Assembly (NCBI GenBank): GCA_913055155.1
Contig: CAJXJR010000002.1
Location: 126,501-190,500, forward strand
Direction: 5' to 3'
DNA from: an uncultured Erythrobacter sp.
Lineage (GTDB): Bacteria > Pseudomonadota > Alphaproteobacteria > Sphingomonadales > Sphingomonadaceae
Length of the DNA: 64,000 bases
The notes beneath the pieces are model-generated. The model had not been told where the DNA came from. It searched no databases and saw only the letters and a list, made by a program, of their open reading frames with translations. This document shows, one piece after another, positions 1 through 64,000 of the stretch; position 1 is the stretch's first letter; every line of letters starts with the position of its first letter. Both the position numbers and the translations under genes were made by a program.

Positions 1-358
1 CGAACACCTGCACGAAGGCGCCGACTTCGGCCGGGCTTTCCCACGGCGCGGTACGTTCGCAGGCAGACAGGCGGATCACGACATCGTCCACCCGGCGCGT
101 TTCGCCCGGGCTCAGTTCGATATCGCGCGACAGGTTGTTGCGCTTGTTGATCAGGCCCAGCGTGGCCACGCGCTCTTCCATCGGCGTGCCGATGGCCTCG
201 ATCTCGCCAAGGTCGGGCAACGAATCGCTGACGAGGTCCTCGGGAACTTCGGTTTCTTCGGCGTCAGGCTCGTCGGGCGCACCGCTGTTGCAGGCAGCCA
301 GGACCAACACGGGCGCCAGCAGCGCCGCGCCGGAAATGGCGGCGCGCACCGGGTTCAC
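1..358 (-). CDS. DUF2155 domain lipoprotein, partial (3' end outside window)
   Basis: The first 119 residues are visible. The GTG start at 356-358 overlaps the TGA stop of the NDUFA12 gene (GTGA), so the two are translationally coupled. The N-terminus is a lipoprotein signal peptide: a hydrophobic stretch ending in the lipobox LAAC at about residues 20-23, then an acidic Asp/Glu/Pro-rich spacer. The downstream part has the DUF2155 pattern, with a GETRRVDD segment and the hallmark ERTAPWE motif around residue 102, followed by GAFVQVF at the window edge. The family is common in alphaproteobacteria beside NDUFA12. Its function is unknown; an envelope role is only inferred from the lipid anchor. 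Confidence 0.85.
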   Translation of the reverse strand, partial: MNPVRAAISGAALLAPVLVLAACNSGAPDEPDAEETEVPEDLVSDSLPDLGEIEAIGTPMEERVATLGLINKRNNLSRDIELSPGETRRVDDVVIRLSACERTAPWESPAEVGAFVQVF

Positions 359-753
359 GCGTCGGGCGTCCAGGCTTCGTAGTCGCCGGTGGCCGCCGCC
401 CGCTTGCCGCCCCGCTCCAGCGCGCCTGCGGGCAGGTAGCGCTTTGCCGTGCCGGTGGCATTCGGCGTGTAGTCGACTTCCCAGATCTTGGGCGGCGCGA
501 GGTGGCTTTCGGGAAGCTCGTCATACGAGTGATGCAGCCAGCCATGCCATTCGCTGGGCACGCGGCTGGCATCGTTGGAGCCTTCGTAGATCACCCAGCG
601 GCGTTCCTGCTGGCCTTCTTTCACGTTCTTCGAGCGGTAATACTTGTTGCCCTGCGCATCGGTGCCGACATGCTCGCCGTTGCGCGCCGACCACAAGGAA
701 GTGCCGATGGTGGCGCCGTCCCACCAGGTGAAGAGCTTGAGAAGGAAGTTCAT
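355..753 (-). CDS. NDUFA12-family NADH:ubiquinone oxidoreductase accessory subunit
   Basis: This is a 132-residue protein of the NDUFA12 / B17.2 family, a supernumerary subunit of respiratory complex I in alphaproteobacteria and mitochondria. Family landmarks are the N-terminal WWDGATIGT segment, the central RRWVIYEG (residues 52-59) and SEWHGWLHH (about 67-75), and a proline-rich C-terminus with PPKIWEVDYTPN. The length fits bacterial homologues. It is encoded apart from the nuo operon, as is usual for this subunit. Its stop overlaps the start of the DUF2155 lipoprotein by four bases, so the two genes form an operon. I am confident of the family; a role in complex I assembly or stability is family knowledge. 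Confidence 0.93.
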   Translation of the reverse strand: MNFLLKLFTWWDGATIGTSLWSARNGEHVGTDAQGNKYYRSKNVKEGQQERRWVIYEGSNDASRVPSEWHGWLHHSYDELPESHLAPPKIWEVDYTPNATGTAKRYLPAGALERGGKRAAATGDYEAWTPDA

Positions 754-821
754 GAGCGCGCCATTAGCGCCTCCCGCGCTTTACGCCAATAGGTTTGCTC
801 TGGATCGGGCTGCGACCAGCA

Positions 822-892
822 GGCCGCAAGCGCGAACGCGCGCCGGCCGGTCAGGCCGCCCCCTCGGAAGCGATCGCGCAGCGATCTGCCGT
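822..892. repeat. Weak relative of the structured repeat family seen at 46.4 and 49.4 kb
   Basis: The gene-free stretch 754-911 contains CCGCAA followed by a hairpin GCGCG-AA-CGCGC (830-841). About 30 bases on comes AAGC followed by a second hairpin, GATCGC-GCA-GCGATC (872-886). The same order occurs at 49.60-49.66 kb, where the stems are GGCCG-AA-CGGCC and CAGCGC-AAAC-GCGCTG. Frames around the hairpins are shared while the stems differ in sequence. The flanks are less conserved than between the two larger copies, so this may be a decayed or solo half-element, or chance in GC-rich DNA. Confidence 0.4.
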
Positions 893-911
893 GAGAGCGA
901 AAGACAGACAA

Positions 912-1406
912 TCACCACTCCACAAGATCGCCCGGCCCGATCCCCAGCTCTTCGGCGCGGCCCCGGTTCAGTTCCAGCACGCCGATGGCGAGGCCATCCG
1001 AATAGACGCTGGTTTCGTTGTAAGGCACGCCTTCGGCGATGTTCAGGATGCGATTGTCGGTGCCGATGAAGATGATGTCGAGCGGCAGCACGGTGTTGCG
1101 CATCCAGAAACCCAGCGACTCCGGCGGGTCGTAGGGGAAGATCATCCCCTCGTCCGGCCCCATTTCGGTGCGGAACATCAGGCCGCGGGCCTGTTCGCGC
1201 GGGCTGGCGGCGACTTCGGCCATGAACACGTGGGTGCCCGCGTCGGTAGTGACGGTTACCGGAATGATTTCCAGTCCCGATTCGGGATGGACGGAGGGCG
1301 CGGCGCTGGTCGGCTCGGGAACCTGCTCCGCCTGCGGCGAACAGGCGGCCAGTGCGGCAGCAGCCATCGTGGCAAGGGCGCCCAGCATCTTGTGCGAGCC
1401 AATCAT
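912..1406 (-). CDS. DUF192 domain lipoprotein
   Basis: This is a 164-residue lipoprotein with a C-terminal DUF192 domain. The chosen start (ATG at 1404-1406) overlaps the recX stop as ATGA and has GGAGG nine bases upstream. An ATG three codons earlier (1415) would sit directly against that GGAGG and is less likely. The signal peptide ends in the lipobox LAAC with Cys22. DUF192 landmarks follow: SPREQARGLMFRT, a WMRNTVLPLDIIFI motif, and a C-terminal GIGPGDLVEW. The family is a small exported beta-rich domain of unknown biochemical function; here it is probably anchored in the periplasm. It is transcribed with recX. Confidence 0.9.
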   Translation of the reverse strand: MIGSHKMLGALATMAAAALAACSPQAEQVPEPTSAAPSVHPESGLEIIPVTVTTDAGTHVFMAEVAASPREQARGLMFRTEMGPDEGMIFPYDPPESLGFWMRNTVLPLDIIFIGTDNRILNIAEGVPYNETSVYSDGLAIGVLELNRGRAEELGIGPGDLVEW

Positions 1407-1984
1407 GCGTTCCATCCTCCGGTTTCCTCGCGGGCTTCCTCGGCCCAGTCCTGCGCTGCTGCCTCGTCAACTGCATCCAGCACGGCCAGCACGTGATCGA
1501 ACGTGTGGCCTGCCCGCAGCATGGCTGCAATCTGTTTCTCGCGCTTTTCCCGGTCCGGCGGACTGGCGGCGAAGGGGCCGAAGCCGCGTTTGCGCGCCAG
1601 GTGCAGCGCGGCGTTGCGCGCGGTGTATTCCTCCGGCGCGACTTCAGCGGCCACGCTTTCGCCGATGCCCGCCTGGCCCAGCGCCTGTTTCACCCGCCTG
1701 CCGCCATAGCCGCGCCGCAGCAGGTCGTTCGCCTTGGCCCGCGCATAGACCGCATCGTCGACATAGCCTTTTTCGACATAGCGCGAGACCATGGCGGCAA
1801 CGTCCGGCTCGTCCTCACCGTCCCATCCACGCTCGCGCAACTTGCGCTTCAGGTAGCTCTCCAGCTTGGCCGCGCTGGTGGCAAAACGCGCGACATAGGC
1901 CAGCGCCATGTCCTCGAACGACGCCTTGTCGAGCGGCTTTTTCCGCCTTTCGCCGCGCTTTCGCACTTGTGAATTGCCCTCCAT
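1403..1984 (-). CDS. recX: RecX-family regulatory protein
   Basis: This is a 193-residue protein resembling RecX, the modulator that binds RecA filaments and limits recombination. The body is a chain of three-helix repeats: YVARFATSAAKLESYLKRK, then VSRYVEKGYVDDAVYA, then NDLLRRGYGGRRVKQAL, then a C-terminal helical part. The start at MEGNSQ is chosen because the reading frame further upstream (to 2113) gives a low-complexity peptide with no family resemblance. A basic N-terminus (RKRGERRKK) precedes the domain. recA is not in the window, so any SOS link is family knowledge. It is coupled to the DUF192 gene by an ATGA overlap and is divergent from the acyl-AMP ligase. Confidence 0.88.
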   Translation of the reverse strand: MEGNSQVRKRGERRKKPLDKASFEDMALAYVARFATSAAKLESYLKRKLRERGWDGEDEPDVAAMVSRYVEKGYVDDAVYARAKANDLLRRGYGGRRVKQALGQAGIGESVAAEVAPEEYTARNAALHLARKRGFGPFAASPPDREKREKQIAAMLRAGHTFDHVLAVLDAVDEAAAQDWAEEAREETGGWNA

Positions 1985-2115
1985 TGGCCTTATTCGTGCC
2001 ACACTTCCTGTCAAATGGGAAAGATTGACGCGGTGCCGGTGGGATCTTTCGGCGCCGCAAATGCTATTCGGGAGGCGCCACAAGCGCGCGCGATAAGGGG
2101 TAACCCAAAGCACTT

Positions 2116-3843
2116 ATGACCGATATCACACCTACGCCCAACGACTGCCCGCTGCCGCGCCGTCGTTCGGACTTCGCCACATTCAACGAAGCCATCGACT
2201 ACGCTGCCCGCAGCGAAAAGGGCATGAATTTCCACGACATGCGCGGAACGCTGGAGCGGGTCTATCCCTACAGCCAGATGCGCGAGGACGCCATTGCCGA
2301 TGCCCACCGGCTGGCTGCCATGGGCATCGGCAAGGATGACCGCGTGGCGCTGGTGGCGGAAACCAGCCCCGAATTCGCCGCGCTGTTCTGCGCCTGCGTC
2401 TATGCCGGGGCATGGCCCGTGCCGCTGCCCCTGCCCACTACCTTCGGCGGCAAGGAAAGCTATATCGACCAGCTTTCGGTACAGCTGCAAAGCTCGGACC
2501 CGAAAATCCTGCTCTATCCGCCCGAAATCGCCGAGATGGCCGGTGCCGCCGCCGAACGGCAGGGGTGCCAGGGCCTGGACTGGGGCACGTTCCACCAGAT
2601 GGATGCCCCGCAAGTCGACCTGCCCGAAGCGCAGCCCGACGATATCTGCTACCTGCAGTATTCCAGCGGCTCGACCCGCTTCCCCACCGGGGTTGCCGTC
2701 ACCCACAAGGCGCTGCTGCACAACCTGTTCGGCCACGCCGATTCGATGGATATCGGCTACAACGACCGCGTCGTCAGCTGGCTGCCGTGGTATCACGACA
2801 TGGGCCTTGTCGGCTGTTTCCTGTCGCTGATCGCCAACCAGGTCAGCGTCGACTACCTGAAGACAGAGCATTTCGCCCGCCGCCCGCTGGCCTGGCTCGA
2901 CCTGGTCAGCCGCAACAAGGGCTCGACGCTCAGCTATTCGCCTACTTTCGGCTACGATATCTGCGCCCGGCGCGTGTCCAGCCAGACCAATGTCGCCGAA
3001 CGCTTCGACCTGTCGCGCTGGCGGCTGGCGGGCAACGGCGCCGACATGATCCGGCCCGACGTGATGCAGAACTTCGTCAACGCCTTTGCCGATGCCGGGT
3101 TCAAGGCCAGCGCCTTCACCCCCAGCTATGGCCTGGCCGAAGCAACGCTGGCCGTCACCGTCATGCCGCCGGGCGAAGGCATTCGCGTGGAACTGGTGGA
3201 GGAAGAACGCCTGTCCGGCACCCGCCGCGACCTGACCCGCCCGGCCCGCTACCGCGCCATCGTCAACTGCGGCAAGCCGCTGAAGGACATGGAAGTGGAG
3301 ATCCGCGGCGAGAACGGCGAGGTGAAGGGCGATCACCAGATCGGCAAGGTCTGGTGCCGCGGCCCCAGCGTGATGCACTCCTACTTCCGCAACGAGGAAG
3401 CCACGAACGAGTGCCTGGTGGATGGCTGGCTGGATACCGGCGACATGGGCTACCTGGCCGATGGCTACCTGTTCATCGTTGGTCGCGCCAAGGACATGAT
3501 CATCATCAACGGCAAGAACCACTGGCCGCAGGATATCGAATGGGCGGTGGAACAGCTGGCCGGCTTCAACCACGGCGATATCGCCGCCTTCTCGATCGAG
3601 ACCGAGAACGGCGAGGAAGCGCCGGCCGTGCTGGTACACTGCCGCGTGTCCGACCCGGACGAGCGGGTGAAACTGCGCGACCAGATCGCCGACAAGGTGC
3701 GTTCGGTCACCGGCATGAACTGCGTGGTGGAACTGGTGCCCCCGCGCACCCTGCCGCGAACCAGTTCGGGCAAGCTCAGCCGCGCCAAGGCGAAGAAGCT
3801 CTATCTGTCGGGCGAGATCGAGCCGATCAAGGTCGCGGCCTAG
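2116..3843 (+). CDS. Fatty acyl-AMP ligase (FAAL-type adenylating enzyme)
   Basis: This 575-residue enzyme belongs to the ANL superfamily. Expected chemistry is activation of a fatty acid with ATP to the acyl adenylate for transfer to an acyl carrier protein. The P-loop-like core motif YLQYSSGST is at residues 179-187, the downstream SWLPWYHDMGL and PSYGLAEAT motifs follow, then the hinge region WLDTGDMGYL, VGRAKDMIIINGKN, and near the end TSSGKLSR with the probable catalytic lysine. The motif set (HDMGL, GKNHWPQDIE) is that of FAALs rather than acyl-CoA ligases. No acyl carrier protein, polyketide synthase or serine palmitoyltransferase gene is nearby, so the pathway, for example sphingolipid or lipopeptide synthesis, is not shown. 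AAGGGG lies about 12 bases before the start. Confidence 0.88.
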   Translation: MTDITPTPNDCPLPRRRSDFATFNEAIDYAARSEKGMNFHDMRGTLERVYPYSQMREDAIADAHRLAAMGIGKDDRVALVAETSPEFAALFCACVYAGAWPVPLPLPTTFGGKESYIDQLSVQLQSSDPKILLYPPEIAEMAGAAAERQGCQGLDWGTFHQMDAPQVDLPEAQPDDICYLQYSSGSTRFPTGVAVTHKALLHNLFGHADSMDIGYNDRVVSWLPWYHDMGLVGCFLSLIANQVSVDYLKTEHFARRPLAWLDLVSRNKGSTLSYSPTFGYDICARRVSSQTNVAERFDLSRWRLAGNGADMIRPDVMQNFVNAFADAGFKASAFTPSYGLAEATLAVTVMPPGEGIRVELVEEERLSGTRRDLTRPARYRAIVNCGKPLKDMEVEIRGENGEVKGDHQIGKVWCRGPSVMHSYFRNEEATNECLVDGWLDTGDMGYLADGYLFIVGRAKDMIIINGKNHWPQDIEWAVEQLAGFNHGDIAAFSIETENGEEAPAVLVHCRVSDPDERVKLRDQIADKVRSVTGMNCVVELVPPRTLPRTSSGKLSRAKAKKLYLSGEIEPIKVAA

Positions 3844-3844
3844 G

Positions 3845-4246
3845 TCAGACGGTGAGCTCGTAGGGGGCCAGCCACGCCAGCAGCCATTTTGCAGGCGTCA
3901 TGCTCGACCAACGGCCCTTGCGAAAGCTGGCAGTGTGACCGTGCCGTTCTGCAAGCTTTTCATGCAGCGCATCGTGCGGGACCAGATACCAGTCACGTGC
4001 GATGTCCTGTTGCCAGGGCGCCGAAGGGAAGAGCATCCAGATGTTCTTCCCGCCATATCGCTGCCATTCGACGTGGACCCGCGCCTTCAGCTGCACAGGG
4101 ACAAGATCGCCCTCGGGCGAGCGCAGGATTAGGTCCTCTCCGTCGTCATCTGCCTCAGGGCGATAGACCTTGTAGCCGAGCCTGACAAGCAAGGCCGAAG
4201 CCTCGGCCCGGTTTGCCGCCTCCATCAGGTTGGACGAGATCTTCAA
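3845..4246 (-). CDS. Small PD-(D/E)XK nuclease-like hypothetical protein
   Basis: This encodes about 133 residues. I place the start at TTG (4244-4246), five bases after the MAPEG stop and behind a GGGGTAGGGA stretch; an ATG at 4223-4225 is the alternative. The pattern NRAEASALLVRLGYKVYRP, then a DGEDLIL strand, then LVPVQLKAR resembles the beta-alpha-beta core of PD-(D/E)XK nucleases, with the acidic pair in GED and Q-x-K in place of (D/E)-x-K. A WYLVPHDAL segment follows, as in related proteins described as endonuclease-like. Function is unproven; it may be a DNA-processing enzyme or a degenerate member. Its stop is one base from the convergent acyl-AMP ligase stop. Confidence 0.6.
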   Translation of the reverse strand: MKISSNLMEAANRAEASALLVRLGYKVYRPEADDDGEDLILRSPEGDLVPVQLKARVHVEWQRYGGKNIWMLFPSAPWQQDIARDWYLVPHDALHEKLAERHGHTASFRKGRWSSMTPAKWLLAWLAPYELTV

Positions 4247-4250
4247 TTCC

Positions 4251-4658
4251 CTACCCCAGCAGCAACACGCCCAGCACGTACAGTAGCGCCAGCAGCGCCA
4301 CGCCCCACACGTAGGTGCGCACCTTGGGCACGCCTGCGCCGTAGAGCGGCAGGTAGACCACGCGTGCGCCCAGCCAGACCCATGCGGCAATCGCGGTGAG
4401 TTCGCTGGCCTTGCCGGCCAACACCACGCCGCCCAGCGCGATGATCGCCAGCGGCAGGGTTTCAAGGTAATTGTCGCGCGCACGCTCCAGCCGACCGGCG
4501 AGCGGGTTCAGCGGCGGCAAGTCCCCGCGCGTATCCTCGTCGCGCGCGCCCATGTTCCAGTCGACGCCGTACTGCTTCGTCTTCACGTGGATGGCGGCGA
4601 AAATATGCACCAGCAGCAGCACGCCGGACAGCGCCAGGACGGTGAGTTCGGCGGGCAT
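4251..4658 (-). CDS. MAPEG-family membrane protein
   Basis: This is a 135-residue integral membrane protein with four hydrophobic segments: about 4-22, 63-82, 87-105 and 115-134. It has the MAPEG pattern, including the cytoplasmic loop R-LERARDNYLETLPL and the segment GARVVYLPLYGAG. MAPEG proteins are eicosanoid and glutathione-metabolism-like proteins; most bacterial members have no assigned substrate. Its ATG overlaps the stop of the upstream DUF389 gene by one base (TAATG) and the PDDEXK-like gene follows five bases after, so the three form one transcription unit. Confidence 0.9.
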   Translation of the reverse strand: MPAELTVLALSGVLLLVHIFAAIHVKTKQYGVDWNMGARDEDTRGDLPPLNPLAGRLERARDNYLETLPLAIIALGGVVLAGKASELTAIAAWVWLGARVVYLPLYGAGVPKVRTYVWGVALLALLYVLGVLLLG

Positions 4659-6235
4659 TACCGGGCGCTCCCCGTATCCCAGGCCGCCGTTACCGGGCCG
4701 TATCCTTCACCTTCGCCCTGCGTCGCGACCGCGATGTTGTGCAGCGAGAAGGCATAGCGCGCATCGGCAACGGCACCGGCAGGACCGGTGATCGCCACCG
4801 GCACGCCGACGCGGCTTTGCGCCCAGGCGATCAGCGCCACGGCCTGCGTGCCCTGGTCGCTGAGCTGGAAGGTATCGGGCTCACCATCCTCGCCGGGCAC
4901 CTGTTCGAAGGTGATCGGCGGCAGCGGGCGCAGCGGCGGGGTAATGCGGATGTCCCATTCGGGCTCCACCGCGTCGATACGGCGTTCCAGCTCGGCATAG
5001 CCGGCAAGCGTGGTTCCATCGAGCGGCCGCGCGGTTACAAGCGCGCGGCGACGTTCCCGGTCCACCGTCACGTCGTCCACGCTGACGCCCGCCAGCAGCG
5101 CCAGGCGGTCGGCAATGTTTTCGGCTTGCTCGATCGCAGCGCGCTCCTGCGCGCGGGCCTGCGCCAGCTGCGCTTCCTCCGCTGCTTGCGAGCTGGTGCC
5201 GATGCGCAGCTGGGTGAGCGATACTTCCACCTCGCGGCCCAGCTGGCGCGAGAGCATGGAGGCGGCCCGGCCTTCGGCATCGGCGATCAGTTCGGGCGTC
5301 AGCACCGTCGCGCTGACCTGCATGGGGCTGGTGTCGAAGCTGGGTTCCAGCTGCGAGACGGTGGCCCGCCCGCCGAACACCTCCACCACCGTGCTGCGCG
5401 CTTCGCGCGTGGCCTGCGTTTCCCACACGATCTGCCGCAGCGACAAGAACAGCGGGATCGCCAGCGCCACGAAGGCGCCGAAGATCAGCAGCGCCTGCAG
5501 CTGCGTCTGCTTTTCCGAAAGGCTGGTGGAAAAGCCGTAGATACGCGCCATGGCCGTGGCCGTCAGCGCGATGGCGGTAAGGTTGGTGATGAACAGGAAC
5601 AGCGAGCCCCAGAATACCGTGCCGTTGGCGGTGGCGAGGCCAAACCCGACCACGGCCAGCGGCGGCATCAAGGCGGTGGCGATGGCCACGCCCACGATGG
5701 TACCCTCGCGCCCGCGGATCATGGCATAGGCGCCTGCGACGGCAGAGAAGAAGGCCACGGCCAAGTCGAACAGGTTGGGCCGAGTGCGCGCGGCAATCTC
5801 GCTGGTCACTTCCTGCATCGGCGACATCAGCACGATGAAGGCGCAGAACAGCACCGCGAACAGGGTGCCGATCGCCAGCGACTTGCCCGCCTGCCGCAGC
5901 CACTTGAAATCGCCCACGGCAAGGGCAAAGCCCACGCCCATGATCGGGTCCATCAGCGGCGAAAGCAGCATTGCGCCGATCACCACGGCAGGCGATGACA
6001 GCAGCAGGCCGAGGATGGCAATTCCCGCCGACATCGACACCATCAGCAGGTAGCGGGCGGAAAGCTGGCATTCGGAGCGGCGTTTCTCGATCACCGCCAC
6101 CTGGTCTACCGTGCCGGTAACATCCGAGCTCCACCAGCCGCGAAAGCTGCGTAGCACGTCGCGAAAACCCGATGCGGGGTTGGCAGCGGCAATGCCGGGG
6201 CTGGGCGGTCGCCGGTCGGAGGGTTCTGATTGCAT
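4658..6235 (-). CDS. DUF389 multi-pass membrane protein
   Basis: This is a 525-residue membrane protein of the DUF389 (TIGR00341-like) family. A cytoplasmic N-terminus of about 65 residues is followed by a block of hydrophobic segments between about 65 and 265, with family patterns SAGIAILGLLLSSPAVVIGAMLLSPLM-type and IATALMPPLAVVGFGLA. The C-terminal half is a soluble tail with a helical, Gln/Ala/Glu-rich stretch (about 345-395). Such a tail is an extension in many sphingomonad members. Function is unknown. It heads the minus-strand unit with MAPEG and the PDDEXK-like gene, and it is divergent from the TelA operon. Confidence 0.87.
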   Translation of the reverse strand: MQSEPSDRRPPSPGIAAANPASGFRDVLRSFRGWWSSDVTGTVDQVAVIEKRRSECQLSARYLLMVSMSAGIAILGLLLSSPAVVIGAMLLSPLMDPIMGVGFALAVGDFKWLRQAGKSLAIGTLFAVLFCAFIVLMSPMQEVTSEIAARTRPNLFDLAVAFFSAVAGAYAMIRGREGTIVGVAIATALMPPLAVVGFGLATANGTVFWGSLFLFITNLTAIALTATAMARIYGFSTSLSEKQTQLQALLIFGAFVALAIPLFLSLRQIVWETQATREARSTVVEVFGGRATVSQLEPSFDTSPMQVSATVLTPELIADAEGRAASMLSRQLGREVEVSLTQLRIGTSSQAAEEAQLAQARAQERAAIEQAENIADRLALLAGVSVDDVTVDRERRRALVTARPLDGTTLAGYAELERRIDAVEPEWDIRITPPLRPLPPITFEQVPGEDGEPDTFQLSDQGTQAVALIAWAQSRVGVPVAITGPAGAVADARYAFSLHNIAVATQGEGEGYGPVTAAWDTGSAR

Positions 6236-6273
6236 TGCATGCCATTATGGCGGAAACTCGCGCAGAGCAAAAC

Positions 6274-6311
6274 TTGAAACGCGTGTCTTGCATGCCTAAT
6301 ACAGTAGGCAT
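6274..6311 (+). promoter_or_regulatory. Sigma-70 promoter of the TelA operon, overlapped by an inverted repeat
   Basis: TTGAAA (6274-6279) and TAATAC (6297-6302) are separated by 17 bases, close to consensus. A perfect inverted repeat, ATGCCTA (6292-6298) and TAGGCAT (6305-6311) around six bases, covers the -10 box and the predicted start site. That placement is typical of a repressor operator. Transcription would start about 40 bases before the TelA-family start codon. The regulator is not identifiable from the window. Confidence 0.65.
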
Positions 6312-6347
6312 AGCCGAGAGACAGGCAAAGAGGGAACGATAAGGCGC

Positions 6348-7556
6348 ATGGCGAGCAATACCGAAACCACCACCGCAACGGCCACCGATTTCGAACTGAC
6401 GCCACCCGATCCCGTGCCTGACGTGAAGCCGGACAAGGCCGCCGGGCTGGTCCCGGTCAGCGAGGAAAAGAAGAACGCGCTGCAGGAAAAGGTCGACGGC
6501 TTTGTCAGCGAGCTGGTGTCGCTGGATGCCAAGTCGCCCGAATTCGGCAAGAAGGTGGACCAGATCACCAACATGGGCCGCAAGGAAATCATGGCGGCCA
6601 GCCAGATGTCCAACCGCTTCCTCGATCGCCCGGTGCGGGCAATGGATGCAGACAATGGCGTGGGCGCCGACCTGACCGAGCTGCGCCGCACGGTGGAGGA
6701 GCTTGATCCCGGTCGGCGGGGCAAGATGACCGGGCGCAAGTTCCTGGGCATCATTCCCTTCGGCAACAAGCTGAAGAACTACTTCGACAGCTACACCAGC
6801 TCGCAAGGCCACATCCAGTCGATCCTCGCCCGTCTTTCCAGCGGCAAGGACGAACTGCTGATGGACAATGCCGCGATCGACGTGGAGCGGCAGAAGCTGT
6901 GGGAGGCCATGGGCAACCTGGAACAGATGATCCACATCGCCCGCACGCTGGACAGCGAGTTGGAGGAAAAGGCGGCAGAGCTGGACGCCACCGACCCGGA
7001 AAAGGCCAAGGCCATTCGCGAGACCGCGCTGTTCTACGTGCGCCAGCGCACGCAGGACCTGCTGACGCAGATGGCGGTGTCGGTGCAGGGCTACCTGGCG
7101 CTGGACCTGGTGAAGAAGAACAACGTGGAACTGGTGAAGGGCGTCGATCGCGCCAGCACCACCACCGTGGGCGCGCTGCGCACCGCGGTTACCGTGGCGC
7201 AGGCGATGACCAACCAGAAACTGGTGCTGGGCCAGATCACCGCGCTCAATGAAACCACCGCGGGAATCATCGATTCCACCGGCCAGATGCTGCGCGACAA
7301 CACCAGCCAGATCCACGAACAGGCCGCCAGCAGCACCATTCCCATGGAAACGCTGCAACGCGCCTTCCAGAACATCTACGACACCATGGACGAAGTGGAC
7401 TCGTTCAAGCTGCGCGCGCTCGATTCGATGAAGCAGACGGTGGAAACCCTCTCCACCGAGGTGGAAAAGTCGCGCGGCTACATCGCCCGTGCCGAAGGGC
7501 AGGCGCAGGCTGCCGCGCAGGTGCAGGACAGCGGCCTGCTGAGCCTGGAAGGCTGA
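6348..7556 (+). CDS. TelA-family toxic anion resistance protein
   Basis: This is a 402-residue, mainly helical cytoplasmic protein of the toxic anion resistance (TelA, PF05816) family. Typical segments include a charged N-terminus, RRGKMTGRKFLGIIPFGN at about 121-138, the long helical region LEQMIHIARTLDSELEEKA, and QMAVSVQGYLALDLVKKNN at about 240. The family is linked to tellurite and colicin resistance in some bacteria, but the mechanism is unknown. It heads an operon with an XpaC-like membrane protein and a PHA-granule-like protein, spaced 13 and -3 bases. The strong promoter with a palindrome over the -10 box suggests it is inducible. Confidence 0.9.
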   Translation: MASNTETTTATATDFELTPPDPVPDVKPDKAAGLVPVSEEKKNALQEKVDGFVSELVSLDAKSPEFGKKVDQITNMGRKEIMAASQMSNRFLDRPVRAMDADNGVGADLTELRRTVEELDPGRRGKMTGRKFLGIIPFGNKLKNYFDSYTSSQGHIQSILARLSSGKDELLMDNAAIDVERQKLWEAMGNLEQMIHIARTLDSELEEKAAELDATDPEKAKAIRETALFYVRQRTQDLLTQMAVSVQGYLALDLVKKNNVELVKGVDRASTTTVGALRTAVTVAQAMTNQKLVLGQITALNETTAGIIDSTGQMLRDNTSQIHEQAASSTIPMETLQRAFQNIYDTMDEVDSFKLRALDSMKQTVETLSTEVEKSRGYIARAEGQAQAAAQVQDSGLLSLEG

Positions 7557-7569
7557 ACGGGACGCGCCG

Positions 7570-8337
7570 ATGGCCGAAGACCTCACCCGCCAGAGCGACC
7601 GCCTGTTGCAGGAAGGCCGCGCGCTGGTGCGCGACAACCAGGACGGCGGAAGGCACCGTTTGTCCGGCCCCAGCATCGGGCGCGCATCGAAACAGGTAAA
7701 GCTGAAGAACCTGCTGAAGCGCGCGGGCTATTTCGGCGCGGCGGTGCTGGCCATCTTCATCGCCGCCAGCGTTGCCGGCATGATCCTGAACGGTATCGGC
7801 TTTGCCGGGGTAATGGTGGCCTTCTTCGCGATCATCGCCGCCGGGTTCATCTTCGCCAACTATCCCAAGGTGCGCGTGCCAAACCGGGCGGACCTTTCGC
7901 GCACGCAGGATGCCAAGCGGCTGGTGGAGCGCACCGAGATCTGGCTGGAAAGCCAGCGCCCCGCCCTGCCCCCGCCCGCCGTGCGGCTGGTGGACGACCT
8001 GGGCGTGCAGCTGGATGCTCTGGGCAAGCAGCTAGCGCATGTCGACCCCGCCCACCCGGCGGCCGCCGAAACGCGCAAGCTGGTGGGTGAATACCTGCCC
8101 GAGACGATCGACAGCTACCGGAAGATTCCAGAGACGCTGCGGCGCGAGGAACGCGCGGGCTCCACCCCCGATGCGCAGCTGGTCGACAGCCTGGGCAAGA
8201 TCAGCAAGGAAATCGACCACGTCACCCGCCAGCTGGCCGAAGGATCGCTGGACGACCTGGCGATCAGGAACCGCTATCTCGATTACAAGTACGGCGGCGA
8301 AGACACCTCGCTGCCGCCGCCTGACCAGGATTCGTGA
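7570..8337 (+). CDS. XpaC-like (5-bromo-4-chloroindolyl phosphate hydrolysis family) membrane protein
   Basis: This is a 255-residue protein. After a basic N-terminal region come two adjacent hydrophobic segments (about 54-74 and 78-97). A charged helical cytoplasmic part follows, with LEDDLG-like and LPETIDSYRKIPETLR segments, and ends in an acidic/Pro tail. This layout matches XpaC-family proteins that accompany TelA in many genomes. The family name comes from a hydrolysis phenotype in Bacillus and does not establish an enzyme; no phosphatase motif is visible. It lies 13 bases after the TelA gene and overlaps the next gene, so a joint role is likely. Confidence 0.78.
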   Translation: MAEDLTRQSDRLLQEGRALVRDNQDGGRHRLSGPSIGRASKQVKLKNLLKRAGYFGAAVLAIFIAASVAGMILNGIGFAGVMVAFFAIIAAGFIFANYPKVRVPNRADLSRTQDAKRLVERTEIWLESQRPALPPPAVRLVDDLGVQLDALGKQLAHVDPAHPAAAETRKLVGEYLPETIDSYRKIPETLRREERAGSTPDAQLVDSLGKISKEIDHVTRQLAEGSLDDLAIRNRYLDYKYGGEDTSLPPPDQDS

Positions 8338-8645
8338 TGGAAATCGAGATCCCGCATAGCCTTGGCCAGGACGAAGTGCGCCGCCGCCTGGCCGACAACA
8401 GCCACCGGATCGGCGAGAGCATTCCCGGTGGCATGGCCGAGATCGAGACCAGCTGGCCGAGCGAGAACCGCATGGCCATGGCGATTTCCGCCATGGGGCA
8501 AGTGCTGCACGGCCATATCGACGTGGAGGAAACGCGCGTTGTGTTCCACATGGACCTGCCGCAGGCGCTGGGCTTCCTGCGACCGATGATCGAAGGCGCG
8601 ATCCGCGACCAGGGCGAACGCATGCTGGAGCCGCCGAGGGACTAG
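8337..8645 (+). CDS. Polyhydroxyalkanoic acid system family protein
   Basis: This is a 102-residue protein resembling the PHA_gran_rgn family (PF09650): an N-terminal IEIPHSLGQDEVRRRL helix, then beta strands including MAMAISAMGQVLHGHIDVEETRVVFHMDLP. The ATG at 8337 overlaps the XpaC-like stop (TGATG); a GTG one codon earlier is possible. The name derives from association with PHA granules in some bacteria; no PHA synthase is in the window. Its stop shares the tetranucleotide CTAG (8642-8645) with the stop of the convergent lipoprotein gene. Confidence 0.75.
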   Translation: MEIEIPHSLGQDEVRRRLADNSHRIGESIPGGMAEIETSWPSENRMAMAISAMGQVLHGHIDVEETRVVFHMDLPQALGFLRPMIEGAIRDQGERMLEPPRD

Positions 8646-9256
8646 CCCTCGCGCAAGGCGAAGCCCGCACCGTCGAGCCGCAGTTGTGACAGGAACGCGC
8701 GGAACTCGGCCAGGTCGGCATCTTGCGTTTCCGCTGTCGTGCCGAGCGCGATCCAGTAGATCAGGTCCGGCCCACCGCCCACGGCCTCGTCCCCAAGATC
8801 CATGACCGGGGAATCCGACAGGTAGACGGCGGTGATGACGTATTGGTCGCCGCACAGCTTCGGCACGCAGGCGGAAAACCGGCCTTCGCCGGTTGCCTCC
8901 ACGCCAAGGTCGAACGGCTCGCTGTCCGCACCGCAGCGCAGCGCTGCGGCTTCGTCCCAGTCATACCCGGCAGCGTTGTAATCGGCGTAGACCGAAATGA
9001 AGCGCCCGGTTTCCTGCGCGGGATCGGCACAGTCGCCGCCGCGCCATTGGTGAAAGCCGTGCACCTGCGTGCCCGATTGCGAAATGCACACCGGCTGGTC
9101 TGCGGGAAATGTCGCCTGCACGCGAAAGTCGTCGTTCACCGCGACATGGCCAGGCCAGTGGGGGTCGAAAGGCGCATCGGCAGGCGGCTCGTCCACCGCC
9201 TCGGACCCGCACCCGGCAAGCAGTACGGCGGCGAAAAGGCTCGCCGCCCACTTCAA
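8642..9256 (-). CDS. Hypothetical lipoprotein
   Basis: This 204-residue protein has a lipoprotein signal peptide, with lipobox LAGC and Cys16. A Pro/Asp-rich linker follows, then a cysteine-containing domain (Cys at about 57, 76, 109, 129 and 134) with no family I recognise. The even spread of cysteines suggests disulphide bonds in the periplasm. Its start overlaps the stop of the DUF2721 gene (ATGA), so the two are cotranscribed. Its stop is shared in CTAG with the convergent gene. Confidence 0.75.
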   Translation of the reverse strand: MKWAASLFAAVLLAGCGSEAVDEPPADAPFDPHWPGHVAVNDDFRVQATFPADQPVCISQSGTQVHGFHQWRGGDCADPAQETGRFISVYADYNAAGYDWDEAAALRCGADSEPFDLGVEATGEGRFSACVPKLCGDQYVITAVYLSDSPVMDLGDEAVGGGPDLIYWIALGTTAETQDADLAEFRAFLSQLRLDGAGFALREG

Positions 9257-9702
9257 AGCTTGCGTTCCTTTTCAAGGTATTCCTCGGGTATGCGCAGCGC
9301 CCGGGCGGCCTCCCGCGTTTCCTTGAGGAAGATCAGCAGCGCCCACATCAGCAGGCCGATGGCGACAATGAACGTGCCCGCCGCCACGGTGTTCAGCCCG
9401 ACATGGGCGAATTCCGCCACGAACAGCAGCACCACGGTAACGCCGATGGCAAGGCCTGCCAGCACCAGCCGCAGCAGGGCGCTGCCAATCAGCGCGATGC
9501 GATGATCGAGCGAGCGGATTTCGCGCACCACCACGTCGTGCTCGGGGCCTTCGGTTTCGCCGTGCAGCGTCTGCAAGGAACGGCTGCGATCGACCACGCG
9601 GCCCAGCCGCTGGGTCAGCGTGCCGATGATATTGCCGATCGCCACCAGCACGAACACCGGCGCCAGCGCCAGCTGGATGGTCTGTGCGATCATGCCGTCC
9701 AT
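9253..9702 (-). CDS. DUF2721 domain membrane protein
   Basis: This is a 149-residue protein with three predicted membrane segments (about 8-27, 73-95 and 103-125) and a basic/acidic cytoplasmic loop LTQRLGRVVDRSRSL between the first two. The pattern, including APVFVLVAIGNIIG near the N-terminus and a charged C-terminal tail, fits DUF2721. Function is unknown. It is translationally coupled to the following lipoprotein gene by ATGA. Confidence 0.85.
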   Translation of the reverse strand: MDGMIAQTIQLALAPVFVLVAIGNIIGTLTQRLGRVVDRSRSLQTLHGETEGPEHDVVVREIRSLDHRIALIGSALLRLVLAGLAIGVTVVLLFVAEFAHVGLNTVAAGTFIVAIGLLMWALLIFLKETREAARALRIPEEYLEKERKL

Positions 9703-9714
9703 CGAGTCAGTCTC

Positions 9715-10749
9715 CTACTGGTTGGCAGCGCCGCTCAGCTTGCCAACCTTCTGTGCGCCGTCCATGGTGGTGACCAGCACTTCGTCTCCGTCGACCACGA
9801 TGGCAACATCGGTCAGGCCGATGGCATTGATGCGCGGGCCGTCGGTATCGGCCAGCACGCCGGTGCAATCGACCAGTTCGACCCGGCCATGGGTGCGGTT
9901 GCCTGCCTCGTCACCCTCGCGCGCATCGCGCAGCGCCTGCCAGTTGCCGATGTCGGACCAGCCCATGGCGACAGGCACCATGGCGGCGCGGGCGGTTTCC
10001 TCCATCACGGCATAGTCGACCGATTCGGACTCGATCTCGGCAAAGGCTGCAGGATCGGGATGGAAGCGCGCGCCGTCCGTGCTGCCCCGCTGCACCGCGC
10101 GCGTGACAGCTTCTGCGAGCGCCGGGCGATGCTGCGCCAGCTCGGCCATGAAGGCGCCCGCGCGGAAGGCGAAGATGCCGCCGTTCCAGCTGTAATCGCC
10201 AGAGGCAAGGAACTGCATGGCGCTCTGGAGGTCGGGCTTCTCCACGAACTGCGCGACGGCAAAGCCGCCCTCGATCGGCTCGCCCCGGCGGATGTAGCCA
10301 AAGCCGGTTTCGGGCGCGGTGGGGGTGATGCCGAAGGCGACCATGTAATCGTGCCGCGCCAGCCCGGCTGCGGCCCGTGCGGCAGCGTGGAAGGCCGGTA
10401 CGTCGGCAATGTAGTGGTCGCTGGGACAGACCAGCATCACCGCGTCTTCGGGCAAGCGGGCAGCAGCCAGCGCAATGGCCGCAGCCGTGTTCTTCGCCTC
10501 GGGCTCGACCACGATGGAGGCGCCGCTGCCCTCCGCCAGTTGCGCTTCGACATGGGCGAGGTGCGCCGTGCCCGTCACCACGATGGGGCTTGCGAACAGC
10601 GCGGGATCGGCTGCGCGGGCCAGCGTCGCCTCGAACAGCGTCTGGTCCCCTACCAGCGGCAGGAAGGGCTTGGGCATGGACTTGCGGCTACGCGGCCACA
10701 GGCGGGTGCCGCTGCCACCGCAAAGTATAACCGGATGGATTTCGCTCAT
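9715..10749 (-). CDS. Mannose-1-phosphate guanylyltransferase
   Basis: This 344-residue enzyme would convert mannose 1-phosphate and GTP to GDP-mannose for exopolysaccharide or glycan synthesis. The nucleotidyltransferase signature GGSGTRLWPRSRKSMPKPF is at residues 10-28, followed by CPSDHYI, ETGFGYIRRG and FVEKPD. The start at 10749 has GAGG eight bases upstream; an ATG six codons earlier lacks this support. The protein ends shortly after the beta-helix-like region and lacks the C-terminal isomerase (cupin) domain of bifunctional ManC/AlgA types, so it is probably monofunctional. No polysaccharide gene cluster adjoins it. Confidence 0.92.
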   Translation of the reverse strand: MSEIHPVILCGGSGTRLWPRSRKSMPKPFLPLVGDQTLFEATLARAADPALFASPIVVTGTAHLAHVEAQLAEGSGASIVVEPEAKNTAAAIALAAARLPEDAVMLVCPSDHYIADVPAFHAAARAAAGLARHDYMVAFGITPTAPETGFGYIRRGEPIEGGFAVAQFVEKPDLQSAMQFLASGDYSWNGGIFAFRAGAFMAELAQHRPALAEAVTRAVQRGSTDGARFHPDPAAFAEIESESVDYAVMEETARAAMVPVAMGWSDIGNWQALRDAREGDEAGNRTHGRVELVDCTGVLADTDGPRINAIGLTDVAIVVDGDEVLVTTMDGAQKVGKLSGAANQ

Positions 10750-10803
10750 GCAGCATTCCTCAGCCATCGCGGGCGCGCATGCAAGCGACTTGTTACGCGC
10801 AGC

Positions 10804-11544
10804 TTACTGCCGCGCGCGAAAATCGACGCGATAGCCATAGCGCGCTTCCACCGGGGTGCCTTCGCGGGTGGTGGCGGGATTGAAGCGGATGCGCTCGATC
10901 ACCAGCGGGCACACGCGGGCGGTAGTGGCGGCATCCACGCTGCTCGCCGCGACAGAGCAATCGCGTGCGCGGCCATCCACGGTGACGGTGAAATGCACGG
11001 TCACCGACTTGCCCAGGCGCGTCGCCCGCCCGCCTTCGGGCACGGGGAAATCGCGCGCTTCGTTCAGTTCGCCCGACCGCACCGATGGGCCGACTGCGAC
11101 CGCGCCGCCTTGCCCCGATCCGCTGCGCCCGCTGCCGGTGCCATCGCCCTCTCCGCCCGCGCCGGTGCCTTCGCCGCTGTCCGTCGCGCCAGAGGCATTG
11201 GCCGTGCCGGTGGAGCTGGCGCGCGGGGCAGGCGTGGGCCTTGGCAAGGGCTGTTCGGGCGCAGTCACTTCGCGCGCCACGGCATTCCGGCCCGCCTCTG
11301 CCGCTGCACCCTCGTCGGGCTGGGGCGGCGCCATGCTCGGCTCGGCGTCGGGCGGTTCCTCCTCGTAGGTGGATACGGTGACGGTCACCAGCGAGGTTGC
11401 CCGGTCGATCACCCCGGCGGTGAAATCCGGCGCCAGCGCGCGGGCCAGGCCGTAGAGCACGGCCAGGTGAAACAGCACGATCAGCAGGATAAGCTTCCAG
11501 CTGAGCCTCTTTCGCCTGGCCAGGAAGCCGCCGCTTTCGGCCAT
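10804..11544 (-). CDS. TonB-like energy transducer
   Basis: This is a 246-residue protein with TonB layout. A short cytoplasmic N-terminus (ARRKRLSWK) precedes one membrane segment (about 17-37). A periplasmic Pro/Glu- and Gly/Ser-rich linker of about 100 residues follows, then a C-terminal TonB domain (about 160-246) with GKSVTVHFTVTVDGRARDC and ERIRFNPATTREGTPVEARY. It would couple the proton gradient, with ExbB/ExbD, to outer-membrane receptors. No exbBD genes are adjacent. It lies just before the sulfatase/receptor block in gene order, so it could serve the two receptors here, which is inference. Confidence 0.8.
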   Translation of the reverse strand: MAESGGFLARRKRLSWKLILLIVLFHLAVLYGLARALAPDFTAGVIDRATSLVTVTVSTYEEEPPDAEPSMAPPQPDEGAAAEAGRNAVAREVTAPEQPLPRPTPAPRASSTGTANASGATDSGEGTGAGGEGDGTGSGRSGSGQGGAVAVGPSVRSGELNEARDFPVPEGGRATRLGKSVTVHFTVTVDGRARDCSVAASSVDAATTARVCPLVIERIRFNPATTREGTPVEARYGYRVDFRARQ

Positions 11545-11603
11545 CCCGCTAACCTCCTCGTTCTCCTACCTTTTGCAGATAGGGCGGGAGCGGTGCCGAC
11601 TTG

Positions 11604-13037
11604 TCAACTGTCCCAGCCGAAGTGATCGGCCAGTTCCTCCGGCGTAAAGCGGTAGGACGAGGCGTTGGGATCGGACAGCATGCCTGCGTTCCATTCCTCG
11701 AAGGCGGCTTTCAGCTCGGCAAAGATCTCCGGCTGGCGGAACTTCAGGTTCGCGCGTTCCAGCGGGTCGGCCACCACGTTGAACAGGTATTCGTTGCCGG
11801 CGATGGAAAGGTACTTGTAGTCGCCGCGCCGCGCCGCCTTCTGGTCCTTCGCCCAGAACCGCCAGAACAGCGTGCGTTCGGGCAGCGTGCCGCCCGCCAG
11901 CAACGGGCGCAGGTCCACGCCGTCGCTGGGATAGTCGGGATGCGGCGTGGTCCCCGCTGCCGCCAGGAACGTGGGCAGGAAGTCCATCGACAGAGCGGGC
12001 ACGTCGGTCTCCGTCCCCGGCAGGGTCAGGCCCGGCCACTTGACGATGAAGGGCACGCGCATGCCGCCTTCCAGCAGCTCTGTCTTGATGCCGGTGAACG
12101 GCCAGTTGTCGCTGAACCGCTCGCCGCCGTTATCGCTGGTGAAGACCACAACGGTATCCTGCTCCATCCCCAGCTGGGCCAGCCGCGCCAGCACCCGGCC
12201 CACGTTGGCATCGAGGCTGGTGACCATGCCGGCATAGGTCTCCATGTCGCCGCCGTCGAAGTGCGTGATGTCGAGCGAGCCGGGAATGGTCGGACCGAAT
12301 TCGTCGAGCCGCGCGCTTTCCGCCCGGCCGCGTTCATCGTTGGCTTCCCACGGCCAGTGCGGCGCGGTGAAATGCAGGCTGAGCAGCCACGGCTTGTCCG
12401 GCTCGGTCGCGCGGCCATCGAGATACTCGATCGCGCGGTCGGCCATGAGGTCGGTCATGTAGCCGACTTCCTCGACCTGCACGTCGCCGTCCCACAGGTC
12501 CAGGTTGCCGCCCACCTTGTGGGTAAAATAGTCCACCCCGCCGCCGCGGATGCCCCAGAATTCGTCATAGCCGCTGAGGCGCGGGCCGAAATTGGGCAGC
12601 CAGCCCAGGTGCCACTTGCCCACCAGCCCGGTGTGATAGCCCGCTTCTTTCAGCAACGATGGCATGGTCGGATGCGAGGGATCCAGCCCCAGTTCGCGGT
12701 TGCCCAGCGGTTCTTCCAGCCCCACCCGCACGCGGTACTGGTAACGCCCGGTGATCAGGCCCACGCGGGTGGCCGAACAGACCGCCGAATTGGCATAGCC
12801 GTGGGTGAACTTCAGCCCCTGTGCCGCCAGCCCGTCGAGCACCGGCGTTTCGTATTCACGGCGCCCGTAGCACGAGAGATCCGCGTAGCCGAGATCGTCC
12901 GCCATGATGAACAGGAAGTTGGGCTTGCGTCCCGGCGTGTGCGCCAGTCCGGGCACGGTAACCGCCAGCGTTGCAGCGCCGGCCGCACCGATGGCGCCGC
13001 GCCGCGTGAATTTGCCGATATTTGTGCTGTCGCTCAC
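11604..13037 (-). CDS. Tat-exported arylsulfatase-family sulfatase
   Basis: This is a 477-residue sulfatase (PF00884). The GTG start has GGGGGA seven bases upstream. The N-terminus is a Tat signal (KFTRRGAIGAAG at 9-20). The metal-binding MADDLGYAD is at about 45-53. The modification motif CSATR at 87-91 fits C-x-(P/A)-x-R, where Cys87 becomes formylglycine. KWHLG and SDNGGE motifs follow. Family chemistry is hydrolysis of a sulfate ester in the periplasm; the substrate is unknown. It follows the TonB-dependent receptor by 84 bases on the same strand, which suggests the receptor imports a sulfated compound. No formylglycine-generating enzyme gene is in the window. Confidence 0.92.
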   Translation of the reverse strand: MSDSTNIGKFTRRGAIGAAGAATLAVTVPGLAHTPGRKPNFLFIMADDLGYADLSCYGRREYETPVLDGLAAQGLKFTHGYANSAVCSATRVGLITGRYQYRVRVGLEEPLGNRELGLDPSHPTMPSLLKEAGYHTGLVGKWHLGWLPNFGPRLSGYDEFWGIRGGGVDYFTHKVGGNLDLWDGDVQVEEVGYMTDLMADRAIEYLDGRATEPDKPWLLSLHFTAPHWPWEANDERGRAESARLDEFGPTIPGSLDITHFDGGDMETYAGMVTSLDANVGRVLARLAQLGMEQDTVVVFTSDNGGERFSDNWPFTGIKTELLEGGMRVPFIVKWPGLTLPGTETDVPALSMDFLPTFLAAAGTTPHPDYPSDGVDLRPLLAGGTLPERTLFWRFWAKDQKAARRGDYKYLSIAGNEYLFNVVADPLERANLKFRQPEIFAELKAAFEEWNAGMLSDPNASSYRFTPEELADHFGWDS

Positions 13038-13121
13038 GAAGAGTCCCCCGGATAGTCGATGATGTGGGATGATTGCGGGGCCGCAGGCTAGGGAACTGCC
13101 CGGGCCCCGCCAAGCACCAAG

Positions 13122-16100
13122 TTACATGCGCAGCTTGATACCAACCGTGTAGCGGCGCCCCAGCACGTCGTAGACTGCCGGATTGGTCTGCGTCGAATAG
13201 CCCAGGAAGGCGCTGTACGACGGGGTGATCGGCGGTGCGGCGTCGCCAAGGTTGGTGACGTTGCCGAACACCTCGACCTCGGCGCCGCCCAGGTCGAATT
13301 CGTAGCCCAGCCGCAAGTCGACATAGGTTACCGCGCTGACGGTATTGTCCTCGATGTCCACACCCTCGGTCCGCGCGGCATCCTGGATGCCTTCACCGAT
13401 GTGGCGGGCCTGGACGAGGGCCGAGAAGCCGCCATTGCGATAGGTGATGGAGCCGGTTGCCTTGAAATCGGCATAGGGCAGGTAGGCGCCGGAGGTCTGC
13501 GTGGCACCGGTCTGGCCGGTCACATCGGTGACATTGCCGCTGAAATCGGTGTCGGAGCGTTCGAACAACCACGAACTGAAGAAACGCGCCGACAGCGTCT
13601 CGTCGCCACCGAAGAAGTCGACATCGGTGTTGTAGCTGGCTTCGAGGTCGAGGCCTTCCACATTCGCAGCAGCCACGTTCACGAATACGTCGCCGACGAG
13701 GCTGATCGTGCCGTTCGGGTTGAGCGTGATCAGGGCGCAGAATTCCTGCGCGTTATCTTCAAAGCAGCGCCGCAGGACTTCCTGGTTCCCGACCTGGCTG
13801 ATCGCACCGGCAATCTCGATGTTGTAATAGTCGAGGCTGAGGCTGAGGCCGGGAATGAAGTCGGGCTGGAACACCACGCCCGCCGTCCACGTATCGGCCT
13901 CTTCCGGGCGCACAGCGGGGTTGCCGCCAGAGAAGCGCGTGACGGTGCAGGTTTCACCGCCTACCACGGGGTCCCCTTGCAAATCGCAGTTTTCGAAGAA
14001 TTCTGGCCGCGGATCGATGATCGTCGCCGAACCGCCGGTCTTGTCGAACCGTTCGGACAGGTTGGCGGCGCGCACGTCGCGCGAATAGGTACCGCGCAGG
14101 CGCACCTGGTCGTTGGCAAAGCCCAGTTCCAGGCCGCCCTTGTAGGCCCAGATCGAGCCCGAGCCGGAATAGTCGGCCCAGCGCACGGCAGCATTGGCAT
14201 TGGCGGTGAAGCCGTCGGTATCCACCAGCGGCAACAGCACTTCGCCAAAGGCTTCCCACACTTCGGCATCGCCCTTGATGTTGGAAACCTTGGAATACTG
14301 CACACCCACGGTGTTGCCGCAGTCGGGCGGGCTGACGCCGCGCAGGCCCGGCGCCTCGCCGCTGCACAGCACCGGATGGCCGGTTTCGTGGTTGGCAGAC
14401 TGGTTGGTGGCATCCTGCACCAGCTGCAGGATCTCGTCGCGGCGGTAGGAGCCGCCGAAGGCGACAGCCAGCGGCCCGGCCCACAGGTCGATGAGGTTGC
14501 CCGACGCCGACACTTCGGCAAAGTGCTGCTCGAAAGTGGTCAGGCCCACCTTCTCGGGCGAGGTGGTGTAGCTATAGGTGCGCCCGCTGTCGAAACCGTC
14601 GTCGGCGAAGAACAGCGGCGTCGTGATCTGCTGGCCGGCTTCGAAGCCGGTGACATAGTCGATGGCCGCTGCCGTGGCATTGCCGCGCCCGAACAGGTTG
14701 AGGGGTTCACAACCCGGAAAGGCATCGCCGAACAGCGACACGCGGCACACCGGGTTGCCGGTGCCGTCGTCCACCGCATCGATGGCGGCGAAGATGCGAT
14801 CCACGCGCAGGCCGAACTGGCGCCAGTCGCGTTCCGAATGGCCATACTGGTAGAAGGCATCGACCGACCAGTTGTCATCGACATCCCAGGTAAGGCCGAC
14901 GGTACCGATGTGCTGGGTGGTCTGGTCATCCAGGTACATGCCACCGATATCCTCCAGGCTGCCCATGCGGCGCAGCGTGAAGCTTTCGATGCCGTTGTCG
15001 ATCATCGTCTGGCGCAGGTCGGCAGGCAGGAAGAAGTTGTCCTGGAAGATCGTCAGCGCCGTGGGCGTGCCGCCGAAACTGGCGCGCGGGGTGTTGTACT
15101 GCCAGATGCTGGTGCGCCCGTGCAGGTACTGCGCGAACAGGGTCAGGCTGTCGCTGGCATCGAAGTCGGCATAGGCGAACACCGAATAGCGATCGAGGTC
15201 GGGATAGAGGCTGGGCGCCTCTGCCCCGAGATCGTCCAGCGAGCCGTTACCAGCGGTGCGGGCGGGCGGGATGCCGTAGGGGAACTGGCTGAGCGTACCC
15301 GGCTGGTAAGCCGAGACATTGCCGTTACGGTCGAACACCTGCTGGTGAATCGCCGTACCGGGGGCAAAGATACGCCCATCGAAGCTGGCATTGGCCGAAA
15401 CCGTGCCCGGCACGAAACGATAGGGATCGGCCGCGGTACCGCTGCCGAAGGTGCCATAGGCCTGGTACCAGTCGCGATCGTCGTAAGTGAAGATGCCTTC
15501 CTGGTTGTAGTATTCACCCGCGACGATCACGTGCCCCCGGCCGCCGGCAAAGCTGGTGCCGTAAATCGCCGAGATCTCGTAGTTCTCGCCATCGCCGCGA
15601 TCGGTGATGCCGCCTTGCACATCCATGCCCAGCCCGGTGAAATTGGTATCCAGCACGAAGTTGACGACGCCTGCGACCGCATCCGACCCGTAAGCCGCCG
15701 AAGCGCCGCCGGTGGTGGTTTCCACCGCCTGGATAGCCGCTTCGGGGAACAGGTTGATATCGACGCCGCCAAAGGCACTCGTGCTGGGCACGCGGCGACC
15801 GTTGAGCAGCGTCAGCGTGCGGTTCACGCCAAGGCCGCGCAGGTTGAGCGTGCCGTAACCGGCGCGAGTGAAGAAGTTGCCCGAATTGGGCGTCTGGTTG
15901 CCGTAGAACTGTGGCAGCTGCGAGACGCCGGTGATCAGGGCACCGGGAGAGAGAGTTTCCAGTTCCGCCGCGCCGACCACGGTGACGGGAACGGGTGCCT
16001 GCATGCCGTCGGTCTGGATGCGCGAGCCGGTAACCACGATGCGATCGCCGCCTTGCTCTGCGGCAGGTGCGGCGTCATCGCCCTCGTCCTGCGCTGCTGC

Positions 16101-16196
16101 CGGACTTGCCGCCAGCACCAGCGCCAGCGCGCTGACACCGCCCGCAAAGCCCAGCTTCGCCGTGCGCACGCGTGCGCCATCCTTGCCTGAAGACAT
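13122..16196 (-). CDS. TonB-dependent outer-membrane receptor (sulfatase-linked)
   Basis: This is a 1024-residue receptor. The start at 16196 has GGGAGGG at about eight bases and gives a clean signal peptide ending ASPAAAQ near residue 37. A short region with GDRIVVTGSRI precedes the plug domain (about 60-190), which contains LNGRRVPS and ETTTGGASAAYGSDAVAGVVN. The rest is a 22-strand barrel with a long C-terminal segment and a terminal aromatic-poor VGIKLRM. The type is the sphingomonad family with a GGASAAYGSDA plug motif, often used for peptides, polyketides or glycans. It pairs with the downstream sulfatase and faces a LysR gene across a palindrome. The substrate is unknown. Confidence 0.92.
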   Translation of the reverse strand: MSSGKDGARVRTAKLGFAGGVSALALVLAASPAAAQDEGDDAAPAAEQGGDRIVVTGSRIQTDGMQAPVPVTVVGAAELETLSPGALITGVSQLPQFYGNQTPNSGNFFTRAGYGTLNLRGLGVNRTLTLLNGRRVPSTSAFGGVDINLFPEAAIQAVETTTGGASAAYGSDAVAGVVNFVLDTNFTGLGMDVQGGITDRGDGENYEISAIYGTSFAGGRGHVIVAGEYYNQEGIFTYDDRDWYQAYGTFGSGTAADPYRFVPGTVSANASFDGRIFAPGTAIHQQVFDRNGNVSAYQPGTLSQFPYGIPPARTAGNGSLDDLGAEAPSLYPDLDRYSVFAYADFDASDSLTLFAQYLHGRTSIWQYNTPRASFGGTPTALTIFQDNFFLPADLRQTMIDNGIESFTLRRMGSLEDIGGMYLDDQTTQHIGTVGLTWDVDDNWSVDAFYQYGHSERDWRQFGLRVDRIFAAIDAVDDGTGNPVCRVSLFGDAFPGCEPLNLFGRGNATAAAIDYVTGFEAGQQITTPLFFADDGFDSGRTYSYTTSPEKVGLTTFEQHFAEVSASGNLIDLWAGPLAVAFGGSYRRDEILQLVQDATNQSANHETGHPVLCSGEAPGLRGVSPPDCGNTVGVQYSKVSNIKGDAEVWEAFGEVLLPLVDTDGFTANANAAVRWADYSGSGSIWAYKGGLELGFANDQVRLRGTYSRDVRAANLSERFDKTGGSATIIDPRPEFFENCDLQGDPVVGGETCTVTRFSGGNPAVRPEEADTWTAGVVFQPDFIPGLSLSLDYYNIEIAGAISQVGNQEVLRRCFEDNAQEFCALITLNPNGTISLVGDVFVNVAAANVEGLDLEASYNTDVDFFGGDETLSARFFSSWLFERSDTDFSGNVTDVTGQTGATQTSGAYLPYADFKATGSITYRNGGFSALVQARHIGEGIQDAARTEGVDIEDNTVSAVTYVDLRLGYEFDLGGAEVEVFGNVTNLGDAAPPITPSYSAFLGYSTQTNPAVYDVLGRRYTVGIKLRM

Positions 16197-16292
16197 GAAA
16201 ATCCCTCCCAAAATCATTGTTCTTCTTTTTTCGGGCGGAAGACTCCTCTGCCGCCGGGGCAAAAGCAACACATCGCAAAGTGATGTCTTGTT

Positions 16293-16308
16293 ATAATCTT
16301 TAGATTAT
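16293..16308. promoter_or_regulatory. Perfect palindrome, likely LysR operator, between receptor and regulator
   Basis: ATAATCT and AGATTAT flank two central bases (16293-16308), a perfect 7-2-7 inverted repeat in an A/T-rich spot within GC-rich DNA. LysR boxes typically have such ATAAT-type dyads. TATAAT (16292-16297) overlaps the left arm and could be the -10 box of the LysR gene. The site lies about 15 bases before the LysR start and about 95 bases before the receptor start on the other strand. This fits autoregulation plus receptor control. Confidence 0.6.
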
Positions 16309-16322
16309 GTATTTTGTTTCAG

Positions 16323-17282
16323 GTGATAATTCCTGCCCTGCCTTTCACCCTGCGCCAGCTGGAGGTTTTCGCCGCCCTCGCGCGCACCGGCAGTTTTCGC
16401 ACCAGCGCAGAGGAGCTGGGCATCTCGCAGGCCTCGGTCAGCAGCCAGCTGAAAGTGCTGGAAGAGCAGCTGGGCCTGACCCTGTTCGACCGCAAGCCGG
16501 GGCGCACCCCGCTGCTGACCGCCGAAGGACGCGCCTTCGAAAGCGACCTGCGCCAGTTCTATGCAGCCGCACAGGTGCTGGCCGCGCACAAGGTAACCGG
16601 CGACCGGCCCGAAAGCGCGATCCAGTTCCGCCTGCTGGTGGGACAGGGCATGTTCGACTTCTTCATCCGCCAGCAGCTGGACAGGTTCCTGGCCGACCAT
16701 CCGCTGATCGAACTGGAATTCGACACCCATCCACCGACATCGGACCTGCCCCGGCTGCTACAAGGCGGGCGCTTCGATTTTGCCCTCATCAACCTGCGCG
16801 AAGACCAGGACGTGCCGCCGGAAATGACTACGCTGGCACTGGTGCGCGGCGGCATCTACGGCCACCGCAAGTTCGCCGAGGGGCGCAGCCTGCCGCTGTC
16901 GCCCGAGGAAGTCAGCCTGCTGCCCTTCGTGCTGCCGCACGCGGGCAGCAAGCAGGAACGCGAATTGCTGGTCGCGCTGGCGCGGGCGAATATCCGGCCG
17001 CGCAAGGTGGTGGGCCATTCGCAGTACTACGACGTGATGGGCGCCATGCTGGAACGCGGGATTGCCGTCGCCTCATTCTCCGAACCGCTGCTGCGACCGG
17101 AAGCGCGCGAGAACGTGATCCAGCTGATGCCCGTGGTGGACTGGCGCATGCTGCTGTTCCGCAAGCCCGCCCCGCCGGACCCGCGGCGCGACCAGGTGCA
17201 ACGCTTCCTCGTCACCAGCACCATCGGCAACCCGGCTTTTCCGGCAATGGAGGTGTTCCATCCGGCAGTCGGAGAAAGCTGA
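16323..17282 (+). CDS. LysR-family transcriptional regulator (module A)
   Basis: This is a regulator of about 319 residues. The winged helix-turn-helix, at about 8-65 from the GTG start, contains FTLRQLEVFAALARTGSF, then EELGISQASVSSQL, and then a basic wing. The rest is the periplasmic-binding-like effector domain with FDFALINLRED and a VGHSQYYDVMGAMLERGIAVA segment. The start is uncertain: TTG at 16314 and GTG at 16323 are both in frame, and neither has a clear ribosome site. It is divergent from the sulfatase-linked receptor, with a palindrome between, and is 38 bases upstream of the 5-oxoprolinase gene. It probably controls both. Confidence 0.88.
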   Translation: MIIPALPFTLRQLEVFAALARTGSFRTSAEELGISQASVSSQLKVLEEQLGLTLFDRKPGRTPLLTAEGRAFESDLRQFYAAAQVLAAHKVTGDRPESAIQFRLLVGQGMFDFFIRQQLDRFLADHPLIELEFDTHPPTSDLPRLLQGGRFDFALINLREDQDVPPEMTTLALVRGGIYGHRKFAEGRSLPLSPEEVSLLPFVLPHAGSKQERELLVALARANIRPRKVVGHSQYYDVMGAMLERGIAVASFSEPLLRPEARENVIQLMPVVDWRMLLFRKPAPPDPRRDQVQRFLVTSTIGNPAFPAMEVFHPAVGES

Positions 17283-17320
17283 GATTTGCTTGCCACGCGG
17301 CTGCCCCTAGATAGGCAGGC

Positions 17321-20300
17321 ATGACCGGATCCTATCGCTTTGCCATCGATCGCGGCGGCACCTTCACCGATGTCGTGGCGCAAACGCCTGACGGGCAGCT
17401 GGTCACCACCAAGCTGCTGTCCAGCAATCCCGAGCAATATCCCGACGCGGCCAGCGAAGCGGTGCATCGCCTGATTGCAGAGCACGGTGAGGCCCCGATT
17501 GCCGAGCTGCGCATCGGCACCACCATCGCCACCAATGCCCTGCTGGAACGGCAGGGCGAGCGGGTGGCGCTGGCAATCACGCAGGGTCACGCCGACGCGC
17601 TGAAAATTGGCAACCAGGCGCGGCCCGATATCTTTGCCCGCCACATCGTGAAGCCCGAACGGCTGGAAAGCCGCACCATCGAGATCACCGAGCGCGTGGG
17701 CGCGGACGGCGAAGTGCTGGTGCCCCTGAACGAGCAGGCGGCACGGCGCGACCTGCAGGCCTTGCGCGATGACGGATACGAAGCCCTTGCCATCGTCCTG
17801 ATGCACGGCTGGCATTACCGGGATCACGAGCAGCGCCTGGCCGCGATCGCGCGCGAACTGGGGTTTACCCAGGTCAGCGCCAGCCACGAGGTGAGCCCGC
17901 TGATCAAGCTGGTGCCGCGCGGCGATACCAGCGTGGCCGATGCCTACCTTTCGCCGGTGATCCGCCAGTATGTGGACCAGCTTGCTGCGCGCCTGCCCGA
18001 TCATGGTTCGCTGCGCTTCATGCAGTCGAACGGCGGTCTCGCCGATGCCCACGCCTTTCGCGGCAAGGATGCCGTGCTGTCGGGGCCGGCAGGCGGCGTG
18101 GTCGGCATGGTCCGGACCGCGCAGACGCTGGGCTACGACAAGCTGATCGGCTTCGACATGGGCGGCACCAGCACCGACGTGTGCCACTATTCGGGCGAGT
18201 ACGAACGCACCGGCGATAGCGTGGTGGCGGGCATCCGCATCGCCGCCCCGATGATGCAGGTGCATACCGTGGCCGCAGGCGGCGGGTCGATCTGCCGTTT
18301 CGACGGACAGTCGCTGCGCGTGGGGCCGGAAAGCGCGGGCGCCGACCCTGGCCCTGCCTGCTATCGCAAGGGCGGCCCGCTGACGGTGACCGATTGCAAC
18401 CTGGTGCTTGGCCGGATCGACCCGGCACAGTTCCCGCACGTGTTCGGCCCGGATGGCGACCAGCCGCTCGACCCGGAGGCCTCGCACGCAAGGATCGAGG
18501 CCATCGCTGCGGAGTTGCCCGAGCCGATGAGCATGGAGGAGCTCGCCGAGGGCTTCCTCACCCTGGCGGTGGACGAGATGGCCAATGCCATCCGCACCAT
18601 CTCCACCGCGCGCGGGCACGACGTGACGACCCACGCGCTGGCCTGCTTCGGCGGTGCGGGCGGGCAGTTTGCCTGTCGCGTGGCCGACGAGCTGGGGATC
18701 GAGACCGTGCTGGTGCACCCGCTGGCGGGCATGCTTTCGGCGTACGGCATCGGCCTTGCCCCGGTGGTCTCCATACGCGAGGCAGGCGTGGTGCGCCCGC
18801 TGGCCGAGGATTTCACTTCGGCGCTAGCGGAGCTTGAGCAGGCGGTTACCGAAGACCTCACCGGGCAAGGCATCGCAGCCGACCGGATCGAGCTGATCCC
18901 GCGCCTGCGACTGCGCTTCGAAGGCAGCGATACGACGCTGGACCTGCCACTGGGCGACAATGCCGATGCACGCTTTCGCGAAGAGCACCGCCGCCGCTTC
19001 GGCTGGTCGGACGAGGAGGCACCGATCGTGCTGGAGGCGCTGAGCGTGGAAGGACGCGGCATGAGCGGCGGCCTTGCCAACCAGAGCGCGGTCAAGCAGC
19101 GCGGCTCTCTGACGCCGGGCGAGCATCTCGACGGTCCGGCGATGATCCCCGATCCCGGCTCCACCACCATTGTCGAGAAAGGCTGGCGCGCCACGCTGGC
19201 CGATGACGGTTCGCTGATCCTGCAACGCACCGCCCCGCGCGACCATGCGCCCGTGGCCGGGACACAGGTCGATCCCATCCGCCTTGCCGTGTTCAACAAC
19301 CTGTTCATGGCCATTGCCGAGGAAATGGGCGTGGTGCTGGAAAGCACGGCCAGTTCGGTGAACATCAAGGAACGGCTGGATTTCTCCTGCGCGCTGTTCG
19401 ACGGCAAGGGATCGCTGATTGCCAATGCCCCGCATATCCCGGTGCACCTTGGCTCCATGTCCGCTTCCATCCGGCGCGTGGTGGAGAACCGCAGCGGCAG
19501 CGAACGCGGCATCCGCCGCGGCGATGCCTATTGCCTCAACGATCCCTATGCCGGTGGCACGCACCTGCCCGACGTGACGGTGATCGTGCCGGTGTTCCTG
19601 ACCGATGACGGCGAGCAGCCCGATGCTTTCGTGGCCGCACGTGGGCACCATGCCGATATCGGCGGGATCGCACCGGGCTCGATGCCGCCCGATTCGACTT
19701 CCATCGAACAGGAAGGCGTACGCCTCGATGACGTGCTGCTGGTGGATGAAGGGCGCTTTTGCGAGCGGAGCCTGCGCGAACTGCTGGGTGCGGGCGACTA
19801 TCCCGCGCGCAATCCCGATCGCAACATTTCCGATCTCAAGGCCCAACTGGCCGCCTGCGCACGCGGGGCCGACCTGCTGGGCGATGCAGCCAAGGAGCAC
19901 TCGCGCGCGGTGTTGACCGCCTACATGGGCCATGCGCTGGATCATGGCGAAGCCGCCGTGCGCGCGCTGGTTGCCCGCCTCAGCGCGGGCAGCTTCACCT
20001 ACGAAATGGACAACGGCGCGCAGGTGTCGGTAGCAGTCACTATCGATGGCGAGGTGGCCCGCTTCGATTTCACCGGCACCAGCGCGCAGCTGCCGAACAA
20101 TTTCAACGCGCCCGCCGCCATCACCCGCGCTGCCGTGCTCTACTGCCTGCGCTGCCTGATCGACGACGACATCCCGCTGAACGACGGTTGCCTGCGCCCG
20201 GTGGAGATCGTGGTGCCCGAAGGCTGCATGCTGTCGCCGCAGCCGCCCGCCGCGGTGGTGGCGGGCAATGTCGAGACCAGCCAGGTGGTGACCGATGCGG

Positions 20301-20803
20301 TGTTCGCAGCGCTGGGCGCGCTCGCCCCCGCGCAAGGCACGATGAACAACTTCACCTTCGGCGATGCGACGCGGCAGTATTACGAGACGATCGCAGGCGG
20401 ATCGGGTGCGGGCGAGGGTTTCGACGGCACCGACGCGGTGCAGACCAACATGACCAATTCGCGCCTGACCGATCCCGAAGTGCTGGAGGTGCGCCTGCCC
20501 GTGCGGGTGGATCGTTTCGCCATTCGCACCGGCTCTGGCGGGGCCGGCAAGTGGCATGGCGGCGAAGGGGTGGAGCGGGCGATCACCTTCCGCGAACCCA
20601 TGCGCGCGCAGATCCTCGCCAATCGGCGCAAGGTGGCGCCGCGCGGGATTGCCGGGGGCGGCGATGCCTTGCCGGGCGAAACGCTGGTGCAGCGCGCCGA
20701 CGGCTCAACCCTCGACCTTGGCGCGACCGGCGCGGCCGACATGGCGCCGGGCGACAGCATGGTGATCCGCGCCCCCGGCGGCGGAGGCTATGGCAAGGCA
20801 TGA
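17321..20803 (+). CDS. 5-oxoprolinase / hydantoinase, fused A and B domains
   Basis: This is a 1160-residue protein with hydantoinase A and B units in one chain, like eukaryotic-type 5-oxoprolinases. The N-terminal ATP-binding strand [11 protein letters not shown] (10-20) and the second phosphate motif [16 protein letters not shown] (about 283-298) mark the A part. [19 protein letters not shown] lies near 345-363. The B part begins near residue 645 with [14 protein letters not shown], then [13 protein letters not shown] and [17 protein letters not shown]. Family chemistry is ATP-dependent opening of 5-oxoproline or a hydantoin ring. It overlaps the following DUF2891 gene (ATGA). The link to the receptor/LysR module suggests an imported cyclic amide or pyroglutamyl compound, which is inference. 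Confidence 0.92.
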
Positions 20804-21786
20804 TGCAATTGGATGAGATCCTCGCCCGCCGTTTCGCCCGCACCGCGCTGGGGCACGTGGGGCAGGAATATCCCAACAAGCTGGACCACGTGCTGGCCGG
20901 GCCGGGGGATGCGCAGACCCCGCGCGACCTGCATCCGGTCTTCTACGGCAGCTTCGACTGGCATAGCTGCGTGCACAGCTGGTGGACCCTGCTGACCTTG
21001 CACCGCCTGTTTCCGGACATGCCCGAAGCCGCGCAGATCGACGCGCTGGCGCAGCAGACCTTCACCGCAGACAAGCTCGCCGCCGAACTGGCCTATGCGC
21101 AGCGCCCTGAATCGCGCGGGTTCGAGCGCCCCTATGGCTGGGCCTGGCTGCTGTACCTGCACCTTGAGGCTTCGCGACACGCGGATCGCGAGTGGTCCGC
21201 ACGGCTGGAACCGCTGGCGCGCCATTTCGCGGACGGCTTTCGCGATTACCTGGGCAAGCTCACCTACCCGATCACCACGGGCACCCATTTCAACAGTGCC
21301 TTCGCCCTGACGCTGGCGCTGGGATGGGCCGGGGCGTTCGACCCGGAGCTGCGCGAGACGGGCAATGCCTATGCCCGTGGAAAGTTCGGCCAGCTAACCG
21401 AATATCGCGGCTGGGAGCCGGGCGGCGACGAATTCCTCTCGCCCGTGCTCAGCGTGGCGCTCTTGATGACCAAGGTCTTGCCCGAGGACGAATTTGCCGA
21501 CTGGTTCGACCGCGTTCTGCCCGAAGGTGGTTGGCTGGAGACCTCCTGCCAGCCCGTCAGTGTCTCCGACCCCACCGACGGCAAGATGGCGCACCTCGAC
21601 GGGCTCAACTTCAGCCGCGCATGGGCGCTGCGCAGCATTGCCTCGCGCCTTAGTCCCGAACCGCACGCAAAGGGCCTGCGCAAACTGGCAGACGACCACT
21701 TCGCCGCCTCGCTGCACGCTGTCGACGGCGACTACATGGGCTCGCACTGGCTGGCGAGCTTCGCCCTGCTGGCGCTGCTGCCATAG
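20800..21786 (+). CDS. DUF2891 domain protein
   Basis: This is a 328-residue protein of the DUF2891 family, with no signal peptide. It is rich in Trp, Tyr and His, with HPVFYGSFDWHSCVHSWW near 43-60, PYGWAWLLYLHLE, and NSAFALTLALGWA, and resembles an alpha/alpha-barrel fold. Function is unknown. The first of two ATG codons (20800) overlaps the oxoprolinase stop as ATGA. The tight coupling points to a shared pathway; a hydrolase or epimerase acting on the same substrate is possible but unproven. Confidence 0.85.
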   Translation: MMQLDEILARRFARTALGHVGQEYPNKLDHVLAGPGDAQTPRDLHPVFYGSFDWHSCVHSWWTLLTLHRLFPDMPEAAQIDALAQQTFTADKLAAELAYAQRPESRGFERPYGWAWLLYLHLEASRHADREWSARLEPLARHFADGFRDYLGKLTYPITTGTHFNSAFALTLALGWAGAFDPELRETGNAYARGKFGQLTEYRGWEPGGDEFLSPVLSVALLMTKVLPEDEFADWFDRVLPEGGWLETSCQPVSVSDPTDGKMAHLDGLNFSRAWALRSIASRLSPEPHAKGLRKLADDHFAASLHAVDGDYMGSHWLASFALLALLP

Positions 21787-21809
21787 GCCTTGCGCCAGCC
21801 CCTGCGGCG

Positions 21810-22685
21810 CTACAGCAGCAAGCTGCGGATGCGGCTTTCCAGGTCTTTCGCCGTTTCGCGGTGCATCTGCCGGTTGGTGACAAGCTGGAGGAACAGTGGG
21901 CTTAGCGGCAGGTCAAGCTGAGCCAGCCGTCCGGCATCGACTTCGGCCTGGACATGCTTTTTCAGGAACACGGTCACACCATGGCCGGAGAGTACTTTCT
22001 TAAGGACCGCCGCCGGATGCCATGACGTGTGCTCGATGCGCTCTTCGGAAACATCGGCACAGCGCAGTTGCTGGGCGATCCAGTCCCGCAGCTCCCCGCT
22101 CCCCGGCAGCAATATCCGCGCCTCGTCGAAGGGATCGGTGCCGGGTCCGAGCGATTGCAGCCAGTCGGCACCGGCATATAGCGCGCACTCGTCCACCGCC
22201 AGCAGCGTGGTCTCGATATCCTTGTCCGTGGCAATGGCGGTCAACCGCAGGAAGGCAGCCGCCGCCGGGTCCGATCCCACGGTCTCGACGATCGGCATTT
22301 CACTGCCCACCGGTTCGAAAAGGACTTCGGTATCGCCGCACAGCTTGCCGAACTCGAGCAAACGCTCCTCGATCGTGGTGTAGAGAAAGTGCCGCATGTA
22401 GAGCTTGATGGAGCGCGGCGCGGCGATGCCGGCCTTGAGTGACAGGAGGCGTTCGCGGCGCGCATGCAGCTCGCGAATCTCCTGCTCCAGCGCCTTGCCG
22501 TGTTCGGACAGCGCGATGCGCGATCCGCGGCTGCGCTCGAACAGTCGCTGGCCCAGTGCCTGTTCCAGCGAGTGGATATGCTTGCTGACGCTTGGCTGGC
22601 TGATACCCAGCCGATCTGCCGCGCCGCGCATCGATTGACAGTCGATGGTGGCAAGGAAAGCTTCGAACTGGCGATCGGTCGGCAT
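21810..22685 (-). CDS. LysR-family transcriptional regulator (module B)
   Basis: This is a 291-residue LysR protein. The helix-turn-helix at about 1-62 has FEAFLATIDCQSMRGAADRL, GISQPSVSKHIHSLEQALG and RLFERSRG; the effector-binding domain follows. It is divergent from the TonB-dependent receptor that starts module B, with about 120 bases between, so it is the likely controller of that gene set. A predicted promoter (TTCACA and TATTAC on the minus strand) would start transcription at the A of its ATG, so the mRNA may be leaderless. Confidence 0.9.
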   Translation of the reverse strand: MPTDRQFEAFLATIDCQSMRGAADRLGISQPSVSKHIHSLEQALGQRLFERSRGSRIALSEHGKALEQEIRELHARRERLLSLKAGIAAPRSIKLYMRHFLYTTIEERLLEFGKLCGDTEVLFEPVGSEMPIVETVGSDPAAAAFLRLTAIATDKDIETTLLAVDECALYAGADWLQSLGPGTDPFDEARILLPGSGELRDWIAQQLRCADVSEERIEHTSWHPAAVLKKVLSGHGVTVFLKKHVQAEVDAGRLAQLDLPLSPLFLQLVTNRQMHRETAKDLESRIRSLLL

Positions 22686-22719
22686 GGGTAAGTAATAGCC
22701 TATCAGTTATCACTGTGAA
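22685..22719 (-). promoter_or_regulatory. Putative promoter of LysR module B, possible leaderless start
   Basis: On the minus strand, TTCACA (22719-22714) and TATTAC (22697-22692) are 16 bases apart. Seven bases beyond the -10 box is position 22685, the A of the LysR start codon. An imperfect dyad, TAATAGCCTATCAGTTA, overlaps the -10 box and could be its own operator. Both are weak motif calls. Confidence 0.4.
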
Positions 22720-22806
22720 AGCCTTCCGGGTGATTGCTTTCGCACATTTCCCACGCGATTCTGGCAACAAATGAATAGGCGGCGCGACCGCCAAGGGAGG
22801 GGAATG

Positions 22807-25299
22807 ATGAGAAAACTACACCACACTACAGCTGTCTGTGCGATCGCCGCCGCGATGCTGGCGCAACCCGCGCTGGCGCAGGACGATAGCGATGCGGAAG
22901 AACCGACGCGCAACGTCATCATCGTGACCGCGCAGTTCCGCGAGCAGGCGCTGCAGGATACGCCGCTGGCGATCACCGCGGTCAACGCCGCCGAGATCGA
23001 GGCAAAGAGCCAGACCAACCTGGTGCAGGTTGCCGACGCAGCACCCAACGTCAGCATCCGCCCGCAGGGTACGGCGTTCGGCCCGTCGGTCTCGGCCTCC
23101 ATCCGCGGCATCGGCCAGAACGACTTCAACCCGGCGTTCGAACCCGGCGTTGGCATCTATATCGACGACATCTACTACCCGCAGCTGACCGGCGCGATCT
23201 TCGACGTGCTCGACCTCGACCGCGTGGAAATCCTGCGTGGCCCGCAAGGCACGCTCTCGGGTCGTAACTCGCTGGGCGGCGCGATCCGCATGTATTCGCG
23301 CAAGCCAAACGGGGATTCCTCGGGCTTTGCCGAAATCACCTATGGCTCGCGCGACCGGATCGACCTGCGCGCGGCAGCCGATTTTGCGCTGACCGACAAC
23401 CTCTACGCCCGCATCTCCGGCGTTTCCAAGCAGCAGGACGGCTATGTCGACCAGGTCGATTTCGGCTGCCGCTTCCCGGCTGGCGCGGGCGACACCTTCG
23501 TCGACAACAATGGCGATACGCTGGAAGTGAACCCGCTGCCGGGCATTCCCGCGCGCCAGGTAACGGGCGACGACTGCGTCGTCGATCGCCTTGGCGGTGT
23601 CGGCTACCAGGCCGCCCGCGCGATCCTGCTGTGGGAACCCAGCGATCGCTTCGAATTCCAGCTGATCGGCGACTATATCCGCGACGAGCACACGGTTACC
23701 GGCGAAGTGCTGCAGGCCACTGCCCGCAACGCCAATCCGAACGTCTCGCCCGCACCGGGCATCGTCTATGACGACCGCTTTATCTGCGGGCCCTACTGCA
23801 ACTTCCAGACCGACCGGAACGATGCCGGGTCGTTCATTCCGATCATTCCGTCCGATCCCTTCAACGCCGGCGGCACGCCACTGGCCGTCACCGAGGGAAC
23901 GAACCGCAGCAAGTACGAAAGCTGGGGCATTTCGGGCCAGGCGACCTTCGATATCTCGGATCGCCTGCAGCTGACCTCGATCACCGGCTATCGCGAATTC
24001 GATACCTTCTTCTTCAACGATGCCGACCTGTCGCCCGCATTCGTGGGTACTGGCGAGAATTACCTGTCGAACTGGAACTTCAGCCAGGAACTGCGCCTGA
24101 ACGCCGAACTCTCCGACATGCTGTTCCTGACTGTCGGCGGCTATTATTTCGAACAGAGCTCGGTCTACGATTCGGCGCAGGACCTGCGCTACGTGCCGGT
24201 CTATCCGCTGCAGTTCCGCCAGCCGGACACTGTGGACGCCGATGCCCGGGCGGTGTTCGCCAACCTGGCGATCGAGCCGACCGAGAACCTGACCATCAAC
24301 GCCGGCCTGCGTTACACCGAGGAAACGAAGGACCAGGAATATTTCCGCCTGAACTTCGACGGCACGATCAACGCCTTCCTCGATCCGCTTGGTGCTGCCA
24401 ACGGGGCGGGATCGCCCGGCGCGCTGACCGGCAACGTGGCGAGCTATGAAGGCGACCAGCTCGATTATCGCATCGCGGTAGACTATCGCTTTTCGGACGC
24501 CTTCCTCGCCTATGCCTCGATCTCGACCGGCTTCAAGGGCGGCGGTTCCAACCCGCGTCCGTTCAACGCCCAGCAGCTGCTGGCCTTCGGCCCGGAAACG
24601 CTGACGGCCTATGAAATCGGCTTCAAGAGCGACCTGTTCGACAACCGCGTGCGGTTCAACGTGTCGGCGTTCTACAACGACTTCACCGATATTCAGCTGG
24701 GCGTCAGCATCTGCCCGACGGAAGACCCGGCTCTCTCCACGCCCAGCGCCTGTCGCCTGAACGGCGGCGATGCCGAGGTGAAGGGGCTTGAAGCGGAACT
24801 GTCGGCCGAGCCGATCGACGATTTCCTGATCGATGCCTCGCTCAGCTACATCGACTTCGCCTATGTCGGTGACAGCCTGAACCCGGCGGCGGCAGCCCCG
24901 CCCTTCGGCACCAACAATGGTGGCGTCTCGCCCGACGATCCGGGCTTCGTGCCGGAATGGAAGTTCAACATCGGCGCGCAATACCGCATCGACCTGGGCG
25001 AGGCCGGGTCGCTGACGCCGCGCCTCGACTACCAGTACCAGGCCGAACAGTTCACCGGTGCGGTGGTGCTGGAAGGCGTTCGCGAGCGCCAGTTCCTGCC
25101 GGAGATCAACCAGCTGAACGGTCGCCTGACCTGGCAGAACGAGAACGAGGACCTGCAGATCGCGCTCGAGGTGACCAATATCACCGACGAGTACTACTAC
25201 CTCACGGCATTCGACCTGAGGGCCGCAGGCGCGGGATTCCGCAAGGTCGTACCTTCGCGGCCGCGTGAATGGGCAGTAACGGTCAGGAAGCGTTTCTGA
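22807..25299 (+). CDS. TonB-dependent outer-membrane receptor (DUF3604-linked)
   Basis: This is a receptor of about 830 residues. The second of two adjacent ATG codons (22807) is preferred because GGGAGG lies six bases upstream. The signal peptide ends QPALAQ, followed by an acidic spacer and a TonB-box-like NVIIVTAQ. The plug (about 40-160) contains QDTPLAITAVNA, SIRGIGQNDFNPAFEPGVG and VEILRGPQGTLSGRNS, as in iron-complex-type receptors of sphingomonads that carry many substrates. The barrel ends EWAVTVRKRF, with the usual terminal aromatic Phe. It is divergent from LysR module B and followed by a strong hairpin and the DUF3604 genes. The substrate is unknown. Confidence 0.93.
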   Translation: MRKLHHTTAVCAIAAAMLAQPALAQDDSDAEEPTRNVIIVTAQFREQALQDTPLAITAVNAAEIEAKSQTNLVQVADAAPNVSIRPQGTAFGPSVSASIRGIGQNDFNPAFEPGVGIYIDDIYYPQLTGAIFDVLDLDRVEILRGPQGTLSGRNSLGGAIRMYSRKPNGDSSGFAEITYGSRDRIDLRAAADFALTDNLYARISGVSKQQDGYVDQVDFGCRFPAGAGDTFVDNNGDTLEVNPLPGIPARQVTGDDCVVDRLGGVGYQAARAILLWEPSDRFEFQLIGDYIRDEHTVTGEVLQATARNANPNVSPAPGIVYDDRFICGPYCNFQTDRNDAGSFIPIIPSDPFNAGGTPLAVTEGTNRSKYESWGISGQATFDISDRLQLTSITGYREFDTFFFNDADLSPAFVGTGENYLSNWNFSQELRLNAELSDMLFLTVGGYYFEQSSVYDSAQDLRYVPVYPLQFRQPDTVDADARAVFANLAIEPTENLTINAGLRYTEETKDQEYFRLNFDGTINAFLDPLGAANGAGSPGALTGNVASYEGDQLDYRIAVDYRFSDAFLAYASISTGFKGGGSNPRPFNAQQLLAFGPETLTAYEIGFKSDLFDNRVRFNVSAFYNDFTDIQLGVSICPTEDPALSTPSACRLNGGDAEVKGLEAELSAEPIDDFLIDASLSYIDFAYVGDSLNPAAAAPPFGTNNGGVSPDDPGFVPEWKFNIGAQYRIDLGEAGSLTPRLDYQYQAEQFTGAVVLEGVRERQFLPEINQLNGRLTWQNENEDLQIALEVTNITDEYYYLTAFDLRAAGAGFRKVVPSRPREWAVTVRKRF

Positions 25300-25312
25300 C
25301 CTGACCGTCGCG

Positions 25313-25365
25313 CTTCGGTGCGGCCCCGCTACTCCCTAGCGGGGCCGCACCGAAAGCCCTTTTCC
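25313..25365 (+). terminator. 18-bp hairpin after the receptor gene (terminator or attenuator)
   Basis: A perfect 17-bp inverted repeat (25314-25330 and 25338-25354), extended by one A-T pair to 18 bp with a five-base loop, lies 14 bases after the receptor stop. It is followed by AGCCCTTTTCC. The downstream T-run is short and interrupted. It may therefore stop most transcripts, or stabilise the receptor message, while letting some read through into the DUF3604 genes that start 33 bases later. Confidence 0.75.
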
Positions 25366-25387
25366 CTGACCAGCGGGGCAGCCAAGA

Positions 25388-27241
25388 ATGACCATTTCCA
25401 GCAATCCCGGGCGCGCAGGCCTGTGTTCCATCGCCGCCCTGGCGCTGCTGGCGTCGTGCACCCAGCCGGTTGGTGATAGTGCCGAGGCCGCGCCGGTCAC
25501 GCCGCAGGCCAGCGCCTATGTCCCTGCCGCAGGCGACAGACAGGTCTATTTCGGCGACCTGCACCTGCACACCAGCTTCTCGCTCGATGCCGCCGCCGCC
25601 AAGACCGAGACCACGCCCGAGGATGCCTATCGCTTCGCCCGCGGGGAGCCGGTCAGCTACCTGGGCCGCACCCACCGACGCCACGTGCCGCTGGATTTCC
25701 TCGCCGTAACCGACCACGCCGAATTCCTCGGCAACGTGCGCCGGGCCATGAACGGCGAGATCACCCTGCCGGGCGACCAGCAGGAATGGCAGCGGCTCTA
25801 TTCGCACCAGGGCGGCGCGACCATGTTCGAGCTGTTCGGCTATGCCGCCAGCGGCCTGTTCGGCGAATCGCGGCCCGGCCTGAACGATCCCGCGCTCAGT
25901 CGCGATACCTGGCTGCAGACCATCGCCGCGGCAGAGCGCTATAACGAGCCCGGTCGCTTCACCACTTTCGTCGCCTTCGAATACTCGCCCACCTTCCGCG
26001 CCAATTCCGCGCACCTGCACCGCAACGTGATCTTTCGCGGGCCGGACTATCCGGCCATGCCGTTCTCGGCGCTCGATTCGATGGATCACCGCGACCTGTG
26101 GGCCTATGCCGAAAACCACCGCGCGCGCGGGGTGGAATCGCTGATGATCCCGCACAATGCCAACCTCTCGGTCGGCGGGGCATTCCCCTTCACCGATCCT
26201 TCCAGCGAACCGATGAGCGCGGACTATGCCGCACGCCGCGCGCGCAACGAACCGCTGGTGGAGATCACCCAGATCAAGGGCACCAGCGAGACCCGGCCCG
26301 AATTGTCGCCGCAAGACGAGTTCGCCGATTTCGAGCTGATCGGGTCCGAAGGCGACATGGATGGCAACTACGTGCGTCCCGGCCTGCAGCGCGGCATGCA
26401 GATTGCCGAGATGCTGGGCGTCAACCCGTTCGAGCAGGGCTTTGTCGGCGCGACCGATTACCACTCGGGCATTTCGGCGACGGAAGAAGACAACTATCCC
26501 GGCGGGCTGGGCATGTCGGACGACCAGCGCAATGCCGCGGCCATCCTGACCGAGCTTTCCCCGGTGATCGGCAGCCCGCTGGCGAACCTGTCCGCCTCGG
26601 GCCTCACCGGCGTATGGGCCGAAAGCAATACCCGCGAGGCGATCTTCGCTGCCTTCCAGCGGCGCGAGACTTTCGCCACTTCCGGGCCGCGCATCCGGGT
26701 GCGGCTGTTCGCCGGCTGGGGCGAGGCCGATGGCCTTGCCGAAGGCGGCGACTGGGCCGAGCGCGCCTATCGCTGGGGCGTACCGATGGGCGGCACGCTG
26801 GCCCCGCGCCGGGCGGACGCAGGCGGGCCAAGCTTCGTGGTGCAAGCCGCGCGCGATCCGCGTTCGGGCAATCTCGACCGCGTGCAGATCGTCAAGCTGT
26901 GGCGCGAGGACGGGCGGTCGTTCGAACGGATATACGACGTCGCCTGGTCGCCCGGCCGTCGTCGCATGCCCGACGGGCGGCTGGAGCCGGTCGGCAACAC
27001 GGTGGACGCATCGCGCGCCACCTATACCAACACCATTGGCGCGGCAGAGCTGGTGGGCACCTGGCAGGACCCGGACTTCGATCCCGGCCAGCAGGCCATC
27101 TATTATGCCCGCGTCATCGAAATCCCCACGCCGCGCTGGGCGACATACTTGTCGGTCGCAGCGGGCGTGCCGCTGTCGGAAGGAACCCCCGCATGGCTGC
27201 AGGAACGCGCCTGGACCTCGCCCGTCTACTACAGGCCCTGA
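25388..27241 (+). CDS. DUF3604 lipoprotein, first paralogue
   Basis: This is a 617-residue exported protein with lipobox LASC (Cys24) and a short spacer. The DUF3604 domain, related to PHP-type metallohydrolases, fills the rest. Candidate metal ligands are GDLHLHTSFS (His59, His61), VTDHAEFLG, HNANLS and ATDYHSG. A signature EITQIKGTSETRPELS lies near 297-312. The C-terminal half contains SGLTGVWAES, TFATSGPRIRVRLFAGW and RDPRSGNLDRVQIVKLW. The whole family lacks an assigned substrate. Placement in the cell envelope next to a receptor suggests it processes imported or bound material. It overlaps the second paralogue by about 49 bases. Confidence 0.9.
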   Translation: MTISSNPGRAGLCSIAALALLASCTQPVGDSAEAAPVTPQASAYVPAAGDRQVYFGDLHLHTSFSLDAAAAKTETTPEDAYRFARGEPVSYLGRTHRRHVPLDFLAVTDHAEFLGNVRRAMNGEITLPGDQQEWQRLYSHQGGATMFELFGYAASGLFGESRPGLNDPALSRDTWLQTIAAAERYNEPGRFTTFVAFEYSPTFRANSAHLHRNVIFRGPDYPAMPFSALDSMDHRDLWAYAENHRARGVESLMIPHNANLSVGGAFPFTDPSSEPMSADYAARRARNEPLVEITQIKGTSETRPELSPQDEFADFELIGSEGDMDGNYVRPGLQRGMQIAEMLGVNPFEQGFVGATDYHSGISATEEDNYPGGLGMSDDQRNAAAILTELSPVIGSPLANLSASGLTGVWAESNTREAIFAAFQRRETFATSGPRIRVRLFAGWGEADGLAEGGDWAERAYRWGVPMGGTLAPRRADAGGPSFVVQAARDPRSGNLDRVQIVKLWREDGRSFERIYDVAWSPGRRRMPDGRLEPVGNTVDASRATYTNTIGAAELVGTWQDPDFDPGQQAIYYARVIEIPTPRWATYLSVAAGVPLSEGTPAWLQERAWTSPVYYRP

Positions 27242-29118
27242 TCGTCACTTCGGTGCCCCTGGGCGCCGCTATGTCGCTTTCTGCCTGCGCTCCGGCAGAC
27301 CGGTCGGTAGAGGCACCGCAGGCGGCCCCGGATGTTACCGATACCAGCCGTGCAGAGGCTCCCGCCGACGGCGACCGCATGCTGCTGTGGGGCGATACCC
27401 ACGTCCATTCGACCAACTCCGTAGATGCCTTCGCCACCGGGCTGGCCGCTGCCGATATCGATACCGCCTATCGCTTTGCCCGCGGCATCCCGGTGGTCTT
27501 CCCCAAGACCGGCCAGCGCGTACAGATCGACCGTCCGCTGGATTTCATGGTGATGGCCGACCATGCCGAGAACCTGGGCATTTCGCCGCGCCTTGCCGCC
27601 GGCGATCCCGACCTGCTGGCCACCGACATGGGCCGCCGTTTCCACCGCATCCTGATGGAACGCGGCGGGCGCGCCTTCACCACCGCGATGATGGGCTTCG
27701 ACCAGCCGGAGGACGAGCGGCCCGGTTATTTCGCCGAATTCCTGGCACCCGAAATCCGCCAGACCAGCTGGGACCAGCAGGTCGCCGCGGCAGAGCGGCA
27801 CAACGTGCCCGGCGTGTTCACCGCGATGATCGGCTGGGAGTGGTCAAGCACGCCCAACACCCGCAACCTGCACCGCGTGGTGATGACCAACGCCGATGGC
27901 GACACCGCACGCCGGTTCCTGCCGTTCAGCTACTACATCTCCAACCGGCCGGAGGACCTGTGGGCCTTCTTCGAGCAGACGAGGGCGCGCACGGGTGCCG
28001 ATTTCCTCGCCATGCCGCACAATTCCAACTTGTCCGACGGGCTGATGTTCGCAACCGAGGATAGCGAGGGCAATCCCTTCACCGCCGACTATGCCGCCAC
28101 CCGCTCGATGTGGGAACCGGTGGCCGAAATCACCCAGTACAAGGGCACCTCGGAAACCCATCCGCTGCTTTCCCCGCGTGACGAGTTCGCCGACTTCGAA
28201 CTGCGCAACATGCTGCTTTCGGGGCAGGAAACCGCCGTTTCGGAAGGGTCCTACCTGCGCAGCGCGCTGCTGCGCGGGCTGGCCGAGGAACAGCGCATCG
28301 GGCGCAACCCCTTCGCCTATGGCCTGATCGGCGCCAGCGATGCACACACCGGCCTTTCCTCGCAGCGGGAAGACGATTTCCTCGGCAAGATGGCAGAGGA
28401 TTTCCGCCCTGCCGAGCGGCTGGGCCCGGAGGCCATGCAGGCCACCTTCCCCAATGCCCAGATGTCCGCCGGCGGGCTGGCAGGCGTGTGGGCGGACCGC
28501 AACGACCGGCAGGCGATCTTTGATGCGTTCCGCCGCCGCGAGGTGTTCGCCACCACCGGCCCGCGCATCATGGTGCGGCTGTTCGCCGGGCACGGCTTCG
28601 CGCCCGCCGACGTGGAATCGCGCGATTTCGCAGCCATCGGCTATCGCCGCGGCGTTCCCATGGGCGGCACCCTGCTGCCATCCCGCAATGGTGCGCCGCA
28701 GCTGGCGATCAGGGCCGTGCGGGATCCCGATGCCGCCAACCTCGACCGGGTGCAGGTGGTGAAAGGCTGGCTGGATGCAGACGGCACCATGCGCGAACGC
28801 GTGTTCGACGTGGCCTGGTCGGGCGATCGGCGCCCGGGTGCCGATGGCCGCCTGCCGCCGGTGGGCAACACGGTCGACCTGGCCACCGCACGCTACAGAA
28901 ATTCCATTGGTGCCAGCGAGCTGACCGCGCTGTGGACCGACCCTGAATTCGATGCCGCCCGGCCCGCCTTCTACTACGTCCGCGTGCTGCAGATCCCCAC
29001 CCCGCGCCAGCACGTGTTCGATGCCCTGGCGCTGGGCATGGATCCTGCCGACATCGACCTGCCGCCGACCATCCAGGAACGCGCCTGGTCCTCGCCCGTC
29101 TGGTATCGCCCGCAATGA
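27193..29118 (+). CDS. DUF3604 lipoprotein, second paralogue
   Basis: This is a 641-residue paralogue of the preceding protein. The ATG at 27193 lies inside the end of the first gene, has GGAAGGA about eight bases upstream, and gives a full lipoprotein signal with LSAC (Cys32). Later in-frame starts would destroy it. Candidate metal ligands are GDTHVHSTNSVD (His70, His72), MADHAENLG, MPHNSNLSDG and ASDAHTG. The signature EITQYKGTSETHPLLS is kept. Compared with paralogue one, LHLH is replaced by THVH and DYH by DAH, so the metal sites may differ. It overlaps the isomerase gene (ATGA). Confidence 0.9.
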   Translation: MAAGTRLDLARLLQALIVTSVPLGAAMSLSACAPADRSVEAPQAAPDVTDTSRAEAPADGDRMLLWGDTHVHSTNSVDAFATGLAAADIDTAYRFARGIPVVFPKTGQRVQIDRPLDFMVMADHAENLGISPRLAAGDPDLLATDMGRRFHRILMERGGRAFTTAMMGFDQPEDERPGYFAEFLAPEIRQTSWDQQVAAAERHNVPGVFTAMIGWEWSSTPNTRNLHRVVMTNADGDTARRFLPFSYYISNRPEDLWAFFEQTRARTGADFLAMPHNSNLSDGLMFATEDSEGNPFTADYAATRSMWEPVAEITQYKGTSETHPLLSPRDEFADFELRNMLLSGQETAVSEGSYLRSALLRGLAEEQRIGRNPFAYGLIGASDAHTGLSSQREDDFLGKMAEDFRPAERLGPEAMQATFPNAQMSAGGLAGVWADRNDRQAIFDAFRRREVFATTGPRIMVRLFAGHGFAPADVESRDFAAIGYRRGVPMGGTLLPSRNGAPQLAIRAVRDPDAANLDRVQVVKGWLDADGTMRERVFDVAWSGDRRPGADGRLPPVGNTVDLATARYRNSIGASELTALWTDPEFDAARPAFYYVRVLQIPTPRQHVFDALALGMDPADIDLPPTIQERAWSSPVWYRPQ

Positions 29119-29978
29119 CGATCAGGTCCTGGCTTAAAGAGCCGCTGGTGCATTTCCTGCTGGCAGGCGGAGTGATCTTCCTTGCACTCTCGGCCTTCGA
29201 CCACGGGCCCGATACCGGTCGCACGATCACCGTCTCGCAGGACGACCTGCTGGTGTTCATGCAGGGCCGCGCGCAGGTCTATGACGAGGAAACCTTCGCG
29301 GCCATGCTGGCGGAAATGCCGCCCGAGGAACGCGAGCGGCTGGTCACCGAAACGGCAACGCAGGAAGCGCTCTATCGCGAGGCAGAGGCGCTGGGCCTGG
29401 CACAAAGCGACCCGCTGATCCGCCAGCGCCTGGTGCAGCAGATGCGCCTGCTGCTGATGGAGGAAGCCGCCGCCGATATCGACGTGAGCGATGCCGAAGT
29501 GCGCGCCTATTTCGACGCCAACGGCGAGCGCTATGCCGCCGATCCGCGCGTCACTTTCACGCACGTGTTCCTGCCGCCAGCGACCGGCACAGCGCAGGTG
29601 GAACAGGTGCTAACCCGCCTGCAAACCGACGACGTCGCCCCCGGCGAGGCCGGGCAATACGGCGCACGGTTCCTTTACCAGGCGAACTATGCCGACGCGA
29701 ACCCGGCGCTGGTAGAAAGCCATTTCGGCAGTGAATTCGCACAGGCACTGTTCGATCTTGAGCCCGGCACATGGCAAGGCCCGCTGCGTTCCGAACACGG
29801 CTGGCACCTTGTCCTGCCGCTGTCGGTCGAAGGGGCGAGTGAAGCCGACTTCGCCGCCATCGAAGAGCGCGTGCGTGCAGACGCCCTGGCGGACAAGCGC
29901 AGCGCCGCCGGGCAGGCGGCTCTCGACCGGCTGCTGGATCGCTTCACCGTCGAAACCGAAGGCGGGATCGGCTCGTGA
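29115..29978 (+). CDS. Membrane-anchored parvulin-type peptidyl-prolyl isomerase
   Basis: This is a 287-residue protein with one N-terminal membrane segment (about 10-27, HFLLAGGVIFLALSAF). A helical chaperone-like region follows, then a parvulin (PPIC) domain from about 135 to 240, with VTFTHVFLPP, AQALFDLEPGTWQGPLRSEHGWHLVLPL and a basic/helical tail. It resembles PrsA/SurA-like foldases but is smaller and membrane-tethered. Being translationally coupled on both sides (ATGA and GTGA), it probably helps fold one or both DUF3604 proteins or the transporter. Confidence 0.87.
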   Translation: MTIRSWLKEPLVHFLLAGGVIFLALSAFDHGPDTGRTITVSQDDLLVFMQGRAQVYDEETFAAMLAEMPPEERERLVTETATQEALYREAEALGLAQSDPLIRQRLVQQMRLLLMEEAAADIDVSDAEVRAYFDANGERYAADPRVTFTHVFLPPATGTAQVEQVLTRLQTDDVAPGEAGQYGARFLYQANYADANPALVESHFGSEFAQALFDLEPGTWQGPLRSEHGWHLVLPLSVEGASEADFAAIEERVRADALADKRSAAGQAALDRLLDRFTVETEGGIGS

Positions 29979-30958
29979 TCCGGCTGTTGCTGGCTCTTGT
30001 GCTGGCCACCCTGGCCGTGGCCAGCCCGGCTCGGGCCGACGACAACCGCCCCCTCACCCTCTCGCTGGAGCACGAAGGAAACGGCGCCTACCGCGCGCTG
30101 TGGAAGGTGCCCGCCAATGTCGAGGCGCGCCACCTGCCCGCCATCGCGGCGAGCGGCTGCACGGCACAGGGGAACCCGCGCAACTGGTCCGATTCGATGG
30201 GGCACTGGCACGAGGAATCGTGGCGCTGTGCAGATGGGCTGGGCGGGCAGCAAGTGGCGATCACCTACCCGCTGGCCAATCCCAACCTTGCCGCCATCGT
30301 ACGCTACACCGCCCAGCCGGGCGCCGACCCGCAGACGATCCTGCTGCAACCGCAGGATACCGCCTTCAGCGTTCCGCGCGCGGAAGAAGGCGGCAGTGTC
30401 TTTGCCGATTTCCTCGTGCTGGGTGTCGAACATATCCTGATCGGTCTCGACCACCTGCTGTTTGTGGCCGGGCTGATCCTGATCGCCCGCACGCCGCGCC
30501 GCATCCTCACCACGATCACCGGTTTCACCATCGCCCACTCGATCACGCTGGCGCTGGCGGCGCTGGACGTGGTGCAGGTGCCGATCAAGGCGGTGGAAGT
30601 GGTCATCGCGCTCAGCATCGTGTTCCTTGCCGTGGAAGTGGTGAAGGGCGAGCGCGATACGCTGGTCTGGCGCAAGCCGATCCTCGTCGCGATCGCCTTC
30701 GGCCTGCTGCACGGCTTCGGCTTTGCCGCCGTGTTGCAGGAAATCGGCCTGCCGCAAGGCAGCCTGGTTACCGCCCTGCTGGCCTTCAACCTTGGCATCG
30801 AACTGGGCCAGATCGCCTTTGCCGCCGTGGTGTTCGGCGCGATTGCGATGTTCGAAGGGACAGCCGAGCAACGCCGTCGCATGATGCCGGTGGAGCGCAT
30901 GGCAGGCTATGGCGTCGGCGTGCTCGCCAGCACCTGGATGTTCCAGCGGCTGTTCTGA
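29975..30958 (+). CDS. HupE/UreJ-family membrane protein with periplasmic domain
   Basis: This is a 327-residue protein with a GTG start (overlap GTGA). A signal peptide (about 1-21, ending SPARA) is followed by an exported domain of about 115 residues with two Cys. Six or so membrane helices come from about 140. HupE/UreJ-type landmarks are EHILIGLDHLLFVAG, FTIAHSITLALAAL, IVFLAVEVV and LLHGFGFAAVL, with histidines suited to metal binding. Classical members move nickel or cobalt for hydrogenase or urease; neither enzyme is here. A metal supply role for the DUF3604 proteins is a reasonable guess only. Confidence 0.85.
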   Translation: MIRLLLALVLATLAVASPARADDNRPLTLSLEHEGNGAYRALWKVPANVEARHLPAIAASGCTAQGNPRNWSDSMGHWHEESWRCADGLGGQQVAITYPLANPNLAAIVRYTAQPGADPQTILLQPQDTAFSVPRAEEGGSVFADFLVLGVEHILIGLDHLLFVAGLILIARTPRRILTTITGFTIAHSITLALAALDVVQVPIKAVEVVIALSIVFLAVEVVKGERDTLVWRKPILVAIAFGLLHGFGFAAVLQEIGLPQGSLVTALLAFNLGIELGQIAFAAVVFGAIAMFEGTAEQRRRMMPVERMAGYGVGVLASTWMFQRLF

Positions 30959-30982
30959 GCGGGCCTGTTCGTGGCAAGGGAA

Positions 30983-31058
30983 TGGTGAGCCCTGCAGGGG
31001 TCGAACCTGCGACCTACTGATTAAAAGTCAGTTGCTCTACCGACTGAGCTAAGGGCCC
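30983..31058 (-). tRNA. tRNA-Lys (anticodon TTT)
   Basis: On the minus strand a 76-base cloverleaf can be drawn. The acceptor stem GGGCCCT pairs with AGGGCTC (one G-T pair); the D arm contains AGCTCAGTCGGTAGAGC; the anticodon loop CTTTTAA holds TTT; the T arm contains GGTTCGACC. The genomic end is ACCA, so CCA is encoded. It stands alone between the HupE/UreJ-like gene and folK. Confidence 0.96.
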
Positions 31059-31092
31059 CCAAGGGTGTGGCAGCGCGTCAGGCTACGGGCGC

Positions 31093-31586
31093 TCACCTAG
31101 GGGTGGAGCGCCTGCGGGTCAAGCGGGCATGGAGCTGCCGCAGCGTGAGCCCTGTCAGCGGGTCGCGCCAGCCGGGCGCAATGGCCACGGCGGGGCCCAG
31201 CACGAAGTCCCGCTCGCGAAACAGAGGGTGCGGCACCAGCAGGTCCGGCGCGGCGAAAATACCGCCGTCCCACAGCACGATATCGAGGTCGAGCGTGCGG
31301 GATCGCCAGCGCTGGCCGCGCCGCTCGCGCCCGAAGGCGGCCTCTGCCTCCTGCAGGCAGCGCAGCAGGCCCTGCGGCTCCAGCTTGCTCTCCAGAACCA
31401 GCACGGCATTGGCATAGCGGCGCAGCGAGGGGCCGACCGGGGCGCTGTCGACGATGGGCGAGCGTGCCGTCACCGTGCCCAGCGTCTCGTCGAGGATATC
31501 CATCGCTGCGGCAACCACGGCGCGGGGCCTGCCGAAATGGGCATGCCGCTGGTTCGATCCCAGCGCGACGAGGTAGGTGTGGGTGG

Positions 31587-31590
<4 letters not shown>
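31093..31590 (-). CDS. folK: 2-amino-4-hydroxy-6-hydroxymethyldihydropteridine diphosphokinase
   Basis: This is a 165-residue folate-pathway enzyme that transfers pyrophosphate from ATP to hydroxymethyldihydropterin. Landmarks are YLVALGSNQRH at the N-terminus, SAPVGPSLRRYANAVL (about 52-67), RTLDLDIVLWDG (about 98-109) and VPHPLFRERDFVLGP (about 117-131). The start is TTG at 31588-31590, overlapping the stop of the upstream amidase gene as TTGA, with GAGGA just before. No ATG precedes the first conserved strand. Other folate genes are not adjacent. Confidence 0.92.
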
Positions 31591-32450
<860 letters not shown>

Positions 32451-32483
32451 GGCCTGCCGATTACTCGGTGCGCGCGGCCAAGT

Positions 32484-32960
32484 CTACGAACTGTGATCGG
32501 CGATGATCTTCCACTCGCCGTCCACGTCCTCGAAGACGAGGCTGGTGAACCCCGTCGCCGGTTCGCGATCGTCGGGATAGGTCAGGATATAGCGGCCGAT
32601 ATAGAGCACGTGATCCGGGCCCAGCATGCGCACGTCCTCGGTCTCGAAGCTCAGCACGCCCCGCTCTGCCGGGTCGGACTGCGACCAGTCGTAGGCTTCG
32701 CGATAGCGTTCCTCCATCGCCGCAACCCCGCGCAGCAGCCCGCCCGAGCCGACGAAGCTGGTTTCCGGCGCGTCCGAGTAGATGGCGAGGAAGCGGTCCA
32801 TGTCGCCGGTGTTCCAGCCTTCGGCACTGTCGCTCATGGCCGCTTCAATCTCCGCGACCGGGGCAAGGGCAGGCGTGGCACTTTCGGATGCGACAGGCGC
32901 AGTGGCCGCTTCACACCCCGACAGCGCCAGCGCGCCTGCGAACAGGGCGACGAGGCGCAT
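32484..32960 (-). CDS. SnoaL/NTF2-like lipoprotein
   Basis: This is a 158-residue protein with a lipoprotein signal (lipobox LSGC, Cys16) and an Ala/Pro-rich spacer. An NTF2-like cone fold follows, with EIEAAMSDSAEGWNTGDMDRFLAIY, GVAAMEERYREAY, and a terminal GEWKIIADHSS strand. Such secreted SnoaL/DUF4440-like domains have diverse or unknown roles. Its ATG region overlaps the preceding methyltransferase stop (TGATG), so it is the last gene of a three-gene unit of exported proteins. Confidence 0.83.
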   Translation of the reverse strand: MRLVALFAGALALSGCEAATAPVASESATPALAPVAEIEAAMSDSAEGWNTGDMDRFLAIYSDAPETSFVGSGGLLRGVAAMEERYREAYDWSQSDPAERGVLSFETEDVRMLGPDHVLYIGRYILTYPDDREPATGFTSLVFEDVDGEWKIIADHSS

Positions 32961-33922
32961 CAGTCCACTTTGCGGAACAGCAAGGTCATGCGGTCGCTTT
33001 CGCCGATATCGGCGCGGCGACGGCGTTCGCGGCTGCCCTCGGCGGCGCCGGCATAGCTGGGCGGCAGGCTCCACACGCCGCGCTCCCAGTTGGCCGGATC
33101 GCGCGGATTGGCGTTGATCTCGCTGGCGGCGACCAGTTCGAAACCATAGATGGCGAACAGGCGGATGACGTCTTCCTGCCGCTGGTAGCCGTTGTCGCCA
33201 AGGGTGTAGTCGAGCGGCGCATCGGGCCGCGCGCGGTGCTGCACCACGCCCACCAGGCCATCGTCCTTCAGCAGGGTGCGGATCGCCAGCATCGAATCGT
33301 GCAGCCAGCCGAACCGGCGCATGTTGTGCATTTCGCGGAAGATCAGCACCCGGTCTGCGGTGCCGGCAAAGCTGTCCAGGTCGTCATCGGTGTTGAGGCC
33401 CCAGACACGCGCACCGTCCTGCCCCACCCAGTCGCGGGCATCTGCGGGGATGCGCGAGGAGGCACCCCGATACATGTCCCAGTAACCGGTCAGGTCCGGG
33501 TGCAGTTCGGGGTTGAGGCCGATATAATTGCCATCGCGCCCCAGGTAGGGGATCAGCACGCGCGAATACCAGCCGGTGGCGGGCATGTAATCGACCACGG
33601 TCATGCCGGGTTCGACGTCGAAGAAGGCCAGCGTTTCGGCCGGGTGGCGCCAGGCATCGCGGGCGCGATCGTCCGCGCGGCGTGGGTGCATCAGCACCTC
33701 TTCCATGGTCTGCGCGCGCTCCGCCTGCGCATCGGCGGCAGGCTGGGTCGGCTGCGTCGTTTGCTGCTGCTGTTGCTGGTTGCGCCCGCTAAGCACGTCC
33801 AGCACGCCGCGCAGGATCTGTTCGCCGGTCGATGGCTCCTCCTCCTGCTGCTGTTGCTGGGCAGCCAGGGCCGGGGTGGAAACCGCCATCGTGGCAGCGG
33901 CAAGGCAGGAAAGAACGCGCAT
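32960..33922 (-). CDS. Secreted methyltransferase-like protein, second paralogue
   Basis: This is a 320-residue protein with a signal peptide (about 1-20, ending PALAA), a glutamine-rich linker (two runs of five and six Gln before residue 60) and a class I methyltransferase-like domain. The motif I equivalent is VVDYMPATGWYSRVL, where the usual acidic-x-Gly-x-Gly is degraded. Later parts (VLIFREMHNM, RTLLKDDGLVGVVQHRA, DPANWERGVWSLPPS) match its neighbour closely. S-adenosylmethionine is not known in the periplasm, so it may have lost activity or bind something else. It overlaps both neighbours by one base (TGATG). Confidence 0.83.
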   Translation of the reverse strand: MRVLSCLAAATMAVSTPALAAQQQQQEEEPSTGEQILRGVLDVLSGRNQQQQQQTTQPTQPAADAQAERAQTMEEVLMHPRRADDRARDAWRHPAETLAFFDVEPGMTVVDYMPATGWYSRVLIPYLGRDGNYIGLNPELHPDLTGYWDMYRGASSRIPADARDWVGQDGARVWGLNTDDDLDSFAGTADRVLIFREMHNMRRFGWLHDSMLAIRTLLKDDGLVGVVQHRARPDAPLDYTLGDNGYQRQEDVIRLFAIYGFELVAASEINANPRDPANWERGVWSLPPSYAGAAEGSRERRRRADIGESDRMTLLFRKVD

Positions 33923-34731
33923 CAGTTGGCCTTTCTGAACAACAGGGTCATGCGATCGCTCTCGCCAATCGCCTCGTAGCGTTCGCGATCCTCTTCACCG
34001 TAACGCAGCACCGGGGGCAAGGTCCACACACCGCCTTCCCAGTTGGCCGGATCATCCGGGTTGGCGTTGATTTCCGACGCGGCGACCAGGTCGAAGCCGT
34101 GGATGGCGAACAGGCGGATCACGTCCGCCTGGCGCATGTAGCCGTTGGCGCCGTTGGCATATTCGTAAGCCGCCTCTTCCGGCGCGCGGTGCTGCACCAC
34201 GCCCACCAGCCCGTCGTCGGCCAGCAGCGAACGGATGGCACGCAATTCGCGGTCGGCGGCATTGGCGTTCATCAGCCCGTGGATCGAGCGGAACACCAGC
34301 ACGCGGTCCACCGTGCCCAGCAGATCCTCGGGAATCTCGTCGCTCTCGAAAGCGGTAATGTCGTCGGCGTCGAAGGCGCCGCCGGCAGTGCTGGCGGCGA
34401 TGAAGCGTTCCGCCCAGCTCGGCTGGCCCGGCTCGCCCGGTCCGGTATCGGCCTGCATCGCCATGTATTCGCCGTGCGGCGCGATCCACGGCAGCAGCAC
34501 GCGGGTATACCAGCCGCCACCGGGGCCGAATTCCACCACCCGCATGCTCGGCTCCACGCCGAAGAAGCGCAAGGTCTCTGCCGGGTGGCGATAGCGGTCG
34601 CGCGCACTGTCTTCGCTGCGCAGGTCCATGGCCAGCACCTCTTCCAGGGCTGGACCTTCGCCGTGGTTGTCAGCCAGGGCAGGCGCGGCGAGGATTGCCG
34701 CGGCAGCGGCGAAAAGGGGGGCAAGTCGCAC
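33922..34731 (-). CDS. Secreted methyltransferase-like protein, first paralogue
   Basis: This is a 269-residue protein. The GTG start (34729-34731) has GGGAG seven to eight bases upstream and opens a clear signal peptide (RLAPLFAAAAAILAAPALA). The domain keeps a good glycine motif, VVEFGPGGGWYTRVLLP, then VLVFRSIHGL, SLLADDGLVGVVQHRAP and YGEEDRERYEAIGESDRMTLLFRK. This is the predicted-methyltransferase type seen in proteobacteria with exported forms. It is the first gene of a three-gene coupled unit. Substrate and cofactor are unknown. Confidence 0.83.
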   Translation of the reverse strand: MRLAPLFAAAAAILAAPALADNHGEGPALEEVLAMDLRSEDSARDRYRHPAETLRFFGVEPSMRVVEFGPGGGWYTRVLLPWIAPHGEYMAMQADTGPGEPGQPSWAERFIAASTAGGAFDADDITAFESDEIPEDLLGTVDRVLVFRSIHGLMNANAADRELRAIRSLLADDGLVGVVQHRAPEEAAYEYANGANGYMRQADVIRLFAIHGFDLVAASEINANPDDPANWEGGVWTLPPVLRYGEEDRERYEAIGESDRMTLLFRKAN

Positions 34732-34833
34732 GAAGGAATCTCCCAGATTGCTAATGCTTCGCAATTTACGTTCGCGCGGGGAGATGACAAGCGGACTTAG
34801 GGCCCCCATGTGGCATGCCAGAAGGAGACCATG

Positions 34834-35364
34834 ATGAGCGAGACGGCAATTGTCGCAGGCGGATGCTTCTGGTGCACGGAAGCGGTGTTCAACGACGTGA
34901 TCGGCGTGGAAAGCGTGGAAAGCGGTTATATCGGCGGCGAGGTGGCGAACCCCACCTACAAGCAGGTGTGCACCGGCACCACCGGCCATGCCGAAGGGGT
35001 GAAGATCGTGTTCGACCCCGCCACCGTCACCCTGCCCGAAATCTACGACATGTTCATGGGCACGCACGACCCGACCCAACTGAACCGCCAGGGCAACGAC
35101 GTGGGCACGCAGTACCGCAGCGCGATCTTCCCGCTGGACGATGCCCAGCGCGCCGAAGCCGAAGCCGCCATCGCCCGCTGGAACGATGGCCATTCCGGCC
35201 AGACGGCGGTGACGACCATCGAAAGCGGGGAATGGTATCCGGCAGAGGACTATCACCAGGAATACTGGGACGGCGAAGGCCAGCGAAACCCCTATTGCCT
35301 GGCGGTGATCCCGCCCAAGCTGATGAAGCTGCGCAAAAGCTTTGCCGACAAGGTGAAGGGCTGA
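34834..35364 (+). CDS. msrA: Peptide-methionine (S)-S-oxide reductase
   Basis: This is a 176-residue MsrA. The catalytic motif GCFWCTEAVF is at residues 10-19 (nucleophile Cys11). GYIGGEVANPTYKQVCTGTTGHAEGV-type strands, a THDPTQLNRQGNDVGTQYRS loop and EDYHQEYW complete the pattern. The second of two adjacent ATG codons fits the AAGGAG ribosome site six bases upstream. There is no signal peptide, so it acts in the cytoplasm and repairs methionine-S-oxide. msrB is about 14 kb away at 49.0 kb. Confidence 0.95.
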   Translation: MSETAIVAGGCFWCTEAVFNDVIGVESVESGYIGGEVANPTYKQVCTGTTGHAEGVKIVFDPATVTLPEIYDMFMGTHDPTQLNRQGNDVGTQYRSAIFPLDDAQRAEAEAAIARWNDGHSGQTAVTTIESGEWYPAEDYHQEYWDGEGQRNPYCLAVIPPKLMKLRKSFADKVKG

Positions 35365-35480
35365 CAGGTTAATTACCTCAAGTTCGCCTGAGTTAACCAT
35401 GGCGTGCAAACCGGTCTTGCGTGCTTGCTGACCGCGAAAATCACGCTTGGACCGCCAGCATCAACCCTATTCCTTGAGAC

Positions 35481-36701
35481 TCAATCGACGCGAAAGCGAG
35501 CGATGAAGAAGCCGTCCAGCCCGCCCTTGTCGGCCAGCATGCCGGGATCGGTGCGCACCCATCCTTCGGCAGTCGGCTGCAACCCGGCGGGCAGTTCATC
35601 GGCGCTGACCGGGTCTGCCGCCAGCGCACAGGCCGCCGCGATATCCTCGCCTTCGGCCCGTTCCAGTGAGCAGGTGGCGTAGACCAGCCGTCCACCCACC
35701 GCGAGCCAGTTGGCCGCGCGTTCGAGCATCTGCCCCTGCAGCTCTGCCATCGCCGCGATCTGGCGTTCGCCCACGCGGTGGATCACGTCCGGGTTGCGGC
35801 GGCAGGTGCCCGTCGCGGTGCATGGCGCATCCAGCAAGATGGCATCGTATTGCTCGTCCGGATGCCAGCCCATCACGTCGGCTTCGAGGATTCGCGCCGC
35901 CAGCCCGGTGCGTTCGAGGTTCTGCCGCAATCGCTCCAGCCGCCGCGCGGAATTGTCGAGCGCGGTTACCTGCCAGCCCTGGCTCGCCAGTTGCAGGCTC
36001 TTGCCGCCCGGCGCGGCGCACAGGTCCAGCACACGGCGTCCCTCGCCAGAACCCAGCAGGCGCGCGGGGATGGAGGCGGCCAGGTCCTGCACCCAACAGC
36101 GCCCCTCCTCGAAACCCGGCAGGTTCTCCACTGCGGTGCCGCGCGGCAGGCGCACGTGGCGCGTGGCAAGGCTTTCGCCATCCGGCACCGCGCCCGCATC
36201 GTCGTCGCGCAAGGTCAGGTCGAGCGGTGGCGGCGCGGCGATGCCGGCGGCAATCGGGGCCGCCCGCTCGCCCCAGCGCGCGGCGACGTTTTCGGGCAGG
36301 GTCGGTACTTCGGGCACGGAGGCTTCGCGCCGGGTCAACGTTGAAAAGACACCATGCGCCAGCCGTTTCGGTCCGCCGGCTAGCAGCGGCAGGGCAGTGG
36401 CGACAACCGCATGCGGCGGGGTTTCCAGCCGCAGCCACTGGGCCAGCATCATGCGCAGCACCGTGCGCGCCTTGGCATCGGCGGGCAGCGGCTTTTTCGT
36501 CGCCGAATCGATCAGCGCGTCGAGATCGACCAGCCAGCGCAGCACTTCGCCGGCAATCGCGCGGGCCAGCGCCCGGTCGGAAAAGCTTGGCAGTCCGTTC
36601 GCCGCTCCGCCCGCCTGCTCCAGCGTCTCGCCCCGACGCAGGACGGCATCGAGCATCTTCAGCGCAGCGCGGCGTGGGGCGAGTCCGGGGGTCGTGGCCA
36701 T
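35481..36701 (-). CDS. RsmB/NOP-family RNA (cytosine-5) methyltransferase
   Basis: This is a 406-residue enzyme with an N-terminal NusB-like RNA-binding domain (about 1-135) and a C-terminal SAM-dependent domain. Motif I is DLCAAPGGKSLQLA. The two family cysteines lie in DAPCTATGTCRRNPDV and YATCSLERAEGED. These are typical of m5C rRNA methyltransferases such as RsmB. The NusB-like domain plus these motifs make RsmB the closest match. It is divergent from the small SDHAF4-like gene. Confidence 0.9.
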   Translation of the reverse strand: MATTPGLAPRRAALKMLDAVLRRGETLEQAGGAANGLPSFSDRALARAIAGEVLRWLVDLDALIDSATKKPLPADAKARTVLRMMLAQWLRLETPPHAVVATALPLLAGGPKRLAHGVFSTLTRREASVPEVPTLPENVAARWGERAAPIAAGIAAPPPLDLTLRDDDAGAVPDGESLATRHVRLPRGTAVENLPGFEEGRCWVQDLAASIPARLLGSGEGRRVLDLCAAPGGKSLQLASQGWQVTALDNSARRLERLRQNLERTGLAARILEADVMGWHPDEQYDAILLDAPCTATGTCRRNPDVIHRVGERQIAAMAELQGQMLERAANWLAVGGRLVYATCSLERAEGEDIAAACALAADPVSADELPAGLQPTAEGWVRTDPGMLADKGGLDGFFIARFRVD

Positions 36702-36759
36702 GGGCACGGCCCTAGGGGCAGTTGCGCCGGAGCGCCAGAGCGCCCATGTTGCGTCCGCG

Positions 36760-36915
36760 ATGAAAAAAGCCACCAAGCGACCCGAAGGCTTTACCAAGCC
36801 TGCCCACTGGACCAACGAGCCGCTGCCCGAGCCAAAGGAAGGCAAGGTGGACGAGGAGCTCAGCCCCACCCGCTATGGCGACTGGGTGAAGGACGGGATT
36901 GCCGTCGACTTCTAG
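36760..36915 (+). CDS. DUF1674 / SDHAF4-like small protein
   Basis: This is a 51-residue protein: a basic N-terminus (KKATKRPEGF), a proline/glutamate-rich middle, and the conserved DUF1674 ending SPTRYGDWVKDGIAVDF. The family includes SDHAF4, a succinate dehydrogenase assembly factor that binds the flavoprotein subunit. No sdh genes are in the window. Its TAG stop lies in CTAG (36912-36915), shared with the stop of the convergent YceI-like gene. Confidence 0.88.
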   Translation: MKKATKRPEGFTKPAHWTNEPLPEPKEGKVDEELSPTRYGDWVKDGIAVDF

Positions 36916-37529
36916 TCCGCAGCCTCGCGCGAAAACACCAGCGATGCGGTGACCGGCACCTGCGCGGTGATCGAATCGAGGTTGGCGATCGTCGCCAGTT
37001 CGGCAACGCCCTCGGCCAGCCCATAGCTGCCGGCTGCCACCACCAGCGGCTGTGCGGTTTCGACCTTCACCAGGTCATCCCCGATCCGCGTCACGACCAG
37101 GTCTGCCGGCATGGCATTGCTGACGCCGTGCAGGTCCAGCGTTGCCTCGACCGAGGTGGTTGTCGCTTCGCCCACCGAAAGGTCGGCAAATTGCGCCGGG
37201 TCAAGCGAGATCGTAACCTGCGCCTCGGGGAAGTCGGCGACCTGGAACAGGATGTCGCGCATGCGCTCGTTACGGATGTCGACATTGGTCTCGACCGATG
37301 CGAGGTCAATATCGAGCTGCGCCACACCGTCTGGACTGACGCTGCCGGACAGGCTCCCGAAGTGGTGCACCTCTGCGACCTGGCCAGCTTTCACCGTGAC
37401 GAAGGCGACTTGCGAACGATCGCCATCAAGCACCCATGCCCCGTCAAGCGGGGTTTCGGCAGGTTCCTGCGCGCACCCAGCAAGCAGGGTGGCGGCGGCG
37501 AGACTGGCGGCAAACAGGGCTTTGGTCAC
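36912..37529 (-). CDS. YceI-family lipoprotein
   Basis: This is a 205-residue protein. The GTG start (37527-37529) has GAGGAA about five bases upstream and gives a lipoprotein signal with LAGC (Cys14). The YceI lipocalin-like barrel follows, with DGDRSQVAFVTVKAG, HHFGSLSGSVS, ASVETNVDIRNERMRDILF (about 75-93), and a final QVPVTASLVFSRE. YceI proteins bind isoprenoid-type lipids in the periplasm. The ligand here is unknown. Confidence 0.87.
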   Translation of the reverse strand: MTKALFAASLAAATLLAGCAQEPAETPLDGAWVLDGDRSQVAFVTVKAGQVAEVHHFGSLSGSVSPDGVAQLDIDLASVETNVDIRNERMRDILFQVADFPEAQVTISLDPAQFADLSVGEATTTSVEATLDLHGVSNAMPADLVVTRIGDDLVKVETAQPLVVAAGSYGLAEGVAELATIANLDSITAQVPVTASLVFSREAAD

Positions 37530-37613
37530 AACAATTCCTCGATTTCGTGGCTTTCTTGTCGGGCATTCATCGGTCATGTCGGCCCCATGCACAAGGGGGC
37601 AGGGAAATCGCGA

Positions 37614-38246
37614 TCAGTCTCGGTCGTCTTCGGCGTCCTCGACATCTTCGGGCGCCGGGCCGAACAGCTTTACCCAGTCGATCCGCAGCAGCAGCACCAA
37701 TCCGATCAGCAGGATTACCTGCAAGGCTATACCCCAGGGGCTGGACAGCGAATCGCGGAACACGTCGCCAAGGGTGGTCTGCGCGATCAGTTCTGCCGAG
37801 CCGGCATAGATCGAATAGGACACCAGCCGCCCGCTGAAAAAGGCGGCAGTGAACGCGGCAATCGGGATGCCCGCCAGCCCCACCGCAGCGAACAGCTGTG
37901 CCGACGGCACGGGTGAAATCGCGAACAGCGCCAGCCCGGCAATGCCGCGCCCCTTCTTGCGCTCGAACTCCGCGCGCAAGGCAGCGAGGCTTCGCTTGGT
38001 CTTTTCCGGCACCCAGCGCGCCAGCCAGCGAAAGCCGTGCGCCAGCGTGAACCGGCCCGAAGCTGCCGCCAGCGCGCCAACCAGCACGATGGCGGGCAAG
38101 GGCATGGCAGTGTTGAGGCCGTAGAGCACGATCACCGACCAGGTGGGCGGTCCGAAGGCGGGCATCAGGTTGATGGCATAGACCACGCCGAACAGGATCA
38201 GGAACTGGGTTACACTGCCCGACGCAGCGCCGAATGTCAGATCCAC
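37614..38246 (-). CDS. Multi-pass membrane protein, possibly VTT/DedA-like
   Basis: This protein of about 210 residues starts at GTG 38244-38246, overlapping hemH by ten bases, and has five or so hydrophobic segments. FAISPVPSAQLFAAVGLAGIP and FFSGRLVSYSIYAGSAEL resemble the re-entrant and GR...Y segments of VTT (SNARE-associated, DedA) proteins. I do not recognise a precise family. The acidic tail EDVEDAEDDRD is cytoplasmic. The start is uncertain because the frame is open well into hemH. It ends the mrp-oxidoreductase-hemH unit. Confidence 0.65.
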   Translation of the reverse strand: MDLTFGAASGSVTQFLILFGVVYAINLMPAFGPPTWSVIVLYGLNTAMPLPAIVLVGALAAASGRFTLAHGFRWLARWVPEKTKRSLAALRAEFERKKGRGIAGLALFAISPVPSAQLFAAVGLAGIPIAAFTAAFFSGRLVSYSIYAGSAELIAQTTLGDVFRDSLSSPWGIALQVILLIGLVLLLRIDWVKLFGPAPEDVEDAEDDRD

Positions 38247-39259
38247 CCGCCCAGCTCGCGCCGAATGATCGTCTCCAGCATGGCCATGCCGGGTTCGCTG
38301 GTGTTGAGGCACGACAGCGTGGCGAACTGTTCGCCGCCCGCTTCGCAGAACAGCTCCTTGCCGCGGATCGCCAGCTCTTCCAGCGTTTCCAGGCAATCGG
38401 CGGAAAAACCGGGCGCGGCGATGGCAAGGCGTTTGGTACCCTTCTGCGCCTCTGCCTCCAGCGTGTCGTCGGTGGCGGGCTCCAGCCACTTGGCCGGGCC
38501 GAAGCGGCTCTGGAAAGTGGTGACCATGCGAATGTCGGGCCGCGCCATCTTCGCTTCCAGCAGGCGCGCGGTCTTGTGGCAGTGGCAGTGGTACGGATCG
38601 CCAAGGTCCAGCGTGCGCTGCGGCATGCCGTGGAAGCTCAGCAGCAGCACTTCGGGCGTGAAGTCGAGCGCATCGATTTGCGCGCCAAGGTCTGCCGCCA
38701 GCGCATCGATATAGGCGGGATCGTCGTGATAGGGCGGCAGGGTACGCAGGCTCGTCTGCCAGCGCTTCTCGCGCAGCCAGTCCGCCGCCTTGTCAACCAC
38801 CGTCGCGGTCGTCGCTGCGCAATATTGCGGATAAAGCGGCGCAAGCAGGATTCGCTCGCAGCCTTCGCTCATCAGCTTTTCCAGCTGGCGCGGGATCGAC
38901 GGTTCGCCATAGCGCATGGCCCATTCGACCGTGACGCCATCGCCTAGCCGCGCCTGCAGGCCTTCCGCCTGTTCGCGGGTGATCGCGGCGAGCGGCGAGC
39001 CCTTGTCGGTCCACACCTCGCGATAGGCCGCCGCGCTCTTCTTGGGGCGCACGTTCAGGATCACGCCGCGCAGGATCGGCTGCCAGGCAATCGGCGGGAT
39101 CTCGATCACCCGCCGATCGGACAGGAATTCGGCCAGGTAGCGGCGCACGGGCCCTGCCTCGGGTGCTTCGGGCGTGCCGAGATTCACCACGAGCACGCCG
39201 ATTCGGCCTGACTTTACAGGGGGGTGATCGGCGGGAAGCTGTTGCTGTGTCCAGGTCAT
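38237..39259 (-). CDS. hemH: Ferrochelatase
   Basis: This is a 340-residue ferrochelatase, the last step of heme synthesis, which inserts Fe2+ into protoporphyrin. Landmarks are VLVVNLGTPEAPE (22-34), LAPLYPQYCAATTATV, the active-site LLSFHGMPQRTLDLGDPYHC with its catalytic His, and APGFSADCLETLEEL with the conserved Glu. Four-base overlap with the upstream oxidoreductase gene (ATGA) and a ten-base overlap downstream show an operon. Cysteines near the C-terminus (FCEAGGEQF, LSCLN) could ligate a [2Fe-2S] cluster as in some bacterial enzymes, which is unproven. Confidence 0.95.
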   Translation of the reverse strand: MTWTQQQLPADHPPVKSGRIGVLVVNLGTPEAPEAGPVRRYLAEFLSDRRVIEIPPIAWQPILRGVILNVRPKKSAAAYREVWTDKGSPLAAITREQAEGLQARLGDGVTVEWAMRYGEPSIPRQLEKLMSEGCERILLAPLYPQYCAATTATVVDKAADWLREKRWQTSLRTLPPYHDDPAYIDALAADLGAQIDALDFTPEVLLLSFHGMPQRTLDLGDPYHCHCHKTARLLEAKMARPDIRMVTTFQSRFGPAKWLEPATDDTLEAEAQKGTKRLAIAAPGFSADCLETLEELAIRGKELFCEAGGEQFATLSCLNTSEPGMAMLETIIRRELGGWI

Positions 39260-41529
39260 GGCGCTGCCGATAGCAGCGGAAGGCGGCGCAGGCGAACCCC
39301 AGTTGCGCTGGCAAAGGCATTGGCCACGGCAGGCGCGACGGGCGGCACGCCGATCTCGCCCGGATCGAACGGCTCTGCCTCGCTCTCGACCAGCTCGATG
39401 GTGATTTCGGGGCAATCGGCCAGGGTCGGCATGGCCAGCGCGGCCAGCCGCTGGTGCGTGGGCAGGCCCTGCGAATATTCGGTGGCGCAGCCCAGCGCCA
39501 TGCCCAGGCCGAACACCAGCCCGCCCTCGATCTGTTGCAGCGCCAGGTCGCGGTTGACCACGCGGCCTATATCGACGCAGGCGAACAGCCGCCGCACGCG
39601 CACGCCGCCTTCGCCGGCGCTGGCTTCGGCCACCACGGCAATTCGCCCCGTGGCATTGAACAGGTCCATGCGGTGGCAGGCCATGCCCTGCCCGCTGCCC
39701 GGCCTGCCGCCGTCCCAGCTGGCCAGCCGCGCCGCGCGTTGCAGGCAATCGGCCATGGCCGGGTCCTGCCCCAGCATGGCGATGCGATAGCTCATCGGCT
39801 CGCGCCCATGCTCTGCTGCCAGCTCGTCGATGAAGCATTCGCGCATGAAGCAGTTGCTGCCGTCGGCCTGTCCGCGCATCGGCGCCGTTGGCAGCATCAC
39901 GGTGACAGGCACATGCTCTACCGACAGGTTGGCCACGCCATAGGGCCCGGCAAGGCCGGAGACGGCGAAGCGGTCGGCCTCCCCCTCCAGCGCATCGATG
40001 GCGGCCCAGCTCACCTCGTTCTCGAACAGGCGACGGCCGAATTCGCGCATGCTGGGCGGACTGGCCACGCGCAGGCGCAGCGTGGCGATGTTGCCTTCGT
40101 CATCGGTCTGCGCGGCCATCACGCCGGCGACGGGCGCGCGCGGGTAACTGGCGGCCATTTCCTGCCAGCGCGACCATGTCAGCTGTACCGGCCTGCCTGC
40201 TTCGCGCGCCAGCAGCGCGACCTGGATCGCGACTTCGCTGTCCAGCCGCCGGTCGAAACTGCCGCCAGCCGCGACCGGGTAAAGCACCACCTTGGCCGCA
40301 CTGATTCCCAGCGCCTTGGCCGCAGCCTTGCGGGCATGTTCGGGCGCCTGCGTGGGCAGCCACAGTTCCAGCGTGCCATCCATCAGCCGGGCGGTAGCGC
40401 TGGTGGTCTCTATCGTGGCATGCACGCCGGGCGAGACGGCATAGGTGCGCGCCATGGTGGGGGAATAGCCCTCCACCCCGTTGCCGCGCTTTTCGAACAC
40501 CACGCCGGGCCCGTCTTCCAGACTGCTTTCCAGCGCCTCGACCATCGATGCACTGTTGACCGGACGCTCCACCCCGAAACGCGGGGCGATACGTTGCAGC
40601 GCCTGTTCGGCAGCCCACCAGTTATCGGCGATCGCCGCCAGCCAGCGCTTGCCGCGCACCAGCTGGATCAGCCCGCGCGTGCCGCGCGCAAGGCCGGCAT
40701 CGAAATCGAGCAGTTCGGACTTGTCGTGCGGGCCCTGCCGGATGGCGGCAAAGACCATGTCGGGCAGGCGCACATCGCCCGCGAATACGTGGCTGCCATC
40801 CACCTTCGACGGCAGGTCCAGACGCGGGAAGGCAGGCGCAATGTCAGGGGCATCGACGCCCGCGACGATGGCAGGGTCGGCGGGCGGATCGGTTTGCAGC
40901 GGCGGCGGATCGGGCGGGTCGAAGCGCGCGGCGTCCAGCGCCAGTTCGGCAAAGCTGGCAGCGCGTTCGTCATGGTAGATCACGCCGTTTTCCGCCCGGC
41001 ACTGCTCCCACGGCACGTCCCAGCGCGCGGCGGCTGCCTTGGCCAGCATGGCGCGCGCGGCGGCGCCGGCATCGCGGCAAGCCGCCTCGTATGCCGCCAG
41101 CGAAGTGCCGCGCGCGGTGACGGTAAAGCGTTCGTCCTGCGCCCAGTTTCGCAGCAGCAGGTCGTCGGGATCGTTTTCCAGCGCCGGGATCAGCGGCTGC
41201 CACAGGGGCGCCCAGGCTGCCGCCAGCGGCACGTTGGCATAGGCACCGCTGACCGGCGCGGGCTCTACCGCGACCTGCCGCCAGTCCGCGCCCATTTCCA
41301 TGGCCACGATCTGCGGCAGCAGGGTGGTCACGCCCTGCCCCATCTCCAGCTGCGGTACGGCCACGGTGACGACGCCGTCGGCAGCGATCTTCAGCCAGGC
41401 ATCGACCGCGAACTCGCCTTCTCCGGGTGCCAGCGGATTGTCGAAGGTGCGCGGCGTCAGGCTCCACGCCACCAGCAGCCCGCCGCCAATCGCCGCACCT
41501 GCCAGCAATCCGCGCCGCGAGACCTTCAC
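39256..41529 (-). CDS. Molybdopterin-binding large subunit of xanthine dehydrogenase family, Tat-exported
   Basis: This is a 757-residue protein with a GTG start six bases after the mrp stop. The N-terminus is a Tat signal (KVSRRGLLAGAAIGGG). The architecture is that of isoquinoline 1-oxidoreductase / aldehyde oxidoreductase beta subunits: two repeats of the aldehyde-oxidase fold, with QLEMGQGVTTLLPQI near 60-74 and a C-terminal DIGRVVNRDLALQQIEGGLVFGLG. Such enzymes need a small [2Fe-2S] subunit, often encoded alongside; none is present here. The substrate is unknown. It is cotranscribed with mrp and hemH. Confidence 0.88.
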   Translation of the reverse strand: MKVSRRGLLAGAAIGGGLLVAWSLTPRTFDNPLAPGEGEFAVDAWLKIAADGVVTVAVPQLEMGQGVTTLLPQIVAMEMGADWRQVAVEPAPVSGAYANVPLAAAWAPLWQPLIPALENDPDDLLLRNWAQDERFTVTARGTSLAAYEAACRDAGAAARAMLAKAAAARWDVPWEQCRAENGVIYHDERAASFAELALDAARFDPPDPPPLQTDPPADPAIVAGVDAPDIAPAFPRLDLPSKVDGSHVFAGDVRLPDMVFAAIRQGPHDKSELLDFDAGLARGTRGLIQLVRGKRWLAAIADNWWAAEQALQRIAPRFGVERPVNSASMVEALESSLEDGPGVVFEKRGNGVEGYSPTMARTYAVSPGVHATIETTSATARLMDGTLELWLPTQAPEHARKAAAKALGISAAKVVLYPVAAGGSFDRRLDSEVAIQVALLAREAGRPVQLTWSRWQEMAASYPRAPVAGVMAAQTDDEGNIATLRLRVASPPSMREFGRRLFENEVSWAAIDALEGEADRFAVSGLAGPYGVANLSVEHVPVTVMLPTAPMRGQADGSNCFMRECFIDELAAEHGREPMSYRIAMLGQDPAMADCLQRAARLASWDGGRPGSGQGMACHRMDLFNATGRIAVVAEASAGEGGVRVRRLFACVDIGRVVNRDLALQQIEGGLVFGLGMALGCATEYSQGLPTHQRLAALAMPTLADCPEITIELVESEAEPFDPGEIGVPPVAPAVANAFASATGVRLRRLPLLSAAP

Positions 41530-41534
41530 GGCGC

Positions 41535-42503
41535 TTAGCCTTTCGCCGCGCCGAGGAACTGGGCGATCTGCGCGGCGATCCCTGCGAAATGGGCTCCGTG
41601 CTGCGTGTCGTTTGCGGTCGGCGGCTGGCCGGTATCGCTGGCCACGCGAATTTCCATCGCCAGCGGGATACGGCCCAGGAATGGCACGCCAAGTGCCTGC
41701 GCGGCAGACTCGGTGCCGCCCTGACCGAAGGGATTGCTGATCGCGCCGCAATCGGGGCACAGGTATCCGGCCATGTTCTCCACCAGCCCGACGATGGGCA
41801 CCTGCGCCTGCTTGAACAGGTCGATCGCGCGGGTGGCGTCGATGAGCGCCAGGTCCTGCGGGGTGGAGACCACCACCGCGCCGGCAGGCTTGAACTTCTG
41901 CAGCATGGTCAGCTGCACATCGCCCGTACCCGGCGGCAAGTCGATCAGCAGCAGTTCGGTATCGCCCCAGTCGGCTTCCATCAGCTGGCCCAGCGCCTGC
42001 CCCACCATGGGCCCGCGCCATGCGATGGCCTTACCCGGTTCGATAAGCTGGCCCATTGACAGCATCTTCACGCCGAACTCGCTCTGCGTGGGGATCAGGG
42101 TATTGCCCTCGGCGCGCACCTTGTCGTTGGCCGTGCCCAGCAGCAGCGGTTGCGAGGGGCCGTAGATATCGGCATCCACCACGCCCACCTTCATGCCCTG
42201 GTTGGCCAGGGCCACGGCAAGGTTGGCGGTCAGCGTGGACTTACCCACCCCGCCCTTGCCCGACCCCACGGCGATGATCTGGCGTTGTACCTTGTCCGCC
42301 ATCAGCGCGACGCGCACTTCGTTCACGCCCTCGACCGCACCGACGGCCTGCTCCAGTTCGCGCTGCAACTGGGCGGCGGCGCTGCGGCCAAGGCCGCCGG
42401 CATCGGCGATGATCGTCGCGACACCGTCGGCAAGTTTGACCGAACGGACCATGGCGGAGAGTTCGGATGGAATGGCGGCTTTGATGTCTGCTTCGCTAGT
42501 CAT
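41535..42503 (-). CDS. apbC: Mrp/NBP35-family iron-sulfur cluster carrier ATPase
   Basis: This is a 322-residue P-loop protein. The N-terminal MIP18-like domain (about 1-90) is followed by the deviant Walker A GSGKGGVGKSTLTANLA (about 80-96), the DADIYGPSQP switch and DLPPGTGDVQLT. The cluster-binding pair is in MAGYLCPDCG (CxxC). Family role is transfer of [4Fe-4S] clusters to apoproteins. It is the first gene of a minus-strand unit with an oxidoreductase and hemH, and it is divergent from hflK. Confidence 0.93.
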   Translation of the reverse strand: MTSEADIKAAIPSELSAMVRSVKLADGVATIIADAGGLGRSAAAQLQRELEQAVGAVEGVNEVRVALMADKVQRQIIAVGSGKGGVGKSTLTANLAVALANQGMKVGVVDADIYGPSQPLLLGTANDKVRAEGNTLIPTQSEFGVKMLSMGQLIEPGKAIAWRGPMVGQALGQLMEADWGDTELLLIDLPPGTGDVQLTMLQKFKPAGAVVVSTPQDLALIDATRAIDLFKQAQVPIVGLVENMAGYLCPDCGAISNPFGQGGTESAAQALGVPFLGRIPLAMEIRVASDTGQPPTANDTQHGAHFAGIAAQIAQFLGAAKG

Positions 42504-42639
42504 GACGGCGACTGCTAGCGCGTCAAGCGCGCAAGGTCAGCAATATTGGCCCTTAGACCCCCTGTTTTTTGCGCCAAGCCTACCTATACAGGGTGTCATG
42601 ATACGTTTGGGTGGATTTTTCGAAAGGTACGGCCTGGCA

Positions 42640-43812
42640 ATGGCGGGCAAGCGCAATCCCTGGGGTACGCCCCCCGGCGGCTCCGGTGGTGGAGACGGTG
42701 GTGGTTCGGGTTCCGACGGCGAGGATACGCCGTCCGGCGGCGAAGGCGGCGACAGCCCGCCCCCGCGCGGACCGCGCAACCCGTGGCTGCCCGGCGGTGG
42801 TTCGGGGTCCGATGGCAGCGGTCGCGGACGACGCTCTGCCAATATCGAAGACCTGTTCAAGAACCGCGGCCCGGAAGGCCCGCGTCGTCGCGGCGGCGGC
42901 GGTCCGAACGGGCCCAATTTCCGCATTCCGCAGCGGCCCGGCGGCGGCAGCTGGTTCCCCATCGGCATGGCGGCGATCGCCGCGCTGTGGGTGGCGGTTA
43001 CCAGTATCCACCAGATCGCCCCGCGCGAACAGGCAGTGGTAACCTGGATGGGCGGCAAGTATTCCGAAACGCTCAATTCCGGGCTGAACTTCACCTTCCC
43101 CTGGCCGATCCAGACCGTGGAGATCGAGGACGTGGGCGAAATCCGCCGCGAGATCATCGGCGACGGAACGGAAAACCTGATCCTGACCGGCGACCAGAAC
43201 CTGGTCGACCTGTCGTACCTGGTGCGCTGGAACATCAAGGACCTGGTCGGCTACAAGTTCGAGCTGGCCGATCCGCAGGATACCCTGCGCGAAGCCGCTG
43301 AAAGCGCCATGCGCGCGGCCATCGCGGAAACCGATCTCGACACGGTGCTGTCGGGTGCTGGTCGCGAACAGGTGGAAACACGCGTGCGCACGCGGATGCA
43401 GGCGCTGCTCGATGCCTATGGCGCGGGGATCAACGTGCAGGGCGTGGAAATCGCCCGGACCGAAGCCCCGCAGCAGGTGATCGAGGCCTTCAACGACGTG
43501 CTGGCCGCGCGCCAGAACGCCGAACAGAACCTCAACGACGCGCGCCGCTACGAACAGCAGCTGCTGGCGCAGGCGCAAGGTAGTGCGGCGGAGTTCAACG
43601 AGATCTACTCGCAGTACCGCCTCGCCCCCGAAGTGACGCGGCGCCGCCTGTACTACGAGACCATGGAAACCGTGCTGCGCGATACCGACAAGACCATTAT
43701 CGAAGCCGATGGCGTAACGCCGTACCTGCCGCTGCCCGAAGTGCAGCGCCGCTCTCGCGAAAGCCAGGGGCCGACACTGACCGTCAGCCCCAACCAGCAG
43801 GGAGGGCAGTAA
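42640..43812 (+). CDS. hflK: HflK, subunit of the FtsH protease modulator
   Basis: This is a 390-residue SPFH-domain protein. The cytoplasmic N-terminus is glycine-rich (RNPWGTPPGGSGGGDGGG and further runs), and one membrane segment lies near 105-122. The SPFH domain carries REQAVVTWMGGKYSETLNSGLNFTFPWP-type strands and RQNAEQNLNDARRYEQQLLAQAQG helices. With HflC it forms a periplasmic cage around FtsH. The ATG at 42640 is chosen for the typical start AGKRNPWG; an in-frame ATG at 42598 lies just after a possible -10 box (TATACA, 42585-42590). hflC follows after one base. Confidence 0.93.
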   Translation: MAGKRNPWGTPPGGSGGGDGGGSGSDGEDTPSGGEGGDSPPPRGPRNPWLPGGGSGSDGSGRGRRSANIEDLFKNRGPEGPRRRGGGGPNGPNFRIPQRPGGGSWFPIGMAAIAALWVAVTSIHQIAPREQAVVTWMGGKYSETLNSGLNFTFPWPIQTVEIEDVGEIRREIIGDGTENLILTGDQNLVDLSYLVRWNIKDLVGYKFELADPQDTLREAAESAMRAAIAETDLDTVLSGAGREQVETRVRTRMQALLDAYGAGINVQGVEIARTEAPQQVIEAFNDVLAARQNAEQNLNDARRYEQQLLAQAQGSAAEFNEIYSQYRLAPEVTRRRLYYETMETVLRDTDKTIIEADGVTPYLPLPEVQRRSRESQGPTLTVSPNQQGGQ

Positions 43813-43813
43813 G

Positions 43814-44647
43814 ATGGTGAACATGAAGAATGCCCTGATTGCCGGCGTGATCGTGCTGGTGGCCCTGTTCAGCTCTGCCGTGATCGTGCCCGAAACGCAC
43901 CAGGCGGTGGTGATCCGCACGGGTGAACCGCTGTACACCATCAACCAGTTCGACCCGGACGAACCCTATGGCCAGACCGGTGCGGGCCTGCGTTTCCGCA
44001 TCCCCTTCATCGACCGGGTGCAGATGGTGGACCGGCGCATCCTCGACCTCGACATGGAAGGCGAGACCGTGCTGTCGAACGACCAGCAGCGCCTGGAAGT
44101 CAACGCCTATGCGCGATATCGCATCTACAACCCGGTGCTGTTCGTGCAGCGTGCGGGCAGCGAGGAATTGCTGACCAACCAGCTCGAGCCGATCCTGACC
44201 TCGGTGCTGCGCCAGGAACTGGGCCGACGCACCTTCGCCAGCCTGCTGACCCCCGAACGCGGCAATGCGATGACCAACATCCGCGATGCGCTGGACAACG
44301 CCGCCCGCCAGTACGGCGCGCAGGTGATCGACGTGCGCATCAAGCGGGCAGACCTGCCGCAGGGCACGCCGCTGGATGCCGCCTTCAACCGCATGCGGTC
44401 GGACCGCCAGGAAGAGGCCGAGACGATTCGCGCAGGCGGCCGCCGCGATGCGCAGATCATCCGGGCAGAGGCGGAAGCCGAAGCCGCGCAAATCTATGCC
44501 GAGGCCTACAACCAGGATCCAGACTTCTACGATTTCTATCGCGCCATGCAGTCCTATCGCACCACTTTCGAGACGGGCGATGGCGAAAGCGCGATCATCA
44601 TGAGTCCAGACAACGAATACCTGCGCCAGTTCCGCGGCGGGCGCTGA
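43814..44647 (+). CDS. hflC: HflC, subunit of the FtsH protease modulator
   Basis: This is a 277-residue SPFH protein, partner of HflK. One N-terminal membrane segment (about 6-25, ALIAGVIVLVALFSSAVIV) is followed by the SPFH domain with ETHQAVVIRTGEPL, GLRFRIPFIDRVQMVDRRILDLDM, then a coiled-coil DRQEEAETIRAGGRRDAQIIRAEAEAEAAQI-type stretch (given here in parts) and YRAMQSYRTTF. GGAGGG lies seven bases upstream of the ATG. A Do-type protease gene follows 146 bases later, so the three form an envelope quality-control set. Confidence 0.94.
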   Translation: MVNMKNALIAGVIVLVALFSSAVIVPETHQAVVIRTGEPLYTINQFDPDEPYGQTGAGLRFRIPFIDRVQMVDRRILDLDMEGETVLSNDQQRLEVNAYARYRIYNPVLFVQRAGSEELLTNQLEPILTSVLRQELGRRTFASLLTPERGNAMTNIRDALDNAARQYGAQVIDVRIKRADLPQGTPLDAAFNRMRSDRQEEAETIRAGGRRDAQIIRAEAEAEAAQIYAEAYNQDPDFYDFYRAMQSYRTTFETGDGESAIIMSPDNEYLRQFRGGR

Positions 44648-44793
44648 CGCGCCCGCGGTCTGTCGATTACAGCTGTCGTTAAAGGCGTGTTCAGCCGCAA
44701 TGGAGTGGAAGGCACGCCTCGATACGGAACCAATTGCGCCTCACACAACTATGCATGAGGGGAGGGCGCTTGAAGACAGAGGATACAAAGGAC

Positions 44794-46332
44794 GTGAAGC
44801 CAGTGCGCTATTCATACGCTTTCACGGCGACCCTGCTGGCAGGCGGGGCCGCCATCTCCCTTCTCACCGGCTTTCCTGCCGGGGCCCAGGTTGCCCAGAA
44901 CGACCGTATCCAGGTGCAGAACGCCGTGCCGGTCGCGGGTGCACCTGCCAGCTTCGCCGACCTGGTCGAAGTGCTGCAGCCGGCGGTGGTGAACATCTCG
45001 ACTCGCCAGTCGATCACCATCCCGCAGGCGCAGAACCCGTTCGAAGGCACGCCGTTCGGCGAACTGTTCAATCGCCGCAACCAGGGGCCGCAGCGGCGCG
45101 AGGCGCAATCGCTGGGTTCGGGCTTCATCGTTTCGGCCGACGGCTATGTCGTCACCAACAACCACGTCGTCTCGCCCGACCAGCGCGCCGAGCTGGAAGA
45201 GGTAACGGTGACGCTGCCCGACGGAACCGAGTACGAAGCCGAACTGGTCGGCACCGATATCTCGTCCGACCTGGCAGTGCTGAAGATCAGCCGCGCCGAA
45301 CCCTTCCCCTTCGTCAATTTCGGTGACAGCAACCAGGCCCGCGTGGGTGACTGGGTGATTGCCATCGGCAACCCCTTCGGCCTGGGCGGCACGGTCACCA
45401 GCGGCATCATCTCGGCCTTGCAGCGCACCACCGGTCGTGGCGGCGCATTCGACAGCTTCATCCAGACCGACGCCGCCATCAACCGCGGCAACTCGGGCGG
45501 TCCGCTGTTCGACATGCAGGGCAATGTCATCGGCATCAACAACCAGATCCTTTCCGCGTCGGGCGGCAGCAACGGCATTGGCCTTGCCATTCCCGCCGAA
45601 GACGCCGCCCCCATCGTGCAGGCGCTGATCGCCGGCGAGGAAATCGAGCGCGGCTATCTCGGCGTGCAGATCCAGCCGGTGGACGAGGATATTGCCGAAG
45701 CCCTCGGCATCGAGGAAGGCGTGGGCGAACTGGTGCAGGGCGTGCAGCCCGGCGAAGCCGCCGAAGGCGCAGGCCTGCAGCCGGGCGACGTGGTCGTGGC
45801 CGTGAACGGCGAGGAAGTAACGCCCGACAACACCCTGTCGCGCATCGTCGCCAATATCGAGCCGGGCACCACCGTGCCGCTGACCTATATCCGCAACGGC
45901 CAGCGCAACCGCGTGAACCTGACCGTAGGCCGCCGCCCCAGCGAAGAAGAGCTGATGCAGCAGAACATGTTCCAGGGCGATGACGAGACGCCGCCCCCCT
46001 CGACGCCCGAAAAGGGCAGCGGGATGATGGAAGAACTGCTGGGTGTGCAGGCGGTGGAAATCACCCCGCAGATCGCCCGCCAGCTGGGCCAGCCGGCGGA
46101 CACCACCGGCCTTGCCATCACTGCCGTCGATCCGAATTCCGATGCAGCCCGCCGGGGCCTTTCCCGAGGGGTGATGATCCTTTCGGCCAACGGTCGCCCC
46201 ATCGCAACGGTCGAAGACCTGGAAGAAGTGCTCGGCTCGATCCGGGCCGATGGCCGCGAAGCCGTGCTGCTGCGCGTGCGCAGCCGCCAGGGCGTGACCC
46301 AGTCGATCCCGGTGCGGTTTATCGAAGAGTGA
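44794..46332 (+). CDS. degP: Do-family periplasmic serine endopeptidase (DegP/DegQ-like)
   Basis: This is a protease of about 512 residues. A signal peptide ending in PAGAQ precedes the trypsin-like domain. Its triad is visible in TNNHVV (His), SSDLAVL (Asp) and AINRGNSGGPL (Ser). Two PDZ domains follow: GYLGVQIQPVDEDIAEAL onward, and EITPQIARQLGQ onward. The start is uncertain. I favour GTG 44794 (KPVRYSYAF), with GAGGA ten bases upstream; TTG 44770 and ATG 44755 are in frame. Its stop is convergent with PBP1, with a structured repeat between. Confidence 0.9.
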   Translation: MKPVRYSYAFTATLLAGGAAISLLTGFPAGAQVAQNDRIQVQNAVPVAGAPASFADLVEVLQPAVVNISTRQSITIPQAQNPFEGTPFGELFNRRNQGPQRREAQSLGSGFIVSADGYVVTNNHVVSPDQRAELEEVTVTLPDGTEYEAELVGTDISSDLAVLKISRAEPFPFVNFGDSNQARVGDWVIAIGNPFGLGGTVTSGIISALQRTTGRGGAFDSFIQTDAAINRGNSGGPLFDMQGNVIGINNQILSASGGSNGIGLAIPAEDAAPIVQALIAGEEIERGYLGVQIQPVDEDIAEALGIEEGVGELVQGVQPGEAAEGAGLQPGDVVVAVNGEEVTPDNTLSRIVANIEPGTTVPLTYIRNGQRNRVNLTVGRRPSEEELMQQNMFQGDDETPPPSTPEKGSGMMEELLGVQAVEITPQIARQLGQPADTTGLAITAVDPNSDAARRGLSRGVMILSANGRPIATVEDLEEVLGSIRADGREAVLLRVRSRQGVTQSIPVRFIEE

Positions 46333-46678
46333 TTGCGTTTGCCTCTCGGGCTTGGGGCTGATCGGTCCCGGCTCGGGAGGTGGTGGCTTGTTTCGCGCGA
46401 TTGCTTGTTTTCCGCACCTGCCTCCGCAGGTGCGTCCTCGCTAGACGCGCTCCCCCCGGATCAACTCCGGGGTACGCGCCCGCTGCGGGCGGGCGTTCGC
46501 CCTTGCGGTCGGATAGCGCCGACCGTTTCCAGCGCGAATGTCACTAGCTGGTACAAGTCTCGGTCGCGACTGACGGCCGACCGAGCGCGAACGCGCGACC
46601 CGCAGGTGCCGCGCAGCGAAGCGGAGCGAATAGCACCGAGGACGCACCTGCGGAGGCAGGTGCGGAAAACAAACTATC
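46333..46678. other. Gene-free convergent intergenic region holding a structured repeat
   Basis: These 346 bases separate the convergent stops of the Do-type protease and PBP1. No convincing gene is present; small open frames here (Arg/Pro/Ala-rich) are translations of the repeat. From 46405 to 46672 the DNA is a large imperfect inverted repeat, described separately. The first 70 bases are unremarkable. Confidence 0.8.
46405..46672. repeat. Structured inverted-repeat element, copy C (two half-elements head to head)
   Basis: The ends (46405-46440 and 46637-46672) are perfect 36-base inverted repeats. Each end contains its own hairpin: CGCACCTGC, loop CTCC, GCAGGTGCG. Inside are hairpins GGGCG-TT-CGCCC (46491-46502) and GCGCG-AA-CGCGC (46585-46596). 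The right half (46599-46645, read on minus) shares 46 of 47 bases with 49467-49513. Lying between two stops, it may act as a bidirectional terminator as well as a repeat. Confidence 0.82.
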
Positions 46679-48913
46679 CTAAAAGCGTTGCTCGTTGATC
46701 GCGTTCTGGCGCGGTCTTTCGCCCTGTTTGCGCTCGTCGCCCGGCAGGCTTTGCCCGGTCGCGCGTTCGAGGAAATCGTCGCTGGCCGCAGGCGGCGGTT
46801 CGCTGCGGCGCGGGGCCGGTGTGGGTGACGGCAGCGGCTGGCCGATGCCGCGCGGGTCGAGCGGGTCGCGGATCACGTTCTCGCCCTCGCCTTCGACATC
46901 GAAGGCATCGCCGAAGCTGCCCTGGTTGCCGCTCGGGTCGACCAGGTTCCCCTGCTCGTCGATGTAGAAGTAATAGTCCTCGTCATCGCCGTAGTAGAAC
47001 TCGTCATCGGGCTCCAGCTGCCATTCGGGCAATTGCAGGTCGGTATCGAATTCCTCCACCGGCCGATCGCGCACGGCATAGCGCATGTAGGCGGCAAAGG
47101 CCTGTGCCGGGGCACGTCCGCCGGAAAGGCCGGGCACGCGCCCGTTGTCGTCGCGGCCCATCCACACGCCGGTGGTGATGCCGCTGGAAAAGCCCACGAA
47201 ATAGCCGTCGCGGTTGGTGCTGGTAGTGCCGGTCTTGCCCGCCACCGGTCGCCCGATCTGCGCCGCACGCCCGGTGCCGGTGGCAACGGCAGTCTGCAAC
47301 AGGTCGGTGATCCCGGCAGCGACATAGTCGGGCACCAGGGTATAGCTGCGCGGCGCCTGGTGCTGGTACAGCTCCTCGCCATCGGCGGTGGTCACGCGCA
47401 GGATTCCGTAGGGCTCTATCGAGCGCCCGCCTGCCGAGACCGCGGAGAACGCGCGCACCATGTCGATCAGGCGCACTTCCGATGTTCCCAGCACCATGGA
47501 GGGGTAGGTGGAAATCGGCGTGGTGATGCCGAACCGGCGCGCCATGCTGGCAACGTTGGAAAAGCCCACTTCGTTGCCCAGCTGCGCCGCCACGGTGTTC
47601 TTGGAATAGGCAAAGGCGGTGCGCACGTCGATCTCGCCGGCATAGGTTCCGCCGGAATTGCGCGGGCTCCAGTCGTTGATGGTGACAGGCACATCGTTCA
47701 CCCGGTCATCGGGCGTGTATCCGGCTTCCAGCGCGGCGAGGTAGACGAACAGCTTCCACGCGGAACCCGGCTGGCGCATGGCATCGGTCGCGCGGTTGTA
47801 GTTGGAGGTGACGTAATCGGTGCCGCCCACCAGCGCCAGGATCGCCCCGTCGCGGTCCAGGCTGACCAGGGCGCCCTGCGTGCCATCGGGCACGTTGGAC
47901 TGGATCGCCGCGGTGGCCGCGCGCTGCATGCCCACATCCAGCGTGGTCCACACCTCGATCGGTTCGAAATTGCCGTTGGGCAGCAGCAGGTCGAGCTGCG
48001 GCAGCGCCCAGTCGGTGAAATAGCGGATCGAGTTCTGGCCTTCGATGGTGCGCAGGTTCACCGCGCTGACATCGACCGTGCGCGCCACGGCCGGGTCCAG
48101 CCCACCGTAACGCACCATCTGCCCCACCACCACATTGGCGCGACCCACGGCGGCCTCCACATTGGCGGTGGGGGAATAGCGGCTGGGCGCCTTCACCATG
48201 CCGGCAATGATGGCGGCTTCCTCCAGGCTCAGCTCGCGTGCGGAATGGCTGAAGAACTTGCGGGAAGCGGAATCGATGCCATAGGCGCCGCCGCCGAAAT
48301 AGACCTTGTTGAGGTACAGCTCGAGGATCTGGTCCTTGGTAAAACGCCATTCCAGCGCCATCGCCAGCACCGCCTCGCGCAGCTTGCGGTCCAGCGTGCG
48401 GTTGGAATTGAGGAAGATGTTGCGCGCCAGCTGCTGGGTGATGGTGGAGGTGGCGGACACCTGCCGATCCTCCAGCACGGCGTTGTAGACCGCGCGCGCC
48501 AGGCCCATCGGGTCGACACCGAAATGCGAGTAGAAGCGGTGGTCCTCGACAGAGACCATCGCCTGCTTCATCACGTCGGGAATCTCGTCGGCATCCAGCC
48601 ACTGGCCATAACTGGGCCCCAGCTCGACGATCTGCGATCCGTCGCGCGCGCGCACCAGGATGGTCTGGCCGTTCTGGCTTTCCCGCAGGGAGGCATAGGA
48701 AGGCAAACTGCGCGATGCGAAGAACACCGCCGTCGCCAGCCCGATGGCGGCGAGCAGGCCCAGGAAGACCCCGGTGATCGCCAGCCGCCTGGTCCAGCGC
48801 CACAGGCCGGCCTTCCAGCCGCCCGATGCCGCCGCACGATCACGCGCAGCAGATGCGGCGCGACGTGACCGGTATCCTCTCTTGTTGGAGCCACTGCCCC
48901 GCCGTCTGGCCAT
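46679..48913 (-). CDS. PBP1A-family bifunctional peptidoglycan synthase
   Basis: This is a 744-residue class A penicillin-binding protein. A basic cytoplasmic tail (ARRRGSGSNKRGYRSRR) precedes one membrane segment (about 44-66). The glycosyltransferase (GT51) domain has EDHRFYSHFG, TSTITQQLARN and KDQILELYLNKVYFGGGAYG. The transpeptidase domain has PGSAWKLF (SxxK), YSKNTVAA (SxN) and AGKTGTTS (KTG). The C-terminus is a long acidic, Tyr-rich then Pro-rich tail (about 625-744), which is unusual in length. It ends against the repeat at 46.4 kb. Confidence 0.93.
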   Translation of the reverse strand: MARRRGSGSNKRGYRSRRAASAARDRAAASGGWKAGLWRWTRRLAITGVFLGLLAAIGLATAVFFASRSLPSYASLRESQNGQTILVRARDGSQIVELGPSYGQWLDADEIPDVMKQAMVSVEDHRFYSHFGVDPMGLARAVYNAVLEDRQVSATSTITQQLARNIFLNSNRTLDRKLREAVLAMALEWRFTKDQILELYLNKVYFGGGAYGIDSASRKFFSHSARELSLEEAAIIAGMVKAPSRYSPTANVEAAVGRANVVVGQMVRYGGLDPAVARTVDVSAVNLRTIEGQNSIRYFTDWALPQLDLLLPNGNFEPIEVWTTLDVGMQRAATAAIQSNVPDGTQGALVSLDRDGAILALVGGTDYVTSNYNRATDAMRQPGSAWKLFVYLAALEAGYTPDDRVNDVPVTINDWSPRNSGGTYAGEIDVRTAFAYSKNTVAAQLGNEVGFSNVASMARRFGITTPISTYPSMVLGTSEVRLIDMVRAFSAVSAGGRSIEPYGILRVTTADGEELYQHQAPRSYTLVPDYVAAGITDLLQTAVATGTGRAAQIGRPVAGKTGTTSTNRDGYFVGFSSGITTGVWMGRDDNGRVPGLSGGRAPAQAFAAYMRYAVRDRPVEEFDTDLQLPEWQLEPDDEFYYGDDEDYYFYIDEQGNLVDPSGNQGSFGDAFDVEGEGENVIRDPLDPRGIGQPLPSPTPAPRRSEPPPAASDDFLERATGQSLPGDERKQGERPRQNAINEQRF

Positions 48914-49019
48914 TTACCGTCAAATTCCCGCGTAAGCGCGCCTGTTTCATGCGCTGGTCATTCCTTCAACGAAGGCCATGCATAGGGCATTCATAATCCA
49001 GCGTGAACGGCTGCCACGT

Positions 49020-49433
49020 TCAATCGCCCGCTTTTTCCTCCGGTTCGAATTCCAGCGCGGCGGAATTGATGCAGTAACGCAGGCCATCGGGCCCCGGTCC
49101 GTCGGGGAAGACGTGGCCAAGGTGCCCGGCACACTTGCTGCACACCACTTCGGTGCGGACCATGCCGTGCGAGACATCCTGGTTCATTTCGACGGCCTGC
49201 TGGTCTGCCGGAGCGGTGAAGCTGGGCCAGCCGGATCCGCTGTCGTACTTGGCGTCGCTTTCGAACAGTGGCTGGCCGCAACCGGCGCACTTGTATTCGC
49301 CGGCGGCCTTGTTCTTCTCGTACTTGCCGGTGAAGGCCCGCTCGGTCCCGGCCTCGCGCAGCACGCGGTACTGCTCGGGGGTGAGCTTCTCGCGCCATTC
49401 GGCGTCGGTGAGTTGAATCTTGTCGGTGGTCAT
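49020..49433 (-). CDS. msrB: Peptide-methionine (R)-S-oxide reductase
   Basis: This is a 137-residue MsrB. Zinc ligands are two CxxC pairs ([10 protein letters not shown] and [13 protein letters not shown]). The catalytic cysteine is in [11 protein letters not shown] near the C-terminus, and GSGWPSF is the substrate loop. No signal peptide is present, so it is cytosolic. It is not linked to msrA (34.8 kb). Its upstream region is a copy of the structured repeat beginning seven bases before the ATG, so its promoter must lie within or beyond that element. Confidence 0.95.
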
Positions 49434-49436
49434 GAT

Positions 49437-49660
49437 TGTTTTCCTTTCGCTCGCGCCTCCGCGCGAGCGTCCTCGGTGCTGTTCGCTCCGCTTCGCTGCG
49501 CGGCACCTGCGGGCGGGCGTTCGCCCTTGCGGTCACCGCGTGACCGTTTCCCGCGCCAGATAGCCAACTGGCGTTATATCGGTTCGCCAAAGGCGGACCG
49601 CAAGGCCGAACGGCCGCCCGAGCTTTTGCGAGGAAAGCCAAGCAGCGCAAACGCGCTGCG
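49437..49660. repeat. Structured repeat element, copy B
   Basis: It begins GTTTTCC, then a 9-bp hairpin CGCTCGCGC, loop CTCC, GCGCGAGCG (49448-49469), then TCCTCGG. The core 49467-49513 matches the minus strand of 46599-46645 with one mismatch. Then come GGGCG-TT-CGCCC (49515-49526) followed by TTGCGGTC, and, in inverted order, GACCGCAA and GGCCG-AA-CGGCC (49604-49615). Last is CAGCGC-AAAC-GCGCTG (49643-49658). Loops and flanks match other copies while stems differ, with pairing kept. It fills the gap between msrB and the GST gene; no gene is seen in it. Confidence 0.78.
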
Positions 49661-49685
49661 CCCGGCGCTTGAGGCCCTTAACAAG

Positions 49686-50357
49686 TCAGGCATTCACGTC
49701 GGCGTAGTGCCGCGGTGCGGGCAGGCCTTCCATCTTCTGGCTCAACAACGGAGCGAAGCTGGGACGGCTCTTCATGACCCGGTACCAGGCATGGGCCTGG
49801 TCATGTCCCGACCAGTCGATCCCGCCGAGGTAATCGATCACCGAAAGCTGCGCGGCGGCGGCGAAATCGGCCAGGCTCAGCTGCGCGCCGGCCAGCCAGC
49901 GACGGTTGTCGATCAGCCAGTCGAGGTAGTCGAGATGTTCGTGGGTCAGTCGCATAGCCGCGCGCAGCACGCCCGAATCGGGCGATTGCCGCAGGATCAG
50001 CCGCTTCTTCATCTTCTCGTAGATCAGCGGTTCGGTAACATCGCCGTACAGGCCATCGTCGAACAGCGCGGTCAGGCGGCGCACTTCCGCGCGTGCAGCG
50101 GCGGAACCGGGGATCAGCGGGCTCTTGGCCTCGGTTTCCTCGAAGTATTCGCAGATCGCCTGGCTGTCGATCAGCACCAGCCGCCGTTCGACATTGTGCA
50201 GCACCGGGGTCTTGCCTGCCGGGTTGAGCGAATGGAACCGATCGTCATCTTCCCACGGGTAAGCCAGCTGCAGGGCGAAGGGCACTTTCTTTTCCGAAAG
50301 CACCAGCTGAACCTTGCGGCTGAACGGACAGAGCGGGAAGTGATAGAGTTGCCACAT
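49686..50357 (-). CDS. Glutathione S-transferase family protein
   Basis: This is a 223-residue protein with an N-terminal thioredoxin-like domain: YHFPLCPFSRKVQLVLSEKK, with CPFS as a possible glutathione-binding Cys/Ser site, and NPAGKTPVL and DSQAICEYFEE (the Ser for gamma-glutamyl binding). A C-terminal helical domain holds LDWLIDNRRWLAGAQLSLADFAAAAQLSVIDYLGG. The CPFS motif suggests a beta/omega-like or glutaredoxin-like member. Substrate is unknown. It lies at the edge of the catabolic cluster, so a role there, such as ether cleavage as with LigE/LigF, is possible but not shown. Confidence 0.87.
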   Translation of the reverse strand: MWQLYHFPLCPFSRKVQLVLSEKKVPFALQLAYPWEDDDRFHSLNPAGKTPVLHNVERRLVLIDSQAICEYFEETEAKSPLIPGSAAARAEVRRLTALFDDGLYGDVTEPLIYEKMKKRLILRQSPDSGVLRAAMRLTHEHLDYLDWLIDNRRWLAGAQLSLADFAAAAQLSVIDYLGGIDWSGHDQAHAWYRVMKSRPSFAPLLSQKMEGLPAPRHYADVNA

Positions 50358-50421
50358 AGTGGACTTTGCTAATGCCCGAAGCGCGGCGCCAAATCCACCA
50401 CCGGCGGCGATCTGGCGACGA

Positions 50422-50793
50422 TTATTCTGCGGGTAACAGGCCAAGGCACACGGGCATGACCTGTTCCAGCGTGCCGTTGTCCCACAGGTCCTGCGCCTCG
50501 GCAGACAGCGCGGCGGCAATCTGCGCGCGGTCGAGCCCGGCTTCGTCCATCACCTGCGCCGATGCGCGCACGAAGAATTCGCGCCCGCGCTGCGACAGGT
50601 CGGGATAGCGCAGCGCCTCGGCATTGCCGTTTTCCTGCCCGTTGGCGACCAGCGCGAAAGCCGCCGAACAGCGCAGCAGCATGCGGTGATCGAGGCTGAG
50701 CTGCGGCGCGGGGACCTGCGCAAGCGCTATGGTAGGGGCAGAGAGCGACAGCGCGGCCAGGACGAGGGCAGGGGCAAGGGCAAAGCGTTTCAT
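50422..50793 (-). CDS. Small exported hypothetical protein
   Basis: This is a 123-residue protein with a signal peptide (about 1-25, ending TIALAQ) and a helical domain rich in Leu and Ala, with two Cys (MLLRCSAAFALVA and VMPVCLGLLP). I do not recognise a family; similar small exported proteins are common in sphingomonads. It is 64 bases upstream of the GST gene on the same strand. Confidence 0.7.
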   Translation of the reverse strand: MKRFALAPALVLAALSLSAPTIALAQVPAPQLSLDHRMLLRCSAAFALVANGQENGNAEALRYPDLSQRGREFFVRASAQVMDEAGLDRAQIAAALSAEAQDLWDNGTLEQVMPVCLGLLPAE

Positions 50794-50803
50794 GCGCGCC
50801 CTT

Positions 50804-51361
50804 TTACAGCGGCGAAAATGAACGCGAGCCTTCTGCTGCGCGGTCCAGTTCGCGCACGGGGTTTTCCGCACGGCTGGCGCGGCCATGGAGAAACTCGTTG
50901 CGGATGTTGCGGTACTTGAACTTCCATTCGCCATCGACGCGCACCAGCTCATCCTCGTAAGTGCCGAAGCTGCCCATTGTCGGTGACAGGCGCATGCCAT
51001 CGGGGCTGCCCTTGGAGAGGACCTTGGGGCCATCGTTCGCGGTCTCGAACCAGAAACCGGTATGCCATGCCTTGTCGCCTTCGACGCGAATCACCGAATG
51101 GCACAGCACGTGGCGCAGGATCGCCGGATTGCCGTCGATGTCGACGAAGATCGCGCCCACGCGCTCCTTGAATTCCCTTGCCTCGGCCCGGATGTTCTCG
51201 CGCCCCTTGGTCTGTCCCCCGGCGTAGTCGAGCGTGCCGTCCTCGGTGAAGGTGTCGGCATACATGTCGAAATCGTTCCAATCCATGGCGAGCAGGTAGC
51301 GCGCCATCAGGTCTTCGATCTCGGCGCGGTCCTGCGCATAGGTGTCGCTGTATCGGGCCAT
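50804..51361 (-). CDS. NTF2/SnoaL-like protein
   Basis: This is a 185-residue cytosolic protein with one NTF2-like cone fold (about 8-150): AEIEDLMARYLLAMDWNDFDMYADTFTEDG-type opening (in parts), GGQTKGRENIRAEAREF, the strand HVLCHSVIRVEGDKAWHTGFW and a final VRVDGEWKFKYRNIRNEF. GGAGGGG lies seven bases before the ATG. Members act as hydratases, isomerases or cofactorless lyases. It is divergent from the first MFS transporter of the cluster, so it is probably part of the same pathway. Specific activity is unknown. Confidence 0.8.
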   Translation of the reverse strand: MARYSDTYAQDRAEIEDLMARYLLAMDWNDFDMYADTFTEDGTLDYAGGQTKGRENIRAEAREFKERVGAIFVDIDGNPAILRHVLCHSVIRVEGDKAWHTGFWFETANDGPKVLSKGSPDGMRLSPTMGSFGTYEDELVRVDGEWKFKYRNIRNEFLHGRASRAENPVRELDRAAEGSRSFSPL

Positions 51362-51459
51362 TCTCAATCCCCTCCTGGTCATTTTGATCTCGATCATGGC
51401 GGCCCGCGCCACGCCTGCCAAGAACCATGTTCGACAGGCAGCACCGGGATGGGATTTTC

Positions 51460-52863
51460 ATGGCAGCAATCGTGAACGCGGAAGTGCCCGCAGCAACCGA
51501 GGCGGGCGCCGAAGCGGAGCAGCAGTGGCCCAAGGAATCGCGCGGCTGGTTCGCGCTGTTCGCGATCGTGCTGACCATGTTCCTGACCTTCTTCGACCAG
51601 ACCGTGTTCGCCATGCTGGCGGAAAGGATGCGCGCCAGCTTCGGCCTGTCGGACAGCGCGCTGGGCTTCCTGCTCGGCCCGGCCAGCGTGGTGGCCTTCG
51701 TGTTCGTCGGCATCCCACTGTCGCGCCTGGTCGATATCTATCCGCGCAAGTTCGTGCTGGCCGCCGGCATCGCGGTGATGGGCACGATCACCGCGCTGGG
51801 CGGCATCGCGCAGAACTTTGCCCAGCTGGTGGGGACGCGGCTGTTCGTGGGCGCAGGCGGATCGGCGCACGGGCCGGGGTCGTACTCGCTGCTGGCCGAC
51901 GCGTTCCGCCCGGTGCGCGTGCCGCTGGCCTTTGCGCTGGTGCAGGTGGGCTTCGTGCTGGGCCAGTCGGGCGGGACGTGGGGCGGCGGGCAGCTGATCG
52001 CCTGGACCGATACCATGCCCGAAACACTGAGCTTCCTGGGCCTGACGATCTTCAGCTGGCAGCTGGTGCTCATCATCATTGGCCTGCCGGGCCTGCTTGC
52101 GGCGATCCTGTTCCTGATGGTGCGCGAGCCCCCGCGCCGGTCGCCACCCGATTCGGCAAAGCTGGTGCCCAGCGATGCGCCGCTGGGGCGCAAGATCATG
52201 GCCTTCACCGGGCTCGATGCGATCCGCGCCATCAACATGCGCGGGGCCACCTACTGGCCGCTGTTCGCTGCGCTCGCCCTGTCCGCAATCGAAAGCCAAG
52301 GCCTGCCGGCGTGGCGCGTGCCGTTTATCAGCCGCACCTATGGCTGGACCGAGGCGGAGATCGGCAACCTCTTGGGCCCGCTGATCTTCGTCGCCAGCAT
52401 GGTGGGCATCGTGGTGGGCGGCATTTTCGTCAGCTGGATGAACCGCAAGTGGAAGGACGGCAACATCCGAGCCTGCGCCATCATCTTCACCTGCACCACC
52501 ACCTTCGCCATTCTCACCCCCTTGATGCCCTATGCCGAACTGGCGCTGGGCTGCATGGCGGCAACGGCCATGTTCGGGCTGGCGGGGGCCCCTGCCCAGA
52601 ACGCCGCAATCCAGCGCATCGCGCCTAATGAAATGCGCGGGCAGGTGACCGCGCTCTACCTGTTCATGTTCACCTTTTTCGGGGCCATGGGCAGCTTCGT
52701 GATCGGCACGGTCAGCGACCTGGTGATCGGCGATCCGCAGAAGCTGTGGCAGGCGCTGCTGGTGGTGGCGGGCGTATTCATGCCCACGGCCACCTTCTTC
52801 ATGTGGCGCGCGATCAAGCCCTATGGCGCGGAAGTGGAACGGCTGGAGGCGCTGGGTCGCTAA
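51460..52863 (+). CDS. MFS transporter, first in catabolic cluster
   Basis: This is a 467-residue major facilitator with 12 predicted helices. Motif-A-like segments are GIPLSRLVDIYPRKFVLAAG (near 75-95) and, in the second half, SDLVIGDPQKLW. The first helix holds FLTFFDQTVFAML. Many spinster-like MFS proteins of sphingomonad catabolic clusters have this form. Likely cargo is an aromatic acid. The N-terminal 30 residues are a polar cytosolic tail. It is divergent from the NTF2-like gene. Confidence 0.87.
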   Translation: MAAIVNAEVPAATEAGAEAEQQWPKESRGWFALFAIVLTMFLTFFDQTVFAMLAERMRASFGLSDSALGFLLGPASVVAFVFVGIPLSRLVDIYPRKFVLAAGIAVMGTITALGGIAQNFAQLVGTRLFVGAGGSAHGPGSYSLLADAFRPVRVPLAFALVQVGFVLGQSGGTWGGGQLIAWTDTMPETLSFLGLTIFSWQLVLIIIGLPGLLAAILFLMVREPPRRSPPDSAKLVPSDAPLGRKIMAFTGLDAIRAINMRGATYWPLFAALALSAIESQGLPAWRVPFISRTYGWTEAEIGNLLGPLIFVASMVGIVVGGIFVSWMNRKWKDGNIRACAIIFTCTTTFAILTPLMPYAELALGCMAATAMFGLAGAPAQNAAIQRIAPNEMRGQVTALYLFMFTFFGAMGSFVIGTVSDLVIGDPQKLWQALLVVAGVFMPTATFFMWRAIKPYGAEVERLEALGR

Positions 52864-52870
52864 ACGCGTG

Positions 52871-52898
52871 TTGACTTCGCTGGGCCGCTCCCACAATT
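52871..52898 (+). promoter_or_regulatory. Putative promoter of the catabolic operon's NTF2-like gene
   Basis: TTGACT (52871-52876) and ACAATT (52893-52898) are 16 bases apart, 35 bases before the ATG. The -10 match is modest. GGGAGAG is the likely ribosome site further on. This could drive the run of plus-strand genes to 60.7 kb. Confidence 0.4.
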
Positions 52899-52932
52899 GT
52901 AAGCACTGCATACGATTTGGGAGAGTCGAGAT

Positions 52933-53679
52933 ATGTCCGAAGACCGCATTGCCGCGCTTGAAGCCAAGCTGGCCGACATGGAAAAGCGCCTGACCGTCCG
53001 CGAGGACGAACTGGACGTGAAGAAGCTGCAGTACCTGTATGGCTACCTGATCGACAAATGCATGTACGACCAGGTAGTGGACCTGTTCACCGACGATGGC
53101 GAAGTGCGTTTCTTCGGCGGCGTGTGGAAAGGCAAGGAGGGCGTGCGGCGCCTCTATGTCGACCGCTTCCGCAAGCGCTTTACCCACAACACCAACGGCC
53201 CGATCGACGGCTTCCTGCTGGACCACCCGCAGATCCAGACGATCATCGACATCGAACCCGACGGCGAGACCGCCAAGCTGCGCGGCCGCAGCACCATGCA
53301 GGCCGGTCGCCACGTCGATTACCAGGGCGAGCAGCCGTGGGAGAAGGTGCGCCAGTGGTGGGAAGGCGGCCTTTACGAGAACACCTACAAGAAGGGCGAT
53401 GACGGCAAGTGGCGCATCCACGTGCTGAACTATTTCCCGCACTGGCACGCCGATTTCGAGAAGGGCTGGGCCTATACCGAGAAGGAATACGTGCCCTTCC
53501 CCAAGGTGCTCTATCCCGAAGATCCCAGCGGCCCCGATGCGCTGATCGAGGACCACTGGCTGTGGCCCACGCACAAGCTGCTGCCCTTCCACATGAAGCA
53601 CCCGATCACCGGCGAGGAAATGATCGCCGAACGCTGGGAAGGCGACATCGCGCGCGAGAAGGCGAAGGCCGAGGGCTGA
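52933..53679 (+). CDS. Long NTF2/SnoaL-like protein of the catabolic cluster
   Basis: This is a 248-residue protein: a short coiled coil (about 4-28, RIAALEAKLADMEKRLTVRE) followed by an NTF2-like domain, KKLQYLYGYLIDKCMYDQVVDLFTDDG, and a long C-terminal arm rich in Trp and His (NYFPHWHADFEKGW, EDHWLWPTHKLLPFHMKHP). It differs from simple SnoaL proteins by this arm. In sphingomonads some NTF2-fold enzymes are cofactorless lignin-dimer lyases (LdpA, LsdE), so a lyase role is worth testing. That assignment is only inference. Confidence 0.78.
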   Translation: MSEDRIAALEAKLADMEKRLTVREDELDVKKLQYLYGYLIDKCMYDQVVDLFTDDGEVRFFGGVWKGKEGVRRLYVDRFRKRFTHNTNGPIDGFLLDHPQIQTIIDIEPDGETAKLRGRSTMQAGRHVDYQGEQPWEKVRQWWEGGLYENTYKKGDDGKWRIHVLNYFPHWHADFEKGWAYTEKEYVPFPKVLYPEDPSGPDALIEDHWLWPTHKLLPFHMKHPITGEEMIAERWEGDIAREKAKAEG

Positions 53680-53699
53680 AGCCTGCTTACCGACTGCAC

Positions 53700-53741
53700 C
53701 GATCCCTTCGGCAAGCTCGCGAGAGCCTTGTCGAAGGATCG
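53700..53741. repeat. REP-like imperfect palindrome
   Basis: This 42-base imperfect inverted repeat (CGATCC, TTCG and CAAG pair with CTTG, CGAA and GGATCG, with small bulges) lies in the 161-base gap between the NTF2-like and aldehyde dehydrogenase genes. It resembles the dispersed CTTCG-CAAG type repeats seen between genes of many proteobacteria. It may also reduce readthrough between the two genes. Confidence 0.6.
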
Positions 53742-53840
53742 CCTTTCCATCTAGGCAAGCGCCAGAGACACAAAGAAGTACAGCCCTCCGGCATGCTCAG
53801 GGTGAGCAAGGCGGGGGGGTTGGCCGCCAGAGGAAGTTCC

Positions 53841-55271
53841 ATGACCCAATACCCCAGCCTGCATATGATCATCGACGGCGAGAAGGTATCGGGCGGCGAC
53901 CGCCGCACCTTCGATGTCGTCAACCCCGTCACCGGCGAAACGCTGGCCGAGCTGCCGCTGGCCGACGCCGCCGACCTCGACCGCGCGCTGGACGTGGCGA
54001 AGAAGGGCTTTGCCATCTGGCGCCATTCCACCCCGCAGGAACGCGCCAGCGTGCTGCAGGGCGCGGCTCGCCTGCTGCTGGAGCGGGCCGACGACCTTGC
54101 CCGGATCGCCACGATGGAGGAAGGCAAGCCCTTCCCCGAGGCGAAGATCGAGCTGATGATGGTGGTCGGCTGGTTCAACTTTGCCGCCGGCGAATGCTCG
54201 CGCCTCTATGGCCGCGAACTGGTGCGCCCGGTGGGGCAGCGCTCCACCGTGCGGTGGGAGCCGGTCGGCCCGGTTGCTGCCTTCGCTCCGTGGAACTTCC
54301 CGCTTGGCAATCCCGGTCGCAAGCTGGGCGCGGCAATCGCGGCGGGCTGTTCGATCATCCTAAAGAGCGCCGAGGAAACCCCGGCTTCTGCCCTTGCCAT
54401 CCTGCAGGCGCTGCTGGATGCCGGATTGCCGAAGGAAGTGGGCCAGGCCGTGTTCGGCGTGCCGGACGAGGTGAGCCGCCACCTGCTGGGCTCGCCCATC
54501 ATTCGCAAGCTCAGCTTCACCGGGTCCACCGTGGTGGGCAAGCACCTGGCCAAGCTGGCGGCGGACAACATGATCCGCACCACCATGGAACTGGGCGGCC
54601 ACGGCCCGGTGCTGGTGTTCGACGATGTCGATGTCGATACCGTGCTGGCCACCGCCGCGCCGGGCAAGACGCGCAATGCCGGGCAGGTCTGCGTGTCCCC
54701 CACGCGCTTCATCGTGCAGGAAGACGTGTTCGAACGCTTCCGCGACGGCATGGCGGAACGGCTGGCGGCGACCAAGGTGGGCGATGGGCTGGAAGACGGC
54801 GTGCAGATGGGCCCGATGGCCAACCCGCGCCGTCCCGATGCCATGGAACGCTTCGTCGCCAATGCGCGCGAGAAGGGCGCGAAGGTGAACACCGGCGGTG
54901 AACGCATCGGCAACCAGGGTTATTTCTTCCAGCCGACCGTGCTGAGCGAAGTGCCGCTGGATGCGGACGTGATGAACGAGGAACCCTTCGGCCCGATGGC
55001 GCTGATCAATCCCTACCGCACGGAAGAGGACATGATCGCCGAGGCCAACCGCCTGCCCTATGGCCTGGCGGCCTACAGCTGGACCAACGACGTGCAGCGC
55101 CAGCGCCGACTGGCAGCAGAGATCGAGGCGGGCATGGTCGGCATCAACAGCCACATGATCGGCGGCGCCGACGCGCCGTTCGGCGGCGTGCAGTGGTCGG
55201 GCCACGGCAGCGAAGACGGCCCCGAGGGCGTAAAGGCCTGCATGGTGCTGAAGGCCTTGCACGAGGGCTAG
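53841..55271 (+). CDS. NAD(P)-dependent aldehyde dehydrogenase
   Basis: This is a 476-residue aldehyde dehydrogenase of the succinate-semialdehyde/vanillin type. Landmarks are FAPWNFPLGNPGRKLG (near 151-166), the nucleotide-binding FTGSTVVGKHLA, the general base in MELGGHGPV, and the catalytic cysteine in RNAGQVCVSPTRF. EEPFGPMALINPYRTEED follows. With an adjacent benzoylformate decarboxylase-like enzyme that would make an aromatic aldehyde, oxidation of that aldehyde to the acid is the likely role. The stretch 53680-53840 before it holds a REP-like palindrome. Confidence 0.92.
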   Translation: MTQYPSLHMIIDGEKVSGGDRRTFDVVNPVTGETLAELPLADAADLDRALDVAKKGFAIWRHSTPQERASVLQGAARLLLERADDLARIATMEEGKPFPEAKIELMMVVGWFNFAAGECSRLYGRELVRPVGQRSTVRWEPVGPVAAFAPWNFPLGNPGRKLGAAIAAGCSIILKSAEETPASALAILQALLDAGLPKEVGQAVFGVPDEVSRHLLGSPIIRKLSFTGSTVVGKHLAKLAADNMIRTTMELGGHGPVLVFDDVDVDTVLATAAPGKTRNAGQVCVSPTRFIVQEDVFERFRDGMAERLAATKVGDGLEDGVQMGPMANPRRPDAMERFVANAREKGAKVNTGGERIGNQGYFFQPTVLSEVPLDADVMNEEPFGPMALINPYRTEEDMIAEANRLPYGLAAYSWTNDVQRQRRLAAEIEAGMVGINSHMIGGADAPFGGVQWSGHGSEDGPEGVKACMVLKALHEG

Positions 55272-55307
55272 GAAAACAACAGGGCGCTTGACGGGAGAGA
55301 AGGGCGC

Positions 55308-56363
55308 ATGACAACCGAACTGAAGACCGGCGGGCAGCACGGCTACCTGCGCATCGCCACCGAAGAGGCTTTCGCAACCGAGGAACAGCTGGATGCGATC
55401 CTGCGGCTGGTGAAGGAAGGCCGCGCCGACAAGGGCACCGTCTCGCTGTGGGGGTTCTATGGCACGAGCCCCAGCGAGCGCACCACCTTCATCCGCGAAC
55501 GGCTGCTCGACCTTGGCGAATTGCGCCTTGCCGCGATGGACGAGGCCGGGATCGACAAGGCGGTGCTGGCGCTGACCAGCCCCGGCGTGCAGTCGATGTT
55601 CGACCTCGACGAAGCGCGCGGCATCGCAGCGCGTGCCAACGATCACCTAGCCGCGGCTTGCGAGCGCCACTCGGATCGTTTCATCGGCATGACCGCGATC
55701 TGCCCGCAGGACGCCGAATGGTCGGCGCAGGAGCTGAAGCGCGGCAAGGAAGAGCTGGGCTTCGTGGGCGTGCAGGTGAACAGCCACACCCACGGCCACT
55801 ACCTGGACGAGGAGCAGTTCGACCCGATCCTGCGCGCCTGCGCGGACATGGACATCCCGCTGTATATCCACCCGCAGGGCCCGCCCGACGAAATGATCGG
55901 CGGCATGGTGGAGGCAGGCCTGGAAGGCGCGATCTTCGGCTTCGCGGTGGAAACCAGCTATCACGCGCTGCGCCTGCTGACGACCGGCGTGTTCGACCGC
56001 TATCCTTCATTGAAGCTGGTGCTGGGCCACGGCTGCGAAGGCCTGCCGTTCTGGATCGACCGCTTCAACTACATGTTCAACGCCGGCGTTCGCTCACAGC
56101 GGTATGACCGGCTGAAGCCGCTGCAGCACAGCCTGCACCATTACCTGCGCACCAACGTGTGGGGCACCAATTCCGGCCTGCCCAGCCCGGCTAGCATCAA
56201 GCTGATGATGGAAGTGATGGGCGAGGACCGGGTCCTCTATGCCATGGACTATCCCTACCAGTACGTGCCCGACGAGGTGCGCCTGCTGGACGCGATTGAC
56301 ATTTCGCCGGAACAGAAGGTCAAGTTTTTCCAGACCAATGCCGAGGCGCTGTTCGGCCTATGA
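55308..56363 (+). CDS. ligW: LigW-like 5-carboxyvanillate decarboxylase (amidohydrolase family)
   Basis: This is a 351-residue amidohydrolase-fold decarboxylase. It aligns throughout with LigW of Sphingobium SYK-6 as I recall it, with the same numbering of functional residues: metal ligands Glu19, His188 and Asp314, plus Arg58 and His241. Motifs are GYLRIATEEAFAT, NSHTHGHYLDEEQFDPI, LYIHPQGPPDEMI and YAMDYPYQYV. LigW removes CO2 from 5-carboxyvanillate to give vanillate in biphenyl lignin breakdown. The upstream enzymes LigX, LigZ and LigY are not in the window. Gamma-resorcylate decarboxylase is a related alternative. Confidence 0.85.
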   Translation: MTTELKTGGQHGYLRIATEEAFATEEQLDAILRLVKEGRADKGTVSLWGFYGTSPSERTTFIRERLLDLGELRLAAMDEAGIDKAVLALTSPGVQSMFDLDEARGIAARANDHLAAACERHSDRFIGMTAICPQDAEWSAQELKRGKEELGFVGVQVNSHTHGHYLDEEQFDPILRACADMDIPLYIHPQGPPDEMIGGMVEAGLEGAIFGFAVETSYHALRLLTTGVFDRYPSLKLVLGHGCEGLPFWIDRFNYMFNAGVRSQRYDRLKPLQHSLHHYLRTNVWGTNSGLPSPASIKLMMEVMGEDRVLYAMDYPYQYVPDEVRLLDAIDISPEQKVKFFQTNAEALFGL

Positions 56364-56373
56364 GCCCAAGAAG

Positions 56374-57387
56374 ATGAGCAGGGCGCAGGATGAACTGCGG
56401 GCGCTGATCGGTTCCTACTGGAAGCCGCAGATGGCGGTGGCGGCTGCAAGGCTTGGGCTGGCCGATGCGATGGGGGACGAGCCGCAAGCCGCCGGGGCGA
56501 TTGCCGAGGCGATCGGCGCTGACGGTGAAGCCCTCGCCCGCTTCCTGCGGGCGCTGGCCTCGATCGGGCTGGTGGTGGATCATGGTGCCGGGCAATTCTC
56601 GCTCACCGAAGCGGGAAAGCGGCTGTGCGCCGACCATCCCGAAAGCCTCAGAGGCATGGCGCTGCACGTCGGGACGCAGCTGATGCCCGCTTTCGCCCAG
56701 CTGCACGACTGCGTGCGGATGGGCAAGCCGCCCGCCGATATCCGCTACGGTCCCGATGGCTTTGCCGACCTCAACGATGATCCGGCAGCTGCCGCCGTGT
56801 TCAACCAGGCCATGGTCGACAACTCGTGCCGCTTCGTGGCCGAGGCCGCGGCGGCCTACGACTTCACCCGGTTCGGCACCATCATGGACGTTGGCGGCGG
56901 CTATGGCGCAGTGCTGGCAGGGCTGCTGCAAGCCGCGCCAGATGCAAAGGGCTGCGTGCTCGACATGGCCCATGCCCGCGAGGGGGCCGAGGCCTACTTC
57001 GCAGCGGAAGGCGTGGCAGACCGTGCGCGCTTCGTCACCGCCAGCTTTTTCGACCCGCTGCCCGAACCAGCCGATTGCTACGTACTCAAGTATATCCTGC
57101 ACGACTGGGCGGAGGAGCCCGCCCGCCAGATCGTGCAACGCGTGGGCGAAGCCGCGCGGCAATCGGGCGGCACCGTCGTGCTGATCGAAAAGCTGATGCC
57201 AGAGCAGGTTCAGGCCGACCCCGACCATGCCATTGCCCTTTATGGCGACATGACCATGATGCTGTGGGACGGACGCGAGCGAACCCGCGCGCAGTTTGCA
57301 GAATTGCTGGCCCATGGCGGATTGGCTTTGACACACACGCTGGCGCTGTCAGACAATCACCACGTGATCGAGGCCAAGCCTGCATGA
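56374..57387 (+). CDS. SAM-dependent O-methyltransferase-like protein
   Basis: This is a 337-residue protein of the plant-type O-methyltransferase family (PF00891): an N-terminal winged-helix dimerisation domain (about 10-95, LIGSYWKPQMAVAAARLGLAD), a SAM motif MDVGGGYGAVLAGLL (near 171-185), and the general base in KYILHDWAEEPA. It starts ten bases after the LigW-like stop. Methylation inside a catabolic cluster is unexpected. It may instead act on a phenol during export, or run as a tetrahydrofolate-independent methyl exchange. Substrate is unknown. Confidence 0.83.
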   Translation: MSRAQDELRALIGSYWKPQMAVAAARLGLADAMGDEPQAAGAIAEAIGADGEALARFLRALASIGLVVDHGAGQFSLTEAGKRLCADHPESLRGMALHVGTQLMPAFAQLHDCVRMGKPPADIRYGPDGFADLNDDPAAAAVFNQAMVDNSCRFVAEAAAAYDFTRFGTIMDVGGGYGAVLAGLLQAAPDAKGCVLDMAHAREGAEAYFAAEGVADRARFVTASFFDPLPEPADCYVLKYILHDWAEEPARQIVQRVGEAARQSGGTVVLIEKLMPEQVQADPDHAIALYGDMTMMLWDGRERTRAQFAELLAHGGLALTHTLALSDNHHVIEAKPA

Positions 57388-57418
57388 ACGATCATTCTAC
57401 CGGGAGAGGCCAAAGGCC

Positions 57419-59104
57419 ATGAGCGACAGCACTTCGTCCGCCCCGCCAGCTGCGGGTTCAGCGCCCGGCGCACCACTGACGCCGGCGTCCCCTGACGGCG
57501 CCGGGGCCGATAATCGCATCAGCCGCTATGGCTGGCATGCCATCATATTGATGAGCAGCGCACAGATGATGAGCCTGCTCGACCGGCAGATCCTCTCGAT
57601 CCTCGCCAACGATATCCGCACCGACCTTGGCATCGGCGATGCCGAAATGGGGCTGCTCTACGGCACCGTTTTCGCGCTGTTCTATGCGTTGTTCTCGCTG
57701 CCGCTGGGGCGGCTGGTGGACGGCTGGGTGCGCACGAAACTGCTGGCGATCTGCCTGGGGGCGTGGAGCTTCTTTGCCGGGCTTGCGGCTTTCGCGCAGG
57801 GCTTCACCCTGCTGGCGATCTCGCGCATCGGCGTGGGCATCGGCGAAGGCGCGACGCAGCCGGCGGCCAATTCGATCCTGTTCGACAGCCTGCCCAAGAG
57901 CCGCCGCGGTATCGCCATGGGCGGGCTTGGCGTGGGCCTCGCGCTCGGCCTGGGGCTTTCCATGGCGCTGGGCGGCATCGTCGCCGAGTGGTGGGACCTG
58001 CGCTATGCCGATGGCGGCGCACCGCTGGGTTTCAGCGGCTGGCAGTTCGCCTTCCTCGTCGCTTCCCTGCCCGGCTTTCCGCTGGCCTGGCTGATCTACA
58101 AGCTGCGCGAACCGGAGCGCGGCGAGATGGACGGCATCACTTCGAAAAAGGACCCCGCTCCGTTCAAGGCCAGCGCCGGCGTGCTGGGCGCAGTGACGCC
58201 GGGCAGCAACTGGTTCTTCCTCTGGCGCCGCGATGCCGGCAGTCGGCAATGGACGATCAACCTGGTCGGCCTGGCCCTGATAGTCGGCTTCTGCGCGGTG
58301 ATGGTGCAAGTGACGGGTACCTTCTCGCCGCGCCCGCCGCTCGATTTCGGCAGCTTCACGCTCAATCCGCACGTGTTGCAGTGGGCTGTGGTGGGCTTCG
58401 GTGCCTTTGTGGTGCTGAACCTGTTCCAGAGCTTCAAGCTGACCGACATGCCCACCTTCCACGTAGCGCTGAACCCCTCGCTGATCCTGCTGATGGTGGT
58501 GGGCGGCCTGCAGACCGCCATCAACTACGGCATCATGGGCTTCACTCCCTCGCTGCTGATCCGCCACTTCGAGCTCTCGACGGCAGAGGCGGGCGTCCAG
58601 TTCGGCCTCCTGTCCGCCCTGCTCGCCACCATCGGCGCGGTGGTGGCTGGGCCGCTCACGGACTTCCTCGGCAAGAAGCTGGGCGGACGCGGCATGATCG
58701 TGCTGGTGCTGCTGTCGCTGGGCATTTCGCCTTTCTTCGGCATCTGGACCTTCAGCGCCGAGACCACGACCGATTTCTACCTGCGCTACGTCATCTACAG
58801 CCTGATCCTGACGCTGTGGTTGCCGCCGATCTACACGCTGATCCTGGGGCTGGTGCTGCCGCGCATGCGCGGGATCATCTTCTCGACCTATCTCATCATC
58901 ATGACCCTGCTGGGCCAGGGCCTTGGCCCTTACGTAGTGGGCATCGTTTCCGACAGGAACGGCGGCGACCTGGCAAGCGCCATCATCAGCATCAACTGGG
59001 TAGCACCCGTCATCGTGCTGCTGCTGGTGATCGTGCTGCTGCGCTATCGCGGCGACGAAGACGGCGTGCTGGGCCGGGCGCGCAAGGGCGGAGAGGAGGT
59101 TTGA
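57419..59104 (+). CDS. MFS transporter, second in catabolic cluster
   Basis: This is a 561-residue major facilitator, larger than usual because of a polar Pro/Ala-rich N-terminal tail (about 1-35) and a long central loop (about 235-280, SKKDPAPFKASAGVLG). Motif A lies in SLPLGRLVDGWVRTKLLA (about 98-115) and DRQILSILAND is in helix one. It resembles the spinster-like transporters frequent in sphingomonad aromatic degradation clusters. It follows the methyltransferase by 31 bases and precedes the ThDP enzyme by four. Confidence 0.88.
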   Translation: MSDSTSSAPPAAGSAPGAPLTPASPDGAGADNRISRYGWHAIILMSSAQMMSLLDRQILSILANDIRTDLGIGDAEMGLLYGTVFALFYALFSLPLGRLVDGWVRTKLLAICLGAWSFFAGLAAFAQGFTLLAISRIGVGIGEGATQPAANSILFDSLPKSRRGIAMGGLGVGLALGLGLSMALGGIVAEWWDLRYADGGAPLGFSGWQFAFLVASLPGFPLAWLIYKLREPERGEMDGITSKKDPAPFKASAGVLGAVTPGSNWFFLWRRDAGSRQWTINLVGLALIVGFCAVMVQVTGTFSPRPPLDFGSFTLNPHVLQWAVVGFGAFVVLNLFQSFKLTDMPTFHVALNPSLILLMVVGGLQTAINYGIMGFTPSLLIRHFELSTAEAGVQFGLLSALLATIGAVVAGPLTDFLGKKLGGRGMIVLVLLSLGISPFFGIWTFSAETTTDFYLRYVIYSLILTLWLPPIYTLILGLVLPRMRGIIFSTYLIIMTLLGQGLGPYVVGIVSDRNGGDLASAIISINWVAPVIVLLLVIVLLRYRGDEDGVLGRARKGGEEV

Positions 59105-59108
59105 TCCC

Positions 59109-60680
59109 ATGACCAACGTGCGTGAAGCAGCCTTCACGATATTCGAACATTTCGGCGTCGACCGGTTGTTCGGCAACCCTGGTTCCACCGAACTGCCGAT
59201 GCTCAAGGGCATGCCCTTTCCCTACGTCATGGGCCTGAACGAGGCCGTGGTGATGGGCATGGCCGATGGCTATGCCCGCGCATCGCGCGAGCCAGCCCTC
59301 GTCAACCTGCACAGCGCGGCCGGCACCGGCCATTCGCTGGGCAACCTATTCACGGCGTGGAAGAACAACGCGCCGATCGTGGTGACGGCAGGGCAGCAGG
59401 CCCGCTCCATCCTGCCCTACGATCCCTTCCTCTATGCCGAACGCCCCAGCGAATTCCCGCGGCCTTACGTGAAGTTCGCGATAGAGCCCGCGCGCGCCGA
59501 GGACGTGCCGCTGGCGTTGATCCGCGCCTTCGTCACCGCCCTGACCCCGCCGATGGGTCCGGTCTTCGTGTCCATCCCGGTGGATGACTGGGAACGGGAA
59601 TGCGACATGCCCGCCCTGCCCGAACTGACGCTGGAGACCGAACCCAGCGACCACGGACTGGAACGGATCGCGGCCATGCTGCTGGGGGCGAAGAAGCCGG
59701 CGATGGTGATCGGCACCGGGCTGGCCAATGCCGGCGGATGGCACCACGGCATCGCCCTGGCGGAGCGTGCCGGGCTGCCGGTCTACGCCGCGCCCTATGC
59801 CGCGCGCGAGACTTTCCCGGAGGACCATCCGCAGTTCGCCGGTTTCCTCAACGCCTGGCGCGACCAGATCCGCGCCGCACTTGACCCACATGACGCAATC
59901 CTCGTCGTCGGCGCACCGGTGTTCACCTACCACGTGGAAGGCAGCGGTCCGCACTGGCCCGAACACGCGCAGCTGATGGCGCTGAGCGACGATCCGCAGC
60001 ACCTGGCGAACCTGCCCGGCGGCGGGGGCGTGCTGGGCAATCCCGCCACCGGGCTCGTGCGCCTGGCGGACATTATCGGCCGCACGCTGGATCATCCGGC
60101 ACCGGCCTACACCGGCCCCACCCACCAGTTGATCGACCCGCCGGCTGAGATGACGGCGGCCTACGTGCTCAAGCGCATTGCCGCGCTGCGCCCGGACGGG
60201 GCGATCGTGGTGGAGGAATCGCCCACCGCGCGCGGGCCCGAACACGTCACCCTGCCGATCGTGCGCGAGGGTGGCTTCTACTCCTGCGCAAGCGGAGGGC
60301 TGGGCTATTCTCTGCCCGGCGCGCTGGGCGTGTGCATGCACGAGCAAGCAGGCGGGCGGCGCGACAAGGTAATCGCCGTGCTGGGTGACGGCGCATCGAT
60401 GTATACGATCCAGGGCCTATTCACCGCCTTCCAGGAAGGTCTGCCGGTCAGCTTCGTCATCATGAACAACTCGGCCTATGCCGCGCTGACCGGTTTTTCC
60501 GGCGAATTCGGCATGAACCACGTGCCCGGCTGCGATCTCACCGGCCTCGATTTCGTAAAGATCGCGGAAGGCCACGGCGTGGCGGGCTTGCGGGTCGACA
60601 GGACAGCGGATCTAGATGCCGCGCTGGAGTGGAGCTTCGATACGCAAGAGCCAACGCTGCTGGACTTGCGCATCGCCTGA
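59109..60680 (+). CDS. mdlC: Benzoylformate decarboxylase-like ThDP enzyme
   Basis: This is a 523-residue thiamine diphosphate enzyme. FGNPGSTELPMLK (Ser26), NEAVV (Glu45, cofactor activation) and NLHSAAGTGHSLG (His68) match the catalytic set of Pseudomonas benzoylformate decarboxylase (Ser26, Glu47, His70), shifted by two. GDGASMYTIQGLFTAFQEGLPVSFVIMNN holds the ThDP-binding GDG...NN, cited here in parts. Acetolactate synthase is less likely because these active-site residues differ. Expected reaction: aryl glyoxylate to aldehyde plus CO2, feeding the aldehyde dehydrogenase upstream. It is the last gene of the run. Confidence 0.85.
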   Translation: MTNVREAAFTIFEHFGVDRLFGNPGSTELPMLKGMPFPYVMGLNEAVVMGMADGYARASREPALVNLHSAAGTGHSLGNLFTAWKNNAPIVVTAGQQARSILPYDPFLYAERPSEFPRPYVKFAIEPARAEDVPLALIRAFVTALTPPMGPVFVSIPVDDWERECDMPALPELTLETEPSDHGLERIAAMLLGAKKPAMVIGTGLANAGGWHHGIALAERAGLPVYAAPYAARETFPEDHPQFAGFLNAWRDQIRAALDPHDAILVVGAPVFTYHVEGSGPHWPEHAQLMALSDDPQHLANLPGGGGVLGNPATGLVRLADIIGRTLDHPAPAYTGPTHQLIDPPAEMTAAYVLKRIAALRPDGAIVVEESPTARGPEHVTLPIVREGGFYSCASGGLGYSLPGALGVCMHEQAGGRRDKVIAVLGDGASMYTIQGLFTAFQEGLPVSFVIMNNSAYAALTGFSGEFGMNHVPGCDLTGLDFVKIAEGHGVAGLRVDRTADLDAALEWSFDTQEPTLLDLRIA

Positions 60681-60861
60681 AAACCGCCAAGCGTACCTCG
60701 GTGAAGGGACCACTGCGCATCACGAATCGCTCGGGATGACGATGTGCTCGCTCCTAGGTCAGCTAGCTTGCGAGCGCTTCAACATCATAGCAAAAGCAGG
60801 ATCAGTCCAAACGCAGCACGCAGTTGGAATTCGGTTGAATCTCTCAACTCTTGAGCGTGGT

Positions 60862-63012
60862 TCAGCGCTTGTTTTCGGATCCTACGATATCAGCCAGTGG
60901 CTGCAAGCCATCACCATATTTCCGCCAGCGTTCGACAGCATCTTTGTAGATAGGCTTTCTAACCTGAGCCACACTAGCGGTCTTTACCGGACGTCGGGAT
61001 GTATGGAATTCAAGGCAGCTGGGATCCCAATCCAGACCGATGAAATCAATCATCTGGCGGGCTTCCTTTTCGGTATCGGCAACGACGTCCTCGTATTTGA
61101 CGGTCAGCATCGTACCCTTGGGCAGCACCTTCTGCCAATGCGCCATCAAATCGGCGTAACGCCGGTAATAGCGTCCCAACTCACCAAGGTCATAGCTGTG
61201 AGGCATGTCGTCCTTGAACAGCTTCGTGAAGGCTGAAAGGCACGTATCCATGGGATTGCGCTGCGTGTTGATGATCTTCGCGTTCGGGAAAACAATGTTG
61301 ATCAGTCCGCAGAAGAAGTAATTGGTGAGGAGCTTGTCAGTGATCCGCAGCTTGTTTCCCGCGCCCGTAGAGATGGCCTCAAGATACTTCTGCGCCAAGA
61401 GCGCGTATTGGCGTTCGTCGAGCTCAGCGACCATATCCGGATAAGTGGACAACGAGGGGAACCGATCGCGCAGCTGATGCAGCGAGCGGCTGAAGTGCTT
61501 TACTTCGCCAGCACCATGAACTGCGGGATGAGCCGAGATGATCTGTTCTACAAGCGTCGAGCCGGAGCGCGGCATGCCAACGATGAAGACCAGGCGATCG
61601 GTATCATTTCCTGCAAACGGCCTATCCTTGAAAAGCTTTGCTGGAAAAGCTTTCTTGATATCGGAAAAGAACTTGCGGGAATCTGCTTCACTATAGGTCA
61701 GCGTGGCGCGTTTGAGCTTACCGCCTGTCACGTAGTGCTCGAGCGCCTCTTCCTTCTTGCCATTATCGTCGAGCGCTTTGGCGTAAGCGTAGTGAAGCGG
61801 AATATTGCGCTCGGGTGAATTTTCGTCCGCATTTTCCATCAATTCGCCGAGCTTCTTGTAGAGCTCAGGTTCTTTGGAAAAATCCACCAAGTCATTTAGA
61901 GTCGCATAGGCCCCGTACATTTTGTCGTCGAGCTCGATAGCCTTCATAACTTGCTCGCGGGCTTCGTCGAGACGACCAAGCGACTTCAGAGCAACACCGT
62001 AAAAGTTTCGGAACTCTGCGCTCTCCGGCGATAATTCGACCGCTTTTTCGATAAGTTTAAGCGCCTGCTGATAGCGATCACGATCATGCATCAGCTGCCC
62101 AAGGACGAAATGCGCTTCAGCATTTTCGCGATCGTCGTGCAGGACCATACGACACGCTTGCTCTGCAGCTTCGTAATTGCCACGCTTGAGCTGTATCCGC
62201 GCCGTGAGCAAAAGGGTCTTCGGATTGCGGGGCTCAAAACGGAGAACTTCGGTCATCTGCCGCAAAGCTTCGACATCGTTGCCCTCATAATGAAGCAGCA
62301 TGCCGAGATTGTTGTAGGCATCGACGTAGCGAGGTTTCTGCTGGATCGCCTTCCTGAGCGCGTGTTGCGCCTGGTCAATTTTGCGTTGTTCGCGCAGAAG
62401 AGTGCCAAGGTTGTTGTACGCTTCAGGATAGACCTCGCGGATGGCCAGTGCCTCCTGGTAAGCCTTGACCGCTTCGTCTCGCTCGCCGATCAGGCGGAGC
62501 GAGTTGCCAAGATTGTTGTAGGCCTCGGCAAATGAAGGATTGGTTTGCAGCGCTTTGCGATAGCAGGCGCAGGCCTCCTCAAATTCCTTCTTCTCGTAAT
62601 GCACGATCCCGAGGTTGTTCAGCGCTTGGCTATTCTTGGGATCAAGTTTTATTGCATTCTCAAGGGCCTTTTGAGCCTCTTCCAGCTCACCGGCACCGCG
62701 CTGGATCTCTCCGAGATTGGAATAGTAGCTGGGATTCTCCGGAAACAATTCGATGGCCTTCTTAATACTGGCCACTCCCTCGTCATGCTTACCTTGTGCA
62801 TGCAGCGCAACACCGAGAATATTATGAGCGTCAGCAAGTGCGGGTTTGTGCTTGATGATTTGGCGGCAAACACGTTCCGCCTGAACATATTTGCCGCGCT
62901 CGAAAAGTTTGCCGGCCATATCCAGCGCCTGGGGCTCAGTCATCTTTTGTGAGCCTTTCTGGACGCGCTCGATCATTTCATCGGTCGCTACGGTCTTATT
63001 CTTCTGGGCCAT
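60862..63012 (-). CDS. TPR-repeat sulfotransferase family protein
   Basis: This is a 716-residue protein. Residues about 25-420 are tetratricopeptide repeats with the recurrent AYNNLG pattern. A sulfotransferase domain follows (about 455-700). Its PAPS-binding loop is FIVGMPRSGSTLVEQII, and a conserved TQRNPMDTCLSAF site binds the 3'-phosphate. It has no signal peptide. Codon use is visibly less GC-rich than in neighbours, which suggests transfer. Similar genes occur near glycan or surface structures; the target of sulfation is unknown. The gap 60681-60861 before the catabolic cluster shows nothing I recognise. Confidence 0.88.
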   Translation of the reverse strand: MAQKNKTVATDEMIERVQKGSQKMTEPQALDMAGKLFERGKYVQAERVCRQIIKHKPALADAHNILGVALHAQGKHDEGVASIKKAIELFPENPSYYSNLGEIQRGAGELEEAQKALENAIKLDPKNSQALNNLGIVHYEKKEFEEACACYRKALQTNPSFAEAYNNLGNSLRLIGERDEAVKAYQEALAIREVYPEAYNNLGTLLREQRKIDQAQHALRKAIQQKPRYVDAYNNLGMLLHYEGNDVEALRQMTEVLRFEPRNPKTLLLTARIQLKRGNYEAAEQACRMVLHDDRENAEAHFVLGQLMHDRDRYQQALKLIEKAVELSPESAEFRNFYGVALKSLGRLDEAREQVMKAIELDDKMYGAYATLNDLVDFSKEPELYKKLGELMENADENSPERNIPLHYAYAKALDDNGKKEEALEHYVTGGKLKRATLTYSEADSRKFFSDIKKAFPAKLFKDRPFAGNDTDRLVFIVGMPRSGSTLVEQIISAHPAVHGAGEVKHFSRSLHQLRDRFPSLSTYPDMVAELDERQYALLAQKYLEAISTGAGNKLRITDKLLTNYFFCGLINIVFPNAKIINTQRNPMDTCLSAFTKLFKDDMPHSYDLGELGRYYRRYADLMAHWQKVLPKGTMLTVKYEDVVADTEKEARQMIDFIGLDWDPSCLEFHTSRRPVKTASVAQVRKPIYKDAVERWRKYGDGLQPLADIVGSENKR

Positions 63013-63054
63013 CCAAGATCCAATGTCGGGAATTTGTATTGTCTAGAGACGACA

Positions 63055-63082
63055 AAGGGGAGGATCGCTCCTCCCCTTTGCC
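63055..63082 (-). terminator. Strong hairpin terminator after the OmpA-family gene
   Basis: A perfect 12-bp stem (63055-63066 with 63071-63082) around a TCGC loop lies 20 bases beyond the OmpA-family stop. AAAGGGGAGGA pairs with TCCTCCCCTTT. On the minus strand the stem ends in CCCCTTTG with only three T residues, so it is a plausible intrinsic terminator but with a short U-tract. Confidence 0.75.
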
Positions 63083-63102
63083 TTGGTCGGTTTGGAACCC
63101 AC

Positions 63103-64000
63103 TTACATGCCCGAACCCGGACCGTAGGTGATTTCCACGCGGCGGTTCTGCAGTTCACGCACACCGTCAGCAGTCGGCACGCGCGGCATGCTTTCACCGA
63201 AGGCTTCGCTAGAGATGCGAGCTTCGGGGATTCCGCGATCGGTCAGGTAGGCCTGCACCGATGCATTGCGTCGAGCCGCCAGTCCCATGTTGTACTCCTC
63301 GCTACCCGAACGGTCGGTGTGACCGGCCAGCATGATCGCTGCCGTACCGCAGTCACCGTAGGCGGTGATCGCCGAGTTGAGCACGGTCGCAGCCTCGGGC
63401 GTGATGTCCGACTGATCCCAGTCGAAGAACACGATGTACGGGCCCTGCTCGCAGACCGGAGCCGGCGGCGGAGGCGGCGGCGGCGGAGGCGGAGGCGGCG
63501 GCGGCGGCGGAGGCGGAGGCGGCGGCGGCGGCGGCGGCGGCGGAGGCGGCGGAGCTTCCTCACCACCGAACATGAACCTCAGCGTCGCACCACCCGAGTG
63601 GACCTTGTGGAGATCGCCCATCCAGCCCTCGTAGTCGAGGCGCAGCGACGCACTGTCGCTGAGAGCCACGGCAAGGCTGAAGCCAGCAGCGATGACATCC
63701 TCGTCACGCTGCGGACCAAGGACCGTAAAGGTCGAGCCAGGTGCCGCTGCATAGGACGCCAGGAAGCTGGTCGGTGCATCTTCGAACTGGTGACGCCAGC
63801 CAACGCGAGCCTCAGGGAAGACGTTGCCCATCGGCAGACCCAACTTAAGGCCGAGTTCGCCGGTGGTGTAGTCGTCTTCTGCGTCAAACACGGTCAGGTT
63901 AGCAGCAGTCGTGCCCGTTTCGGTAAAGCCTTCCAGCTCCGCCGAGACGTAGTCGAGCGCGGCATAGGGCGTCAGCGTAGCTCCGCCCACAGGCAGGCGA
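63103..64000 (-). CDS. Autotransporter-barrel / OmpA fusion outer-membrane protein, partial (5' end outside window)
   Basis: About 299 C-terminal residues are visible. The first part (VGGATLTPYAALDYVSAELEGF onward, in pieces) resembles an autotransporter beta-barrel domain ending LRFMFGG. Then come 30 consecutive prolines (codons 63463-63552, mostly CCG with six CCT) and the OmpA peptidoglycan-binding domain: YIVFFDWDQSDITPEA, LAGHTDRSGSEEYN, and ELQNRRVEI at the end. The polyproline linker would span the periplasm. The frame continues beyond position 64000, so its start is not seen. Confidence 0.9.
   Translation of the reverse strand, partial: RLPVGGATLTPYAALDYVSAELEGFTETGTTAANLTVFDAEDDYTTGELGLKLGLPMGNVFPEARVGWRHQFEDAPTSFLASYAAAPGSTFTVLGPQRDEDVIAAGFSLAVALSDSASLRLDYEGWMGDLHKVHSGGATLRFMFGGEEAPPPPPPPPPPPPPPPPPPPPPPPPPPPPPPAPVCEQGPYIVFFDWDQSDITPEAATVLNSAITAYGDCGTAAIMLAGHTDRSGSEEYNMGLAARRNASVQAYLTDRGIPEARISSEAFGESMPRVPTADGVRELQNRRVEITYGPGSGM

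Follow-up and report, generated by a model that had tools for sequence, protein, structure and literature searches.

A patchily distributed family of hairpin-ended mosaic intergenic repeats with variable but paired stems

The intergenic repeats described here were encountered in a 64,000-nucleotide stretch of bacterial DNA (the window, meaning the whole stretch that was analysed). The initial annotation had proposed a repeat family from two copies, and a genome-wide search with the model R1 (E ≤ 0.01) bore this out, yielding at least 41 end modules in a host genome that probably belongs to the genus Alteraurantiacibacter. The outer hairpins of these modules vary freely in stem sequence while their arms continue to pair, different end types are combined like modules, and the elements are frequently located at stop codons. 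Comparison of related species revealed gain or turnover of elements at orthologous sites, and stems have been homogenised within genomes. The explanation that we consider, on balance, just the probable one is that these are untagged (lacking GTAG and CGTC), RAYT-less, non-coding, hairpin-ended mosaic intergenic repeats of the REP/BIME type, which spread as DNA.

Copy C (46405..46678, +), delimited from its sequence and with model R1, lies between convergent genes for an HtrA/Deg-type protease and a PBP1-type protein, both assigned with Pfam, and is double-ended, with an X' end on the left and an inverted X end on the right. The X' end carries an outer hairpin, hp1 (46413..46434, +), with stem CGCACCTGC and loop CTCC; the same hairpin, reading CGCACCTGC/CTCC/GCAGGTGCG, recurs at 46643..46664 (−) within the X end (46600..46672, −), which is of the GGTGC...GCACC type and whose module begins 6 nt beyond the TAG codon that ends the PBP gene (46679-48913, −). 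On the 3' side of hp1 in the X' end are a TCCTCG box (46435..46440, +) that is invariant in a 21-row alignment, a cassette-slot hairpin CCCCGGATCAACTCCGGGG (46454..46472, +) whose letters we take to resemble the core of CGTC-tagged REPs, and the inner hairpin hp3, GGGCGTTCGCCC (46491..46502, +). The termini of copy C form 42-nt arms that are 95% complementary.

The second copy (49436..49682, +) has an X end on the left and a Y end on the right, and occupies the gap that separates msrB (49020-49433, −) from a GST gene (49686-50357, −), both named by Pfam. Its hp1 (49448..49469, +) reads CGCTCGCGC/CTCC/GCGCGAGCG, and the Y end includes the hairpin GCAGCGC/AAAC/GCGCTGC (49642..49659, +). Within the T-run of this copy, as read from the sequence, lies AAAGGAAA (49440..49447, −), likely the Shine-Dalgarno motif of msrB, which would then be placed inside the element. 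Both copies had initially been described as GTTTTCC followed by a 9-bp hairpin with a CTCC loop; the hairpins and their differing stems stand, and in the 49.4-kb copy TTT intervenes. The 47-base core reported for the two copies in opposite orientation was found to differ by a single A/G exchange; it is part of an 80-nt stretch that the right end of copy C shares with the 49.4-kb copy, again in opposite orientation and with 85% identity. With up to three mismatches allowed, the core TTCGCTCCGCTTCGCTGCGC has two occurrences in the window, against 0.02 expected. A degenerate X'-like copy, recognised by eye (804..911, −), sits directly behind the TGA that terminates a DUF192 gene (912-1415, −; Pfam) and gave no match with model R1. 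The sole Rfam match at gathering score in the window was a tRNA, and a plasmid search with copy C gave no match.

Model R1 was trained on copies from the host genome that included the three ends in the window, and their scores of 75-92 bits thus reflect fit by construction; the next match in the window after these three has E=0.0005. The 41 modules are a lower bound because scoring covered 150 of 4456 first-look candidates. With a single X or X' edge counted for each element, they correspond to 34 elements. Modules were also collected across several genomes, where 212 of 226 were kept after duplicates and unanchored modules had been dropped. The distribution of the family is patchy, with elements present in 36 of 149 family genomes; a pattern match in Parapedobacter was rejected as an element, having neither an R1 hit nor a visible hairpin.

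The X and X' ends consist of hairpins in series: first an outer one whose loop is NTCC and whose stem sequence is free, then, beyond the TCCTCG box, a slot that can take different hairpins, and last the inner hairpins. A third end type, Y, is related to them. The loop reads NTCC in 194 of 212 modules, and TCCTCG and CTGCGG are kept in all 21 alignment rows, conservation that is biased in so far as the modules were found with a model containing these parts. Among Y ends, the CCTCG box is present in 22 of 59 rows, of which 48 were anchored, some of these with the frame off by one. Set beside MITEs of DDE transposons, for which target-site duplications and matching terminal inverted repeats are expected, many ends here start with YTTG, but the stems of an element's two ends match at chance level only. 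In the host genome, 21 of the 34 elements have two inverted ends, the second being of Y type in 16 and of X type in 5, and the remainder are single ends, with solo X' ends measuring about 130 bp. Across several genomes the X-X' span has a median of about 256 bp, and 59 inverted pairs comprised 38 X-X', 5 X-X and 16 of other types; X'-X' pairs were absent from these 59, in loci mostly picked with an X-type pattern that gave them little chance of appearing.

The stems of the two ends of an element agree only at chance level (5.37 against 5.24 of 9 positions over the 59 inverted pairs), and identical ends as a general rule were rejected. Copy C does have the 36-base perfect terminal inverted repeats attributed to it, 36 identical bases in inverted arrangement, and is in this respect atypical.

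The 212 multi-genome modules contain 110 distinct stems of the outer 9-bp hairpin, and in these 92.5% of positions are paired, compared with a mean of 63.1% and a maximum of 67.5% in 5000 re-pairings of the arms. The claim that stems vary while pairing is kept therefore holds far beyond chance, and neither of the two outcomes named in advance as refuting, chance-level pairing or a family of two copies only, came about. Changes on both sides were seen at 7 of the 9 pairs of hp1. Pairing is less complete in the model's inner helices (88% and 79% of cells), and X' has a disrupted GGTGC stem.

When copies at the same gene ends of related species were compared, 26 of 31 changed pairs were double changes that kept pairing; three single changes also kept it, and one double and one single change broke it, a count based on ten hand-chosen, non-independent comparisons that cover 6 of 22 sites and have sequences in common. 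Identical stems were found in 118 of 1124 pairs within genomes and in 85 of 4441 between genomes; in place of the 118, 2000 random permutations of the labels gave 41 on average and 76 at most. Moreover, the same stem occurs on both X and X' bodies. Because identical stems recur within genomes and on different bodies, many of the double changes are replacements of whole palindromes, not stepwise compensation. Mismatches at stem positions 2-9, counted in 106 of the 110 distinct stems, those in which 6 or more of the 9 positions pair, showed no strand bias (G-T 11, A-C 17, p=0.34). The initial annotation had read the pairing as selection on the fold as RNA or single-stranded DNA; the pairing of variable stems was upheld, but since stems spread as whole units within genomes and inner mismatches lack strand bias, selection on an RNA fold finds only partial support.

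The elements often lie at gene ends. After dropping duplicates and edges with less than 420 nt upstream, 206 of 226 X and X' edges were kept, and 97 of these fall in the interval from -6 to +10 nt around the stop codon of a long ORF directed into the element. In the host genome, 33 of 34 elements lie between convergent or tandem genes, as judged with a gene caller that is blind to tRNA genes, and elements are also found directly 3' of a tRNA-Trp gene and a tRNA-Thr gene. The stop is TAG in 16 of 21 cases in the host genome compared with 15 of 53 in the background (p=2.3e-4), as if the end of the element supplied the stop codon.

For 22 of the 34 elements, orthologous gene ends were sought in two congeners, with one genome per species, such that filled and empty sites are compared across species. 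Forty of 44 matches were taken as orthologous; of the other four, two weak ones were used only for the copy C site and two weaker ones were dropped. The element is absent at 26 of the 40 gene ends, and at 6 of these 26 the gene ends overlap or lie no more than 2 nt apart. Copy C is missing in both relatives, where the gaps measure 72 and 82 nt, and so is the second copy, with gaps of 124 and 44 nt. The other 14 of the 40 gene ends are filled, some with a different or inverted element; since the same gene ends are filled in two or three species, many elements may be old.

The RIME and ABC elements of Rhizobium are alphaproteobacterial mosaics of intergenic palindromes, and they can be likened to the present family by description only. 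The CGTC-tagged REPs, as portrayed in the available excerpts of Di Nocera 2013 (PMC3733652), occur mostly in alpha-proteobacteria and are palindromes with 8-9 bp stems of variable sequence and 4-5 nt loops that form inverted dimers, often lie within 20 bp of the 3' ends of convergent or co-directional genes, and have no dedicated transposase. The present family resembles them in all these traits, including the 9-bp stems, the NTCC loops and the position of edges near stops, and some copies contain a nested hairpin like those of CGTC REPs. However, the stem-loops in the same excerpts are flanked on one side by an unpaired CGTC (TGTC and CCTC also occur), have A-T as the first and second stem pairs, and bear a CCA tail (PMC3733652), whereas here a T-run precedes hp1, a CGTC string following the loop has its CG within the stem, and TCCTCG follows the stem in 21 of 21 rows. 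Stem position 1 is C-G in 66 of 108 modules and position 2 is G-C in 103 of 108, after 5 of 113 modules without a TCCTC anchor had been dropped. Unlike in CGTC REPs, each unit here joins several hairpins in a row, and three types of end exist. GTAG REPs, BIMEs and REPINs with RAYT (excerpts of PMC3733652, PMC3116915 and PMC2817692) are, similarly, mosaics of inverted palindromic units, and GTAG REP ends often supply a TAG stop codon (PMC3733652); the inverted, non-identical palindromic modules of the 21 double-ended host elements work like a BIME mosaic, whereas the GTAG tetranucleotide is absent from the stem foot in an alignment of 21 ends. The excerpts also mention REPs inside genes of 'E. 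lithoralis' (PMC3733652). No paper on the present family was found among the matches listed in the open-licence PMC literature.

If these repeats spread as DNA, a putative enzyme would recognise their ends by shape (hairpin, loop and box) while the DNA is single-stranded or cruciform; recombination between copies would spread stems further, and insertions would persist where harm is least, at gene 3' ends. The number of modules, the pairing of the 110 stems, the NTCC loop, stem homogenisation and patchy presence all support spread as DNA, as do the empty orthologous sites, the stop-codon location, the TAG excess and the unbiased mismatches at positions 2-9. The chance-level agreement between the two ends counts against it, being unsuited to a model that needs matched ends. 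The weaker inner helices and the 14 of 40 gene ends filled in more than one species also speak against it, and the comparison of one genome per species brought out no target duplication and no difference between strains. The search for a mobilising enzyme likewise counts against it. The RAYT gene suggested initially is absent: Y1_Tnp was found neither in the host genome nor in G014 or G103, and it occurs in 3 of 36 element genomes and 21 of 113 others. RVT_1 occurs in 11 of 36 and 36 of 113, and Transposase_20 in 5 of 36 and 46 of 113. RAYT, reverse transcriptase and IS110-type transposase were therefore rejected as movers, for want of association over the 149 genomes, in a test that covers these three families.

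A contender that we regard as unlikely, although with a real claim to attention, is that the hairpins work within the upstream gene's mRNA, either by blocking 3' exonucleases or as a site for an RNA protein (the NTCC loops, or GGAN loops on the other strand), and that selection on the RNA keeps them paired. Location directly behind stop codons and tRNA genes is in keeping with this, and the neighbouring gene reads into 8 of 10 solo X' ends. At one locus, L141, the stop codon is followed first by the element and then by an intrinsic-terminator-like hairpin with a T-run, which both relatives also have (by eye). Moreover, at the outermost pair of hp1, set aside from the count at positions 2-9, G-T mismatches outnumber A-C by 40 to 14 among the 212 modules, as expected of RNA on that strand, an excess that also counts against spread as DNA. 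Folded as RNA, copy C has z=-12 and the second copy z=-3.4. However, copy C is equally extreme as DNA (z=-12), positions 2-9 have no excess of G-T over A-C, elements at one and the same orthologous gene end can point in opposite directions (L050 and L228, L058 and L209; by eye), and relatives carry no element beside the same genes. For elements spreading as DNA, those at gene 3' ends are probably transcribed as 3'-UTR hairpins, and effects on the mRNA are possible as side effects.

Quasi-palindrome correction, which is template switching in hairpins, could together with gene conversion keep the stems perfect, leaving a fold without function. The dominance of double changes at the same gene ends, stem homogenisation within genomes and the lack of strand bias at positions 2-9 are what such a process would produce. 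We nevertheless judge it distinctly unlikely, given that unpaired parts are conserved as well (the NTCC loop, and TCCTCG and CTGCGG in a model-biased set) and that copy number and spread would need a further cause.

It is very improbable that the elements are bidirectional or local transcription terminators of a common design. Half of the host elements (17 of 34) lie between convergent genes, and both relatives have an intrinsic-terminator-like hairpin with a T-run at the site of copy C (by eye); since a terminator scan found none next to copy C itself, the element may have replaced a terminator there. However, in the reading direction of the gene the T-run comes before the outer hairpin and not behind it, terminator-like sites between 46200 and 49800 number 2 compared with 2.2 in shuffles, and L141 retains its terminator-like hairpin besides the element.

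It is scarcely plausible that the outward reading of the Y end, and perhaps of X', gives a derived ribozyme of the twister-sister type. Over 46300-49800, Rfam at E ≤ 1 gave one sub-threshold match and nothing more: RF02681, which scores 24.7 bits where the gathering score is 34, at 49593..49681 (+) on the Y end of the second copy. A relative reaches 29.1 bits over a part that is a Y end by sequence, the strands GCAAGGCC...GGCGCU are shared with twister-sister in the cmscan alignment, and 3 of 9 matches in the host genome at E ≤ 10 coincide with element modules, at the window copy and at C2:116605-116703 and C14:36652-36715. Against this, none of 13 genus genomes reaches the gathering score, 8 of 14 control genomes also have sub-threshold matches, and among 20 loci with Y ends the window copy alone scores E ≤ 1. 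At the place of the cleavage dinucleotide, given as C62-A63 in the available part of PMC11620745 (see also the excerpts of PMC6154101), C-A is not kept, and 49 of 68 pattern matches read (C/T)(C/T)TGAGG, the other 19 being unsorted. Finally, a RAYT-mobilised REPIN as in Pseudomonas, for which inverted hairpin pairs, many copies and location at gene 3' ends would speak (excerpts of PMC3733652), is hardly credible and already largely refuted by the distribution of Y1_Tnp and the lack of a GTAG tag in 21 ends.

A bolder version of spread as DNA, which we consider quite unlikely, is that an enzyme outside the three tested families recognises the shape of the hairpin and not the sequence of its stem, and that the Y end may descend from a twister-sister-type self-cleaving fold that was once part of the copying process. 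If true, such shape-guided recognition would constitute a new route for the spreading of repeats. The occurrence of 110 stems with a kept loop and box renders shape recognition testable with oligonucleotides, and the availability of empty and filled sites, and of element-rich and element-free relatives, makes the missing enzyme searchable by comparison of gene contents.

Two elements of the repeat family lie in the window: copy C (46405-46678), whose left end is of type X' and whose right end is an inverted X, and a second copy (49436-49682), which combines an X end with a Y end. A decayed third copy was recognised by eye on the minus strand near 804-911. The initial annotation had considered the first two to be members of a repeat family, and R1, a covariance model of X and X' ends built from 21 ends, found at least 41 modules (E<=0.01) in the 3.1 Mb genome, more than these two copies. 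Most of the sequence details also held: copy C carries 36 identical bases at both ends, a 47-base core is common to the two copies, and they have two distinct perfect 9-bp stems, both with the loop CTCC. GTTTTCC does precede the hairpin but, in the second copy, TTT sits between them. Other repeats in the window are coding blocks at 25900-29100 and 33060-34244, several spaced about 1.86-1.87 kb apart with 70-96% similarity and another of 232 nt with 78% similarity at a spacing of 953 nt, which are probably tandem gene duplications, and a short GGC/GGA-rich repeat (63445-63561) within a minus-strand gene call (63103-63990).

X and X' ends are built alike, with a T-run, an outer 9-bp hairpin (hp1), a TCCTCG box, a slot for interchangeable hairpins, including GTCCTTCGGAC, GCTTCGC, CCCCGGATCAACTCCGGGG and AGCAAGCT, and inner hairpins; 194 of 212 modules have an NTCC loop in hp1. 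Y constitutes a third end type, many hairpins of which read GGAC or GGAT outward, equivalent to NTCC inward, and the TCCTCG box is present in 22 of 59 Y rows (e.g., locus L243). With each element represented by a single X or X' edge (n=34), a second inverted end occurs in 21 elements of this genome, 16 of Y type and five of X type, and none was found by pattern in 13, ten of these being solo X' ends roughly 130 bp long. Inverted pairs from several genomes (n=59) comprised 38 X-X', five X-X and no X'-X' combinations, with other types involved in 16; the absence of X'-X' pairs may be a sampling effect because most loci were chosen via X ends. At locus L052, a CGTC-REP-like unit, CGTCACCCCGGACTTGATCCGGGGCCCA, adjoins the X' end about 145 nt past the X' module start, and hairpins related to this unit occupy the slot of several copies. 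Moreover, a cassette TTATCCTGAGCGCCTGCC...GGCAGGC...CGAA, located in the slot or between ends at L144, L145, L139 and in some copies of genomes G014 and G016, is probably a second nested repeat family.

The claim that stems change while pairing is kept received strong support. Among the 21 ends, aligned by sequence with the structure assigned by us, hp1 has changed on both sides at 7 of 9 pairs with 97.4% of cells paired, and the remaining helices give a weaker signal (88%, 100% and 79% of cells); the whole-structure covariation score was reached in 0 of 500 shuffles, and the number of further pair types was equalled in 58 of 500. The 212 modules, found by R1 in several genomes and anchored on TCCTC alone, carry 110 distinct hp1 stems, and when each is counted once 92.5% of positions are paired (G-T included), far above the 63.1% (maximum 67.5%) on 5000 re-pairings of the arms. 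For Y stems, where the frame is off by one in some, the values are 77% versus 51% (maximum 63%). Ten comparisons, selected by us and not independent of one another, were made between copies sitting at the same gene end: of 31 changed pairs, 26 had changed on both sides and still paired, three had changed on one side and still paired, and two had lost their pairing.

The initial annotation had attributed this to selection on the fold as RNA or single-stranded DNA. Pairing is indeed beyond chance, but the RNA component fares less well. If the hairpins have a role as RNA, selection on that strand should favour G-T mismatches, and the 11 G-T versus 17 A-C found at positions 2-9 of 106 distinct stems (p=0.34) count against it. 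The outermost hp1 pair was left out of this test because it borders the T-run; there, G-T exceeds A-C (40 versus 14 in 212 modules), which counts against the reading drawn from positions 2-9. Identical stems are found in 118 of 1124 pairs within genomes versus 85 of 4441 between genomes; when genome labels were permuted 2000 times, the within-genome count averaged 41 and never exceeded 76. In addition, the same stem occurs on X and on X' bodies. On balance, the stems vary and spread as whole palindromes, at the DNA level, and may in addition have a role as RNA. Stems at the two ends of one element agree at chance level (5.37 versus 5.24 of 9; 59 pairs), and therefore perfect inverted ends like those of copy C are not the rule.

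The Y end of the second copy matches the Rfam twister-sister model (49593-49681; 24.7 bits, E=0.03 for 3.5 kb) under the gathering cut-off of 34, and among 20 Y-end loci it alone scores at E<=1. No match above the cut-off occurred in 13 genomes of the genus, where the best, at 29.1 bits, was a Y end; this genome yielded nine matches at E<=10, three on element modules, and 8 of 14 control genomes likewise had matches under the cut-off. On the strand where C-A would be cleaved, 49 of 68 pattern matches have (C/T)(C/T)TGAGG. We treat twister-sister as a resemblance of the Y end and not as membership.

Of 206 X/X' edges, 97 fall between -6 and +10 nt relative to the stop codon of a long ORF that reads into the element, versus 97 of 2937 random positions (3.3%), a lenient control that takes in coding sequence. 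Using a simple gene caller, blind to tRNA genes, the 34 elements were assigned to 17 convergent, 16 tandem and one divergent gene pair, and gaps in the window minus its two copies to 6, 38 and 7, respectively. Copies also directly follow tRNA-Trp and tRNA-Thr genes (L039, L042). Beside X/X' edges in this genome, 16 of 21 stop codons are TAG versus 15 of 53 elsewhere at these loci (p=2.3e-4), a pattern to be expected if the element frequently contributes the stop codon. The X module of the second window copy begins 6 nt ahead of the msrB start codon, and the msrB Shine-Dalgarno sequence seems to fall inside it; its likely location is the T-run (49440-49447), which would make the element a translation start region.

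For 22 of the 34 sites the flanking gene end was looked up in two congeners (G014 and G103), and 40 of 44 matches were accepted as orthologous. An element was present at 14, 13 by R1 and one of Y type by eye (L203), and absent at 26, with genes overlapping or <=2 nt apart in six of those according to the gene caller. Neither congener has an element where the second window copy lies (gaps of 124 and 44 nt); the site of copy C carries no element (gaps of 72 and 82 nt; two weak matches to the same gene pair) and, by eye, a terminator-like hairpin in both. At shared sites, the type or orientation of the element is not always the same (L050/L228 and L058/L209, by eye). Given the empty sites and these differences, elements are gained and also altered in situ, frequently where gene ends are closely packed. 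At L226 in G103, orthologous to L046, a solitary hairpin, TTTCATGAAGCCGTCTCTGCGGCTTCATG, lies between convergent genes where this genome has a full element, and is possibly a remnant or minimal form. At the L040 site both congeners carry another palindromic repeat, GATTGC...CTCGCAATGACG (L220 in G103, L229 in G014), which is also nested in L201 (G014), in the same kind of place.

Within the family, 36 of 149 genomes and 23 of 96 genera have R1 matches at E<=0.01. In an order-wide sample, for which the listing does not give the number of other families included, 66 of 296 genomes matched at E<=1e-4, all from the same family and eight from the genus; a 21-base pattern matched records of Aurantiacibacter, Alteraurantiacibacter, Erythrobacter and further relatives. 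As for a REP-type transposase (RAYT), raised in the initial annotation, its Y1_Tnp domain was not found in this genome. Across 36 element genomes and 113 others, Y1_Tnp (3 versus 21), RVT_1 (11 versus 36) and Transposase_20 (5 versus 46) were considered as a possible mover, and none fits by presence.

No description of this family was found among the open-licence papers listed by the literature searches. One account of REPs (PMC3733652) describes inverted dimers, positions no more than 20 bp from gene 3' ends, GTAG REPs whose ends provide TAG, and CGTC REPs, found mainly in alpha-proteobacteria, that lack a transposase. Compared with that account, the manner of life is the same, whereas the defining REP tags are absent here and the architecture is larger; the family is hence probably an untagged variant of the REP kind.
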